From contig NDFF03000005.1 in assembly GCA_002150815.3 (NCBI GenBank), positions 1 through 64,000 of the forward strand: a stretch of 64,000 nt of DNA, read 5' to 3'. Below, piece by piece: positions 1 to 64,000 of this stretch; positions within the stretch are counted from its first letter, which is position 1; each line of letters begins with the position of its first letter. This stretch comes from Grammothele lineata. Taxonomy: Eukaryota > Basidiomycota > Agaricomycetes > Polyporales > Polyporaceae. Below the pieces are notes generated by a model. The model saw nothing but the letters and a program-made list of their open reading frames with translations, made no database searches and was not told where the DNA came from. The translations under genes were made by a program, and so were the position numbers.

Positions 1-285
1 TCGAAAGCATGTTCGAAACAATTCAATGGTCTATAATAGAAGTGGCACATACAACTTGATACTAGCCAATTAATTATTCACTACTTACTGAATAAGAGTG
101 TTCAATAATCCTCTTGGCGCTCATTACTTTTAATGCTTGGGCAGCTTCTCCTCGCTCGCTGTGTGCTGTAGCTTGTATTCGTGTGAGGTCTGAAGTAATC
201 AGTAGCCTTAGGCTATCGTCCCCGCTCTGTTCTCATCGTCTGGAGCGGCGGTGAGTGTGTGAGGGGGGCTCCTACCGTTTTGGGT

Positions 286-424
286 ACTCAAGTCGTGACT
301 CAAGTCACTTCGCGTCACTTGGGCGTCACTTAGACCGGTCAAGTCAATTAATTGCAAGCCGTGACTTGACTTTTGACTCGGATCAAGTCGCACGAAGTCA
401 CGTCAGGTCACGTTAAGTCAAGTC
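286..424. repeat. AAGTCAC/GTGACTT-rich low-complexity segment
   Basis: The words AAGTCA, GTGACTT and GTCACTT recur about every ten bases in both orientations over about 140 bp. The segment can therefore form many alternative short hairpins. No gene overlaps it. It looks like a degenerate satellite or part of a short non-autonomous element. Confidence 0.55.
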
Positions 425-827
425 TGCGCATCACTAGCGGAGAGTTACCGGATATATCACGAACAAGGGAAGAGAACGCTATACGACGGCTGGCACATTT
501 CGTATGCCCGAGATCACCGAACATGAGCTCCGACTCGCGAGCCTCGAAGCGACCACTCGCGTCCTGGCACATCAGCAAATTGGGTGCACGTTTGGCAATG
601 GTTTGTAACTCGTTGTAACATAGAACAGGCCGTTATATTACTTCATATGTATAGATGTTGAATGGTGGCCGGCCTTTGGTCTTCTACTGATTCTCGTATA
701 GCAATACAATGTATTAGAGAACTTCACAGGCACAATGATCGTGTGACGGCCATACCGCGCTGCCGGTATGACAGTGTATTGCCGTCGCGCGGGGCGCGTG
801 TGACCATGCACTCCCATTCTACAGTGG

Positions 828-853
828 GCGTATGGTCACTCGTGGCCATACGC
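828..853. repeat. Inverted repeat, 8-bp arms
   Basis: GCGTATGG at 828-835 is the exact reverse complement of CCATACGC at 846-853, around a 10-base loop. It lies in a segment (about 740-960) where CCATAC/GTATGG words recur. Confidence 0.6.
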
Positions 854-2843
854 GAGTGAGGGTATGCTCACGCGCGACCATACCAGAGGGGCTGAATGGC
901 CATGCGCTGCCATTCCCAAGGGACTGATTGACAGCGCGCGACCATCTTTGGCTGCTCGTACGACCAATCAATGGTCAACTATAGCCTGTTGTGACCAAAC
1001 ACCAAAGCATGCCGTATATTCCTAGGTACTGATTGATCATGCGGAGGGGCGCGAGTTATCATAGTTTAAAAACAGTGATATATTAGCCGTTTCTGTAAGA
1101 CAGAACATAATACGCAACACTACAATACAATACGAGGTCTCCGACCAATCCCCCATCTGATCCCCAGCCACGCTCGCACAGTGCCACCGGGCAACGCCAA
1201 GGCCTAGTTCCTACATACCGGCAGTGCAGCCAAACGCCTCAGCGCGCTCGGCGTCCTTGACGTGGTGGAGCGCACCCTCAGCGGCGGTGAGGACTGCCCC
1301 AGATCACACCCGAGCACGCTGGTGTGAAGCGCGCGAAGGAGCATAAGCGCCTCGTCGATGTCGCACGGAGGATCCAGGACCCTGAGCTCACCGTCAAAGC
1401 CATAATCGCAACTGCAGGGAGCGATGTCGGCCATGGAATCAGTGCGATTCGCGCACTGGGCTTGGACCGCCCGCACAACGTGCCCTGGCAAGTATGGAGT
1501 GAAATGAACGCGAGTACTCGGAAATCGCATACAAACTTACCAGGATATCCGGCGGAGTTAACATCGCGCAGTTTCTAAAGTATAACGCGGAGTATAGTGT
1601 AGTCCAATGTAGGATATGCACCACGATAATTAGCTGAGACGACAATAGGGAAACGTGCGCGACGCACCGTCGAGAGGGGTAGCCTCCTGAGCCGAGCACT
1701 GCTCACGCGAGCGAGGATGAAGCAGCAAAAAAATACACCTAGGTAAGCATGTGTACGAGTGAGGGCGGTTGAAACAGAGCACCCACATGGATATCTAGTG
1801 AGCTATTTTTGCGCAGAAAGCCTGTATGGTGCGCGCGAGCGGTAGAGGCAAGGGTTGAGAAGTACTCGGAAAGGAAATGACTCACGAGGCATATATGCGC
1901 CATTTCAAGCACACGTTGAACAGTTGCGTGGGCGGCGGGGAGGATGCGGGCACGACCGTGACGCACCGAGACCCATCCAGTACGCCCGAAGGTGCAGCCA
2001 GCGCTGACGTGCAGGGATACAAAGAGGGGGGACGGATATCGAGTGTTTTCGACGCATATAGTCGACCTAAAGAGAATTTAACTCACGGTTTACCCTCAAA
2101 ACAGTCTAACTAGCATGACAAGCGTCTGTTAGCCAAGCACTTGGCTCGTTGACACTGGCGGGACAGAGGCCGGTAAGCGAATAGCGGGTATCAGATACTC
2201 GTCGACAGAGAAGTGGGCTGACGCACCACGGAGACTTTGCAGGGGGACAGTAAAGAGGCAACACCACAGCGGGAGAGGCGGTGAGAAGCCGGGGGATGCA
2301 GGGCGGGGGTCAGCTGGGGCAAAAGACGTTCGTGAAGGGCGAAGGCAAAGTGTCAAGTAAGGGTGGAGCGCACTTGAGGATGTTTATATACTTGCGGGCG
2401 GGTAGAGTGGACGTGTCAGGGCAAAGGGCTTCAGGTGGGCTGGAGATCGAGGACGTGAGCGAAGAGGAGGGCGACAAAGGCAGAGGAAAGGGCACTTGTA
2501 TGACGCGATGACGTCGCGCGAGTTTTTGCAGTGACGCGGCGCGCGGCGCGCGTCGCGCGTTCGTCACATGACCGCGACGCAGCCCTCACCTCCGACTTCT
2601 AGCTGCGACCCTTGCCCCCGTTCCTCCCTACGCAAGGACAGCACAGTGTAGCATTTATACGTAATTTTGAACATTCGAGCACTCCGGATACCCCCATACA
2701 TCATGGGCAGTGGCCGTGACAGGCCGTATTTGGTCATTGTATGTTCTGTATTTTGCCCACACGCTGTAGTACTACCATTGCACTATCATACAACATCAGT
2801 CCCGTTGGATGTTGACCATCCTACACCCGCACCCGCGATGTCT

Positions 2844-2877
2844 GGTCATACATCGTGTGGACCTGCGATGTATGACC
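2844..2877. repeat. Perfect inverted repeat, 12-bp arms
   Basis: GGTCATACATCG (2844-2855) and CGATGTATGACC (2866-2877) are perfect reverse complements separated by 10 bases. The core word GGTCATAC is related to the words in the palindromic segment near 740-960, so the two places may carry remnants of one short element family. Confidence 0.75.
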
Positions 2878-5434
2878 GACGTGCGGTCATTCCCCGCGGC
2901 GTCAGCTGAGCGCCGGCCGAGCACCGCCATCCCCGGGAGGGCGCTACAACGCGTTGTATGCTTGCAGCCAATTTGCTGATGCACCCTTTGTCACACACTT
3001 TGAACGCGTGTTACACTCATCATCCAGCGCGAGACCCGCCGCGACGCGTCCCCCGAGCGCGACATTACTGACTACTAGGCTCACCGGCACACCCGCTTCT
3101 CTTCGCCCAACATCTACTCGAATATTCTTCAGTCTCACAAGTATACACACTATTGCAATCAAACTCGATGAAGCTAGTAAGAACACAGGCAAAGGAGCTC
3201 TTGTTTCTCTGAGAAGAGTCACACGCTAACATCAGCAGAATCACTTTATGAGCCCGCGCCATGCGTGGGGGCGAGCACAAGCTCCCCCAGCGAAACCTAC
3301 CTACCGCGTCCAATGCATCTTTGGGCACCGTGGTGACAAGAGGCTTCTTTCTGTGCTGCCGTCGCCCACTCTGCTCAACTACTAGGCGCAGCCAGACGTT
3401 CCGTAGGGCTCTTCCCTCCCCTGGTTGGGCGCTCCGCACGTTCGTTCCATCCGTCCGAATCGTCCAGGCTGGTCTTTCGTGTTTTAGAGCTCGCCTGAGC
3501 GCCCGCAAGGTCCGACGAGAATCCTTCGAGAGTCGGATACATGGTGAGCGCATTCCTCGTTCCACCCTGTCCGCGAGCATTTCGACACACCTGACTGTGC
3601 TGCGCTGTATTAATTTGCGTGCTATGAAAAGACATTGAGCATCGGCAGGAACGACAGGCTCGAGTATACGTACATAGACCGACGATCGTCCCACAGTGGC
3701 AGACTGAAGAGCGTCAGGGGTCGAAGCGTGTGACGACGTACAGCGTGATCGCTCAACCCCACAACTCCCATGCCGGAACGGGACCAACGTTCGCCGACTG
3801 GCCCCTCCAGCTCCCCGAACCGCATCGATGCGACGGCGTCGCACGTCGCGGTGTTAATCACAGACCAACTAGAGCTCATCCCGAGTGAAAACTAGTAACA
3901 CCAGCACCGTATGTGGCGCGAAACGCTGACGATAATAAAACTTACCGACGAGACGCGTCCTTCGCGATCGTCTCTCCGTTCTTCGCCGCCCCGCTCAACG
4001 CTCAACGCTCAGACGCCAGGCTTCAGCCTGTGGCAGTCGCGATGGCCTGCAGACCCCTGCCAATGCGCTTTGCGCCGAAATAGACGCCGCAAGATGGGCC
4101 ACCACGACGCCGACACGTCGAGCATGTGCCGTCGCCGAATATGCAGCCGTTGAGGCCGTCGGCCGGCCGTGAGGACGATCGTACCACAGGCGTACATACG
4201 ACACAACTCTGGACCGCGGAAGGGAGGACAAGCTGGATCCGAGCTTCCGAGCAGCCTTGTCGATATGTCGTGCGATATGTTGTGGACCGCGCCGGAGCGC
4301 TACATACTTACGCGCCGTGAAACTCCCGGGGGCGAGCGAGCAGCCGTAGCGGTCCGCCACACCCGTGTTGCTCCTTTTTTCTTCGTTAATCGGGCCCAGG
4401 ACCTAGCATCGGGATGAGGATGTGTCGCTCCCGACCGCCGTCAGCCTCCAACCGGCCGACGTCGGCCCCCGCGGCGCGATCTTCCCGTGCCCCGACGTCG
4501 GACACACTGGCGTGCGCAGCGTCGAAGTAAGCCTGGGTCGGTCAGCGAATTCGCTCTGCAAGCACCTCCGATATGCCCCTTGGCCGACATCGGTCTACAA
4601 AGTTAGACGCGATGCTCACGATCACGCAATCGCCACGCTCTCGGCACTCCGGCACAGTGAACGCGGGGCCTAAGACGTACCGCATGCTATGAAGTCCGCA
4701 AACATCAGTCCAAGGGTTAAGATATCAACGAGTGTGCCGCACCACATGCCGACGCCGTTCGATTGGAGCTACAAAAGATGTACTTACCGCGTCGCGGATG
4801 GTGGGCGTGCCGGCAGTGTCTGATGGCGACTTGGGGCACATTCGGCCCGAACTTCCCTCCTCTTGGGTGATCTCAGACTGAGGAGGGTTAGAGCAGGTAC
4901 GCTAGGGGTGTCCGATCACAAGAGTGTGGAGGGGATGGAATGAAAGTCAACGCTTGAGCATTCGCGCGAAGACATGGTGCACGTACGATTAGGCACGATT
5001 ACCGTCCGAGTACAGGGGACGTCGATCCCGACGTCATTGGGTAGATCATAGGAGGCGCAAGGAGCGATCGAAAAATACTTCCGTACGAGTCAAACGCGAT
5101 TGGCGAGCCTTCCCCACTGGGAAACAGTGGGCATATGGTAGGAGGTGTCTAAATAGCGGGCTCTGCGCGACCGAGCTTGATCGACGCGATCAGAGCAGGA
5201 GTTTTATGTAGGTAAAGGTTCGCAATAGTGGAGGTTCTGCTCTTGGAGACGTAAATACTATAGCAAGCGCTTCCAATGTTTCCTGTTGAACGATCTGTCG
5301 ATACACAGCGAATAATGACGTTGTGAGTATACATTTGGTGCTCATGACAACGTGCCATAATCTCCGTTTTCGGCATCGGCGCGACGTTGGACCCGACCAA
5401 CGCCGTATACCAGGTGGCGATGTCGTTACCGGAA

Positions 5435-8284
5435 TCAGCCTTGGTCCTCGGCATCTCTCTTCCTCTTCATCTCCTTCGATACCTTGTGCTGAGCAGCCTC
5501 GTGCTTCGCGAGCTCTACAGGCACTTTGGACACTGGGCTCTTGGAAATCTCTGTAGATAGAAAAGGAAAGGTCGGTCATCAGCCGTCAGCATTTCAAACT
5601 GGATGCTAGTTCAATGTAACGTGCCTTGTTTGAGATCGTACCTGTGCAGGTCGGAAAATGGGTCAGTTCGAACCCGTGATAACCGAGATGGGCAGAGACG
5701 TACATGACCTCGTCATCATCATTCGTGAGGAACGTGATAGCAGTACCCTGCTTCCCGGCACGACCAGTACGACCTGATTAAAAATTAGCTTCGGCACTTG
5801 TCCCAGAGAAATACGAGGCACGTACCAATACGATGTACGTATGCTTCGATATGGTTCGCCATCTGGTAGTTGATAACCAAGCTGACGTCCTGGACATCAA
5901 TACCACGCCCGGCAAGATCTGTGGCAACCAGGATGTCGGAATCACCAGTGCGGAGTGATTGGAGTGCGGCTTCTCGCTGCTCTTGGTTCTTTCCAGAATG
6001 AAGGGTTGCAGCGCTCCACTACCGAATGGACGATGTGAGTAAAAGTATTCGTGAAGCAACTGGTAAGACGTACGCCGGCGCGCTGTAAGTCTTTGGCCAC
6101 CATATCTGCAGTTTTCTTCTGATTGACGAACACGATGATAGGTGGGGTATACTGGTTGCTGTTGAGGATCTCCAACATCCGTTGCCTGTCAACAGTATCA
6201 GACCGGCACGCTCCCAAAGCCTGAACGCAGCATGAAGGCAAGTACGTACTTCTTCTTTTCGTCTCCATTGACGAACTCGACCCGTTGTTCCACAGTGTCG
6301 ACTGCCCTGCCAGCCTCACCAATGGTGATGATAGCAGGTCTCTTGAGGTACTTCTTCGCGAGGCGTTCGACGGGCGGCGGCATCGTAGCCGAGAAGAGTG
6401 TTGTCACGCGCGTACGACCTTTCTTGACCATTGTCTCTCCATCAACGTCCATTTGCTCGCCTTGGTCTTCACCCGCCATCGTATCGGAGGGCAATTTGTC
6501 GAGAATAAATGTCAAGTCGGCCTCGAAACCGAGGTTGACCATCCGGTCGGCTTCGTCCATGACGATGTACCGGCACTGTGAGAGCACGATGACGTGGCGC
6601 TCGATGACGTCCTTAAGACGACCGGGAGTGGCAATGATGATCTCGGCTCCTGAGCGTAGGTTGAACTGCTGCTCCTCTACTGAACGCTGGAGATAGGTGC
6701 TGCATGAGATGACAAACTGACGGTACAAAAGGGATCAATACGTACACCTCCAACAATCGACACACAAGTGAACCCAAGCTGGCTCGCAAACTTCTTCGTT
6801 TCTGACTCGATCTGTTGCGCCAGTTCACGCGTAGGCGCGAGGATGAGGGAGTAGGGACCGAGATGTCTGTTGTCGTCGGTGAAGAGCGGGAGCTTGGAGA
6901 TGAATGCCAACATCGGGATGACGAAGGCAGCCGTCTTACCGGAACCTGGGTATATGTGTGAGATACAAGTAGTGCTTTAAAACACCAGAAGTACGGACCT
7001 GTCTCTGCAATACCGATGATATCTCGGTTTTGTAGACCAATGGGAATTGCTTGCCGCTGAATCGGAGAGGGCTCCTTGTAACCAATCTTCTCGATAACTT
7101 CGAGAATCTCCACCGGAATCGTCGACTCCTTCCAAGATCGAAGGGGATGCGGGATATGGCCACCTATCGAGTTGTCCAAGTCAGTGTGCGGTAATCGAGG
7201 ATACGTACACTTCGCACTAACCTCTCGCGGCAATGCTGAAATCCTCTCGGAAGATGCGCCAGTCCCTCTCCTTCATCTCGTCTAGTGCTTTCTCGGACCA
7301 ATGTCGTTCGTCCAGGCCAGTCCTTGCCGCTCGTCTCCTCTCCAGCGGGTCCGCCAGAACCATACCCTCCCCAGTCTTGCGTCCAGGGACGATGACGCCA
7401 CCTGCATCATCCATACCAGCAATGTGCCCCCGGCCGAAGCCGACTTGCGCGCCCTGTCGCTGACTACCAATGGCGCTAGGGGTCTCGGCATTGTATGTGT
7501 CGTCCTGCTCGTCCCAATCAAAAACAAACTTGCGGTCGTTCATTTTCCGAATCTTGCGCTTCTTCTTGTCCACGCCGAGATAGCGGGAGCGAATGGCAGT
7601 CAAGTCGTTGTCCGTCATGGGTGGTACATAGGGCTCAGACGCTTCTGTCATGTTCGGGCTTGCCCCGTGTCCGTTTGAAGGACCAGAAGGAATGGGCGGA
7701 GGAGGCATTGATGATGATGCTCCGGGGGGGCCCTTGCCACGGTCCGCTCGAGGGCCGGTGGGTACATTCGAATAGTTCCCTCCGCCGCTGCCGCCGCCTC
7801 CCGCTCCTCCGCCACCACCCCTACGGTCATCGTGATGTTGCCGTCCTCCTCGGTCGCGCCTACCGTACCGGTCTCGATCCCTGTCTCCTCTACCAAATCG
7901 GTCGTCATCTGAAGTGTCGTCGGTAAGCTTAAAAAGGAAGTAGCGGGAGGAAATCACATACCTCTACCACCGCCTCCGCTGCCATACCTCGAGGCACGCT
8001 CCCGCTCCTTTTCACGTTGCCTGATTTCCTCCGCCTCCCGCTCCAAGGTTTCACGATCCTTCTTCGCGCGCTCTTCTTTCTCTCTCTGTTCTTTGATTTC
8101 TTGCGATCGTTTTTGAATAGCGAGTTGTGCGCGTTGTTCTTTTGTCAAAAATTTGGGCTAGAATAGGATTTAGTAAGTGGGCTGAGAGACAGTGCGTGAA
8201 ACATGCCTTAGCGGCCGCTTCCTTCTCTTCGCGTTGCTTCTGCAATAAAGACTCAATAGACAGTGGCTCAGATCTTCCGGCCAT
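5435..8284 (-). CDS. PRP28: Pre-mRNA-splicing DEAD-box RNA helicase PRP28 (DDX23 family)
   Basis: This is an ATP-dependent RNA helicase of the U5 snRNP; in the known family it exchanges U1 for U6 at the 5' splice site during spliceosome activation. The N-terminus starts [14 protein letters not shown], followed by a charged E/K/R-rich stretch, an RD/Gly-rich stretch, and the PRP28-type segment with [12 protein letters not shown]. The helicase core has the Q-motif region ([18 protein letters not shown]), [26 protein letters not shown] in [16 protein letters not shown] in LFSATM, and in domain 2 [11 protein letters not shown] and [13 protein letters not shown]. The gene has several short introns. 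The last exon opens EISKSPVSK and stops at 5435. The start is the ATG of the conserved MAGR; an EF-hand-like gene diverges about 290 bp away. The core looks intact. Confidence 0.95.
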
Positions 8285-8577
8285 ATTGCCTTTCCAGTCG
8301 GTATGTGAGCTCCCTAGCCGGAGGCGAGCGAACGAGATGAGCGTGTTGAGACTGGAGTGCGAGTCGCGTGCGTGAGCTGACTCTGGGCCAGTCGCGCTTC
8401 AGCTTCAGCCACGTGCCTGAAAGTGGATTCCGTTTTGGGCAAGCCATCGTTTGTTGTAGACGGCGCCTGTCGAATCGTTCTGCTAAACGCAGCTCTTTGC
8501 TCGTCGCCACCCTCTCATCTTGGCTGTTCAGTCGTGAAGACGTCTCCAAGATTTTCCGTGAGCGACGCGCCAACCCG
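8285..8577. promoter_or_regulatory. Divergent intergenic region, PRP28 / EF-hand-like gene
   Basis: These 293 bp separate the PRP28 start codon (minus strand) from the proposed start of the plus-strand gene, so they must hold both promoters and 5' UTRs. An open plus-strand frame runs through the right half without an ATG of its own. I see no clear TATA box. Confidence 0.4.
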
Positions 8578-9297
8578 ATGTACAAAATGCATCGCGATAT
8601 CGAGGAGCTCCGAGCCGGCAACCAGTCTCCGCGCCCCGAGACGCCTGAGCCGGACTCGCGCCAGGGCAGGCGGAACCCGCCCGCGGCGGGTGTGCAGCTG
8701 CTCGACACAGAAGGAGCGATATCCGTGCAGGTGCGTTAACCATGTCATTTTATTGCTGGTCGCATTGTGGGCTGATCGAAAGGGCAGTTCGAAGTGGTCT
8801 TGAAGCAGATTTTCTCTAAGTACTGCACGCCGAGACCGCCTCTCGATCATGCGAGTGAGCCACCTGAGGGTGCATATCTCTCGCAAGAGGGCTTGGATGC
8901 TTGGGCGCGGGATACAAACGGCGCACCGTTTGACGAGGATACGAAGGAGGAGCTGCTTGAGTTTATGGACGTGACAGAGGACGGTGGCCTGACGTCAGTG
9001 ATCCCTTCATTCCTATCATTTGCACGCGAGCCGATCACCGACACAAACCGGCACCAGATTTAAGGGATTTATGCAAGTATACCAGCTGCAAACCGAGAAC
9101 GACGAGGAAGAGACGTGGAGGGATCTTGTGAGTCGTACATTCACGTGCTTATGTCAGGCCCTTGGCTGATTCGCCTGTAGTCCACCCACGGATATGACAG
9201 GACATTACGACTAGTGGCTACAAGACGAGAGGATGTCGATGTCGACCCGCGCCCTGACCCTGGGCCTGACTCTTCGTGCGCGATTTCAGCTTCATAG
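8578..9297 (+). CDS. Small EF-hand-like protein, function unknown
   Basis: The model has four exons: 8578 to a GTGCAG exon end near 8730; an exon opening FEVVLKQIFSKYC at 8788; a short exon opening with the FKGFMQVYQLQ segment; and a last exon ending at 9297. All junctions are GT..AG and keep frame. A Pro-rich N-terminal stretch is followed by a segment resembling a degenerate EF-hand: acidic residues in EFMDVTEDGGLTFKGF occupy the usual calcium-ligand spacing, but the last position is Gly rather than Glu. The C-terminus is Asp/Pro-rich. The start is the ATG of MYKMHRDIEEL; upstream sequence stays open, so an earlier exon is possible. I do not recognise the family firmly and infer no specific function. 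Confidence 0.7.
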
Positions 9298-9571
9298 TCC
9301 CCATTTGCACGTGTTTATGTTTACGCAGGTCATAGCAAGTAAGGTTACATCTCATGAGCTGCCGTAGACCGACTGTCGTTACGAGCGCACCTTCGACACA
9401 ATACTGTCTCGGTATCATCGCTGCAACAGGCGAGAAACGAGCATCCTTCCGACAGAACTGCCGATATATAGGCCGCATCACGAACAAAGACGAGATATAC
9501 GACCCTGTACCTGTAATACCTCTCCCGGCTGCATAGTAAGCCAAGCCATATACCCTCTCGTGCCTCCGATG

Positions 9572-10478
9572 TCATACTCGAGGCGTCAGCTTCCATATCT
9601 CAACGTCGTCCCATTGATCCTTTTCCCACCGCACGCCGCCTTTCTCCATTGCTTTCACTATGCGTTTGTGGGGTATCCGCTCAAGTTGGAAGTCCCACGA
9701 GCCTCTGGCCTCAGCCAGGGAACGATCTATAAGGGAAGGGTCTCGTCTTTCCAAGCATATGAAAACTTGCGGGAAGCGTGCATCGGGTGAGGACTCCGCT
9801 GAACAGCGGCATAGACTGTGCAAGGTCCGGAGAAGGGGCGTGACTAGCTCTGGTGAGTAGAGCGTATCTGATGAGATTACGAGATCAAAAGGGGGCGTCA
9901 ATGTGGTTGACTGCGACTCTAGAAGAGGTGTGTTCTGGCCGGAACGAGAGGCGATCCACGAGGGATGGTCCCACACCCATTGGTCAGGCGACACGGACCA
10001 GTCGAGAACGCGGACTTCGATGGCACCTGCAGTGGAGGGGAGATGTGCGCGGTTGCGGGATATGTTGGGGGCGAGCACGGGCTGGATGACATCGTCCAGG
10101 TCGGTAGCGATGACATCCCAGCCCATGGATGCAAGTGAGAGACTAAAGAACAGATAGAAGGACGGCACGGCGAGAGAAGATGTGTTTGTGGACGTCGAAA
10201 GCAGTAGCGGCGACTGAGACGCACGCAGAGAGACCTATGCCGCTTCCTAGTTCAATCGCCCGCGGACGGGGAGTGCCGGCGGGCGAGTGTACGGCAGAGG
10301 ACGGGGCTTTGTATTTGAGGGCGTCGGCGAGGTAGAAGGAAAGACATTGCGCGCCGAGCCAGAGGCCAGTGCCGTTAGTCGCGCCGTTGTCGCGCTGTGC
10401 GAGGTGGAAGACCGAGTCTCTGAAGGGGTGCTCCAGGAGGGGAATGTGCTTTGTCTCGTGCGCGGGGCGGACGGCCAT
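9572..10478 (-). CDS. METTL-type lysine methyltransferase-like protein
   Basis: A class I SAM-dependent methyltransferase of the family-16 (METTL21/EFM) kind. Known members methylate lysines on elongation factors or chaperones; the substrate here cannot be read. Motif I is AIELGSGIGLSA. After an intron with donor GTGCGT the frame continues LSLASMGWDVIATDLDDV, giving the acidic residue expected to bind the SAM ribose. DLVISSDTLYSPELV then matches the D-x-x-Y loop typical of the family. The protein ends KLTPRV. The start is the ATG of MAVRPAHETKHI, since the codon eight residues upstream is GTG. It lies tail to tail with the EF-hand-like gene and only 211 bp from the divergent RhoGEF gene. Confidence 0.85.
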
Positions 10479-10689
10479 AGTGGACGATGGGCGAAGATGC
10501 ACGCGGTTGCAATGCGCCCATCAACAGCGGGTGTGTGACGGGGCGTGACACGGCGTGACGCGCGGTGTCGCAACTGGGCGGAGAGGACGAGCGCGAGCGG
10601 TCTCCACGCTCCTCCTCTCCCGCAGCTCCCGCCGATCCGTCCTTGGTCCTGCTGCCTCGACAGCGAGGCAGGCGGTTGTACATCTCCTC

Positions 10690-13600
10690 ATGAAGGCCTT
10701 CCTCACTCGTCTGAACCGTGGCCTTGCTGGCGGCGGTAAGGAGAAGCTTGACAAAGAGAAGGAACCGCCCAAGGAAAAGATACCCCAGCTCCCTCCCCTC
10801 CCAGCGTGGCCGCCGTCCCAGAACCCGACCTCTACGCCCAACTCAGTCAGCTCATACAAGCCACTGCCAGAGATTGCCTCCCGACCTCTACCCCCAATCG
10901 GCGAGCCTTCATCATCCACAGAATCATCTCTTACGACTACCCCCGTCGCGCCAAATCCTTCTCTTCCTGCCGTCGACACCAAGGAGAGCCTTCCCGCCGC
11001 TATTGAGCCTGCACCATCAACAGATGGTCATGAATCACCCTCACGGCGTCCGGCAGGCTCTTCTGACTCAACAGGCCGCAGCTCGCGCAAAACCGCCAAT
11101 GGGACGACCAGCTCTGACGCGCAAAAGAAGGTCGCGTTCTTATCACCTCCACCGACCCCAGGACCCCTGCAAGACCGCGATCTTCCTGACGCGAGCACGC
11201 CCACTCCGGGCAATGCCACGGTCAAGTCCACCGTGTCGCGTTTCCATGCCGCGCACGGCAAGGAGACGCGTGGATCGACTTCCACTGCGGCGTCGTCCAA
11301 GACAGACGTTGCCTCCACGATCAAGTCTCACAAGGCCGCTTCCACGCGGACAGCAACATCCCCATACCCCGCCAAGGGCTACGAGGCTTCGCTACACCAG
11401 TCATTGCGCTCAGGGACGCCATACTCTCAGATGAGTAATACCAGCAGCCGGATTCTGGCGGCGCAATCGTGGAGTGAGGGTGCGGAGGAGGACCTCGTGT
11501 CAAACCTTGGCCAGAGAGAACGGACGCGGCAGGAGGTGTTATGGGAGATCGTTGCTAGCGAGGAACGGTGAGTGTCATGTTCGCTCACAGTCCCCCCGTA
11601 CTCTGAACAGCGTTTGGCCGTCAGCTACGTAACGGAGTTGTTGAAGTTGAAGGAAACGTTCATTGAACCCCTCCTCCATCCATACATAACTTCGCCCGTC
11701 TCGTCGCCAACACCACTAGACTACTACGAAGACCTCGGACGAGCCGAAACCCCACGAGAGTCTCTCGAACATCTCCCCATAGCCGCCCGTTTTCTGTCGT
11801 CCCCAACCGGTGACCGCTCTGACTCTCCTGTGGGAAATACTCCTCGAAAAGAAGACAACCACCCCAATATCGACGGCGAGTCCATGGATTCGGCCGAGGA
11901 AGAAGAGGCGGAAGATCGCATGGGAGCCACCTTCCACTCCTCTAAGAAGAAGACGGTTACTATGTCGTTGGCGGCCAAGCACAACCATCCGCGGTCACCT
12001 TACGGCAGCACCGCGGCGAGGTCGGGGGCGAGTAAGACCGGTCTGCCCTTCCCGTCTCGTTCACACCAGTCGCTACCTCCGCCCCCTCGCGCTAACCTTA
12101 TGACGTCGTCAACGCACTCCCTCGGGCGGCAATCCTTCATCGCCGACCGTGAGCGGGATTATGATCACTCTGTAAAGACATCCGGCACGGGCACCACCCG
12201 TGTACTTCGGAAGTTCAAGAAGAGTAGCTCCGGTCCGGAGAGCCTCATACAGGGTGCTGTTCCTCCAGCGCAACTGCCCGAAGACCTTCGAAAGTGTCTC
12301 GAGGTTATCGAGGGTGGTATTCTGGACGGTCACATACGTCTCAGCGAAGGACTGCGTAAGAGGTACGAGGATCAATATCCGTTGGTGCGCTCGCTGGCGG
12401 ATGTGTTTGTGACAAATGTGCGTGTTCGACATTTTGTCACCATGTATCATTCCGATCTGACTTGATACAGTCACATATCCTGCACGGATATGCTACCTAC
12501 GTTCTGCATCTCGAGCGTGCGCTAGAGCAAGTAGACAACGCTTTGTCGAACGCAACGAGCAAGAAGCCGAAGAAGCAGGATGCGGAGCAGTGGATAAAAG
12601 TCTGCCAATACCTGCATAGACTGGAGGTCACCGCGTCGGAGAAGGGCGAGACGGGTCTCGCGATCTCGCTCTCGAAGCCATTCCAGCGATTGCTCAAATA
12701 CCCCCTCCTGTTCCAAAACCTCCTCTACCATACCGATCCGAGTACTTTCGAGTACGAGAGTACGCTGCAAATGGTCGCGGAGGTGGAGACAATCGTCCGG
12801 AGTATCGAGGACGAGAAGATCCAAAAGGAGGAGCGCGACAAGACCCGCGACGTCTTCGCTCGCATCGAGGGCCTCGACAAGGTCAAGCAGCTCATGGTCC
12901 CGAAACCGTCTCGCGTACTAGTCGAGGAGCGTCCACTCGTTGGCGTGAACCCGCTCACGGATCCGACTGCGAAGTCGAGTTCGCCACCCGTCGCGTCACA
13001 GAATCCGAAGAACGTCAAAGGCAAGACGTCATTCAAACGGTTGAGCGATGTACTGCAGGCGGGGAGCAACGGCGTCGGGGGCAAGAAGGATCTGTGGTTG
13101 GTTGTATTCAACGATGTCGTGCTGCGCTGTCAACGCACGGGCACAACGTCGCTGCCATTGGTCGCGGGGACGAACTCACGAACGAATTCGCTCCCCGAGC
13201 TTCAGGGCAAGGCTAAACACGCATCGACCGGCAGGAGGGGAACACATACCAAGCCTCGGAACCTGTACAAGTTCCTCAAGGTAAGCTGTCTGTGATTATG
13301 GCACGTCTCTGAGCTCATGATGACATCCAAACAGATCGAGACTTGGGATATTGGTGATGTGGTACAACCTCGAGAAGGCGTCGTCGCAATGGATGAGTGA
13401 GCCACAGTTACCTCTCAATTTATTGTTCATACTCCTGACTCAACCTCTACAGAGTCGTTAAGTCGAGGCAGCAAGTGCATTCAGGGGTTCAGCCTCGTAT
13501 TGTGCCAATGCCTGACGATGACGACGAGCCCGCGAACGACTCTGACGACTCTGATCGCAAGAGTAAGATGAGCTTCTCGTACTGGGGTGCGGATAAAGTT

Positions 13601-14050
13601 ACGCTCCAAAAACCCGTCGTCAAGCCGAAGGCGCCCGCATCCTCTGCTCCTCGTCGAACGACGACGCCCACAACTGCGTACGCCCGCGAATCTTCTGCTA
13701 ACGCCAAGTTTGGGACACGACTGGTAATGAATGACCCTTTGCATGTTCCTCGTCCCGCAAGTCGGAGGACAGCAGCCACGCCGACCAGTCGCAAAGTGTC
13801 TGACGACAACCACTCTGTCAAGGTTACCATTACCCGCGAGCGCCCTACATGGGATAGCAGCACTCGCGCGGCCTCTACCCCCGTTCCCAAACGCTCTCGC
13901 AATGTCTCACAGACCAGCGCTGCCGCGCGTGTCACGACCACCCCGAACACGAAGACCCTTGGGTCCCCCGCTCCCTCGGAGGATTCGGGCGTTGGCTTCA
14001 TCAGAAACATTGTGAACCAGGATCCTTCCCTCAACCGTCTGATACCATAG
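10690..14050 (+). CDS. Rho guanine-nucleotide exchange factor (DH-PH protein)
   Basis: This is a Dbl-type GEF, expected to activate a Rho/Cdc42 GTPase at the cell cortex. Five exons join cleanly: SEE|RYVTELL near 11569, VFVTN|SHILHG near 12412, KFLK|IETWDIG at 13279, and VVAMDE|VVKSR near 13397. A Ser/Pro/Thr-rich N-terminus of about 280 residues precedes the first DH helix (RYVTELLKLKETFIEPLL). A low-complexity stretch of about 190 residues follows, and the rest of the DH domain resumes with DLRKCLEVIEGGILDGH and continues through LSKPFQRLLKYPLLFQNLL, the signature DH helix. A PH-like region (KDLWLVVFNDVVLRC) comes next, then a Ser/Thr/Pro-rich tail ending NRLIP. The start is the first in-frame ATG. 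Target GTPase unknown. Confidence 0.88.
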
Positions 14051-14889
14051 ACTATGCTTCTATGGTTCTTCATCGCCGTCCCAACCATCACCGCATTTTC
14101 CTCTGCTCTTGTTCATGCACCTTTACGCGCATTCCATGCTTTTACGGATCATTTTACGACCAACTCAGTTCCATCTCTATGATCGCGCACGCGTCAGTTC
14201 CTGTCGTGCTGATATGTTGTTATACATCTCTCGCTTCTCGCACGCACACACTGTCCATGGTCCTCACACTGTGCATTGTTATTACATTGTCCGCTACCCC
14301 TTGTCGCCGAGTACCCATAGTTGACGATACCGTATCACTCCTTATTCTGTTTATTCAGGCATGCATCTCCGCTAATTATCGTTCGTCGTCCCATTCGGCC
14401 CATCCGCTCACTATCACCGTGCTGTTCGTCGTTGTCCGCTTCCGTCCACAACACCGCTCGCCTCTTGATATCCGATATCCTGCCACATGCCTCCAAGTTC
14501 GCCATCCGCCCCCCATCCGCCTAGTGGCCTGTCCTCATCTCTCACGGCATAGCTTCTGTCTCGTTGCCAACCTCCCATCGTTCCTCGCTCCCCCCCTGGA
14601 GTCGCCCATATGCACGTCATGACTTCAGGCACCCGGGATCTCTGAACATATGCATATACGCTCAAGTCCGGCTCGGTCGCACCTTCCCAACATGACACGC
14701 TCTTTATCTCGTTTGTTCGATTATAATACGGTCTAGATTCACCATGTAACAGTGTTACACCTTCCGTCGATAGCAACGGTCCTTCTACTTCTGCTTCTCT
14801 ACTTCCTCGAGCCCGATCCGTCCACCGTCCGGGTGCAGATTTGCGAATGTCCGGTGTGGCATCGGTGATGTCGGTAGGAATCGCCGCAT
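14051..14889. other. Intergenic region between convergent RhoGEF and asparagine synthetase genes
   Basis: About 840 bp that must contain two 3' UTRs and terminators. The plus strand is pyrimidine-rich and stays open for 186 codons (14062-14622), but composition and the lack of any domain argue against a gene. Nothing else recognised. Confidence 0.5.
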
Positions 14890-17312
14890 CTAACTCGAGG
14901 TCGCTTCGTCATCGGCGTACGCGGCGTTGTGAATGCTGACGCTCCGGCCGCTCGGGTCAGACGAGCAGCCCCAATCCCCACGGGGTATCCATCTGGAGAA
15001 GTCGCATGTGCATGAGAATCACGTTGGTGCGGACATGTCTCGGATCCTAAAGTAGACGTACCTGACGGCGGTCGCAGCGGCCGCGGGAGGGAACATACCT
15101 GGATCATGTGGGACGTGGAAAGACGGTCAGGGCAATGTTGTCTGGCACGGACGGAGGTAGGATAACGAGGGAAAACACTGACCGTCGAAAACCTCACGAA
15201 TGAAGTACGCTTCCTTGGTGTCGGGCGTGTCGGTCGGCCAACGCTCGGCACGCTTTGCAAATGCCTCCTCGGACACGACGGACGCGGCATGGTCCTTCAT
15301 CCTATGGCATGACGGCGAGGTGAGCGGCGGTGGAGCATAGCCGTCTAGACATGGCGAGGGACATACCCGTCGATCCACGAATAGCCCACGCCGTCGGAAA
15401 ATTGCTCCTTCTGCCGCCAGAGGATTGACCGAGGCAGATACGGCTGGGCACCGCAGTCAGTCAGTCGAGGGAAGTGAGGAGTACCCCGCAACCTACCTTG
15501 CCATCGGGGGAGCAGTCAAATGCCTTCCGGATAATGTACTAGGATAAGATACGTGAGCCATAGAACACCACGAGTAGTCGAACAATGTACCTTCTCCATC
15601 TTGGGACAGCCATCCTGGTCGAATTCTTGGGACGAGCCCTTACTAAACATTTTCTCCTTCGGGTCGATGTTCATCGCAACCTCGAGGAATTGCTTGTCCA
15701 GGAAGGGGACACGAGCCTCGAGACCCCAAGCCATCGTGGACTTGTTGGCACGTAAGCAGTCTGCGGTGTGAAGATTTTTGACGCGCTTCACACATTCGAT
15801 GTGGAACGAGTCGGGATCGGGAGCCGCATGGAAGTAGAGGTAACCTGGGATTGGGTTTAGGGATTCTGTAAGATGGATAGTACAAGGAACAAACTCACCT
15901 CCAAAGATCTCGTCGCTGCCCTCCCCGCTTAACACCATCTTCACACCCATAGCCTTGATTTTCCGGCTAAGCAGGTACATTGGCGTGCTCGCCCGCACTG
16001 TCGTGACGTCATACGTCTCGAGATGGTAGATCACATCAGGAATAGCATCTAATCCTTCTTGGACGGTGAATGTGTATTCGTGGTGTACGGTGCCGAGGAA
16101 GTGCGCCGCTTTCCTCGCAGCGATGAGGTCAGGCGAGTTCTCCAGCCCGATTGAGAATGAGTGCAGCTGCGGCCATGCCGTGATCGTCGCTACGCATGTG
16201 TGGGTTTAGGTGTAACTGATTGTGTTTGCGAAGCTGACGACTAGCACGTACCAGTCTCATCAATGTCACCTTCTCCCGGCGTCGGTGGGCCACTGCGCTG
16301 CTCCTGCAGTTTCCGTCTTCGCGCCTCAGCCTGCGCAAGCGCGACCTTCTCCGTCTCGCGCGCCGCAATCGACGCAATCAAGCTACTGTCCAGCCCACCG
16401 CTGAGTAGCACACCATACGGAACCTCGGACATAAGACGCTTGCGCACTGCGTCTTCAAGCGTCTCGCGCAGGAGTTTCAAGTCCGCCTTCGTCGTCGGGA
16501 TTGCGGCGCCCGGGCCGGAACTCTCTAGGTCAGAGTTCCACCAGGAGGGGTTGAAATAGCGCGTAGTCGAGTTGTCGCGCGAATCAAAAACGTGACCGGG
16601 AGGGAAGGAAATAATTTTGTCGCAAAGGTCGGTAAGGGCCTTGAGCTCGGACGCAAAGAAGGTCGCGCTGGGCCGCTGAGAGTTCCAGCCCTGATAGAGT
16701 GTGGTGATGCCAATCGGGTCGCGCGCGGCGATGACGCGCGAGGGTGTCACAGATTCATCGAGAAGGACAAAAGAGAACATGCCATCGAGAAGAGGGCAGA
16801 GGTCCTTGTCAAGCTCGTGGTACTGCGGGCGGGAATAACAGGGGGAGGGGTGCGCAAGTAGGAGAGGGGTGAGCGCGAACGCGCGATACATAGTCAAATG
16901 GAGTCATAGGTGAAGTACTCACAAGAGGGATTATGACCTCGCAATCCGAGTGTGTCTTGAACTTATAAGGGGTTTTGAGCGTAGAGCGCAGCTTGATATG
17001 GTTGTAGATCTCGCCGTTGACCGCAAGGATGAGTTTTCCGTCGTTGCTCACGAGCGGCTGCGCGCCAGTGTCTGCTCGCGCGTGTATTGAAATGATGATA
17101 GTGATGAGCGGCCCGCATTTGTTCATACAAGCCCAGTGATACGTACCAACACCGACGATGGCGAGTCGCTCGTGCGCAAGGATGGTTTGCTTGCCGCTGT
17201 AGCATCCTGACCAGTCAGGACCGCGGTGCCGGATTTTCTTCGAGCACGCGATGAGCTTGGGGCGCTCTACGGCCGGGTTGTCGATGCCATGGGCGATGAC
17301 TATTCCGCACAT
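14890..17312 (-). CDS. ASN1: Asparagine synthetase, glutamine-hydrolysing
   Basis: It converts aspartate, glutamine and ATP to asparagine and glutamate in the cytosol. The protein starts MCGIVIAHG, placing the catalytic Cys2 of the class II glutaminase domain right after the initiator. [22 protein letters not shown] and NGEIYNH follow. The synthetase domain has the PP-loop in [17 protein letters not shown] and [12 protein letters not shown]. The linker with [16 protein letters not shown] after the PP-loop, then [17 protein letters not shown], is of the usual fungal type. The last exon reads [19 protein letters not shown] and ends YADDEATSS with a TAG at 14890. It has many short exons and appears complete. 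Confidence 0.95.
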
Positions 17313-17822
17313 CGCGTTTCGCGTCTTGTCTCTGTAGTGTATGAGGGAATTGTTGAGGAGGTCACGGGTGTATGGAAAAGAGAGCGGAAAGCAATTAATG
17401 ACTCGGACGAAGCACCCAGGCTGTAGTCATATCGCCCGCCACCAGATTAGATTGCAGAAGATCTTCGGCGCTCTGCCTACTTCCGACTCGCCTCCGAAGA
17501 CTGCGTCGATTCCTCCGTCTTCCGACAGTCCAACCACGTAGAGCCAGGTGCTATTTTTTGCGGTCGCGGCCTGGCACGTGCAGACTACCTGAATTTAATA
17601 TCACGCAGTCCCGTGAGGCGTGACAGGGTCAGATGCCAGCGATTCTCCGCAGAGAACTTTTCAAATTTCCACCTTCGCAAATGCCGTCTGGCCCCGGGGA
17701 AGCTGACAAAACCAACACGCACTGTGGTGTCGCTTTCGAAAATAATCGAACAAGTGTCTTAATTACACATTACACAACAAGTACAATCCGAACGCTGCCA
17801 GAGGATGGGCGATGGCGGACCC
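17313..17822. other. Upstream region of the asparagine synthetase gene
   Basis: These 510 bp lie between the start of ASN1 and the stop of the aldo-keto reductase gene, both on the minus strand. They should hold the ASN1 promoter and the reductase 3' end. No gene or clear regulatory motif recognised. Confidence 0.4.
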
Positions 17823-19403
17823 TCAACCCCAAAGGTGCAGAACCTTCTGGTCCACTGCATCATTGTAACGGCCGCCCATAACTGGGGTATTCGCAAGAAT
17901 CTCGTCGATTTCTGCGAGTTCTGCTTCAGTCAGCTGTACGTTCGCGGCCGCAAGGTTCTCGAGGTTGCGCTTCGCGTTCCTGAATAACGAGAATTGGTTA
18001 GTCTTCGACAACGTTGTCTAGTAGACTGTAAACCCACGAAGAGCCAGGGATGGGGATAATGTGGGGGCCACGTGAAATAACCCAGGCGATTGCCAGTTGA
18101 GCAGAAGTAACCCCCTTGTTCTGCGCAAAGGCTTTGATCGCGTCGACGAGAGCCATGTTATGTTTGAAGATCTCGTCCCGGAATCGAGTGAAACGATGGC
18201 GTATATCACCCTCTGAATATGAGCATCGTGCAATTGAGCAACCACCTGACCGAAAATAATTCCTGGGGCCTACCAGGAAGATCGCTCGGACTCTTGATTG
18301 TACCGGTCAAGAAGCCACGACCCAGGGGCCTAACAGAGTCCATCTATGTCAGCGTAGATCCTCTTCCAGGACTTGAATCACAACATACGAATAAGCAGCG
18401 ACGACAATGCCAAGTTCTTGGGCAGTTGAGATGACTTTAGAAGGAGTTGTTAGGTCAGTTCGACACTCGCCTTTCCCGAATACGTACCCTTCTTGGTCTC
18501 TTCTTCATACGACCATAGGCTCACCTCAATTTCAACAGCAGAGATTGGGTGAATCTACAAGGGATCAAACCATTAGCGGAACTCCAAAATCTCATATGGC
18601 AGAAGCCATACGGCGTGACCCTTCCTAAGCGTAGCCGCGCTGCACTCCGACAAGCCGATGTAGGAGAAGTGGCCTTCATTCTTCAGCGCGGCAAGGTTAC
18701 TAACTAACTCTTCAACGGTCGTATTATCGGGAATGCGTGCGGGTTCGAAAAGGTCCATCTTCTTGATACCGCCCAAAGTCTTGTTGATAGTTTCAACACT
18801 ACGGCGCAGGTTCTCCGGCCTGTAGTACATATCGATGTTGAGAGATAAATCGATAACAACCCAAGTCAGCGGCAGGAAGCCTGCGACTCACGAGCCGTCG
18901 GGGAAAATAGAATTAGCCTTGGTGCCTCCTTTGACCGACAGGAAGGTCTTCTCGGCATACTCTGGGTACTTGGCGAAGAACCGAGAGAGCATTTGAAGGT
19001 TGGCCGTGGAAGCATCTGGCCCGTAGAACTCGCCTAGGAGATGTGGCATCAGCGATGGCGACCTAGAAAAACCAACTACAAACAGGACCAACCGCTGTTC
19101 AGCATCATCTTCACCCCAGCAGGCATAGAGTCAACGCCAGCCTTAATAGCTTCGAAGGCTTCCTCATCGGGGAGAGGGTGGTTTACGTCTCTCCATCTGC
19201 GAGTCAAATGTAAGTCAATCAAAAACACTCCTAGCATAAAAGGAGTACAAACGTCATCATCATGAGCCCATGCTGACAGTAGCACGCATTTCAGCCAATC
19301 CAATACCTCGATTGAGGATTATCGTTTCAGCACTTACACCGATTCTACCGATAGTGATGGCAGAATCCCCAGTGCCAACGGTGACGGTGTTACTAACGGC
19401 CAT
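17823..19403 (-). CDS. Aldo-keto reductase, pyridoxal reductase-like (AKR8 type)
   Basis: An NADPH-dependent oxidoreductase resembling fission-yeast Plr1, which reduces pyridoxal; the substrate here is inferred only from similarity. Eight or more exons join in frame: TIGRIG|HGLMMMT|WRDVNHPLPDEEAF|..|GEFYGPD. The AKR active-site Tyr lies in NSGEFYGPD and the Lys in FLSVKGG. The barrel continues with GHFSYIGLSECSAATLRK, AVEIEVSLWSYEEETKK, ELGIVVAAYSPLGRGFLTG and IIPIPGSTK, the last being the cofactor phosphate-binding segment. It ends LHLWG. The start ATG (MAVSNTVTVGTG) lies about 97 bp downstream of a TATATATAT box. Every exon I could place stays open, so the gene looks intact. Confidence 0.88.
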
Positions 19404-19499
19404 TTCTACGTGGGGTGCGTTGCTGGTGAGAACCAGTGGGCAGAAGTGAGCGGGATGGGACAACGAGGAATGTGCAGGGCAAGTGCCGACGTCAGCCTC

Positions 19500-19508
19500 T
19501 ATATATAT
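19500..19508 (-). promoter_or_regulatory. TATA box of the aldo-keto reductase gene
   Basis: TATATATAT lies 97 bp upstream of the proposed ATG at 19403, on the correct side for a minus-strand promoter. Confidence 0.5.
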
Positions 19509-19803
19509 GGTGGAGTGCACCCCCAATACCCTAGTGGGAGGCTTGTAGGGCGCTAGAACGCTAGGGAAGAAGCATATACCTTTACTGGTATAACCAAGTA
19601 CTGATACACAGACATCGGCACTGGCAAGAGGCCATAGCTTTCGAAGCTTCCACCGAGGTCAGCCAATAACCAGCAGTTCAAACTTAAGGTACTAATATCG
19701 TCATCAGGCAACCATGCGAGTCATCTTCCCTGAGTACACACGGCCGCAACTCCGGCTTCATGCCGTCGGTACAGGCGGCAAAACTTCCTATACGCATCGC
19801 TTG

Positions 19804-19881
19804 TACTAACAACGCCGATCGGGGCTGGCCATGTAGCGTACATACTAGCAGCGCCGATCGGGGCTGGTCATGTAGCGTACA
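19804..19881. repeat. Tandem repeat, 2 x 39 bp
   Basis: Copy 1 (19804-19842) and copy 2 (19843-19881) share GCCGATCGGGGCTGG and ATGTAGCGTACA with only about three differences, and abut directly. Confidence 0.8.
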
Positions 19882-21211
19882 CAGACCATGGACCTCCTCT
19901 CGGGCTTTGTGTGGGTCGCAGTCGGAGGTCTTGTGGGTCAAGCTGACGACGAGCAAGCTCAGAATTACTAGTGGAGACCCACCGTTTCTCGAGATACAGT
20001 GGGTTCGAATATAAAACGTAGGTAGGAGAACGAGAGGACTCGTTATGGCGTCTCGGAGATGAGCGCGAAAAGCGCCGTGAACAATTCTTGGGCGACAAAC
20101 GCTCTTACTGCGATGTAAAACAGTGTAGGGTATCTAACGTGGCTATCGCACATCCTGAGCTCTCCTCGTAGTTGAGTGATACTGACTGCGACACCTCATT
20201 AGAACAGAGACTGCAACTCGCTGGTCAGTGTATACCGTCGTCAATGAATCGCAATCAAACCCACATACGTTTGGCCATTGTCTATGCTCAGTATAACTTC
20301 AGGTCATACGTGCTGCAGTGCGTGGAGTTTTCTTCGCAGACACGCCACACTTACTGTTAGATGCCTAGTTTTCTTGATATATCAGATTAACGGCGACAGG
20401 GGTAGCCGAAAGCTCAAGCAGGAGCGGCATGAGCTTCTGAGCTCTCAAGGGTTGGGATGAGGAATCATGCCATGGAGGTTGGAAGCAAAGGCGGATAGCC
20501 TGATCCGGGGCGCAGTCGATCTGGGTCCATTTCGGACATGTTGCATGTGCCTCCTCCTCCTGCCCTCAGTCATATCACATCGTCACATCGACACAGGTGG
20601 CACTAGCGCTGGGTACTGTAGGTATCCAATGGAGAGACTGCTACCCATGGCAAGTCCCTTCGAGTTTGTCGCCATTGATGTTAGGATGCGCATCCGAGAG
20701 GAAACGAGCGAGGCAGTGAGTAATACTGACGTCGAGGCGCGAGGCGGGCAACACGGTTCACAGCTAACCACATGTCTACGCCGCGGCCAGCCGCGAATGA
20801 ATGGCGGCGACTCGGAAAGGCAGCGCAAGGAAAGAAGACACTTCGGGCCCTGTGGCGGTAGACACTGCAGGCACAAAGGCGTCGAGGCGGACATGAGAGC
20901 TGTGCGAATGACGGAAGTTACTCATGTGCATGAGCAGACTAGGACATGGCAGGCCGTGAGGGAAATGCAAGAAGGGACACAGCAGTCGCTGCGCCTGGCG
21001 AGGGCAATACTTGGGCGATGACGCTTATGGCACGTGCCTGGGTCAAACGAATCAGCATTCCAGCGCCAATGAGCCGACTCTCCGCGTGCTTTCAGGAGGA
21101 GCGCATCGGACAGTCCACTCTGTCCTCTCTCGACGCCTTTCTTCCGCCACTGCGTGCGCTTCCTTATTCTCCACCCTCTTCTCTTTTTGCGTTACGACCC
21201 TTTATACCACC

Positions 21212-22634
21212 ATGCAGCGAGACAGGCTTGCAGCATACAGAGTGAGCGTTATGTTTCACAGTTGGGTTCAGTCGGCTGACAGTCACTTCCATCGCTCGAC
21301 TATGCAGGCTGGTCAGCAGCAACAGCAGCAACAACAAGCGCATGAGATGACAAACTTCAACAATAACGGGGCCTACTCTCCTCCACCGATGGCCACCAAC
21401 GGGAATGGGAGTGCAGGCACGATGGAGAACTTCTATGCCCAGGTACGCGAATGACCTTACTCTGTCGCATGTTTTGCCTCCGGCCACAACACGCGCCTTT
21501 CTATTATACACGGATATCATGAGCGTGCACTCAAGAGAGATGCTTTCTTACTATACAGGTTACGCAAATCCAAGACGAGATTTCTCAGTTCAGCGGGAAC
21601 GTGACTCGTATACAGGAGTTACATGCGCGCACCCTTAATGCCGCGGACGAGGGCACACGCCAGCGTGACAGTGCGGTGCTTGACGATCTTGTTGGGCAGA
21701 CGCGTCAGATTAGCAACAGTCTGAAGGAGAAGATTCAGAGTCTTGCCTCCTACCCCGTCTCTCGTTCACAGGACCAGACCGTGCGCAGGGATCAGGTACG
21801 CGGCCCTGTCACCCTTCATCCCGTTGCACATGACCTGATACTACACTTTGATAATAGACGAACCGCCTGCGCACCCGTTTTGTGGAGGTTCTCCAAACCT
21901 ACCAGAATGTGGAGCGCGACTACCGGCAGAGATATAGGCAGCGCATCGAGCGGCAGTTCAAGATTGGTGAGTTACCTTAGTTCGTGGGCAGGCAACAATC
22001 AGATGCTTAATTCTGCACACAGTCAAGCCCGATGCGTCGCCGGAGGAAGTTGCCGCTGTTGTGAACGATCCGGAGGGTGGTGGCCAGATTTTCTCTCAGG
22101 CGGTATGTAGCGCGTTGTTGGAGTCCGCTCATTTCGCATGTTCTCATGATCAAGTTGGCAGCTGTCGAGGTCTCAGGAATACGGTCAGGCGCGCTTGGCC
22201 TATCGGGAGACACAAGACCGCCACAATGACATTAAGAAAATCGAGCGCACTTTGGAAGAGCTCGCTCAGCTATTCAACGACGTAAATGTTATCCCCCTAG
22301 TGCCGCAGAAATAGCGTTCACAGTCAACTATCATAGATGTCCGTGCTCGTCGCGCAACAAGATGAGGCTATCGACCAGATCCATACTGTCGCTGGCCAGG
22401 TGGAAGCGGACACTAGCGCGGGGTAAGTCGCCCCGGTTACAATCCCCTCGGTAATCTGGACACTCTAACCCCCTTTGTAGTCTGGTCCAAACAGAAAAGG
22501 CCGTTGAGCATGCGCGCGCAGCCCGCCGCAAGCGTTGGATCTGTTTTGGTATCACGCTGTTTGTCATCGTGGTCCTGGCCCTTGTACTGGGTCTCTACTT
22601 CGGTGTCGGCCCGGGCAAGCCTAAGAGCAACTAA
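21212..22634 (+). CDS. SSO1: Syntaxin, plasma-membrane Qa-SNARE (Sso1/Psy1 type)
   Basis: A t-SNARE expected to act in exocytosis at the plasma membrane. Exon 1 encodes MQRDRLAAYR; the next begins AGQQQQQQQQ, a polyglutamine run. The three-helix Habc domain starts near FYAQVTQIQDEISQF and includes LNAADEGTRQRDSAVLDDL and LRTRFVEVLQTYQNVERDYRQ. The linker has VKPDASPEEVAAVVNDP. The SNARE motif spans IKKIERTLEELAQLFND to about VQTEKAVEHARAARRK, with the zero-layer Gln in VLVAQQDEAIDQIH. A single C-terminal membrane anchor (ICFGITLFVIVVLALVLGLY) ends the protein at KPKSN. It has eight exons separated by short introns. The length and the tail anchor are typical of the family. Confidence 0.93.
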
Positions 22635-23298
22635 GCTACAGCTACGGTTCATCTGTTCGCATATCCTGCTCCAGATCCCGTTACTTATATCCGCGTACTT
22701 TTCATGATACATCCTATGACCGCAACTCTGTGTCATCGCTATGCGCAGAGGGGACGCTTTTTCGACGACGATATGACCGCTCTTGTATTATTTTGATGTT
22801 ACATATCGCACGCGACTCCCCATAGGCTATACCCGTTGCTCGCTACACCTAATACTACGCTTCTGCACGCTCAAATCCCATAAGGGATGATTCTCCCAGC
22901 GACTGCGTGTCTTCGCCCCCGGGTCGGAACGCTCTGCTCCGCTCCTCCCACACCTGGCGGTGTGACGGGCGTCGTTGTCAATGTACGTATAATGTCCACC
23001 CAGTGCCCAAACGCGATCCTGGCGTTGGTTCTGCCATCCAGTCCGGCAGCTTTTACTCAGCGTCCGCAGACGGTGGCTCATGCGGCCACCGTTTAAATAT
23101 CTGTGGGAACGGTCCTAGAGTACGGTCCATCGCCCCCGCCCGCTCTCGATAGTCGCAACCTCGATCGCCAAAATCGCGAGCGCCGGGCTCAGCTCAAGAA
23201 CGGCGTTTCAAGTCTCAGAAAACCCCGGCCCACTTAGTCAACGCTCTTTTTTGCGCACCCGCCTCTGACCATTCTACAGTCCCGACTGTCGTGCAGTC
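22635..23298. other. Intergenic region, syntaxin to kynureninase
   Basis: About 660 bp between two plus-strand genes, holding the syntaxin 3' UTR and the kynureninase promoter. No gene or strong motif recognised. Confidence 0.4.
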
Positions 23299-25316
23299 AT
23301 GACGAGCCCCGCGGCGAAGTTCAAGCCCGCGCCCGAAGACGACCCGCTGCGGGCGTTTCGCGACGAGTTCGAGGTGCCGACGTTCCGCCAGATGAAGGCG
23401 ACGAAGGTCGCCGCGGAGATCGGTGCGCACGCTCCACCCCTGTCGTCTTGCGGTTGCCTCTTACGCTCATCCTCCCCCTCTCTTTCATATGCCTCCCCCT
23501 ACTTTGCGCAATTGCCTCCCACCTATTCATCCAACGGATGGATTTAATGTACGGTGAACGTGGTTTACTGCACGGCGTGCAGTGGATCAGCCCTGCACGT
23601 ACCTCTGCGGCAATTCACTTGGGCTAATGCCCAAGCGCGCGAAGAAGCTCGTGCAAGAGGAGCTCGAGGCCTGGCAGACTAGGTGAGCATGCATTTGCTT
23701 CTCGACCTCGTGTGGATGTAGACCATGCATCCACGAGAACTTATGTACGTTGTCATAGGGCTGTCGAAGGGCACTTTGATCATCCTCATGGACGGCATTG
23801 GATGTACATTGCAGATTTCGTGCACCCCCATTTCGCGAACCTCGTGGGTGAGTGTGCTGTCTGCATCTTCCTTGCCGCAATGTGAACGCTAGCTTACCTA
23901 TCTACCCTTCAGGCGCGAAGGAGTCTGAGGTCGCATGCATGGGCACGCTGACGGCGAACCTGCACCTAATGCTCAACGTGTTCTACAAACCCACCCAGAA
24001 GCGACACAAGATCCTCTGTGAAGCACGCGCATTCCCTTCAGATCAGGTCCGTTCTGACTCTGTATATGCCCACCCAGCCGTCGTACGAGCGCGAGTGTGT
24101 GATGATAACATCTCTTCCGACAGTACGCATTCGCGACGCAAGTCTCTTCACGCGGGTACGACCCTGACGAAGCCGTCATGGAACTCAAGCCTCGCGAGGG
24201 CGAACACACGCTCCGCACGGAAGATATCTTCGCGGTCATCGAGGAGCAGGGGTCGAGCATCGCGCTCGTCATCTTCCCTGGGGTGCAATATTACACTGGT
24301 CAAGTATTTGAGATCCAGAAAATTACGGCCGCGGCGCGAGCGAAGGTGCGCGTCTGCCCTGCCACCCTTATTCCCCATGCCTGATTGTTCCGCTCGTGAA
24401 TGGTCTTTGTGGCCCGAGCTGACACCACTTTATTGTGTCGTAGGGCTGCATGTGCGGCTGGGACCTCGCACACGGGGTAGGCAACCTCGAGCTCTCGCTG
24501 CACGACTGGGACATCGACTTTGCGGTCTGGTGCACGTACAAGTATCTCAACGCTGGCCCGGGCGGGATTGCAGGCCTCTTCGTGCATGACCGCTGGGCGG
24601 ACCTTCCCATCCAGTGCGTCATCCGCCGTTCTCCCGCCCCCAATGACTAACGCGGCCTCACCCCGCTCTCATTCGCGTCCGCGCCCGCGCCCGCGCTCGC
24701 GCTACGCTCTCGCAGGGAAGCAGGCTGGTGGGGCCACGATGCGGCGACGCGGTTCGACATGCCGCGGCGCTTCCACGCGATCCGCGGTGCGCAAGGCTTC
24801 CAGCAGTCGAACCCGTCCGTCCTCGCGACGGCCGCGCTGCTGGGCTCGCTGGAGGTGTTCGCCGCCGCGGGCGGCATCGCGCCCCTCCGCGCGCGCTCTC
24901 TACGCCTCACGGGCTACCTCGAGGCTCTCCTCCGCCAGAGCGCGTTCTTTGTGCCGCCAGAGCGCGCCGCGCAGGAGGGGGAGAAGGTGCGGGTGACAAT
25001 TATCACCCCACAGGACCCGGCGCAGCGCGGGGCGCAGCTGTCGCTCGTGTTCCTGCCCATGGGGCGTGGCGTGATGCCGCGGGTGCTCAAGGGGCTCGAA
25101 GCGCACGGTGTCGTGGGCGACTCGCGCAAGCCGGACGTGATTCGGCTCGCGCCTGCGCCGCTGTACAGCTCGTTCGAGGACGTCGAGCGCGCGGTGGAAG
25201 TGCTCGAGCGAGTCTTGGCGGAGGTCGAGAGCGAGGGCGTACCCCCGCCTGTGAAGGACGAGGCGGGCCCGGTCGAGCAGGAGGTATTGGACAAGGCGGA
25301 TATCGTTGATGGGTGA
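23299..25316 (+). CDS. BNA5: Kynureninase
   Basis: A PLP-dependent hydrolase of the kynurenine (tryptophan to NAD) pathway that cleaves kynurenine or 3-hydroxykynurenine to anthranilate or 3-hydroxyanthranilate plus alanine. The N-terminus [17 protein letters not shown] leads into the family's [50 protein letters not shown] and [15 protein letters not shown] follow. The PLP region has [14 protein letters not shown], with the Asp expected to contact the pyridine nitrogen, and the Schiff-base Lys in [32 protein letters not shown] and [20 protein letters not shown] complete the C-terminal domain. It has several exons and ends DIVDG. It lies tail to tail with kynurenine formamidase, the preceding enzyme of the same pathway. 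Confidence 0.95.
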
Positions 25317-25635
25317 GGCGGGGCAAGAAGACGATAGGCATGGTATGAAGCGCAGAACGATCTTAGACGAATGTACGATGGGTAATCTTGTAGTCAACAA
25401 TACTCAAGGGATTTTCTTGGCATGCTATGGAAGTACATTCGGGACTATACACGGTGATCGTACACCTCATTTCGGCGTTCTGCTCGCACGATTCAATCGT
25501 ACAGGGGAGCTTACACGGCGTTCTAATGAATATGCCGAGTACAGCAGGGTGATAGTCAGGATTCCCGTGACCCGGAAACAAAGGCGAAGGGACTGACGTG
25601 ACTGCTTATGCTTCATCGCGCTGCGAAGGTTAACG
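25317..25635. other. Short convergent spacer, kynureninase / formamidase
   Basis: These 319 bp separate the two stop codons and must hold both 3' UTRs. No gene seen. Confidence 0.4.
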
Positions 25636-26597
25636 TTAGGCATCCACAGCCTCGGCCGCGGCGAGGTCGGCAAGTATGTAGTCGGCCACAATGCGGGGGT
25701 AGACGTCGCCGCTCAGGAGCTCGTTGTGGCCTTCGTTGAGTTCGTCGAAGCTCTTCTCCGCCTTGGCCCCCCGGCCCAAGGCAATGCCAGCGGTCTCGGC
25801 GCCCTGCTGCTCCCGCGGCTGCGCGCCAGCCGTTATCTCGGCCAGGTGGGCGTACATGGATTCGCTCTGGAGCTGGTCGACGAGCGGATCGCCCTTCGAA
25901 TGCAGGACGAGCCAGCGGACGTGCTCCACGCCTGCGCGCAACGGGTAGGTGGCAACGTTAAACTCTAGGTAGGACTCGCGGTCGCCGAACGCGTTGGCGA
26001 TGAACCAGGCGCGGTACGTGGGGAAGGAGCGGAGGAGGGCGTCGATGTCGTAGATGCCCTCGGAGAAGACCGCGGCGCGGACGAGGCGGAGAAGCTGCGG
26101 GCGCGGTTCGAGCTGCGGTTCGCACGAGTCGAGGAGGATGGAGGCGAGGATGTGGGCGGAGCAGCTGTGGCCGAGGACGTAGAGCGCGCTCGGCGGGGGC
26201 TGGGGCTGGTCAGGAAGCGGGCCGGGCCATGTGGAGAGGAAGTGGAGGCAGCGGAGGACGTCGCTGGCGTGGGCGGGATGGCGGACGTCGGGATGCTGGG
26301 CGGTGGTGAGGCGGTAGTTGGGCACGGCGACGGGGAGGCCGGTCAGGCGGGCGAGGGTGCGGGCGAGCTGGACATGGTCGGCCTTGTCCTCGCTGTGGGG
26401 CGGCGCGAGTCAGCGTGCGGGGCGAGGCGGGCGAGGCGGGGGAGGGCGGGGCGAGACGGAGAGACGTACGAGCGCCAGGCACCGCCGTGGACGAAGACGA
26501 GGAGAGGACGAGCACTGGACGGTGGAGTGGCCGGCGCGGGAGGACGATGGTAGTCGAAGCGGTGCGCGTCGTCTGGCCCATACGCGAGCTCTGACAT
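25636..26597 (-). CDS. BNA7: Kynurenine formamidase (arylformamidase), alpha/beta hydrolase
   Basis: It hydrolyses N-formylkynurenine to kynurenine and formate, the second step of the pathway. Two exons are joined by one intron of about 75 nt (GAWRS|EDKADHV). The N-terminus is MSELAYGPDDAHRFDYH; the oxyanion motif LLVFVHGGAW is characteristic of arylformamidases. PVAVPNYRLTT follows. The nucleophile elbow is VLGHSCSAHIL, the acid is in LHSKGDPLVDQLQSE, and the base His is in ELNEGHNELL. The protein ends LAAAEAVDA. The gene is convergent with kynureninase and starts only 104 bp from the PMP3 start on the other strand. The assignment rests on the motif and on the neighbour; another small esterase is the alternative. 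Confidence 0.85.
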
Positions 26598-26701
26598 CGT
26601 CGTCGCTGCTCACTCGGGGCCCGTGACGTCATCGCGCTGCCGGCTTATATACCGCAGCCCCCAGCACGGGCGCCACAACATTCCTTCCCCTACCTGCCAC
26701 C
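26598..26701. promoter_or_regulatory. 104-bp bidirectional promoter, BNA7 / PMP3
   Basis: The start codons of the formamidase and PMP3 genes are only 104 bp apart on opposite strands. The spacer contains the palindrome TGACGTCA at 26624-26631 (a CRE/ATF-type bZIP site) and TATATA at 26646-26651, about 50 bp upstream of the PMP3 ATG. Both sites are seen directly; their function is inferred. Confidence 0.6.
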
Positions 26702-27046
26702 ATGCCTTTCACCGGCTCCGACATCTGCAAGATCATGTTCGTGCTCTCTCTCGCCTCGGTCTGCCGTGCCACAGCTGATTTCCCCATCTTGCAGCTTCGC
26801 GATCCTCCTCCCGCCGCTCGGTGTCTTCCTCGAACGCGGCTGCAATGCTGACTTCCTTATCAACATTCTCCTGGTAGGTCCCTCCCAAAATGTCATCCTT
26901 GACTGCCACTGACAACGCTTTTCAGACGATTCTGGGTTACATGTACGTTACATTGCAGGAACACAGTATGCTCATTGACTCCGTATTGATCCGCTGCGCA
27001 CAGTCCTGGGATCATCCACGCCCTGTACATTATCCTCAAGTATTAG
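26702..27046 (+). CDS. PMP3: PMP3 / RCI2-type plasma-membrane proteolipid, 57 aa
   Basis: A very small hydrophobic protein. Yeast Pmp3 influences plasma-membrane potential and salt tolerance. Four exons, 26702-26736, 26795-26873, 26926-26942 and 27004-27046, give 57 codons plus TAG. All three introns are GT..AG and 51-61 nt long. The protein starts MPFTGSDICKI, the first membrane segment includes LLPPLGVFLERGC, and the second includes ILLTILGYIPGIIHALYII, ending LKY. These are the family hallmarks. The third exon is only 17 nt, so the gene is easily missed by simple open-frame searches. Confidence 0.95.
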
Positions 27047-27610
27047 GGGAGGCGTCCAATGACCTCCCCTTGTCACGATCCGGCATGACCTTACGCTCTC
27101 ATGACGGCTCCGGACCCTTTGTACTCTGGACACCCCACCTTTTACATACAGCTCCATGTAATTGATACCCTTGCGCAATGTATACACGCCGGTATCGAGG
27201 ACTCCCACACCGTGTTCATATCGGTCATCCGGAGCGTCATGCCTGGACGCCGGAATTGGTAAGAGCGCACGGCTATCGCTCACGGCAGAAGGAACGTGTA
27301 GATGAGATTACTCGTACAGTACGATTTCGTTACTTCTATTCACCGCTCTCGATCGCATGCGTGATAACAAGCCCATGTCCGTTACCTGTCGATGTACTAA
27401 CACCGGCACTCCAGTCCCTTGGGTGCGCACGTCTCCCACACCCCCGCATCCGCCGTGCTCCTCTTCGACACGGTAAGGATCTTGCGGCTCACTAGCACAC
27501 GTGCGCCATGTGGCGAGTCGCCGAATCGCACGTCCGTGCATGAAGTGACTGCCACGGCTGGGCCGGAGTTCCGGGTCAAGACGTCATTCCTATGAGCGCG
27601 CCGGGACCGG
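27047..27610. other. Convergent spacer, PMP3 / eIF2B-epsilon
   Basis: About 560 bp between two convergent genes; only their 3' ends are expected here. Nothing else recognised. Confidence 0.4.
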
Positions 27611-30600
27611 CTAGGCGGGTGGTTCGCTCGACGACGCCTCGCTCCCCGTCTCGTATTCCTCGCTGCCTTCGTCGCTGTCGGACTCCGCGGGGGCTTGGGC
27701 TGCCGTAGGCTTGGCCGCCGTTGGTGCTAGCGCTGGTGTGGATTTCGAGGTTGGTACGGACGTGGACGCAGGAGTAGCGGGGGCCGATTTTGGGGGCACG
27801 TCCTCGTCGCTGTCTTCTTCACTCTCGGTCTCTTCCTCGCTGTCCTCTTCGCTGTCTTCCTCCGCGGCTGGCTTGGACGCCGGCGGCTTGGGTGCGGGCA
27901 CAGCCTTCGACTCAGGCTTGGGCTCATCCTCGTCTTCCTCTTCCTCACTGCTCTCCTCGCTCTCGCTAGCCTCGTCAAACTGCTCAATCATCTTCGCCCC
28001 AACCGCCCAGGTCCTCTTCATCCCCTCAAGGAACGCCGAGCCCGGCTTCGCCGCGTGCACGCCCTCGCCCCTCGCCGCACCACTCGCGTGCCACGTGCGG
28101 ATGTCATCCTCCTCGACAAGGTCCTGCTGGTACAGCGCCGCGAGCACTTGCGCGAACAGCGCTTGGCGGTCCGGCGGCGCGCCCGCGCAGTGCTGCTGCA
28201 GCGCCTCGATAGTCTCGACCGGGTCCACACCCCCAATGCGGTCGATGAGCGGGCCCCAGCGGCCGACGTAGCGTGCGATCTCGTGGCGCTGCGCGACGAC
28301 GGCGCCCGGCACGGGCGGGATGAGCGGAATCCGGTCGACGATAAAGCCGACGACGGCTTCGCGCACACGCCGGAGGGGGACGTTGGACGCCATGCGGAGG
28401 GTCTTGAGCTCGACGGACGCGTTCTCGACCGAGTGGTTCTCGGCGAAGGCGCGCTCGAGCGACTGCGCGACTTCGGACCGGAACTCGGTTTCGGCCGCGG
28501 CGGAGGAGAGGGTGTGGATCGCGGAGGTGTGCGCGGAGGGGTCGGCCGCGGAGAGGACGGAGACGGAGGTCGCGGAGGAGGTGCGCGAGAGGGGGTGCAT
28601 GGAGAAGGAGGACTCTGTCTCGGTGTCGGAGGCATCGGTTGTCGAGCCCGAGTCGGAGAGTTCGAGATCAGACGCGTCGTCGCCTGCGCGTGTTTGAACT
28701 CAGCGTGCGTGTCAGTAGAAGGATGAACGCTCGTACCTATCCGCATGAGCCTTTGGTTGTTGTACGATTCGCGCTCGTCGAGCTCGTCCTCATCTTCTGG
28801 CGATCCGTGTGGCCAGACTAGAGCATTTGAATCGCGACCGACGATCGCCGCTACATCCTCTTGGTCTGAGATGTGACCATGACCCGGTGGTCAGCGACGT
28901 CGCGTAGGCGGCCACAAAGGAGAAAACCACGTACGAGCCTCCACCTCCTCCAAGTCTGAATCGTCATCCTCGTCATCGGCGTCGGAGTCGTCATCCGCAG
29001 CCCGCGCAGCGAAACCTCGCGCCGCTTCGAGACACGCTCAAAGTTGCGCAGCTTCGCGCCTGTTCCGATGACGACACCGTCCGCGACGAGGCAGCCTTTG
29101 GGAATGTGGCAGTTGTCCCCGATGCGCACGTGGGTACCGACGATGCTGCCTTCGACGACGGAACCGGCGCCGATATGGGTGTCATCGAAGATATACGCGT
29201 CACGTAACGTGACTCCGGGCCCGATGGTGCATCGTTGGCCGATGACAGAGGCGTGTACCGAGGCGTTGGCGGAGATTGTTGTATGCGCGCCGATGAGAGT
29301 GTTGTTTCCGATTTTACACGTCCTGGAGACCGTAACGTCAGCGATGGTGCTAGGAGGATGTACGTTGCGGCTCCGACGCACCGTGAGAGGCTGACCGAAT
29401 TGTCCTTCGCGATGTACTTGTTTCCCCGCAGGTGTTCGTAATTATGGCCGCCCGGGTGGTTGTCGTCTGGCACGAGCGGGAACGTCCACCTCGAGAGGAT
29501 GTCCTTGCTGCGCCGAGAAATCAGCCAGATGTGATTGACCCGGCGGCCAATCTTTCACACACCTAACCGCGTCGTAGCTGCGCGTGTCCGCTACTCGGGC
29601 GGCGTAACCGTCCTTCGCGACGTAGCAATAGATGTTCTTCATGAGAAGGTCGGACGTGAGCACCCCGTATACGAAATCTCGTCGAATGTCGCCGTAGTCG
29701 AAGTTGTCTTGGAATAACGACGGTACCTGAAACGCACCCGCAGTTGTCAGATTCGGCCTCGGTATTGTTATAGTCCGGCAACACCTACCTCGACGGAGCA
29801 AACGTCTATCGAGCAGTCTATGAGATCGTTGCGAATCTCGACTTCGGGATGCTCGGCAAGGATCTCTCTGGGGATGTTGACATGCGAGCTGGCTGGGTAC
29901 CCAATAACAGGCTCGTAGTGCAGGCATTCAGAGGTTCCCGGGTCAAGCACGTACACGCCTGATTCCCCTCTTGACCTGAAGGAAGGTCAACGCTCGTTAT
30001 TTACCCGTCAACATCACATCGAGCATACGCGGTATCTCCATTGTGCACGATGTAGAATTACGCGCAAGAAAAGGGTAAAAGGACCACAGCTCACCTCGTC
30101 CTGTGCGCCGCACCGCTCTCCTTGACCACCATGGTCATGATTGCATCCTTGTTCGCACGGCGACGCTCCTTGTGCGCGCGCACAACGTCGTCAATCCGTA
30201 CGGAGCTTACGAGGTCGCCCGTGACGAGCACAAAGTCGGACGTGATGATCTGGTGCGTGTAGATGTCTCGCATCGCGTCTCCCGGCGAGAACGTCTCTTT
30301 TGCGGTCACGATCGGCACGATCTTGAGGCCCGTGCTTGGCTTGGACCATTTTGAATCGCTGGGGTGCGGAGGGGTGGATGTGTGCGGGGGCGTAGGATGT
30401 ACGAGAGGATCGAAAAAGAGGAGGAGGGCGGGCGAAAAATCAGGCAGAGCGGGGGGAACGAGTGAAGCAGCGGTGCACACCGAATGGCAGCCTTGACCTG
30501 GTCAGCGTACGACCGACAAATGACGAAGATCTCCTGCACACCAGCGAGCGCAAGACTTTCAAACGTCCAGTCGAGCAGTGTCGCGTTACAAATTGGGAGC

Positions 30601-30795
30601 AAACACTGTGTGGCGGGAGTGAAGGGGTCAGCGCGCGAACGGTGTCGTAAGGAAACTGGCGGGACACACCCTGGGTTTGCCGACGGTCAACGGCTTGAAC
30701 CGTTTGTTGAAGCTGTCGGCGAGGATGACGGCCTGGAGGACCTCGTCCTCTTCTGCAATGTCTTTTTCTTTCCCGGAGGATGACTTGGGAGGCAT
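27611..30795 (-). CDS. GCD6: Translation initiation factor eIF2B, epsilon (catalytic) subunit
   Basis: The catalytic subunit of the guanine-nucleotide exchange factor that recharges eIF2. The N-terminus MPPKSSSGKEKD leads into the nucleotidyltransferase-like domain (QAVILADSFNKRFKPLT, ICNATLLDWTFESLA, FVLVTGDLVSSV, RRDFVYGVLTSDLL). The left-handed beta-helix follows (CKIGNNTLIGAHTTIS, GQRCTIGPGVTLRDAYIFDD, VRIGDNCHIPKGCLVADGV). After an acidic linker comes the C-terminal HEAT-type W2 catalytic domain (SVELKTLRMASNVPLRRVREAVV through FLEGMKRTWAVGAKMIEQF). An acidic and Pro/Ala-rich tail of about 110 residues ends SSSEPPA at 27611. Introns are short and splice in frame, for example KPR|CLLPICNA. 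The long tail past the W2 domain is unusual. Confidence 0.93.
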
Positions 30796-31447
30796 GGTAT
30801 GGTAGAGATACAGATTAGATGTAATGGATTGAAAACCATTATTTAATCGCCGCGCTCGCCGCACGTTCGCATGCAGCATGCATGAAGTGACTCGACTCTC
30901 GATCACATGCGCGAAAACGCCTGTCACCCTCCTCATCCAAATACCCTCTTTTGCGAGCTCGACCGCCGTGACAACACACATCAAGGGAGTAAAACAACAT
31001 GTGTATTCAAGGAAAGACCGAGGCGTAGGATGCCACACGATACTCATGGCCGTATCATCGCCCACTGCCACAAAGGACAAGAGCTCATGATTACATAGAA
31101 CCATAGAGACACACGCGAGCACAATCCAGTGAGACAATGAAAGTGGGTATGAGGATATCGGATATCCTGTCGACATTAGGCTGAGTAACAGCGGATGAGG
31201 ACGATGTAGGTATGGGCGTAACTCGTGAGGGGAAAGCAAAGCAAGACCACATCCGTGTCGTAGACTACCATAGAAGAGCGCGAATGAGATGACGGGAGAT
31301 AAATCCACTATCATGGATGCGAACAGGAGGAGGAATACCCAGGACGGGATCGCAGAAAGGAGTCGAGGGAGGGAGAGAATGAGGCATCAGAAAAGGCGCA
31401 ACTCGTCACGGTCGTAATAAAGTAGGAGGAACATTTTCAGACCGCGC
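30796..31447. other. Upstream region of eIF2B-epsilon
   Basis: About 650 bp between eIF2B-epsilon and the end of the next minus-strand gene. It should contain the eIF2B-epsilon promoter and the neighbour's 3' UTR. No gene seen. Confidence 0.4.
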
Positions 31448-32646
31448 TTATGCAGCCGCAGCGACAACAGGAGCCGCCGGGGGCGCCTCGACCTTGGGCT
31501 CTTCTGAAGGAGCCGCCGCCTCAGCCGCAGGAGCCTCCGCCGCCGGGGTCTCAGCAGCAGGGTTCTCGAGAGGCTCCACTGGGGTCGGCTCCTCAATCTT
31601 CGGGGGGTTCTCCTCGACCTTGGGAGGAGTGTTGTGCTCCGCCTTGGGCTTCGACTTGAAGAACTCGCCAACACGCGCCGAGAGACGGCGGCTGACCTTG
31701 ACCTTCTTCTCATCCTTCTGAAGCTGGGATCAGAACAACAACTGTAGGTGTAAACGCTTTACGGCTTACCTTCTCCTCCTTCTTCTCCTCCTTGGGAGCC
31801 TCAGCCTCCGCAGCAGGGGCCTCAGCGGGGGCAGCCTCAGTGGCGGGCTCAGCAGCCGGCGCCTCAGCAGGGGCGGCCTCGCTGTCAGAGACCGTCAGCT
31901 CAACGTAACAGGAACCAATATACGGCCCCACTCACGTCTCCTTCACAGGCTCAGCAGGCGTCTCCTCCGTCTTGGGGGCCTCTGCGGGGGTCTCAGCAGC
32001 GGGCTCCTTGGGAGCCTCCTCGGCCGCGGGAGCGGCAGTCTAAACAGATAAATGAGTGTCGTGCGTCGACAGCCATTTTGTCCAACACACCTCTTCCTTC
32101 TTCTCAGTCTTCTTAGCGGCCTTCTCCTTAGGCTTCTTCTCCGCCTTCTCCTTCTTCTCACCCTTGAAGGGAGCAAGGAGCTTGGCGAGGAGGGAGGGGC
32201 TCTTGGGACGCTCCTCCTTCTTAGTCTCAGCGGCGGGCTCAGCCTATGGAATGGGTCAATACGCCATGCTACAGTAGTCAATTAAAACGACCTACGGGCT
32301 TAGCCTCTTCGGTGGCGGCAGCGGGCGCCTCCTCGGCCTTGGGAGCCTCGGCAGCAGCCTCCGCGGCGGGCGCCTCAGTAGCCGGGGCAGCCTAGAATGG
32401 AATTAGTATCGTGACCTTGAATGCTCGCACGCAACCCGATAAACTCACCTCCTCCTTCTTCTCCTCCTTGGGAGCCTCCTACAACAAGACGGTGAGACGG
32501 GAAGACAATACAAAGAACGTGAAACATACGGTGGCGGGCGCCTCAGTAGCAGCCTCGGCGGGAGCGGGAGTAGCCTCGACCGCAGGAGTCTCAACGGGCT
32601 TGGTCTCCTCGACGGGGACGGCGGGGGCAGCGGCGGTCTCAGACAT
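31448..32646 (-). CDS. Ala/Glu/Pro/Lys-rich low-complexity protein
   Basis: Not a family I recognise. Seven exons join in frame from the ATG of MSETAAAPAVPVEETKPVE to APPAAPVVAAAA. The body is repeats of PAEAPAAE-like units alternating with lysine-rich EAPKEEKKEE blocks. Two less repetitive islands stand out: SPSLLAKLLAPFKGEKK and RRLSARVGEFFKSKPK, which look like short amphipathic or basic helices. There is no signal peptide or membrane segment. Five of the six introns fall in phase 0, so exons can be gained or lost without shifting the frame. The protein is probably intrinsically disordered. Its upstream region is shared with the divergent PalI-like gene. Confidence 0.8.
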
Positions 32647-34003
32647 TATTGAAGACTTAGGGGGATCGTGAGCTGTCGAATAGAGGTCAGACGACGCGAC
32701 TCAGCACAACCGAAGGAGACAACGAGGTGCGTTGCGATGAAGAAAGAGGTGCGGGCGACAATCAGAATGAAGAACGAGGAACACGACACGTACAATAGTG
32801 GTATATGGGAAGAGAGCGAGGGCTCTGTGGCCTTGCTGGCGCAGGGAAGAGGAGAGAGCGAGAGAGAAAGAGAGATAGGGAGGAGAATAAACTTGGCGGG
32901 CGGCGCCCTTCTTATCCTTAAACAGCCCGCACAAACAAGGCTAAACTAAATTTGGCGGGCCCATGTCCTGCTCTTCCCAATTCAGCCACGCGTCCGTTCT
33001 GTTGCGACATCTCGATCAGAGATATCCATTTAGCCGGATCTGCCTCTCGCCCACCCTCGTCACCGCGTCCGGCTCGTCAGGATGGGCGCGCCCGCGCGCC
33101 CGCGAGTGCGCCGCGGCGGGGGCGGAGGACGCTGTGGGCGGGGAGGGAGGCGGCGGGGGGAGCGGCGGGTGGGAAGACGGTTCACAAGGTGACCAGAGTG
33201 AGCTGATCTGGGGCGAGCCGAAAGAAGGAGGGATCCCGCTCGCGCGTTCCGGTGGTCTAGCGACGATCGGGAATCATGTCGTTCTGCGACATGCTCCAGT
33301 CTCACAAAGACCGCTCGCTTCTCGACTCTGCTGCCAGCCCAGACCGTCTCCGCCGCGCCCGCCGTCGGCGGGGGCCCGTGCGCACGCCGCCGGGGACGGG
33401 GCGAGGACGGCGGGGCGGGGGCGCGAGGGGCGGGGTCTGAAGCTGAAGAGGCCTGTTGGGTCGGGTGAAGTAGTGGACCTATTCTTTTGCGGGCAAGCGT
33501 CGGAAGCCTGGACGGCGTCGGTGTGACTCGGCGTGAAGGGGGTGTTTCACATTCGCATCCTTCCGCGTGGCAGGCGCCCGTCCCCGCCGCCGTACGTAAT
33601 CACAGGGAGCCCTCTCGATATGGCAGGTGCGCGGTCGCGTCCGCACGTAAAAGACTTGTCCCGACCTGCGCCCCGACGCGAGGCCCGCCCGCGTTTGCTG
33701 CCGCCCCGCTCCTCCTCTCCCCTATGGGCGTCTCGCGCGCCTCGGCTCCGGCACTCGACGCCTCGTGTCGCGCTGCTCGTCCCCGCCTCCCAACGCTGCT
33801 CTTGTTCTGGGCACAACAAAGGCTATTATGGCTCCCACACCACTGCTACGACCTGCGCCACTCCACTTATCCAAGGCACAGTACGCAACGTGCCCTCCGG
33901 CCCCACTCCCTGCACGACTTAAAGCCCCATGCGTCCCCCAGCTCCCCGCAACTCCTACACATACTCACGCGCCTCTCGACGACTCTGACGACCACGACTA
34001 GCC
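32647..34003. other. Divergent intergenic region upstream of two genes
   Basis: About 1.36 kb between the Ala/Glu-rich gene (minus) and the PalI-like gene (plus). It contains a purine-rich GAGA tract at about 32840-32890 and a very GC-rich section at about 33060-33440. Open frames near 33487-34014 end at or before the next start codon and show no domain. I treat this as promoters and 5' UTRs. Confidence 0.5.
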
Positions 34004-34962
34004 ATGCTCGCTAAGCTCGCGTCTCTTTTCTTCTTTGTCGCCTTCCTCCTCCTTCTTCTCGTATCGCTCTCAGTCCCTATCATCAAGAGCCTCTACCTCT
34101 TTCAGCTTTCGGCAGACGCGTCTTCCTCTCTTCTAGACTCCCACGCGAGTGCCTCCGTCCGTTTCGGTGTGTGGGGTTACTGCAGCTCCGATGCCGACAT
34201 ACAGTGAGCCCTTCCTTCCGCGCCCGAGATCTCGTGAGCTTCCCGTCTCATGCCCCCGTGTCCCACCAGGATTGTCGGCATAGATCACGATACCGCCGGA
34301 CAGTGCTCCAAGCCCAAACTCGGATACACCTTCGACTCCGATGTGGCTCAGGCCCTTCACGTGGACGATGTAACCGACGCCATCTCGCAGAGTCTCTCCG
34401 CCGCCCTGGTCCTTCACGTCATCGGTATAGTGCACCCATGCTAGCGTAATACTAGAGTCTAACCGCGCTATCTCCCGCAATCCAGACTGCATCCTCGCCT
34501 TTCTCGCGCTCGCGGCGTCTTTGTTCGTCAGGAAATGGCGTCTGTCCTCGGCCAGATTCGAGCACTACTCGCGCCCGTGGTTCCTCATCACGCTCGGCGT
34601 CGCGCTCCTCGCCGCCATTATGACGACCGTCAGCTTCATCATCGATCTCGTCTTCGTCGCCGTCGTGGACAACAAGATCACTGATGAGGCAGACGGCGCC
34701 GTCCATCTTTCTCGCGGCAACGCGGTACGTCCGACCTGTCTGCGCTTCATCGACGGGCGTCGGCCCCTGACCCTCGGCGATATTCCCAGGTGTGGATGAC
34801 GGTGGCCGCCGCCGTCTTGCTCTGGATCGGCATCAGTTTTTCGTGTCTTGACATGTGCCGCGGACGCAGGTTCAAGTCCGTGTACGTCGCGCCCTCCCCG
34901 TCCGGCATTCGCTCTTCACTCCCGCTCACCGGCTTCTTTTGTTTTCTAGCAGCACGTATTGA
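34004..34962 (+). CDS. PalI/SUR7-family four-TM membrane protein
   Basis: A plasma-membrane protein of the SUR7/PalI superfamily. Relatives act in ambient-pH signalling (PalI/Rim9) or eisosomes (Sur7); which applies here is not decided. The N-terminal membrane segment follows MLAKLASLFFFVAFLLLLL. The claudin-like motif is FGVWGYCSS, with a further extracellular Cys in AGQCSKPKLG. Three more membrane segments follow: VLHVIDCILAFLALAASLF, PWFLITLGVALLAAIMTTV and VWMTVAAAVLLWIGISFSC. Five exons splice in frame. The last is only 13 nt and encodes the final STY. The cytosolic tail after the fourth segment (DMCRGRRFKSVSTY) is short for a PalI protein, which normally has a long tail. Confidence 0.83.
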
Positions 34963-37371
34963 CCGTTCTATGGAAGCCTGGCTACATACCCTGCATCTAC
35001 AGGTTCCAAGGACCGTTCGGCTAGTTCTCAGGCGGTGGGTGATACCCGATTGATGCCATCCGCATGGACTGTTCTTTGCTTCTCCGGACTTTTGCCCGCG
35101 TGCTTCTCGACTCTCCGCGCGCTCCCCTGGGATGGGCCCTCCGAGTCCCTGGCACGCGCAGGCTTTGGGGTGCTTGTTTCCATTTAGCCTTCAAGGCTTC
35201 ACGTCGTCATTGACTTCAGCTCCGGCCGTCCCCTCCCCCCTATGCGAATAATTGTCCCTTCGTGTCGCCGGTCCCAGCCTTCCGTGTATCGCTAGTTCTT
35301 ATCACGTTCCTTTGCTGTATCACTCAGACGATGAAGAGCGTGTCCCTGTGTTGTAGCACCATTATCGCAATTCAGTTGTGGACTGATTGACACGGACACG
35401 CGGATAGCGAGGCTTGTCCGCCGCCACGGCCGGATACCCGCGCCGTCGGACGCGCGATAAGCGCTTAAACGCAGTCGCATGATTCTTCGCGACTTCCAAG
35501 ACCTTCGACAATGCGCCCTAAACATGTGCGTATCCGTTGATTGCACGGCTGTATGTGAAGCCACAGCTAACAGCAACGTTGTTAGTACGTTGCTCAACGT
35601 TCGAGAGGGCTCGAGGGGTACGGAATCACAACACGATATCCTATAACGTTCACTTTCTCACTTTCAGCATGCGCACGTGCATATTCCGCCCGTGCCGTTG
35701 TCGCCTCCAAGCGAACATATATCCAAGGCCTCATATGATCGCCTTCGAATACGAAATCTCAATCGTACGCTGCACGAGTGTTTGTTCGGACCATGGTGGT
35801 TTGCATACCAGTCGTTGCATTGACCATCGAAGCTGCTCTTCGAAACCATAGTCACATTCAATGCCTGCTAATATAAATCTGAAGCTTGGGCGTTCGACGG
35901 GAAATGGTCACTGAGGTCAGTGTCATTTTAGTGAAGACCCTCCAACAGGGTGTTCGTCGTGCTCACAGTCTCTAGACCCCACGCCGGCCCCGTTCTTCCC
36001 CCTGGGAGCACTCTATGACCATCCGGGAGCGTTTTCGTCCACACCGAGACGTTCCAGGCAGTGAACTCCCCGTTCACGTACGAGCTGTGGACCACACCTG
36101 GCGTCATGGGCCCTCCCATGCGCCTCATGTCTCTCAAAAGGAGCTTCAGGATCGCTCAGGACGAGATCAAGCCCGGCGAAGGGAGATTCATTCTCATGGA
36201 CGGGCAGACGTACCGCCTCAGGCAGCCTGGCAAGAAGGATGTCCAGTTCACCGTGCCGATCTGCTGTGAAAAGAGGCGGTGCCCCTCACCGATCACGGTG
36301 CTGCCAGTGGATGCGGACGTTCTCACCCTACCCACTCAGCTTGACGAGTAGATGTCGCAGACCTTAGTTGACCTATATGTACCACCATAGTACACCCCCA
36401 CAACGTGTGATGGCAATGTTGGTGTGCGTGCTCGTACAAGCACGGTTATGCATCGTCTTTGTGAGAGTCTCTTCCCTGCGCGCCTGCAATGACGTCGTCG
36501 CACCCATGCAACCTCGAGTGGCTACCGGAAGCGCGAATTTGCCAGAACATCAAGCGCACGTAACGTATGCCCTACGATAACTGGAGATTCTGAGACACCT
36601 TGGGTAGGATCTGGATAGGGTCCTCTGGCCTTGGCCTCCTAGTGGCGCATGGGCACATGAGCCCGCGGCTTCGCAGACGTGCTGCGTGCGCAGCACGGCA
36701 GAGCTGCTGATAGAATGGCGGCCAGGGGAGGTCGTCACCACCCATGATAATAACAGCAGGACAGTCAATCTAGACCCGACTATACCTTCTCGGGCAGCTC
36801 AGCAGTTCGTGCAGCCCGGCGGCTGCCTCGTTTAACAAGGTTTGCGAAGCCGGCTGCCGAAGCCTACAATGAAGAGCCTCCGTACTGAGCTAGCACTGCT
36901 CAGTTGGTGGCCTTGCACACTGGCACCCGCAGCTAGCCCTGATGACCACAAGCCTTCGTACGGAGAGCTTTCCCCGCGGCGCGTATGCCGAAGTCGCAAC
37001 GAGCTTGAACTGCAGCGTTATGTCACTATCGGGAGTGGAAGCCCGAATTTCCAAATGTCTGCTCAAGGAATTCGAGAACGAAAGCCAGGGGCCTGAAGCT
37101 TCCCGTGTTGGCATACACATACAGCCTGAATCCTGACTACACCAACTGCCTGTAGCTGTCGCATGTCGTAGCGATGAAGAAGAGGTCACCCCCGCCCCCA
37201 ACCGAAGGAAGCACAGTATAGGCTCTCAGGCTCAGGTCGAGGCATGCTACCTCAGGAGGTCCTCCCCTACTTGACCGGTCGCGTAAGAGACGTACATGTC
37301 GGACGGAGCACAACGGCGAGCTGTTGTCGCCTTTCTCGTGTCAGCACAAGTGCCTGCGGTCGTTCCAGTAC
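34963..37371. other. Intergenic region with one doubtful coding fragment
   Basis: About 2.4 kb between the PalI-like gene and the end of NOP2. Apart from a protein-like frame at 36061-36351, listed separately, I see only short overlapping open frames and no known domain. Confidence 0.4.
36061..36351 (+). CDS. Possible exon of an unknown protein
   Basis: This frame reads like a real protein (SPFTYELWTTPGVMGPPM, then LKRSFRIAQDEIKPGEGRF and TVPICCEKRRC) and ends LPTQLDE. It has no ATG at its 5' end. An upstream mini-exon (ATG GTC ACT GAG near 35904) could splice through a GTCAGT donor to an acceptor near 36057, but this is speculative. The first internal ATG is at 36106. It could equally be the remnant of a dead gene. 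No family recognised. Confidence 0.3.
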   Translation: MNSPFTYELWTTPGVMGPPMRLMSLKRSFRIAQDEIKPGEGRFILMDGQTYRLRQPGKKDVQFTVPICCEKRRCPSPITVLPVDADVLTLPTQLDE

Positions 37372-39981
37372 TTAAGCGGACGCTCTAACAGGGGCGGTAT
37401 GTTCCTGGGCTTGCGCCTGAACTCGCGCCTGCACCTGTGCACGCGAGGGGACGCGGAGCCCCTTCGCCTTCATCCGCCGCCGCTTCATTTCTGGAAGAGA
37501 AACAGCAACACATGGTCAGCACCATAACAGAAGCAGACAATAAATGGGGAGAAGAGAAGGGTAGAACGCCTGTTAGAGAACACCCTAGGCGCGCAACAGG
37601 GCAAAGGTTAGAGGAAAGAGACACGAGCTCGAGCTTACCTTCGAGGTAAGGCCTGTCCTCGGCGTCGTCGAACGTAACCGGCGCCGCGTCCGCATCATTC
37701 GCCTCGATGCCGTCCCCTTCCGCGCCCGCAGTATTCGCATCGTCAGCCTTCGGCTGCTGCTTCGTCCGGCGCTCGACCTTGAACTTGGCGACGTAGAAGC
37801 CGTCCATGTTGTGCACATGCGGGTAGAAGCGACGCGTAAACGCAAGCTTGTCGCTGAAGACCTTGCCGCGGTAGCGCGTGAAGCCGGGCACGCCGAACTC
37901 GAGTCCCGTCTCGACAAGGCGCACGTTGGGACGTTTGCGGAGGGCATAATCGACAACGGCCTCGTTCTCGTCGACGGTGACAGAGCAAGTCGAGTAGACG
38001 AGGTACCCGCCCGTCTTCGAATCCGCTTGCACGCTGTCGATCGCGCAAAGGATGAGCTGCTTCTGCAGGTGCGAGAGGAGCGCGAAGTCGCGCTCAGACT
38101 GCAAGTCGAAGCGTATTCGTTGTTAGCGTCGGGTATGGATACCTGGAGAGCTGCTGACGTCACCTTGTTCGTTTTGACACTTGCGTCCTTACTGATGACA
38201 CCCGTTCCGCTACAAGGCGCATCGAGCAGGACCCTGTCAAAGCCACCGATGACCTTGGGGAACTCGCGACCGTCATATGAGCACACGACGACGTTCTTGC
38301 AACCTAGGCGGTGCACGTTTGCAGTGAGACTCTTTGTACGCGCCTTGTTGGCGTCGTTCGCGAACACCACGCCTGTGTTTTGCATCAGGGCGGCCATGTG
38401 TGTGGTCTTGCCACCCGGCGCCGATGCCATGTCGAGCACACGCTCGCCCGGTTGGGGCGATAACGCGATCACGGGCAGGAACGAAGACGCGGCTTGGAGC
38501 ATATAGTGACCCGCAAGATATTCGGGCGTGGCGCCGATAGGCACGCTACTCTCGAAGACTTGCAGGCCGACATTTGTCCACTTGCCGATGGGTTCAAGGT
38601 TGACGCCACGGTTAATGAGGGCTTGAGCGAGGTCGCGCCGTCGGGTGCGGAGGGTGTTTGTCCGGATGGTGACCGGTCGAGGTACTTCGTTCGCCTCGAA
38701 AAACTCGATAGCCTTATATTTGGAGCAGACGTTAAACTTATGTCATTCGAGACAACGAAAAATACGTACCTCAGCGACAGGAAAGAGCTGGAACAGCTTC
38801 TCCGTGAGGAAGTCATTGTAGCCATAATAGCTCGCAATGTCGGAGATGAGCTGTTGTACATACTCGGATCTTGACCTGGGATCGACTCAGCAACAATCCG
38901 TGAACACCATGATAGCGAACACACCTGCCCTTCGCCGCACGTTTCCTGAAGTCGCCAAGCACCCGTACACACTCGCGCATCCGCCTTTGCACTGTGTGCA
39001 CGTCTGGCCCACCGGTTTTCTTCTCCTCTTCACGTTCCTCCGCGGTAGGCAGAACGAACCCTTCACTCTCTTCTTCACCTTCACCCTCCTCGTCCATGTC
39101 CACATCGTCGGCATCACCAAGATCGTCGCCGCTCTCTTCTCCCGCAAGAACAGCCTGCCGCATCTCTTCCGCGTCGAGTTCCGCTTCGCGTGCGGCCTTC
39201 GCATCCATCGCGCGCGAGCGTGCCTCCATATTCTTCATCGTGATGGGTCCATCCTCTTCCAACTCGTCCTCATCCGACGATGCGTCCGACCCAGTGGGTA
39301 TAATTTTCAATGGACGGTCTTTTTGTTTTGACTTGCTCCCTTTGAGCTTGACCGGGAGGTCGGTTTCATCTTCATCGTCAGAGTCTAGGTCGAGTTCTTG
39401 GACGGAACCCCCCAGCAGGTCGTCACTGACAAGAAAGATGTGGATGGGTGACTGGAATCGACGGGCAGCATATGGCATGACCTACTCATCGTCTGCCTGC
39501 TCCAGATTGAATTCATCTAGGTCGCCAACGAGGTCTTCCTCGTCGCTGTCATGGAATAATGACCTAGTGAGCGTAGAGTTAAGGCTTGCGAATAGAAATT
39601 CCACGCAGGCATGACATACTTAGCATGGGCCTTGAGATCCTCATCGTCCTCTACATCCTCCCACCCCTCATTACTCCCTGCGCCATCATCCTCGTTAACG
39701 AGCTCGATCTTCTTTGAGGACTTCGTCTGCGATTTTGCGGACTCGACCTTGGCCTCTCCCTTAGAAATGCTCTTCTCTTTCCCTTTCGTTAAAGAGGTTT
39801 TGGCAGGCTTCATCGGACGGCCGTCATCATCCTTCGCCTTTTTCAAGGGCCGCTTAGCGGGAGTTTCGACCCCCTCTGCTTTCCGCTTGCCAAGTTTCTT
39901 CTGGGACGGTCGTTCAGCGTTTTCTTGGACCACAGAAAAAGGCTCCGGATCGCTTTGCTTATTCTTCGCGCGCCGTCCCAT
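37372..39981 (-). CDS. NOP2: 25S rRNA cytosine-C5 methyltransferase NOP2 (NSUN1)
   Basis: A nucleolar SAM-dependent rRNA methyltransferase needed for 60S assembly. The start [14 protein letters not shown] is followed by a Lys-rich, then Asp/Glu-rich, N-terminal third typical of the family ([29 protein letters not shown]). The core has [52 protein letters not shown], the SAM-binding [16 protein letters not shown], catalytic motif [16 protein letters not shown], and [15 protein letters not shown], giving both conserved Cys residues. The final intron joins PYLE to [15 protein letters not shown], and the protein ends with a Gln/Ala-rich tail at 37372. Reading through that intron gives a different C-terminus; the spliced one is preferred because its basic end fits the family. 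Confidence 0.92.
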
Positions 39982-40313
39982 GATATTGTAGAAGGGTGGA
40001 AGATAGGAGACTGAGCTAGAGCTCAACAAGCAGGCGGCGGAGAGGAAATTTCAAGCGCCCGGACAAGAAATTCGGTCAGACGAAGTGATCGGAGGTGTTT
40101 GAACATGTTGACGATTCATGCCGAAATAGGAAAAGGGACATTCCATAAAGACCACTGTACGGCTTCACCGGACCGTTCACCTATGACGCTAAGCGGGGTT
40201 GGAGTCCTGGACGCTGAGATGGCATATTGACCAGATCATCTCCCCACCTCTCCTCGTCGTGCGTTCCTTTTGCGTTCGACCACGACCGTTTCCTTCCTCC
40301 TCCGCATGTAGCG
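39982..40313. promoter_or_regulatory. Divergent promoter region, NOP2 / FUN14 gene
   Basis: These 332 bp separate the NOP2 ATG (minus) from the FUN14-protein ATG (plus) and should hold both promoters. No TATA box stands out. Confidence 0.4.
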
Positions 40314-41194
40314 ATGCTGCCCACTCTGCCCTCCCTCGTTTCTCGCCCTGCCTTTAACGCAGTTCGCAAAGCCCCCTGCGCTCTCAACAAGTCATATTTT
40401 ACCCCTACGAACAACTTAGGGTTGAACATCAGCAGGAGTATTGCCCGTCGACCATACGTTCACGTTTCTCGTACTCCACATCTTCCCGCTCCCTATCAAT
40501 TTGAACGGCAACGATCATGTGGTGTAGAAAAAGCAAAGTTCACCGGCTGGGTCCTCTTCAGATTTGCCTCGGCTGGTTTCGGGGTGGCTCTCGTTTTCCT
40601 GGCACCTCCCTTCATTTACTGCGACTGTATGTCTTGTTTGACTTATCATAGTACGTCTCCATTTTCATCTCATAAACAATTTCTTCCATCCAGCTCCGAC
40701 ATTGGAACACGCCCCTTCCACGACCAGTGTATCCCCATGTCAGGATGGTCAAACACCTAACGCCCCTATGTCGACACCCCTGCCCCCTCCCCCACAATCC
40801 GCCGTGAATTTCTATGAGCTGACGTTTGGCACGGTGTGCGGCGTATGTGCTGGCGTTTTCGTGAAAAAAGGAGCGAGAGCTGTCGCATTCGCGCTAGGCG
40901 GCGTCTTCGTGCTTCTCCAGGTGAGTAATCCTACGCTTAGCGCAGCAGACCGCAGTGACTGATATGGTACCCGTGATCTTGTAGTATTTGGGTTCCATGT
41001 CCCTCGTGCGCATAGATTGGGGCCGTGCTGCCAGCCGGTTCGAAAATCTTTTTTACACCAAGGATGCCTCTGGCGTTTTGAGGCCGCCCAATGTGGGCTC
41101 CCTCTTCCGCTGGATCCTCAATTTCTTGACGGCCGACTTCCAGCCAAGAGCTACCTTCGTCGCAGGGTTCATGCTGGGCCTTAGGGTCGGGTAA
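40314..41194 (+). CDS. FUN14-domain mitochondrial membrane protein
   Basis: A FUN14 (FUNDC1-like) protein, expected in the mitochondrial outer membrane. The N-terminus MLPTLPSLVSRPAFNAVRK is basic with no acidic residue and fits a mitochondrial targeting sequence. A membrane segment includes FASAGFGVALVFLAPP. After an intron (CD|SPTLEHAP) the FUN14 domain begins VNFYELTFGTVCGVCAGVFV, continues KKGARAVAFALGGVFVLLQ|YLGSMSLVRIDW, and closes with FVAGFMLGLRVG, the glycine-rich end typical of the family. Three exons; both junctions are GT..AG in frame. Confidence 0.87.
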
Positions 41195-41352
41195 TGCCAG
41201 GACAAACGTGATGGCGTGTAGGATATAGATACTCATTCGGACAAGATACTCTACAGATCTTCATTGTACATGTTCTTTGCAAACCCCTGCCTGCCCTTGG
41301 ACGACGGCATGAGTCTCCTTGGATTATTAAGAGGACTCCGGCGTACCTGAAT

Positions 41353-41889
41353 TCAATTCTGAACAAAACTCTTAATCTGACCTATCAGTTCCGGATTGTC
41401 CACGTCACCACGCTTATATCCATCTCGAGCCTCTTGGGCACGAGCAAAGAACTCCTGGAGGACGGGCGGCAGCTGTTGGTAGTCGCCCACTGCCGTCTTG
41501 AGCTGATTCCTCTCCGCGTGCCACCCTTGTACACTCGTCTCCTTGAACACACCCTCCGACGTCTTCGCGAACAGCCTGTCAATCTTCTGCGATGTGGTCG
41601 GATGCGCCACGCGCCACGCGTTCATGAACGAGCCCGTGTCCGGAAGGCGCGTCGCCGCTTCCGCGAGGGACATGAGCGCCGCAGCATCGCTTGGCTGTAG
41701 CTGCAGCACACGGCCGCGCGCATCGACGGCGACGTCCGGGCGGAAGACGGCCATGGTGAAGCCATCAGGGTCCGCGGGCGCGTTGAGGAGGACAGCCAAG
41801 GCGAGCGCATCGCGAGCGGGGGAAAAGGAACTGGCGTCGGGGTGTGGTGTGGCGCGGGCATGCCACCCTTGGGCAGACGGGAACGTCAT
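41353..41889 (-). CDS. Unknown protein, possibly membrane-anchored at its N-terminus
   Basis: An uninterrupted frame from MTFPSAQGWHARATPHPD to IGQIKSFVQN, about 178 residues and mostly helical, with no domain I know. The frame stays open upstream of this ATG and encodes a plausible membrane helix (SLFIALTALIGAYVLLRHG), but that extension has no in-frame ATG before a stop. The true start may therefore lie in an upstream exon, possibly joined at an acceptor near 42000. It is convergent with the FUN14-domain gene, their stops being about 160 bp apart. Confidence 0.6.
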   Translation of the reverse strand: MTFPSAQGWHARATPHPDASSFSPARDALALAVLLNAPADPDGFTMAVFRPDVAVDARGRVLQLQPSDAAALMSLAEAATRLPDTGSFMNAWRVAHPTTSQKIDRLFAKTSEGVFKETSVQGWHAERNQLKTAVGDYQQLPPVLQEFFARAQEARDGYKRGDVDNPELIGQIKSFVQN

Positions 41890-43361
41890 TGTGGTCTTTG
41901 GCGATGTGCTGAGGGGCGATCTGGCGTGGAAGGGGATTGGGGAGGCGCCGTGACGGAGAAGGACGTATGCGCCGATGAGGGCTGTGAGGGCGATGAAGAG
42001 TGACTTAGCGGTGGGAGCCAGGTTGGCACGAAATGGGAGGAACGGAGCGGTAAGTGGAAGAGTACGGCGCAGCGTACGTGGTCAATATCACAGGAAAAGA
42101 GGCGATGGATGCCAAGAGCTCGACGGGCGGACGTCCATGCGTAGCTTTGCATGTGGCGCGTCGGTAGACCATGTGTAAATTCGGGATCTGTCGTCATAGC
42201 GTGTTGACCGAGACCGAGTCACCGGCGGGCACACCTCACATGGTTATCTTCAAGGAATCCGACTTGTCACATGTCCATGGGAGGACAAGACACATTGTGC
42301 TGGTGAGTTGGAAGCTGCATACGACTCCAGGAAGCAAGTAGGGTGTGGCGTCGATGTACAAAATCCACTGGGCGAGCGCTGGAGCCGCCTCGTAGCGAAA
42401 ACGTCGGGCGCTTATATGTATGCGCCATTACCAACTTCTTGTCTCGTGTCCCTACTAATTCCGCCAGGCTGTGGATCGACCCTTCGTCAATCCACATCCT
42501 GTCCTGCTGCACATGATGACGCTGGAAGGCCGTCGTCTGCACGCAGCACAAAGGTGACCCTTCGACTAAATCCATTGTCGTGCTGCATGGATGTTGCTAA
42601 CTCCAACCCACAATTTATCGTCAGTCCGCGGCCCCAAGGTTTGGGACGCCGTTACACGTACAAGTAACCACAGACTAGCTCGGCATCCAGCAGAGTCTCA
42701 GACGCACCGCCTCCGCTCTCACAGCTGGTCATTATGGATCTGGGGAGAGACCAGTGACCGCCGACAACTACGGCTCTGACAGCGCGATGACAGGTTCTTC
42801 TGTCGGCACGGACCTCACTTCCGCGCGGGCCGTCCTAGCGGTCTATTCGTATCCCTTCGGCTCTAATGCGCTGAGAGGACGACCAGTAAGCCTTTCTCCG
42901 CACACTGCGGCGCCGTAGGTAAGTCCGCCGTAACTTATATTGACGGTCCGTTCTCAACAATACACTTACCGAAGAATCACATCATAGTACCCGTTCTCGC
43001 AGGAGGATCGACTATCCCCGTACCTGGTAACTCTCCAGAATAGTAGTCAATCCGCTTGTTTAGAACATCCAATCGTGACTTCGCAGGTGCCGTTGCCTCG
43101 CTGTTCGGCCTGCCCTTGGCGGGCGTATCGCTGAGATGCCTTCGACTGTCATGTTTGACTGACGGGCTTGTGCTTCCTCCCAACGCTCATGTTCAACCTT
43201 ACAGCCACCTTCGCCTCGGTGAAGATCTCCGCTGGAACCATACCCGCTCTTATATGCCCCGATTACATCCGAGCAGTCAGCTCTCACAGTTGTCCTTATA
43301 TACGGCATACCCGTGGAAACTAGCGACGCCTTTTCTCTTTCTCTGTCGCATATTGCCTAGA
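41890..43361. other. Intergenic region before the membrane-protein array
   Basis: About 1.5 kb. The right part is the promoter of the first array gene; the left part may hold a 5' exon of the preceding minus-strand gene. No other gene recognised. Confidence 0.4.
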
Positions 43362-45097
43362 ATGTCTCTAACAACGATGTCTGTCCAGGCGACTGCCGAA
43401 TATTGGTACGCCACACTCCCCTCATATACCAAGGATTCTGATCAAATCGTCCACGTAGGACCTCCTCTGTCCGATTTAACAATTGCTGGGCACTCGCTGG
43501 GTTCAGTATGTGTCGTATTGTCCCGCCAGTCCACCAATGTAATCATGTCATGCGCAGCGATCCTATTCTACGACTATCTGTTGACCTTCCCAACGGAAGT
43601 AGAGCATTTCTGGAAGTCAGGCCCTAGATTCTCTCCCGTGTCAGTCCTGTTCGTCGTGATCAGGTATTATGGCGTCCTCGGCAGCATTCCAATGATTTGG
43701 GAATATCTTGGCGAGGTTCCGGAACGGGTGAGTGAACTCCAGTGTCAATGCTTCGCGCTTGATTGACTTTGGGTCTAGAGGTGCGAGATTCCCCCTATTC
43801 AGCTCATCATCTCAAGATGATCAGCTACTAACAGTTGTCGACAACTGCAAACCTACCACCAATCATTCGCCATATCAATACAAGCCATTGTAGCGAGTAT
43901 GTAGGGCTAACACTCGCCGCCGCCCGTACTCAATTTGTCACAGTAATGCTCCTCATCAGAACATACGCCGTGTATGACCGCAGCAAGCGGATCCTCGCAT
44001 TGCTACTCATCACGCATATTGGAGGAGGCGTTGCATGCTTCGTAAAGCCCCTATCGGCTTTAACGAATGGCGCACTGACTGTACTGTCAGATCTCCATCA
44101 TCACCACTAAAAGCCCAGTGGAGGAGCAAACTGTAATTGTCTTGCCATTCAGGGTTGATGGCTGCGACCTTTCTCTATCCTCAAACCAGTGAGTACACTG
44201 CATCGCCATCTGGTCGACATTCTCACTACGGGTTTACATCAACCACGCTCTTACTATAAGAGCACTACGTAGGTGCATACTGATATAAATCCAGGCATTG
44301 TTTAACCATCATCCGTTGAACTCTCAGACCTTGTGTTAGCTTGGACAGCCATGCTGTGGTTCGACACCACAATTTTTACGCTGACATTAGTGAAAGCGCT
44401 GCGGATGCGTCGTCATTTTCCGGGTGGTTTGCTGGAGGTGGTTTTCCGAGATGGTGAGCGAGCGCGAATGCCACGTCACATTGCGCTTCTCGCTGATGAA
44501 TTTACCCGTATCCGTAGGTACCTTGTACTTCGCGTTAGTCCACCCTTTTGGATGATCTCTTCAAGTGTGCTGACGCAATCTCAAGTATCATGCTAGTGTC
44601 AAACGTGTCGAATATCATTACATTTGTGGTAAATGCTTGGGACCCATTCTTATGAAGTGAGCTGACAGAAGTGTAGATAACGCCTGTACGTGTATTCTAG
44701 ACAGCGGCATCCGAGTGATAAGCTGAAATCCCTCGAAAGGCCGGCTCGCCCCTCATGGGATTAGAGACAACGCTCACAAACGTGTAGGTTCTGTGCCTGC
44801 GCTGATGAACTACTTTAGCTCTGATAGCTTTGATACAGATTCTCGATCTCGCTCACTTCGCGCCTCATTCTCAATCTTCGCGACCCGAAACTCCGGCGAC
44901 CGCGGCGTCTTGGCGAGACTGCACCCCCCACAGACTTCGTCTCCACCATAGCTCCGACGTCTTCCATTATGCCCGAATTCCATCATACCCTCACGGCGAT
45001 TGAGTTATCACAGACCACGGCGAGCAGCACAGGTACTGCATGTACACGGTGCCAAGGACACGAGGGGATTGGATCTTCCGTTTTTCCACCCGTCTGA
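43362..45097 (+). CDS. DUF6533-type multi-pass membrane protein, array copy 1
   Basis: First of five tandem paralogues of unknown function. Fourteen exons sum to exactly 1026 nt, 341 residues. The DUF6533 signature is ILFYDYLLTFPTEVEHFW followed by SVLFVVIRYYGVLGSIPMI. About six to seven membrane segments follow, including IMLLIRTYAVYDRSKRILAL and AMLWFDTTIFTLTLV. The C-terminus after SRLILNLRDPKLRRPRR is a hydrophilic, probably cytosolic tail. Frame requires a 2-nt exon at 43779-43780 (introns 43728-43778 and 43781-43834). Other very small exons are 8 nt (44261-44268), 16 nt (44518-44533) and 9 nt (44677-44685). All junctions are GT..AG. The gene appears intact. Confidence 0.85.
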
Positions 45098-46436
45098 AGC
45101 TTTTTGTGGTGAATGTCTCGGTCACCAGAACAACCTGAAAGTTGGTGCCTTTAATAGTCATATCGTCTTGTCAGAGTCACACTCCGTATACATCTAGGTA
45201 TGTGCCTCCCTCTCACCGTCTTTCCCGCTTGTTCACTGTTCTTTGTGTAGCAACTGTATAATGCCATTTTTTGAGGCTAGACATACTCTTGATTGTTTCA
45301 TTCCTTTGGACAGAACATGCTTGCGTACAACGACTGTCTTCTTGAGTCTCAGTCTAGTTGTACACTGGCGATTGCTGATTAACCGTAGGTCGGGCAGGGA
45401 TTGTCGTTACGTCGAAGGTCTGAGTCATGGGCGTTTGCTCTCCCACGCGGACAACTAATCTCGACACCGTGCATCGATTCCCTCAAATCATATTCGAGCT
45501 TAGCCCTCAGCCACTCACAGAGCTGCTATAGATTTCCCTATGTCGCGCGATTTGTATGAGAACTCAGGATCGCAGCGCACGGACAATGTTTCAAGCCAGC
45601 CAATATGTCCACATTAGTACTTGGAAGAAGCTCTTCGAGAGGTGCTGTGCCATTAGCTTTGTTCCGCCGAGCTTCGTGTTCTGTCAGGTACGTGTGGGAG
45701 CCCATTCATTGACGATACCGCGAGCTCAACGTTTCTCCCACCATTGACAGGGGGCACCGGTTCTCGACCTTTCAACAAGCGATTGATCCCGAATTGGCTA
45801 CGTCTTTGACAGGGATTGACAGATCTGCCCGACAAGGATTCCATCGCTGTCCACCCTCCGCTATCTTGCACATGTAGTGTAGCTATAGTACGTTCTTTTG
45901 TGACTCTTTCGTGTGAAAGAGTCATAATTATGCAGGCGGGTGCACATTCGTTCTTCATATCGAGCCTACTAATTCGCACGGCAGGATTTGGTGACTGTAG
46001 GGGGCCTTGCCTCTTGTAGGTTGTCGCGGTGGGCATCTGTGGCTGTATAGGCTGTCCACGTTATGCGTGCCGGTAAGATTGGAGAAATCTCATGAGGTTC
46101 AATACGCATGGTGAAGTACGCCGTGTGCTCTTGGTTCACCGTGCTAACAGGCGCCCCGTTGACTGTGCTGTCACAGTCTACGAAAGAAGCAGCTGTCAAC
46201 TTATGTGATCGACGCGTCGGCGCGGCCTGGTGACCCCGCCGACAACCCGCTGTCTCGCAACGGGTGCTTTCGGTGCCGCCACACGCGTTGGAGTGTATAC
46301 TTCACCAGAATAATGGACACCCTTATCACTATGCGACGTCGTGCGCAGTTTCCCACTATCCCTTGTTAAGTCATATACGTGGCATCCACCGAGGAGGTCT
46401 TGTCCTTTCCTCCCCCAACCCTCCTGTCAAGTCAAG
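45098..46436. other. Spacer between array copies 1 and 2
   Basis: About 1.3 kb with only short overlapping open frames. It should contain the 3' UTR of copy 1 and the promoter of copy 2. No relic of a further copy was seen. Confidence 0.4.
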
Positions 46437-48125
46437 ATGTCCACGGTGACAGAGGTAGTGGAGGCATCAGCTGAATATTGGTTAGTCCCATTGCCTTAGT
46501 GTGTCCCCTTTCGCTTACGATCGTACTTACCCGAGAAGGAGTTCATCTGTTCGGTTCAACAACTCCTGGGTCGTTGCCGCTCTAAGTACGTGCACAACAC
46601 TGCCGAGTTCCATGTTATCTGGGACTTAATCCGATCTCCTGATCCGCAGCGATCCTCTATTACGACTACGCGTTAACTGTGATCACCGAGATAGAACATT
46701 TCTGGAGGACTGCCAACGTTTCTTTGGTCTCAATTCTGTTTGTTCTGAATCGTTACTATGGCCTCATTGGGACACTTCCCCTTATTTTCGAGTATCTGGT
46801 TAACATTTCTGAACATGTGAGCGACTCGACCTATTCTCTTGTTAGCTATCACATTGATGGTGTTTTCTAGCGGTATTACGTCCGCATGGCGTTCTGTGCA
46901 GTACGTGCTTACACTTCTTGTAGTTGCCGTCAACTACAAACGTACCACGAAGGTTTCGCAATATCAATATCGGCAATTGTAGCAAGTATGTCTCGTCCAC
47001 CCTCCGTGCCTTTGTTTTCTGATCATTATCAGTTTTGCTTCTCGTCCGGACGTATGCGCTCTATGATCGTAGTAGGCGTGTCTTATGTTTGATGCTGGGC
47101 ACACACATTGGCGGGGCTGTTGTCTGCGCGGTAAGTCTGGTGCTTTAATTGTGGGAATGTACGACTTCTGACGGTCGCCCCAGATAGCCGTATTCACCAC
47201 AAAGAGCCCCATAGAAACTGTGACACCCTTACCATTCCGGCATAGAGGTTGCGACTTGTCTCTGACGAATAATCAGTGAGTGCAATGGTGAGAGAGGTAC
47301 AGTCAACTGAGCTTACTTTCCCTGCAGAGGAATACGTCAGTCATGACTTGTTCGAGATTCTGGTATCAGAGACGAGGCTTACGATTTTGCAGACCTCGCT
47401 TTGAGCTGGGCCGCCATGTTGTGGTTCGACACTACAATATTTGCCTTGACTCTATTCAAAGCTTTCCAGATGCGCAGACGATTCCCCGGTGGTTTACTCG
47501 AAGTAATATTCCGGGACGGTGAGCGTCTGACATGTCACTGAAATGTTGAGTTCGCTCATAGGGTCCGCATCATAGGCGCTGTCTATTATGCGTGAGTACT
47601 CCTTCTGGGTTGTTAGATGATGTTCTAACGTTCGCTTCAGCATCATGGTTGCATCCAACGCAGCCAATATCAGCACGTTCTTGGTCTGTTATTCCGTCTA
47701 TCGTGTACCGGCACTAGCTGACCTTCATTTGCATCGCTTAGATTACTCGCGTATGTATTAAGGATACGCCTTGCGCTAACCTCTGCTCATAGCGAAACTC
47801 ACAGTCTGGCTCGCCTCTCAAAGGGTTGGACACCACCCTCGCGAACGTGTAAGTTGTAGGTTTCAATGCACCGTGTGCAGCCCCTAACGCTGCTATCAGG
47901 CTAGCCACGTCGTTAACCTCCCGCCTCATCCTCAATCTGCGTGACCCCAAGCTGAGGAGGCCCAGACAACTCGGAGGACCGAACTGCGCGCCCGAGGCTG
48001 CGTCCACCACCGGCGCGCCAACAACTTCGGAGACGGTGGCTTTCTACGCCACTCTGACGCAGATTGAATTGGGAGAAAGCACTGCGAGGACAACCGAAGA
48101 TCAAGTGGTAGGGGTCGGATTCTGA
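46437..48125 (+). CDS. DUF6533-type multi-pass membrane protein, array copy 2
   Basis: Closest in sequence to copy 1. The N-terminus MSTVTEVVEASAEYW splices to SSSVRFNNSWVVAAL, then TILYYDYALTVITEIEHFW and SILFVLNRYYGLIGTLPLIF. The 2-nt exon CG is at 46871-46872, with introns 46817-46870 and 46873-46923. It supplies an Arg between NISEH and CRQLQTYHEGF. Further tiny exons: 8 nt at 47328-47335, 16 nt at 47576-47591, 9 nt at 47742-47750. Later membrane segments include LLLVRTYALYDRSRRVL and AMLWFDTTIFALTLF. The C-terminal tail begins LILNLRDPKLRRPRQ and ends VVGVGF. All exons stay open. Confidence 0.83.
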
Positions 48126-49561
48126 GATACGTAGGTTCGAGTGTCGCGATTCGCGGATCGGGTTTAAGTATGCCTTTGAGGTTAGGCTGCCGTACTAGGA
48201 AAATCATCATAGGATACGTAAAAAACCATCGACGTGCCACACACCGCCGGAGACTTGGAAGCGCTCTACATAACAGTGTAGCTAAGAAAATAGGGAAGAC
48301 AGCGGCTGCATGTAGTGGGCGTCATGAACACGTCTGTTCTCGAGAACGATACGTCTGGAGCCGGCGGATCTTAGGGGAAGAAGTGAATCGATATAAGGAC
48401 AATCGGAGTTCCAAATCTATTGCATCTCCGAAGCCCGTCCGATCTCAGGTTTCAGCCCAGCTTTCTGAACGATATCAGCCCTTTCAATTCGTTCAACTTT
48501 ACCTGCATCGAGGCCCCGATTCCCAGGTATGCAGGACCAGGCCCGTTCTTCATCGCGCCATGAACGGCCGACTGTTCTTCCCCGCCAGAATCCAGTCCAC
48601 CGCAGCATGATCTGCCCGCAGGAATTTGCTCCAGAATCAGTATCGGACAGTCTTCTTGGATGGCCCTTGGCGGGCTCTGTCAGCGACTTCATCTTCTCAA
48701 GCAACTTGAAGAAGACTTGATGTTGTACAAAGGGTAGACAGGTCAGTGGTTCGTTACCTTGGATAATAGCCACAAGTTGTGCGGCGGCGTGCAACCGCAG
48801 TCTCGCCCGCAGTCGTCACATTACAGTCACCGTCCGTGGACAGCGGACGGATGGAAATGCGGCCCATGAAGATCACAGTGAAAGGGGACGGGACCAGTGC
48901 CATTGTACCCGCTCCAGGGACCGCGGCTCCTTTTTGTGGAAGCGCACGTCCGAGCTCTCATACAGCCTCGCATCCTAGCCCCGCGTGGTGAGCGAGGAAA
49001 GCTTAGTGTTGGCCAGGCGGGTGGGTGGAAGAGCTTTCGGTCGCCACGGAGGACATCCGGTGGCGGGGACAGCTCCCATGTTTCATCGTGCTGCTCAACC
49101 TTGGTTGAACATGACTTAGGGCTCGGTCGCGGCTTGCGATATTTCGGGATGTGAGAGCGCAAGAGGACCGCCATTGACCGATGTGCCTCGCCAAGTCGGG
49201 CCCGAGGATGTGGCTGTCTCCTTGAATGGCGAGCCGCACTCGCCGTTATTCGCGTCCGTCGGGGGCTGGGCTCGGCGTCCGCGCTCCCGGGCCCGCACCG
49301 AGCGCCCGCACGCCACGCAACGTATTGCGTGTGCAGCCGTGGCCGAGCGGACTCAACGAGGCGGTTGGGCGGAGAGAAGATCCACTCTACCCTTGCAAGC
49401 CATCTCTTCGCTGTCAACCGCCATGCACCCGTGCCCGGGCCACGAGAAGCCATCTCCGCCGCGGTCTGATATACCTTCGGTCTGCATCCTCTGTGGATCC
49501 CTCCTGACAGTTCTTCTCCCCCACTCCAGCCGCGCACCGCTCTGGCGCAGAGGCCCCCGCC
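48126..49561. other. Spacer between array copies 2 and 3
   Basis: About 1.4 kb. A 249-codon minus-strand open frame (48827-49576) lacks an ATG at its start and shows no domain, and it overlaps the start of copy 3, so I do not call it. A tRNA-like string near 49333 was also rejected. Confidence 0.4.
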
Positions 49562-51290
49562 ATGGATGCCCTCCAAACCACTGCAGAGTCTTTGTGCGTT
49601 GTCTCCTGCCCAAATGTTCTACGAAATTCACCAGTTTCCAGTGTCTCCGCCGTACGCGTAGACACATCTCTCACGCTCGCTGCATTTTGTGAGACGACGC
49701 CGCTGGTCCTCTTCGCCCTTCGCGACCTGACATTGCACAGCTATCCTCTATTACGACTACTTCCTCACCATAACGTCCGAGATCGAATACTTCTGGAGCC
49801 CGCCGTCGCTATCTCCCTCATTCGTGCTGTATGTCATCAGCCGCTACTTCGGACTGCTCGGCCCCATCCCAGTATTCTTCGAGTATTTCGGCGTATTTCC
49901 TGAACAAGTGAGTCTGTCCACACTCGACTCTTACGATTGCCCTACTGATGTCGCTGGTTGATAGCGGTTAGTATGCTATTTCTCATCACCGTCGTAGACG
50001 TGTGCGTCCCTGTTTGCAGGTGTCGGCAACTGCAACTATATCATCAGATTTACGCGATCGTGAGCCAAGCGGTAGTCGCAGGTGATTGTCGAGTGAACGG
50101 CACCTATCCATCCTCACTCATAGAAGTCCGGGATCAGTGCTACTGATCCTCCGAACATACGCCTTGTACAATTGCAACAAACGCGTTTTAGCCCTGCTTA
50201 TTGGGATGCATCTTGGCGGCGGTATACAGTGTCTTGTCAGTTGTCTTCATTGCACTGCAATTGCACCGCCATCTGCGTCCGAGCATTCGCTGACAGTTCT
50301 TTGGATAGACCGCTGTTCTCACCAGCAACAGCCCGTTGACAACGGACACCCCACTGGAATTCCAATTCACCGGATGTAATCTTTCCCTAACCAAGGACCA
50401 GTACGTATATCAACCTTTGGTCTCGTCGCCCATTGCTGCACAGCGGGTTACTGAGGGGCATGCTTGGAACGCTCTAAAGGGGCATTCGTGAGTTGTTCCT
50501 TCTCGTCTATAAACGGGCTAAAATGACACGCCATAGATCTAGCACTCGCATGGAGCGCCATGTTATGGTTCGACACAACGATTTTCGGTCTCACATTTGT
50601 CAAAGCCATTCAAATAAGGAATGAGATATCTGGAGGGCTGCTTGAAACCATGTTCCGAGACGGTTAGTACCTCATGCAAAAGTACGCGTGGTAGACTGAG
50701 GTTCACCTGATCTTTCCCTAGGAACTGTTTATTACGCGTGAGCAACTCCGTGAAGTGCACGTGGTTTATCGACGTTGATGAGCGCCGTACAGTATTTTGG
50801 TCGTCGTAAACGTGGTTAACATCATCACCTTCCTTGTGCGTATATCTTTAATCCTTGTCTGAGCACGGAATAACTGTGTATCCTATAGGTTACGGGCGTG
50901 AGTATCTCCTGGAGATCGAAGTTATCATTAGATCAAAGCTTGACGAGGCAATACAGTCCGATACGCCTATGAAAGGGATGGCCACCACCCTGACCAACGT
51001 GTAAGTCAGCAATGTCGCATACATAGCTCCTGGTTGGCTGATAAACCCTCCTAAGCCTCTCGGTCACGCTCACATCACGACTGATGCTCAACCTGCGAGA
51101 TCCACAGATACAGTTCAGACGGCGCATGGACAGGACGAGTCGATACGAGGGCTGGTCTACGGGGCAGTTCAGCAGCAGGATGATGTCTTTCAGACATCCA
51201 ACATTGGCTAACGACACTATCACCATGGATGACATGAGCGGTTCCGACCTGTCTGCGCCGACTGAGTCTATCATCACCTCAAAAGTATGA
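49562..51290 (+). CDS. DUF6533-type multi-pass membrane protein, array copy 3
   Basis: The start MDALQTTAESF splices to a diverged second exon (SSVSAVRVDTSLTLAAF), then SILYYDYFLTITSEIEYFW and RYFGLLGPIPVFFEYF. The 2-nt exon CG is at 49965-49966, with introns 49908-49964 and 49967-50019. It supplies an Arg before CRQLQLYHQIYAIV. Other tiny exons: 8 nt at 50480-50487, 16 nt at 50722-50737, 9 nt at 50889-50897. Membrane segments include LLILRTYALYNCNKRVLALL and AMLWFDTTIFGLTFV. The tail after SRLMLNLRDPQ is charged and Ser/Met-rich, ending ESIITSKV. The N-terminal segment differs more from copies 1 and 2 than the core does. Confidence 0.83.
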
Positions 51291-52231
51291 CGTCTTCCCC
51301 AAGGAAGCAGTGTACCGTATCTATGGGTGAGTTGCCGGTTCCTGGGAGGCATGGAGTTGCTAATGGTCACCATGATCCAGTGTAATATAGGACGCGAAGT
51401 ATAGCTAGAATAGATGGCGGCGCAGCAGTAGGCTGCGCTTTGGCGACAATAACTCGCGCAAGCTTCTCGTTCGGATACCCGGGGGCTTCAAGCTCTGGTG
51501 CTAACGCTGATGGCAATAATTGTGTTTGGCCGCCATCTGTGCGTTGAGTACCAGTAGACACGAATGATGCGCTGATGGCTACGCACTTCCAAGTCTATCC
51601 TTGGGTGAGCCGGTTGCTGATGTCTTGGTTGAAAGCCGGAAGGTCGCGATTTTATTAGGAGATAATTCTGCGCCGGTGCGTCACGTCATGTCTGATCGCT
51701 TGCATCAGAAGTTCGGAAGCCCTCTTGGATGTGCCGACTGCGGCCGAATATTGGCGAACGTTTACGGACCTGAGGAGGACTTCGTCGGGTGAGTCCCTTC
51801 GCTCAGCTCCGACTACATAGGCAGAAGGATAGCGAATGAACAGGTCGTGTTCTCCAGGAAGGTGCTTGAGGTGCATAGTGAATATCCGATGATGTCGGTG
51901 GAGGACACAAGGCGCATCAAGAGGAGATCGATCTGACGAGATGTTTGTAAAACCAAATTTCCGCGTCGGGCCGCGGATATGAGTCGCGTGGGCAAGCACC
52001 GGAGACCGGTCCTAGAAGTTCTGACTGTCCCACGCCGAGGGTTGATGCAGATGTGTGTCGTCTCCAGGTCAGAGACTGAGCTTGCGCACTTCTTGAGCCT
52101 CTGTTCCGGGCTGCGGTGACGGTCAACGTTCAGGCAACGTTTATGCAGGGAATACTTTAAGACTCCTGGGTGGGTCCTGTGGTCCGCGCTCTCTCGGTGA
52201 ACCGCTGCCTCCCTCCTAACCCGAGGACGCC
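51291..52231. other. Spacer between array copies 3 and 4
   Basis: About 940 bp, without a recognisable gene. It should contain the promoter of copy 4. Confidence 0.4.
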
Positions 52232-54497
52232 ATGGACTTGCACAAACCGTCCGCGGCGGAAGTGGTCGGACTGTGCGTATGTTTCGCTTTTGGAAGCATC
52301 GGATACTTTCGCTGACAGGCTCCCAGAGCTGAGTCGATGCGTTTGAACGATAACTTGGCGTCCGCCGCTTTTGGTGTGTCATCTTTACTGTGGTCCCTTG
52401 CAAGGGGTCTTTGGCTTATGGGCTCATGTACCAGCGTTTCTCTATTTCGATTACGTCCTCACCTTCGACAGGGAGGTCGAGCACTTCTGGAAGTCCGCGA
52501 GGTTCAACCTGGTGTCGTCTCTCTTCGTTATAAATCGTTACCTCGGACTGCTGGGACCCATACCGGTCATTTTCGAATATTTTGTTCTTCTTGAGCCTCA
52601 GGTGAGTGCTCTGTATCTGTTTCGGTCCACGATCCGACTTATGCGTATGCAGACGTACGTAGTACACTGCACTATCATTTCATCCCGGACCTTAACCCGC
52701 TGCTCCAGTTGTCGGGATATGCAACGATATCATCAATTCTACGCCCTAATCAGTCAGATGGTGGTCGCTCGTGAGTACGAATCGTCTCTGCTATAGTTCA
52801 ATTCTTCATGCGACACTAGTGCTCCTAATTTTGCGAACACTTGCACTCTACCCTCGCAACAGAAAGGTGCTCACAGGCCTTGTAATCGAGTCGGCTATTT
52901 TAATAACCGTGAGTAACACCGTACTTGCGCGCACACGTCAAAGCACCGACTCTCAGCTCTTTAGGTGACGCTTGTCGCCAATTTCAGTATGAAGAATGCC
53001 TCCTTGGCCCCAACTGCGTCTCCGAAAGGGCTCAAGATTGGCTGTATTCTTACTTTGACGGCTGCCGAGTAAGTCCTTCAACTGCCTCGATGCCTTCGTC
53101 CTGTTTCTCAGCCGCCTATTGCAGGGGTTTTCGTGAGTTCTTTCCCTATCAGTCATCATGCAAGTCTCGCTGAGTCGGTTATCATGCCTCAAAGGTGGTG
53201 CGGTTGGATGGATAGCAATGTTCATCTTGGACACTACTCTGTTTTTCTTGACGGTTGTCAGAACTGTCCAGATGAGAAGGCATATGCACTCTCAGGCTTT
53301 ATTGGTTATTCTCTTTCGTGACGGTGAGTAAGGTCACGTCCGTATCCCTAGATGGGACTCCCTCTAACTTGTGCACACAGGGGCTTTATATTACCTGTGA
53401 GCAGTTCTTCCGCTCCGCTCGTTCCATGAGCTGAACACAATCGCAGCGTTCTCGTCGCAGCACTTCTTGTGAATATTATGACCTTTATTGTGAGTCTCTG
53501 ATCAGCCCGTGAGAGTTTCAAATGCCAACGACCTGACGGGCCTACAGGCACCCGAAGTAAGACTTATCCAACGAGACCCGCCGGTAACGTATGCTCATCG
53601 ACTATACAGACAACAGGTGCCAAAAGAGGACTCGCGACTACCTTGGTGAACGCGTAAGTCGTCTTAGCAGCGTTAGCGTTTCATGCTCGTTACTTATTAT
53701 CGCGCTTCAGCCTGTCAACTACGCTCGCTTCGCGTATTGTCCTCAACCTACGCGATCCTCATCTCCAGTCCGGTTCGCGTGGGCGGATTACGGGCACGTC
53801 GCATTCTGAATCCGTGTCCGTCGGAGATCGGATCAAGATAGTATCGATTTGCATGTCTCCTACGGGACACACCGTGGACTTAGAGAGCATTCCTATGGCT
53901 GCTATGCGCCCTCAGTCGGACGGAAAGTCGCAGCGGCCGTGGACGCAGACCGCACCTCAGCACGGCTCCATACAAACTACACCTCAAATCGGGCTATCAT
54001 CACAAGAGCTTCGACTAGTGCCACAACCGACCGTACACCATGCGTCGCAGCATCAAGCACGGCCGTCGGCTTTACACCACCACTCGTCGTTACCCTCTCT
54101 ACATCATACGAATTCGTCACCGTCAGGCCTCCGTCATCAAGGCTCCCAACCCTCCCTACATCATGTTCATTCTCGACCGTCGCTACACCATGATCATGGA
54201 TCTCGGCCGTCTCTGCATCATTCTAGTTCTCGACCGTCGCTGCACCATCACGCTTCGGTCCCGTCTTGGCAGGGGTCCTCTGTGGAGGTATCGGGTGTAC
54301 CGCACTTGCCCTCACATCCGCGGCCTCAGCATGCGCATTCGCCCTCCTACTCGTCACGTTCTTCTCAGCACCGAGAACAGCCGCACAAACCTCATGCATT
54401 TTGTGTGAACCCAGACCACGCCCACTCTAGATGGCAACTGGTCGAGATGGAGAAGTCGGAAGCTCCCCGCCATTCGGTACGTGGCACCTACCCCTGA
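52232..54497 (+). CDS. DUF6533-type multi-pass membrane protein, array copy 4, with His-rich tail
   Basis: The start MDLHKPSAAEVVGL splices to AESMRLNDNLASAAF, then AFLYFDYVLTFDREVEHFW and NLVSSLFVINRYLGLLGPI. The 2-nt exon AC is at 52653-52654 (introns 52602-52652 and 52655-52708), giving a Thr before CRDMQRYHQFYALI. Other tiny exons: 8 nt at 53125-53132, 16 nt at 53381-53396, 9 nt at 53548-53556. Core membrane segments match the paralogues (LLILRTLALYPRNRKVL, WIAMFILDTTLFFLTVV). Unlike them, the tail after SRIVLNLRDPHLQ runs about 240 further residues. It is rich in His, Ser, Pro and Gln, with repeated PSLHH units at about 54060-54270, and ends HSVRGTYP. Confidence 0.83.
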
Positions 54498-56568
54498 TGA
54501 GGGGATGAATCTGATTACCATACCGATTATTCGACTACTCGAATCCAGTGATCCACACACATACACACACACCGCCTGACAAGCGCCGGTCGTATCCCTG
54601 TCGCAAGGCACTTAGCGTACACTCGGACTCGCCTCGGACGATACAATATCTGTATTTTTAAGTCCTTTGGGCCCACATTTCTCGCGGTTGAACCATGTAT
54701 TACTACCTAGCCCACAACATGGCTTGATGCTCGCGCAGCTCGGGCGGCCCTAAGACACTCTTTCAAAGATACCCATATAGAAATGCAGTCGCGCTTTGAG
54801 ACATATAGTGATTTGTAGTGTCGCCATTCTTCCCAGTCGGCGCCTCATCGCCGGCCCGAGTGAGGGTTCACATTTTTGCTTTCCTTGTGCGGGAGCGTCA
54901 TACAAATCTTGCGTGATTTGCGGAAATTTACTTTTTCGCCTGGCCTGTACAAATGTCGCACGTCTACATACGTGATTTTGCGGGAGCTTACGGGCGGTTG
55001 CTTGAATACACGGGACAGAGAAATATTGAGAGGAAAACGGGTGCACTGGTCTCCATACCTGATCTGTGACCATCTAGGACTCTGGTGTCCCCGACGTGAG
55101 CGTTGGATACGGAGCTTTGCCAGCGGGGCGGGTGCAGCAGCGAAGTGTGTGGCGGTGCATGCCGCGCTTGCAGCGATGGCCATTGGCACCTAATTGTAGT
55201 TCCGCTCGAAAACCCGTCATAGAGTGCCTGGGGAAGATTACTAAGGAAAGCGAAGATATGAAGCATGTCGCACTGATGTCTGTGTGCTTGTATACAGGTT
55301 TTTGTGTAACTCCACTGGGATTTGGGCCTCCCGCAGAACATTCTATTGGGTTGAAGGCATGAAGCTTGACGTCGAGTCTAGCGTGCGCTGGGCGTCTCCA
55401 AAGTTCCATCGTTGAGTGGATGATTCGCTAAGTCTGTGACGTGTACTCCTGCGGTGAGCTATACAAGTGGGTTGTTTGATAACTTACAATACGGTTGAAA
55501 TTGGTTTGGAAGGTTGTTGGGGGTCCCTGTTGGGTGTAGAGGCGACGACGGCCGACGGCGACTGTGGTGGGGTGGTGGGGCGGGGAGGTGGCGCCCGCGT
55601 GGGAACAAGTAACCTCACGCGAGTGCATTTGCTTGGCTGGAGCAGCCTGGCAGGCGGCCCGTGAATTCCCGTACCCGTAAAGCGAGTCGACTTGTAGTGG
55701 CGCTCAAGCACTGGACTGACATTGTCATACGCACGCACGAAAGTTCTCGTCCCTACTATTGGTGTGACGCCATCTCTTGGATGTGGGTGGTCCGCAGGAT
55801 CAAGCGGTCGTAATCGCCCCCCTCGTCCTCCTCCATCTCTACCACAATTTACTGACCCGGTGCGTAATGCGTCAGTGGCCGTCGCTGCAATGGTTCGTCT
55901 TGTGGTCCATGGGATCTCCACGCACTCTATACTCATTGTATGTGCCGTGGCATGCGCACCCCTTGCGGCCAGCGCCCTCGCTAGAAGCACTTTTAGGCTC
56001 GAAGGTCTCATCCTGCCCGGTCACTTCTACAGCCCCGTCCTCGAATCTCCCCGATCAGAAGCAAGACAAGAATGCGTCTTGGGAGGCTGCGAAGCGGGCC
56101 CGAGGCGGGTCGTGTCCATGTGAATTGCTTCCAGCCCATTCTCTGTGGAGGGCTATAACAAGTTATACTTATCTGCTGCTGTGCGAGCACATTGTCGCTT
56201 GAGAAGATGGAGCGAGAAGTTGAAGATAACGTCACACTTCCGCGGATTTGCGCCTCTCCAGCCCACGGCTCCTCCCCGCCAGCCGTACCCGATTTGACGA
56301 CGGTCCCGCGGGGGACGCATACGTGCTCGACCGTGGAAAGCCGTCTCACGGCGCATGTGCGGGTTGCCTGGGAGTACGCCGCGCTCCTTGTTCGCCGACG
56401 AACGTTGCCCCATGTAAGCGGCGCTTCTCGCTTTTCCGGACGGAGATTACGAGCTGCGCAGGCCGGCTTGCTCGAGGTCTGTACTTAAGTCTCAGGGGGC
56501 TTGGCGAAAACGGGGATCTTCATGCCATCACTGACCTGCCACCACGACCGCTCGCTCCAAGAGCCGCT
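54498..56568. other. Spacer between array copies 4 and 5
   Basis: About 2.1 kb, the longest spacer in the array. Open frames on both strands near 55484-56123 overlap each other and show no domain. No relic of a sixth copy was found by looking for the YYDY and LNRY signatures. Confidence 0.4.
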
Positions 56569-58306
56569 ATGTACATCGATGATCTCTCACCGACGATCAC
56601 TTTGTGAGTACCCTCTGATCTGCCCCTGGCACCGCGCGTGGAGAATCCCAGGCTGATCAACAATTTCCTCTCGTGATAGAGCTTTATCAACACGTTTGAA
56701 CAATACTCTGGCCATCGTGGCCTTCGGTATGGGTGGCTTGCTTTCTCTTCTTCGGGGTGTACTTATGTGACGTCCTCCAGCTATGCTATATTACGACTAT
56801 ACCCTCACACTCACTAGAGAAATAGAACACTTCTGGAGAGGAGCTCGACTGTCCCTTGCTTCGACTCTGTTTGTGCTTAACCGCTATCTCGGGCTTTTGG
56901 GTCCCATCCCGGTCTTCTTCGAGTACTTTGTGTATCTCCCTCAATCCGTGAGTCTCCGCATCTTCGGTACCACTCGTTATTTTTAACTTCTCTGTCGTCG
57001 CAGAGGTATGAGGCTCACTAGGCCTGCTCTAATTTACACACGGCTGACTACCTAGGACAAGATGTCGGAAATTGCAAAGGTATCATCAGTATTATGCTGT
57101 CGCAAGTCAAATCGTCGTCGGAGGTGAGCCCACTCGTTGGCATGGCTGCTACTGTGAGTTTAAATCCGCCTAGTTTTACTCGTGGTGCGCACATATGCGT
57201 TGTATAACCGAAACAAACGAGTTCTTGTTGGGCTTGTGGTTTGGTCATTCACACTGGTCATCGTGAGTGTCCTAGTGTAGAGTGCAGATGCGCTCATACG
57301 AATGCAGAGCATCATGGAGGTGACGCTAATCGCCGGAAACTTGCAAATATCGGATGCGATTCCTTCCATGACTGCTGACCTGGCAGCGATATCTTCTTGC
57401 GACCTCGCTTCAACATCAGATGTGTGAGTGTCGGCATCGTCGCGATCAAGTAACACTCAGTTTACTCAAATTGTTGCACACAGTGGCTTACGTGGGTGCT
57501 CCTCCCTTCATGACAACGAAGCAACAGCCCATGTAGTCACATACAGGGAGTGCGATCGGCTGGCTCGCGATGCTCTGCCTGGACACGTCGGTTTTTGTGC
57601 TTACTTTAGTCCGCACGATCCAAATGAGGCACAACATGTATCAGCCGAGTCTGCTCATGATATTGTTTCGTGATGGTGAGTATGTAGCAATCTTTCTACT
57701 GCACACAACTCATGATCTGACTACAGGTGCTGTATATTACGCGTAAGTGATTGCCGTCGTCCAACGATTGGTCGGCTGAATAACATTCTTGAATGTTAGC
57801 ATCCTTGCTGCAGCGAATGGCGCGAATATATTGACATTCGTGTACCCAAGCGTACGTCTTCTTTTGGTGCTCGTTGGATTCGGTAGTAATTCTCGTCAAA
57901 TAATCTCAGGGGGGTTACTGGAAGAGAGGAATTCTAACCACGCTGGCAAACGCGTGAGTATCTTCCAAGTATCCGCTGTACAGTCGATTACTCATGCATA
58001 TCTGGTAGACTCTCTACGACGTTACTATCGCGCATTTACCTCAACCTTCGCGACCCCAGCTTACATGGCGGGGCACGAAGAGTGGGAAGAATGACGCTAA
58101 CAGTTTTATCGGAGGTGGAAACTGCCAACACGCACCTGTCTTTCGGCCAACCTACGGACACACGCCGACTGACATACGAGCCTCGGCGTTTGAGAGTAGA
58201 GCAACCACACATGCTCACGGACGTCTCATATCCTGACGGCGTCAATGAGGCGGGAGATATACGGGAGGAGCCCAGGACCGGCTCTCGACGTCCGCAGGGT
58301 GTCTGA
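56569..58306 (+). CDS. DUF6533-type multi-pass membrane protein, array copy 5
   Basis: The start MYIDDLSPTITL splices to ALSTRLNNTLAIVAF, then AMLYYDYTLTLTREIEHFW and STLFVLNRYLGLLGPIPVFF. The 2-nt exon AG is at 57004-57005 (introns 56948-57003 and 57006-57061), giving an Arg before CRKLQRYHQYYAVA. The 8-nt exon is at 57484-57491 and the 16-nt exon at 57727-57742. The nine bases that form a separate exon in copies 1-4 are here joined directly to the exon before them (57800-57851), so this copy has one intron fewer. Membrane segments include LLVVRTYALYNRNKRVLV and WLAMLCLDTSVFVLTLV. The tail after SRIYLNLRDPS is charged and ends SRRPQGV. It is closest to copy 4 in its core. Confidence 0.83.
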
Positions 58307-58570
58307 AACGGTGGGAAGAGCATTGGACTCCTTGTATAACAGTGTACATTCATCATGTTGAAGCACGGATCATGTAGACCGTGTAGACCTTGTAGCCCTT
58401 ATGATGTGACGATACCCAGTTCACTCGTTAACACTCACGAGATATCTTTCTTACATTGAAGTTGCTGTGCACCGATTTTCCCAAATTCAACGGGAGTAGA
58501 CCGGGCGCGGTACGGGGGTATCAAGCATTTCCATCATGTACGAGCGTGCACGTGCAGTTGACATGTAAGG

Positions 58571-59400
58571 TTATTGTTCAGCCGGAACGTCCACCTGGTC
58601 ACCTATAGTCGTTTGTGACTGGGAGAGGCGCAAGCGCAGCTGCTGATTCTCTTCGCGCACAGCTTGGAGGGAGGCGAGCGCGTTCTTGAGGTCCTCCCGC
58701 GTCTGCCCAAGTTCCCTCGCCTGCTCCTCCCCGATCTCCCCAGCACTGACGGCAATGCCTGCATAAATCGAGTCGGTCTCTCCGCTGCTCTACATTCCAG
58801 CACGCGAACAGAATAAACGGACGCACCTTGCACTAGCTTCACGAGACGCCATAACCGCAGAACAACAAGAAGCGATGCGAGTTCCCGCTCGCGCCCGCGG
58901 AGGACAACCTCGAGAACAAACGTTGTGCATACGACAACGGCGTCAAAAAGGTGAAGCGCAGCATGCGGCGGCGCATGGTCGCTGAGCGGGTTGTAGTGCG
59001 CGGGACCGAGGGACCAGAGCGAGAGCGGGACTTCGAGCACGAAGAGGGTTGTGATCGCGAGCGACACGTGCGCGAGCACAGTCAGCCACGCGGGCGCACC
59101 GGGGCCCTCGATGGGCGTGCAGTCGGCAGAGAGGAAGGTGTACCCGAGGTCAGCCAATACGCATGCGGAGTCGATGATGACCTGGAGGGGTGTCTATAGG
59201 TGCAGTAGTCTTCACGAGGAGAGAGCACGTACCAGGCTTATGACAGTGTAGTGTAGAGGGGTCGACTCCAGAGTCTCCGCAGTCCGTTGTTTCGCACGGA
59301 CATAGCGGCTTTCTGGCGGGGACTCCTGTGCTTCGAGGTAGGCGTTGAAGTCAGGAGAGTGGGACGCAGAGGATGGGAGGAGCGGGTCGTCTTCAGACAT
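58571..59400 (-). CDS. Voltage-gated proton channel homologue (Hv1 family)
   Basis: A four-TM voltage-sensor protein. Known Hv1 channels export protons through the voltage-sensor domain itself and dimerise by a C-terminal coiled coil. S1 lies in HYTVISLVIIDSACVLADLG, with an Asp at the place of the proton-selectivity Asp. S2 includes VSLAITTLFVLEVPLSLW and S3 LFDAVVVCTTFVLEVVL. S4 is VVLRLWRLVKLVQG, carrying the R-x-W-R-x-x-(R/K) signature of the family with Lys at the third charge. After the last intron (VQ|GIAVSAGEIGEEQ) comes a predicted coiled coil (LGQTREDLKNALASLQAVRE), ending VDVPAEQ. The N-terminus MSEDDPLLPSSASHSPD is acidic and short. Three exons, all in frame; the gene looks complete. 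Confidence 0.83.
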
Positions 59401-59875
59401 CTTTGCCGCGGCCCCATCGCCTGCCTTGCCTACTCTCCGGCGGTCGATTACACGTGATCGCTGCGCAACGCATGCGGACCGTTGTCCACACACATCGACT
59501 CTGCTAAGTAAATAAAGCTCACATATACCTGATCGTGTAGCACACACAAAACAGTAAAAGAACGAAGACCGCACGTCGCGGTGACTGGGGATACATTACG
59601 AGAGGCACTATGTACAAGATACAGGTTGTCGTGAGTCGTCCGTGTAGGACGGTGGTGCTAATAGATATAGGTGTTGATGTGGTCTAATCGATACAGTCCG
59701 GGTAGGATGGGGTCATGCACTAGGAATAAAGGCTACAATGAGAGAGTTGAAAAGGAAGTGTCTCGACTAGCGATGTGCGGGGGTCCCTGGGCAGTGTCAG
59801 AGATCGGAACGCAAGCGTTCAATGTCCAGCCCGAGTGTTCAAAGAAAGATCATTCGAATGGAGGGAAGATAACCT
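59401..59875. other. Upstream region of the proton-channel gene
   Basis: About 475 bp between the proton-channel ATG and the stop of the next minus-strand gene. It should hold the channel promoter. No gene seen. Confidence 0.4.
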
Positions 59876-61439
59876 TCACCGAGTAGACGAAGTGTCGCTA
59901 TCCGCGCGCACCCACTGCGACCGCACCGAGCGCGTCACGGGCTGATCGGGGTCGATCACATCCTCCGGGAACATTCCATACGAGATTGGGCGGAGTGCGG
60001 ACCCGATAGGGACAACAGCACCATCGCGTTCCAGGTCAATGTAGAATGTGCTCGTCGGGGAGGTTTCCGCGTCGAGCGCCAAGCTGAACTTCGGGTTGAC
60101 CGGCACGCGGGCGATCCGCGCAGGCTGAGGGAGGGCGGGGACGGGCGGCGGGGACGCCGCCGTTGACTGGCTCCACGTCGACTTGAGCTTGAGAGGACGA
60201 AGAGGACGCACAGGAGGGAGCATGGTGCCGGGCTTAAGCGAGAACGAGAAGCGCGGAAGCGACGCACGCAGGGCACCCGCTGCGAACGGGGGCGCAAAGG
60301 GCTGGTCAACGCCTCGACGGGCTGGAGCGGCGCGCTTGGCCCAGTTCGGCCGCAGGCTCTCCACGCTGGGCTTGTACGGGAGAGCGGAGAGGCGGCTGGT
60401 CCACGTTGTGCGGCGTTCCATCGGTGAAGGAGGGGTCGGGGAGACCTCCGGTCTGGGCGGCTGCCACATGGGGGAAGTGGGCTCTGTCGGGAACTTGGGG
60501 GGGGTGAGGGCCATGTCCGAGTCAATCTCAACCGAAGGGGAGCGAGGGGAGCGAGGGAGAGACTTGGTGTGTCGCTCGTAGATCGGTGTGCGATAGTGGA
60601 AGGATGTACGTTTAATGTCGACTACATCTTCAGAGTCCCGCTGGGTTTTCTCGTCCAGGAAGCGTGGACGTGGAGCCTCGAAGGAATCCGAGGGATACAC
60701 AAACCAGGGGATGGAGCGCACCGAAGTCAACCAGATGTCCGGAACAACGCTCATGTGCGTGACGGCGGACGTCAGGAGAGAGAAGGCGTAAAGCAAAACT
60801 ATGGGCGCAATTCAGCATGTGTCGGGATAACAGCAAGCACACATAGACTTACGGATCATGCAAGATATCCAAGATAGTGCAACGACAAGGGATGAGGAGG
60901 CACAGGCGACAATGCTGATCCCTTGGCACAGTGCAGGGGGGCCATTGACGGTAACGTCAAATGAACTTGCTAGCAGCAACGTGGACATCAGAGCAGTCCA
61001 TGCGCATTCATAGCGCACGGTGTCGAGTGGCAAACTCGGAAACCACGATGGTGCGAATGAACTATCGAAACCATTGATTTAGTAACAGACTTCGGTGAAG
61101 GAGAATATGCTTATGCCCACCAGGCCAGGAGTGAAACGAGGAAACACGAGTTGACGATCACGAAAGTGGGTGCACCAAGAGCTAATGAGAAGATGAGACA
61201 CTGTTCGTTACATCAATTTGGTATGCACTCACCGTCAACCTCCAAGTTCTTAAGCACTGTCAGATTCCACCCCGCAAACCCAAGGATGAGTATATTAACG
61301 TATACTAAGATACCTGCGGAATCGGGTGAGTACCTCGCAAGTAACAGAGGATTGACCGCGTCGTACCAAAGAGCACTAGGCGAAGAACAATGAACGGGTT
61401 CCGCATGACCGTCGAAGGTTGAGGAAAACCTTCAAACAT
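59876..61439 (-). CDS. Four-TM (MARVEL-like) membrane protein with proline-rich tail
   Basis: The N-terminal half holds four hydrophobic segments spread over short exons: PFIVLRLVLFG|ILVYVNILILGFAGW, APTFVIVNSCFLVSLLAC, YECAWTALMSTLLLASSF and SLVVALSWISCMI|LLLYAFSLL. This arrangement resembles fungal MARVEL-domain proteins, but I see no decisive motif. The last exon encodes a cytosolic tail of about 280 residues rich in Pro, Ser, Arg and Thr (for example TEPTSPMWQPPRPEVSPTPP), ending SDTSSTR. The start could be MFEGFPQPSTV (61439) or the in-frame MRNPFIVL (61406). All exons stay open and introns are GT..AG. Function unknown. Confidence 0.75.
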
Positions 61440-62227
61440 TACTTGCTTGGGACTCAGCAGAAGGCGGATAGAATAGGTTCGTGGCGGGATAAGGGTAGTC
61501 GTCGAAGGTCGGAGGAGCGAGAGTAGCAGGAAGGACAGACAGTCAGGCGAATTTGAATGAATGACAGAGCCTGAGTGCACGGAATTGACGGCTGAAGCTG
61601 GGTGCGTCGATGGAGGATGCTGAAGGTCTTTAAAGGCGGGAGACAAGGCAAGTCTAGGGGAACGTATGGGTTTTCCAAAGCGATCTCAAGCAGTCGAGGG
61701 ACCGCCGGGGCCACAAAGGAATGTGTGCGTGGACCATGGTCATTTAAAGCGTCGGATGGTCGGCTACGCCGGGAGAGGAAGTACAATGGCCTGCCAGAGA
61801 ACAATAGCAGCGCGGCGAAGCGGTTGGTGCAGGCTTGATCGGCGCTACAGTCCCTTTGTCTTTGGTAATGGGCGCTCGCGTGTTGTACGTCACACACTAC
61901 AAGGGACTATACCGAGTGCTTGTTATAGCGCTCTCTCTCAGTAAGTACTCTTCTTATTGCAATAATAGGGCAACTCAGACTAGCGCCCAGTGCCTATTCC
62001 TTGCTCTCAACGCGTACGAATTCGAAGGACGACGTGAACCCGATTCATTTCGCTCTCGACGTTTCCTCGCGAGTCATCGATGTCTCGTTGCGCACATTTC
62101 GGTTAGTTGATGATGACTGTCCGTCGGGGCCGACGCTGACCAGCTTAGCGCCAGTAGTGCTACATATCCGAACGGGGACGACTTAGATGTTGCCTAAACC
62201 CCCTCTTCGACATACCATAACGCCAAT
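61440..62227. promoter_or_regulatory. Divergent intergenic region, four-TM gene / ABC transporter
   Basis: These 788 bp separate two divergent start codons and should hold both promoters. No TATA box or other clear motif was recognised. Confidence 0.35.
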
Positions 62228-64000
62228 ATGCCTCTGCAGTATCAGGTTGAGGCTGCCGTTGCACTCGCCGTTGCCCTTACCCTCAGCCTGGGGCACCTCG
62301 CATTGTCGTCATTCAGCAAAAGTAAATCGGAAGCATTACCGGTGATTGCTCACGGCGGCGAAGCTCTCTCACACGATCCATTCGACGTCTCCAAGCCCGA
62401 GGATACCGTCAACGGACTCTCAACCGATGAGAATGACTTCTGGACGAAGGTCAGGCTTCTCATAGACGACATTTCGCTCATCCATATTAACCCCCGTCTT
62501 TTGTGTTTCCAGGCAAGGTTCAACAGCCTGTCCATAAGTCTCGTTCTGGCCACAATTCTATCCGTCCAGTGTGTTGCACTAGGATGGTCTATCAAGGCGG
62601 GGTACGGCCAAACCACCCCGGTACAAGCCCTTAGTGCTGCCTTTGCCCTTTACACGTTCGCCCTGGCCGTCACTGCAACTCGGTCTATTGGCACCAACTA
62701 CGCTCGACTATTAACCCATCTGTCTTTGCTCACCTTCCTGGCCCTTGCGTCCTTGACCACCTCTGCCGTCATACCGTCGACATCACTACCTATCACCACA
62801 CCTACTCGCACACACGTTGAAGATCCACTCTCACAGGGGATTCTGTGGTGGGTAGTATATGCGCTGTACTTTGTCTCCTTTATTCTGGCAGCAACTACCC
62901 CTCGTGGCCCCAAGTTGTATCTGTCACCACATGGAATTTACCCTGAATGTGTCAGCCCTGTTGACTCTGCATCGACCAACGATAATGTCACGGAGTCTGG
63001 AAGTACGTACATGTTGCTGTTCGGTTTGCGATGTTAAGACTAAGGCCTGCTATAGACGGATCCGTCATCGCTGCCCTTCTTTTCTCATACTCCACGCGGG
63101 TCGTCGTGCTCGGGAACACCATTGGATCCATCGAAATTAGCAGCCTTCCTATCCTCAGCACCGACATGCGAGCTATACCGCTTTATACAACCATGCGTCG
63201 TGTATCGCGTCAATGGACTCGCATTGGCACCTGGTCTCCTACTCCCGGATCTGGTCTCGAGCTCGCGCTTCGTCTCGTGCGTCTCAATACAGAGCTACTC
63301 ACGCTACTCGGCGCACTCTCGCTCTTCGCCGCTCTGACGTGGTACCTGCCTGCCTTCTTCCTCCGACAGCTCGTGTACTACCTGGAAGTCGATCCTCAGC
63401 GTGAGTTCCGCGAATGGGGGTTCCTGTATGCTACAGGGCTCTTCGCAAGCAGCTTTGCCGTCCATCTAGGTGAGTCGTGTGTCCAGCGACTTGATTCACT
63501 TGCGCTCATATAGCGCATCCACCAGCTGCTGCGCACACGTCAAACATCTGTTCCACAGACCTCCAGGTGCGGGTGAAGACGCAGCTCAACTCTGTACTGT
63601 TCGCCAAGGTGCTAGTGCGCAAAGACGTTGTTTCTACGGGGTCTTCGCAGAGCGCTACTCGCCAGGCCGAAGAAACTTCCGATGGCGACAACATACCCGA
63701 AGGTCCGGCCCAGAAGGAAGAATTTGCCAGCAAAGCGCAGGTCATGACTCTTATGACGGCCGACACTGACCGCATCAGCGGGTGTGCGCGCTGGCTTATG
63801 ACCGCCGTGGACGTTCCGATCGAAATCGCCATCGGAACGTATTTTCTCTACAGTTTGCTGGGTGTATCCTCGTTTGTCGGGCTTGCAGTCATCCTCATCT
63901 TCATGCCTATCAATCACTTTGCAGGCAAGACCATGGTAGGAACACAGGAACACCTCATGAAGGCTAGGGACGAACGCGTCTCTCTCATGAATGAGGTAAG
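62228..64000 (+). CDS. ABC transporter, ABCC/MRP type, 5' part only
   Basis: A full-size ABCC exporter is expected; only the N-terminal membrane domain and part of TMD1 are in the window. The start MPLQYQVEAAVALAVALTLSL leads to an N-terminal multi-TM region (ARFNSLSISLVLATILSVQCV, LWWVVYALYFVSFILAATT). TMD1 includes LRLVRLNTELLTLLGALSLF and the ABCC hallmark VRVKTQLNSVLFAKVLVRKDV. EEFASKAQVMTLMTADTDRISG, IEIAIGTYFLYSLLG and GTQEHLMKARDERVSLMNE follow. The last exon ends at a GTAAG donor at 63996. A 63-nt GTCAGG..CCAG segment at about 62449-62511 may be an intron, but it is in frame and open. Nucleotide-binding domains lie beyond the edge; substrate unknown. Confidence 0.9.

Follow-up and report, generated by a model that had tools for sequence, protein, structure and literature searches.

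A predicted two-nucleotide coding exon in the DUF6533 gene family of Grammothele lineata

Two bases isolated between a pair of short introns complete one conserved codon in five DUF6533 genes of Grammothele lineata, and DNA comparison indicates, with a probability of roughly 0.93, that they form a constitutive 2-nt coding exon. The genes lie in the window, the 64,000 nt of DNA analyzed here (assembly GCA_002150815.3, contig NDFF03000005.1, positions 1 to 64,000, forward strand). The same succession of phase-0 intron, AG-NN-GT, and phase-2 intron, where NN denotes the two bases, recurs at 102 of the 150 DUF6533 places assessed, at least 150 having been scored in the genome. In a further 24 of 150 copies, just one of these introns is present, and NN is fused to an exon. 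The architecture, its frame, its conservation across the family, and the fused states are read directly from the genome. Together with five complete ORFs and a branch-like site, they support the two-base exon that the first-pass annotation had proposed. Its assignment of the feature to five tandem paralogues was right in place but understated in scope, since the feature is family-wide.

Gene models in the window

All five genes are encoded on the + strand. Copy 1 (43362..45097) comprises 14 exons. The 342 codons previously summed for it are exact but count in the stop, leaving a protein of 341 aa. Its exon 3 (43558..43727) contains the DUF6533 region and is followed by the 2-nt exon AG at 43779..43780 (TAG-AG-GTGCGA, introns of 51 and 54 nt), which would form a Ser codon with the T that opens exon 5 (43835..43896, T followed by CRQLQ...). 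Copy 2 (46437..48125, 14 exons, 327 aa) has its DUF6533 exon 3 at 46650..46816 and the bases CG, predicted to encode Arg, at 46871..46872 (TAG-CG-GTATTA, introns of 54 and 51 nt). Analogously, copy 3 (49562..51290, 14 exons, 326 aa) carries exon 3 at 49741..49907 and CG (Arg) at 49965..49966 (TAG-CG-GTTAGT, introns of 57 and 53 nt), while copy 4 (52232..54497, 14 exons, 515 aa) carries exon 3 at 52435..52601 and AC (Thr) at 52653..52654 (CAG-AC-GTACGT, introns of 51 and 54 nt). In copy 5 (56569..58306, 13 exons, 350 aa), exon 3 at 56781..56947 precedes AG (Arg) at 57004..57005 (CAG-AG-GTATGA, introns of 56 and 56 nt).

Thus, the five dinucleotides lie where they had been located, each with AG before and GT after it, and the residues Ser, Arg, Arg, Thr, and Arg are those given before for copies 1–5. 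As also described earlier, the DUF6533 exon ends in phase 0 and the next exon begins one base ahead of a Cys codon in all five genes. The range of 51–57 nt claimed for the ten flanking introns fits the models above, except that in copy 5 the next exon has two candidate in-frame acceptors separated by 6 nt, by which the second intron measures either 56 nt or, with the upstream acceptor, 50 nt.

With NN included, all five genes yield complete ORFs of the lengths given above, and every intron of the models is of the GT-AG type and 47–79 nt long. Skipping NN introduces a premature stop in each model (codons 119, 118, 159, 215, and 115 for copies 1–5). The Pfam profile of DUF6533 (PF20151) scores above its curated cut-off of 24.1 bits at all five places, with 50.3 and 50.2 bits for copies 1 and 4. 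A search of the whole window against Rfam at gathering scores gave no match.

Distribution in the genome and length of the exon

Among the single-intron copies, 15 of 150 possess only the first intron, and NN then starts the following exon, giving a complete codon ahead of the Cys; 9 of 150 possess only the second, and NN closes the DUF6533 exon. The remaining 24 of 150 copies have no class; 10 of them show a phase-0 donor and YAG-NN-GT at the right spacing. Four copies were classified with the stop filter waived, and in one pass the filter was not applied upstream; six weak calls of a single intron were left out of the classes, and two of the 24 single-intron copies were assigned by eye. The introns flanking NN in the 102 two-intron copies have medians of 55.5 and 58.5 nt (ranges 43–81 and 48–89), and NN is AG in 46 of these copies and another dinucleotide in 56. 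A copy without either intron was found neither among the 150 (first frame only, best 15 of the list) nor with one 62-aa query from copy 4. Scans of viral and prokaryote contigs gave 31 and 165 pattern matches, respectively, among which no relative was confirmed, in keeping with a family that is fungal.

A length of two bases stands out when the donor is chosen blind to the downstream sequence. Such a donor was found in 129 of 150 copies, and in 104 of these 129 it is followed by AG-N2-GT with the AG ending 45–70 nt past the donor, compared with a mean of 11.5 and a maximum of 20 in 200 runs of a Markov null. In an independent frame test, the frame of the next exon was set by a peptide profile alone, which was possible in 87 of 150 copies. 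Here, an in-frame two-intron solution with a 2-nt exon exists in 67 of 87 copies, and with each other length from 0 to 14 in 2–13 of 87. Lesser peaks of the donor-blind scan at k = 0 (49/129) and k = 6 (53/129) are mainly echoes of k = 2: of the 50 and 53 such hits, respectively, in the 102 copies with two introns, 43 in each case are due solely to the AG or GT flanking NN.

Alternative readings and order of intron removal

If one longer intron with another donor or acceptor, or retention of an intron, restored the frame, AG-NN-GT would be coincidental. A single in-frame GT-AG intron of 42–90 nt is indeed possible in 55 of the 102 copies, including window copies 2, 3, and 4, longer ones (124–139 nt) exist for copy 5, and single in-frame introns of at least 42 nt and any length occur in 54 of 87 copies. 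Moreover, copies 2 and 4 can retain an intron in frame: copy 4 stays open with intron 1, intron 2, or both kept, and copy 2 with intron 2 kept. However, 47 of the 102 copies lack a 42–90 nt solution, and those found sit at different places from gene to gene. The frequency of the AG-NN-GT string in the donor-blind scan likewise argues against coincidence. Furthermore, the 24 single-intron copies have NN joined in frame to the neighboring exon, where it fills exactly the same codon, and these copies can be taken as a natural cDNA-like control for NN as coding bases. We therefore regard restoration of the frame by other splice sites or by retention as very improbable.

Less probable still is a zero-nt recursive splice site or a stwintron, in which a nested intron of ~110 nt would be removed in two steps with no exonic base left. 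Two consecutive excisions would be expected for this arrangement and for a 2-nt exon alike, and an AG-GT string is present in the 46 copies in which NN is AG; in the other 56 of 102, it is not. Recursive splice sites in Drosophila occur in long introns and leave no exonic base. As described for them, acceptor and donor also adjoin and removal is stepwise; the DUF6533 introns, in contrast, measure ~55 nt and two coding bases are kept. AG directly followed by GT is not the rule here, and the frame needs two bases. Fungal stwintrons, as far as they are described, also require a pair of successive splicing reactions at a single site, but there a splice element of one intron is interrupted by the other; in the DUF6533 genes, both introns are whole and two coding bases separate them. 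In each of the five window models, removal of the whole region breaks the frame and causes a premature stop, and single-intron relatives encode one residue at the place of NN. Least of all do we expect that the genes are decaying or that ribosomal frameshifting restores the frame, either of which would make a 2-nt exon unneeded. The family is large and in-frame stops occur within the DUF6533 stretch at 3 of 150 places, yet the window copies are otherwise open across 326–515 codons, and both the conserved splice signals around NN and its in-frame fusion in the single-intron copies argue against this reading.

With a 2-nt exon, a phase-0 and a phase-2 intron would interrupt one codon, leaving two bases alone between AG and GT; the third base opens the next exon, and two thirds of the codon would be spliced in separately. 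Exon definition could hardly recognize such an exon, and each flanking intron would probably be recognized individually. As acceptor and donor lie 2 nt apart and would not both be engaged at once, we infer that the introns are removed in vivo one after the other. Intron 1 would leave first, joining NN to the DUF6533 exon, and the NN-GT donor would then be used from the new junction, resembling recursive splicing that leaves two bases. We think that this order is favored by the conservation of YAG and the stronger branch-site signal of intron 1, both weak signals; in a cited plant case, the order given runs opposite.

The branch-like motif CTNAY lies 8–40 nt upstream of the AG preceding NN in 77 of 102 copies (null mean 29, maximum 44); for the second intron, the count is 53 of 102, where the null gave a mean of 31 and a maximum of 46. 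Branch-site terms were part of the score in 73 Cys-anchored copies and absent from it in the other 29, which show CTNAY in 20 first and 10 second introns. In single-intron copies, the motif occurs in only 7 of 15 introns (intron-1-only) and in 5 of 7 (intron-2-only). YAG precedes NN in 102 of 102 copies, a count favored by scoring that rewarded Y, and forms the second acceptor in 87 of 102. Where NN is AG, 42 of 46 copies have a pyrimidine, and hence Ser, at the start of the next exon, versus 22 of 47 with four-fold degenerate NN (naive Fisher p = 3.8e-6, ignoring relatedness); in Cys-only copies, the figures are 39/43 versus 13/25 (p = 7e-4, again ignoring relatedness). A tree-based independence test of this coupling, with 4 usable pairs and no power, showed no effect.

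Known ultra-short exons and evolution of the codon

To our knowledge, exons of 1–2 nt are known from few genes. The kind of exon is not new, as 1-nt exons have been found in plants and, since 2026, in Fusarium; new, as far as our literature searches show, are the scale and the presence of both half-way states within one genome. According to the available text on the Fusarium CYP621A P450 genes, their 1-nt exon is confirmed by reads, and all but one deposited transcript are wrong at the site (PMC12940212). Both systems have a fungal ultra-short exon within one codon and AG/GT flanks, and both exons were recognized by impossible phases, an overlong apparent intron, and relatives lacking introns (PMC12940212). 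The Fusarium exon, however, measures 1 nt and concerns orthologues of one gene in different species (20 or 24, both figures being given), compared with 2 nt and more than 100 paralogues of one genome here, and the available text describes no single-intron intermediates (PMC12940212). In plants, APC11 and VPS55 contain 1-nt exons that are, in the portions available, also reported as conserved, essential for the frame, and absent from reference annotation; copies of APC11 lacking the introns exist and sequential intron-defined splicing was proposed for it, whereas these exons differ in their length of 1 nt, in the few gene copies per genome, and, for VPS55, in alternative splicing in some species (PMC4674806, PMC8831610). 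The P450 genes of Phanerochaete chrysosporium likewise form a basidiomycete family in which some exons are very small and introns measure 45–55 bp, but the shortest exon given in the accessible text is 6 bp (PMC1184071). In the available part of an RNA-seq microexon search in a basidiomycete, 2-nt exons are not mentioned (PMC4014442).

We lean slightly toward a wider reading, in which the 2-nt exon would be ancestral and family-wide in DUF6533 receptor-like genes, with more than 100 paralogues in one genome and probably across mushroom-forming fungi, would force strict two-step splicing, intron 1 first, at each gene, and would have caused systematic mis-annotation. The large mushroom membrane-protein family, including the fruiting-body gene snb1, may be mis-modeled where gene finders cannot place 2-nt exons. 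Snowball (SNB1) of Coprinopsis is described as a DUF6533 integral membrane protein with seven predicted transmembrane helices, which we compare with the window genes by family only (PMC10949477). The approximately 100 diverged examples at one homologous codon, together with variants lacking either intron, would also serve as a test set for the way in which the spliceosome deals with acceptor and donor sites separated by two bases, and for the order in which the two introns are excised.

The two-intron state would have passed down to many paralogues, with some branches carrying just one intron; if so, these repeated single-intron branches would form an evolutionary series for a codon split by two introns. 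With 80 columns, the family tree leaves open 67 of its 121 inner branches and so does not fix the sequence of intron gains and losses. Among copies that differ in intron state, the closest pair consists of C69:4775, with one intron and an ACC codon, and C50:157217, with two introns and AC + T, whose first exons are identical at 35 of 54 aligned positions.

A probable two-base exon in the five window genes

All five tandem DUF6533 (PF20151) genes of the window have a DUF6533 exon ending in phase 0, followed by an exon that begins one base ahead of a Cys codon, as described in the first-pass annotation, which proposed that a 2-nt exon between AG and GT restores the frame. The positions claimed for it are exact: reading of the sequence places AG at 43779–43780 (copy 1), CG at 46871–46872 (copy 2), CG at 49965–49966 (copy 3), AC at 52653–52654 (copy 4), and AG at 57004–57005 (copy 5), each preceded by AG and followed by GT. 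Likewise, copy 1 has the predicted 342 codons including the stop, distributed over 14 exons. Copies 2, 3, and 5 comprise 328, 327, and 351 codons including the stop, and the copy 4 product 515 aa. The five models, assembled by hand and verified by script, contain no internal stops, and every intron is GT-AG and 47–79 nt long. Omission of the two bases leads to a stop at codon 119, 118, 159, 215, and 115 in copies 1–5, respectively. However, the frame of copy 4 remains open if the phase-0 intron before the two bases (intron 1), the phase-2 intron after them (intron 2), or both are retained, as does that of copy 2 with intron 2 retained.

Frame, spacing, and codon identity across the genome

A PF20151 search of the genome (41.8 Mb, 252 contigs, the window lying within C5) returned 195 candidates, 150 of which were scored, all above the cut-off; the DNA around all 150 was examined, five in the window and the others as separate loci. 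DUF6533 places number at least 150 and are frequently clustered; three of the 150 carry an in-frame stop within the domain stretch. All counts refer to this one genome and depend on our own scoring rules and on hand curation of unclear copies.

Two tests address chance. For the first, the frame of the next exon was set by a peptide profile (≥ 5 bits), independently of splicing, which worked in 87/150 copies. Of these 87 copies, 67 can be read in frame through two introns with a 2-nt exon between them, against 2–13 for each other middle-exon length from 0 to 14 nt. On the other side, 54/87 would also allow one in-frame intron of 42 nt or more. Among the copies assigned both introns, such an intron of 42–90 nt is possible in 55/102, at scattered positions; with donor and acceptor fixed, 93/102 offer a single possible AG-NN-GT (both introns ≥ 42 nt). 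For the second test, the phase-0 donor was chosen blind and obtained in 129/150 copies. AG-N2-GT follows 45–70 nt downstream in 104 of them, compared with a mean of 11.5 and a maximum of 20 under a Markov model fitted to this DNA (200 runs). Other spacings occur in 5–26/129, except for zero (49/129) and six bases (53/129), which we rejected as separate peaks because they are mainly echoes of the two-base site.

In the 102 two-intron copies, the candidate exon reads AG (46), GG (22), AC (12), GC (6), AT (5), or others (11), and its codon specifies Ser (42), Gly (22), Thr (12), Ala (6), Arg (6), or others (14). Where it reads AG, the third codon base, which intron 2 separates from the other two, is C or T in 42/46, as translation of a Ser codon predicts, and in four-fold degenerate cases in 22/47, both counts being drawn from related copies for which a tree-based test of coupling had no power. 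Many copies on contigs C29, C49, C129, and C179 carry GG without a following Cys (often Ala-Leu); Cys is thus not universal, yet the 2-nt exon is kept.

Single-intron copies and the order of splicing

Both introns are present in 102/150 copies (73 anchored by the Cys codon, 29 by the profile frame), intron 1 only in 15, and intron 2 only in 9, two of which, in the C76 cluster, were assigned by eye; six weak single-intron calls had been removed beforehand. The single-intron copies serve as natural controls for the two bases. Where only intron 1 is present (15 copies), the next exon begins with a whole codon adjoining Cys; this codon is ACN in 9 and encodes Thr, Ser, or Ala in 13. In intron-2-only copies, confined to contigs C76, C103, and C81, the DUF6533 exon is extended by two bases and ends in phase 2; the residue is Gly, Thr, or Ala in four of the seven scored. 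The closest pair differing in state, C69:4775 and C50:157217 (contig:position), has AC in both. A copy lacking both introns was found neither among the 150 copies (first frame, best 15 of the list) nor with a 62-aa copy-4 query. Of the 24 copies placed in no state, 10 also have a suitably spaced donor and YAG-NN-GT. At locus L017 (G000:C28:199627-199746), counted in no state, AG-AG is followed by GCTCGT where GT would be expected; the second intron, next to a 2-nt exon, may here be of the GC-AG type. At L012 (G000:C2:105708-105827), the copy continues past AG-AG-GT into a possible insertion, which holds a GGATCGAACCC-like string that may resemble a tRNA T-arm on the opposite strand.

Mapped on a poorly resolved tree (124 copies, 80 columns), the three states require 9 changes versus 21.3 in shuffles; intron-1-only requires 7 and intron-2-only 2. 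The broad distribution of the two-intron state points to an old origin within the family, followed by several losses of single introns, although gains may also have occurred.

The branch-like motif CTNAY lies 8–40 nt upstream of the AG preceding the two bases in 77/102 copies (null mean 29, maximum 44), most commonly at 12–19 nt, and in the second intron in 53/102 (null mean 31, maximum 46). Among the 93 copies offering only one candidate, the respective counts are 69 and 49; they are 20 and 10 in the 29 scored without a branch-site term, and 7/15 and 5/7 in intron-1-only and intron-2-only copies. YAG ends intron 1 in 102/102, a count partly favoured by the scoring. An acceptor and a donor two bases apart would not be expected to be bound simultaneously, so removal should be stepwise, as has been proposed for Arabidopsis APC11, which has a 1-nt exon (PMC4674806). 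The stronger branch-site signal of intron 1 and its YAG tentatively favour intron 1 leaving first, but the 9-nt exon of potato invertase, cited in the same paper as having the second of its introns removed first, points the opposite way.

Plants have 1-nt exons in APC11 and VPS55 (PMC4674806, PMC8831610), the 1-nt exon of Fusarium CYP621A is called the first fungal case by its authors (PMC12940212), and P450 genes of one basidiomycete contain microexons as short as 6 bp (PMC1184071). The literature searched, mostly non-subscription papers, yielded no 2-nt exon in any fungus, mushrooms included. Coprinopsis SNB1, with seven predicted transmembrane helices, belongs to the DUF6533 proteins, which are described as basidiomycete-specific (PMC10949477); a passage in a Ganoderma survey gives the name of the domain only (PMC8955403).

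Other small exons and variable ends

An 8-nt exon occupies a homologous position in all five window genes, at 44261–44268 (AGCACTAC), 47328–47335 (AGGAATAC), 50480–50487 (GGGCATTC), 53125–53132 (GGGTTTTC), and 57484–57491 (TGGCTTAC) in copies 1–5, as does a 16-nt exon at 44518–44533, 47576–47591, 50722–50737, 53381–53396, and 57727–57742. Further, copies 1–4 have a 9-nt exon at 44677–44685, 47742–47750, 50889–50897, and 53548–53556. In copy 5, the equivalent nine bases are joined to the upstream exon (57800–57851; 52 nt, not 43), providing a natural control for this exon as well. For the exon after the two bases, copy 5 also has two acceptors (CTAG and CAAG, 57056–57062), 6 nt apart and both in frame, so that two residues may be optional. 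The C-terminal tail of copy 4 is long and His/Ser/Pro-rich, with a single 787-nt last exon (53711–54497) versus 226–298 nt in copies 1, 2, 3, and 5.
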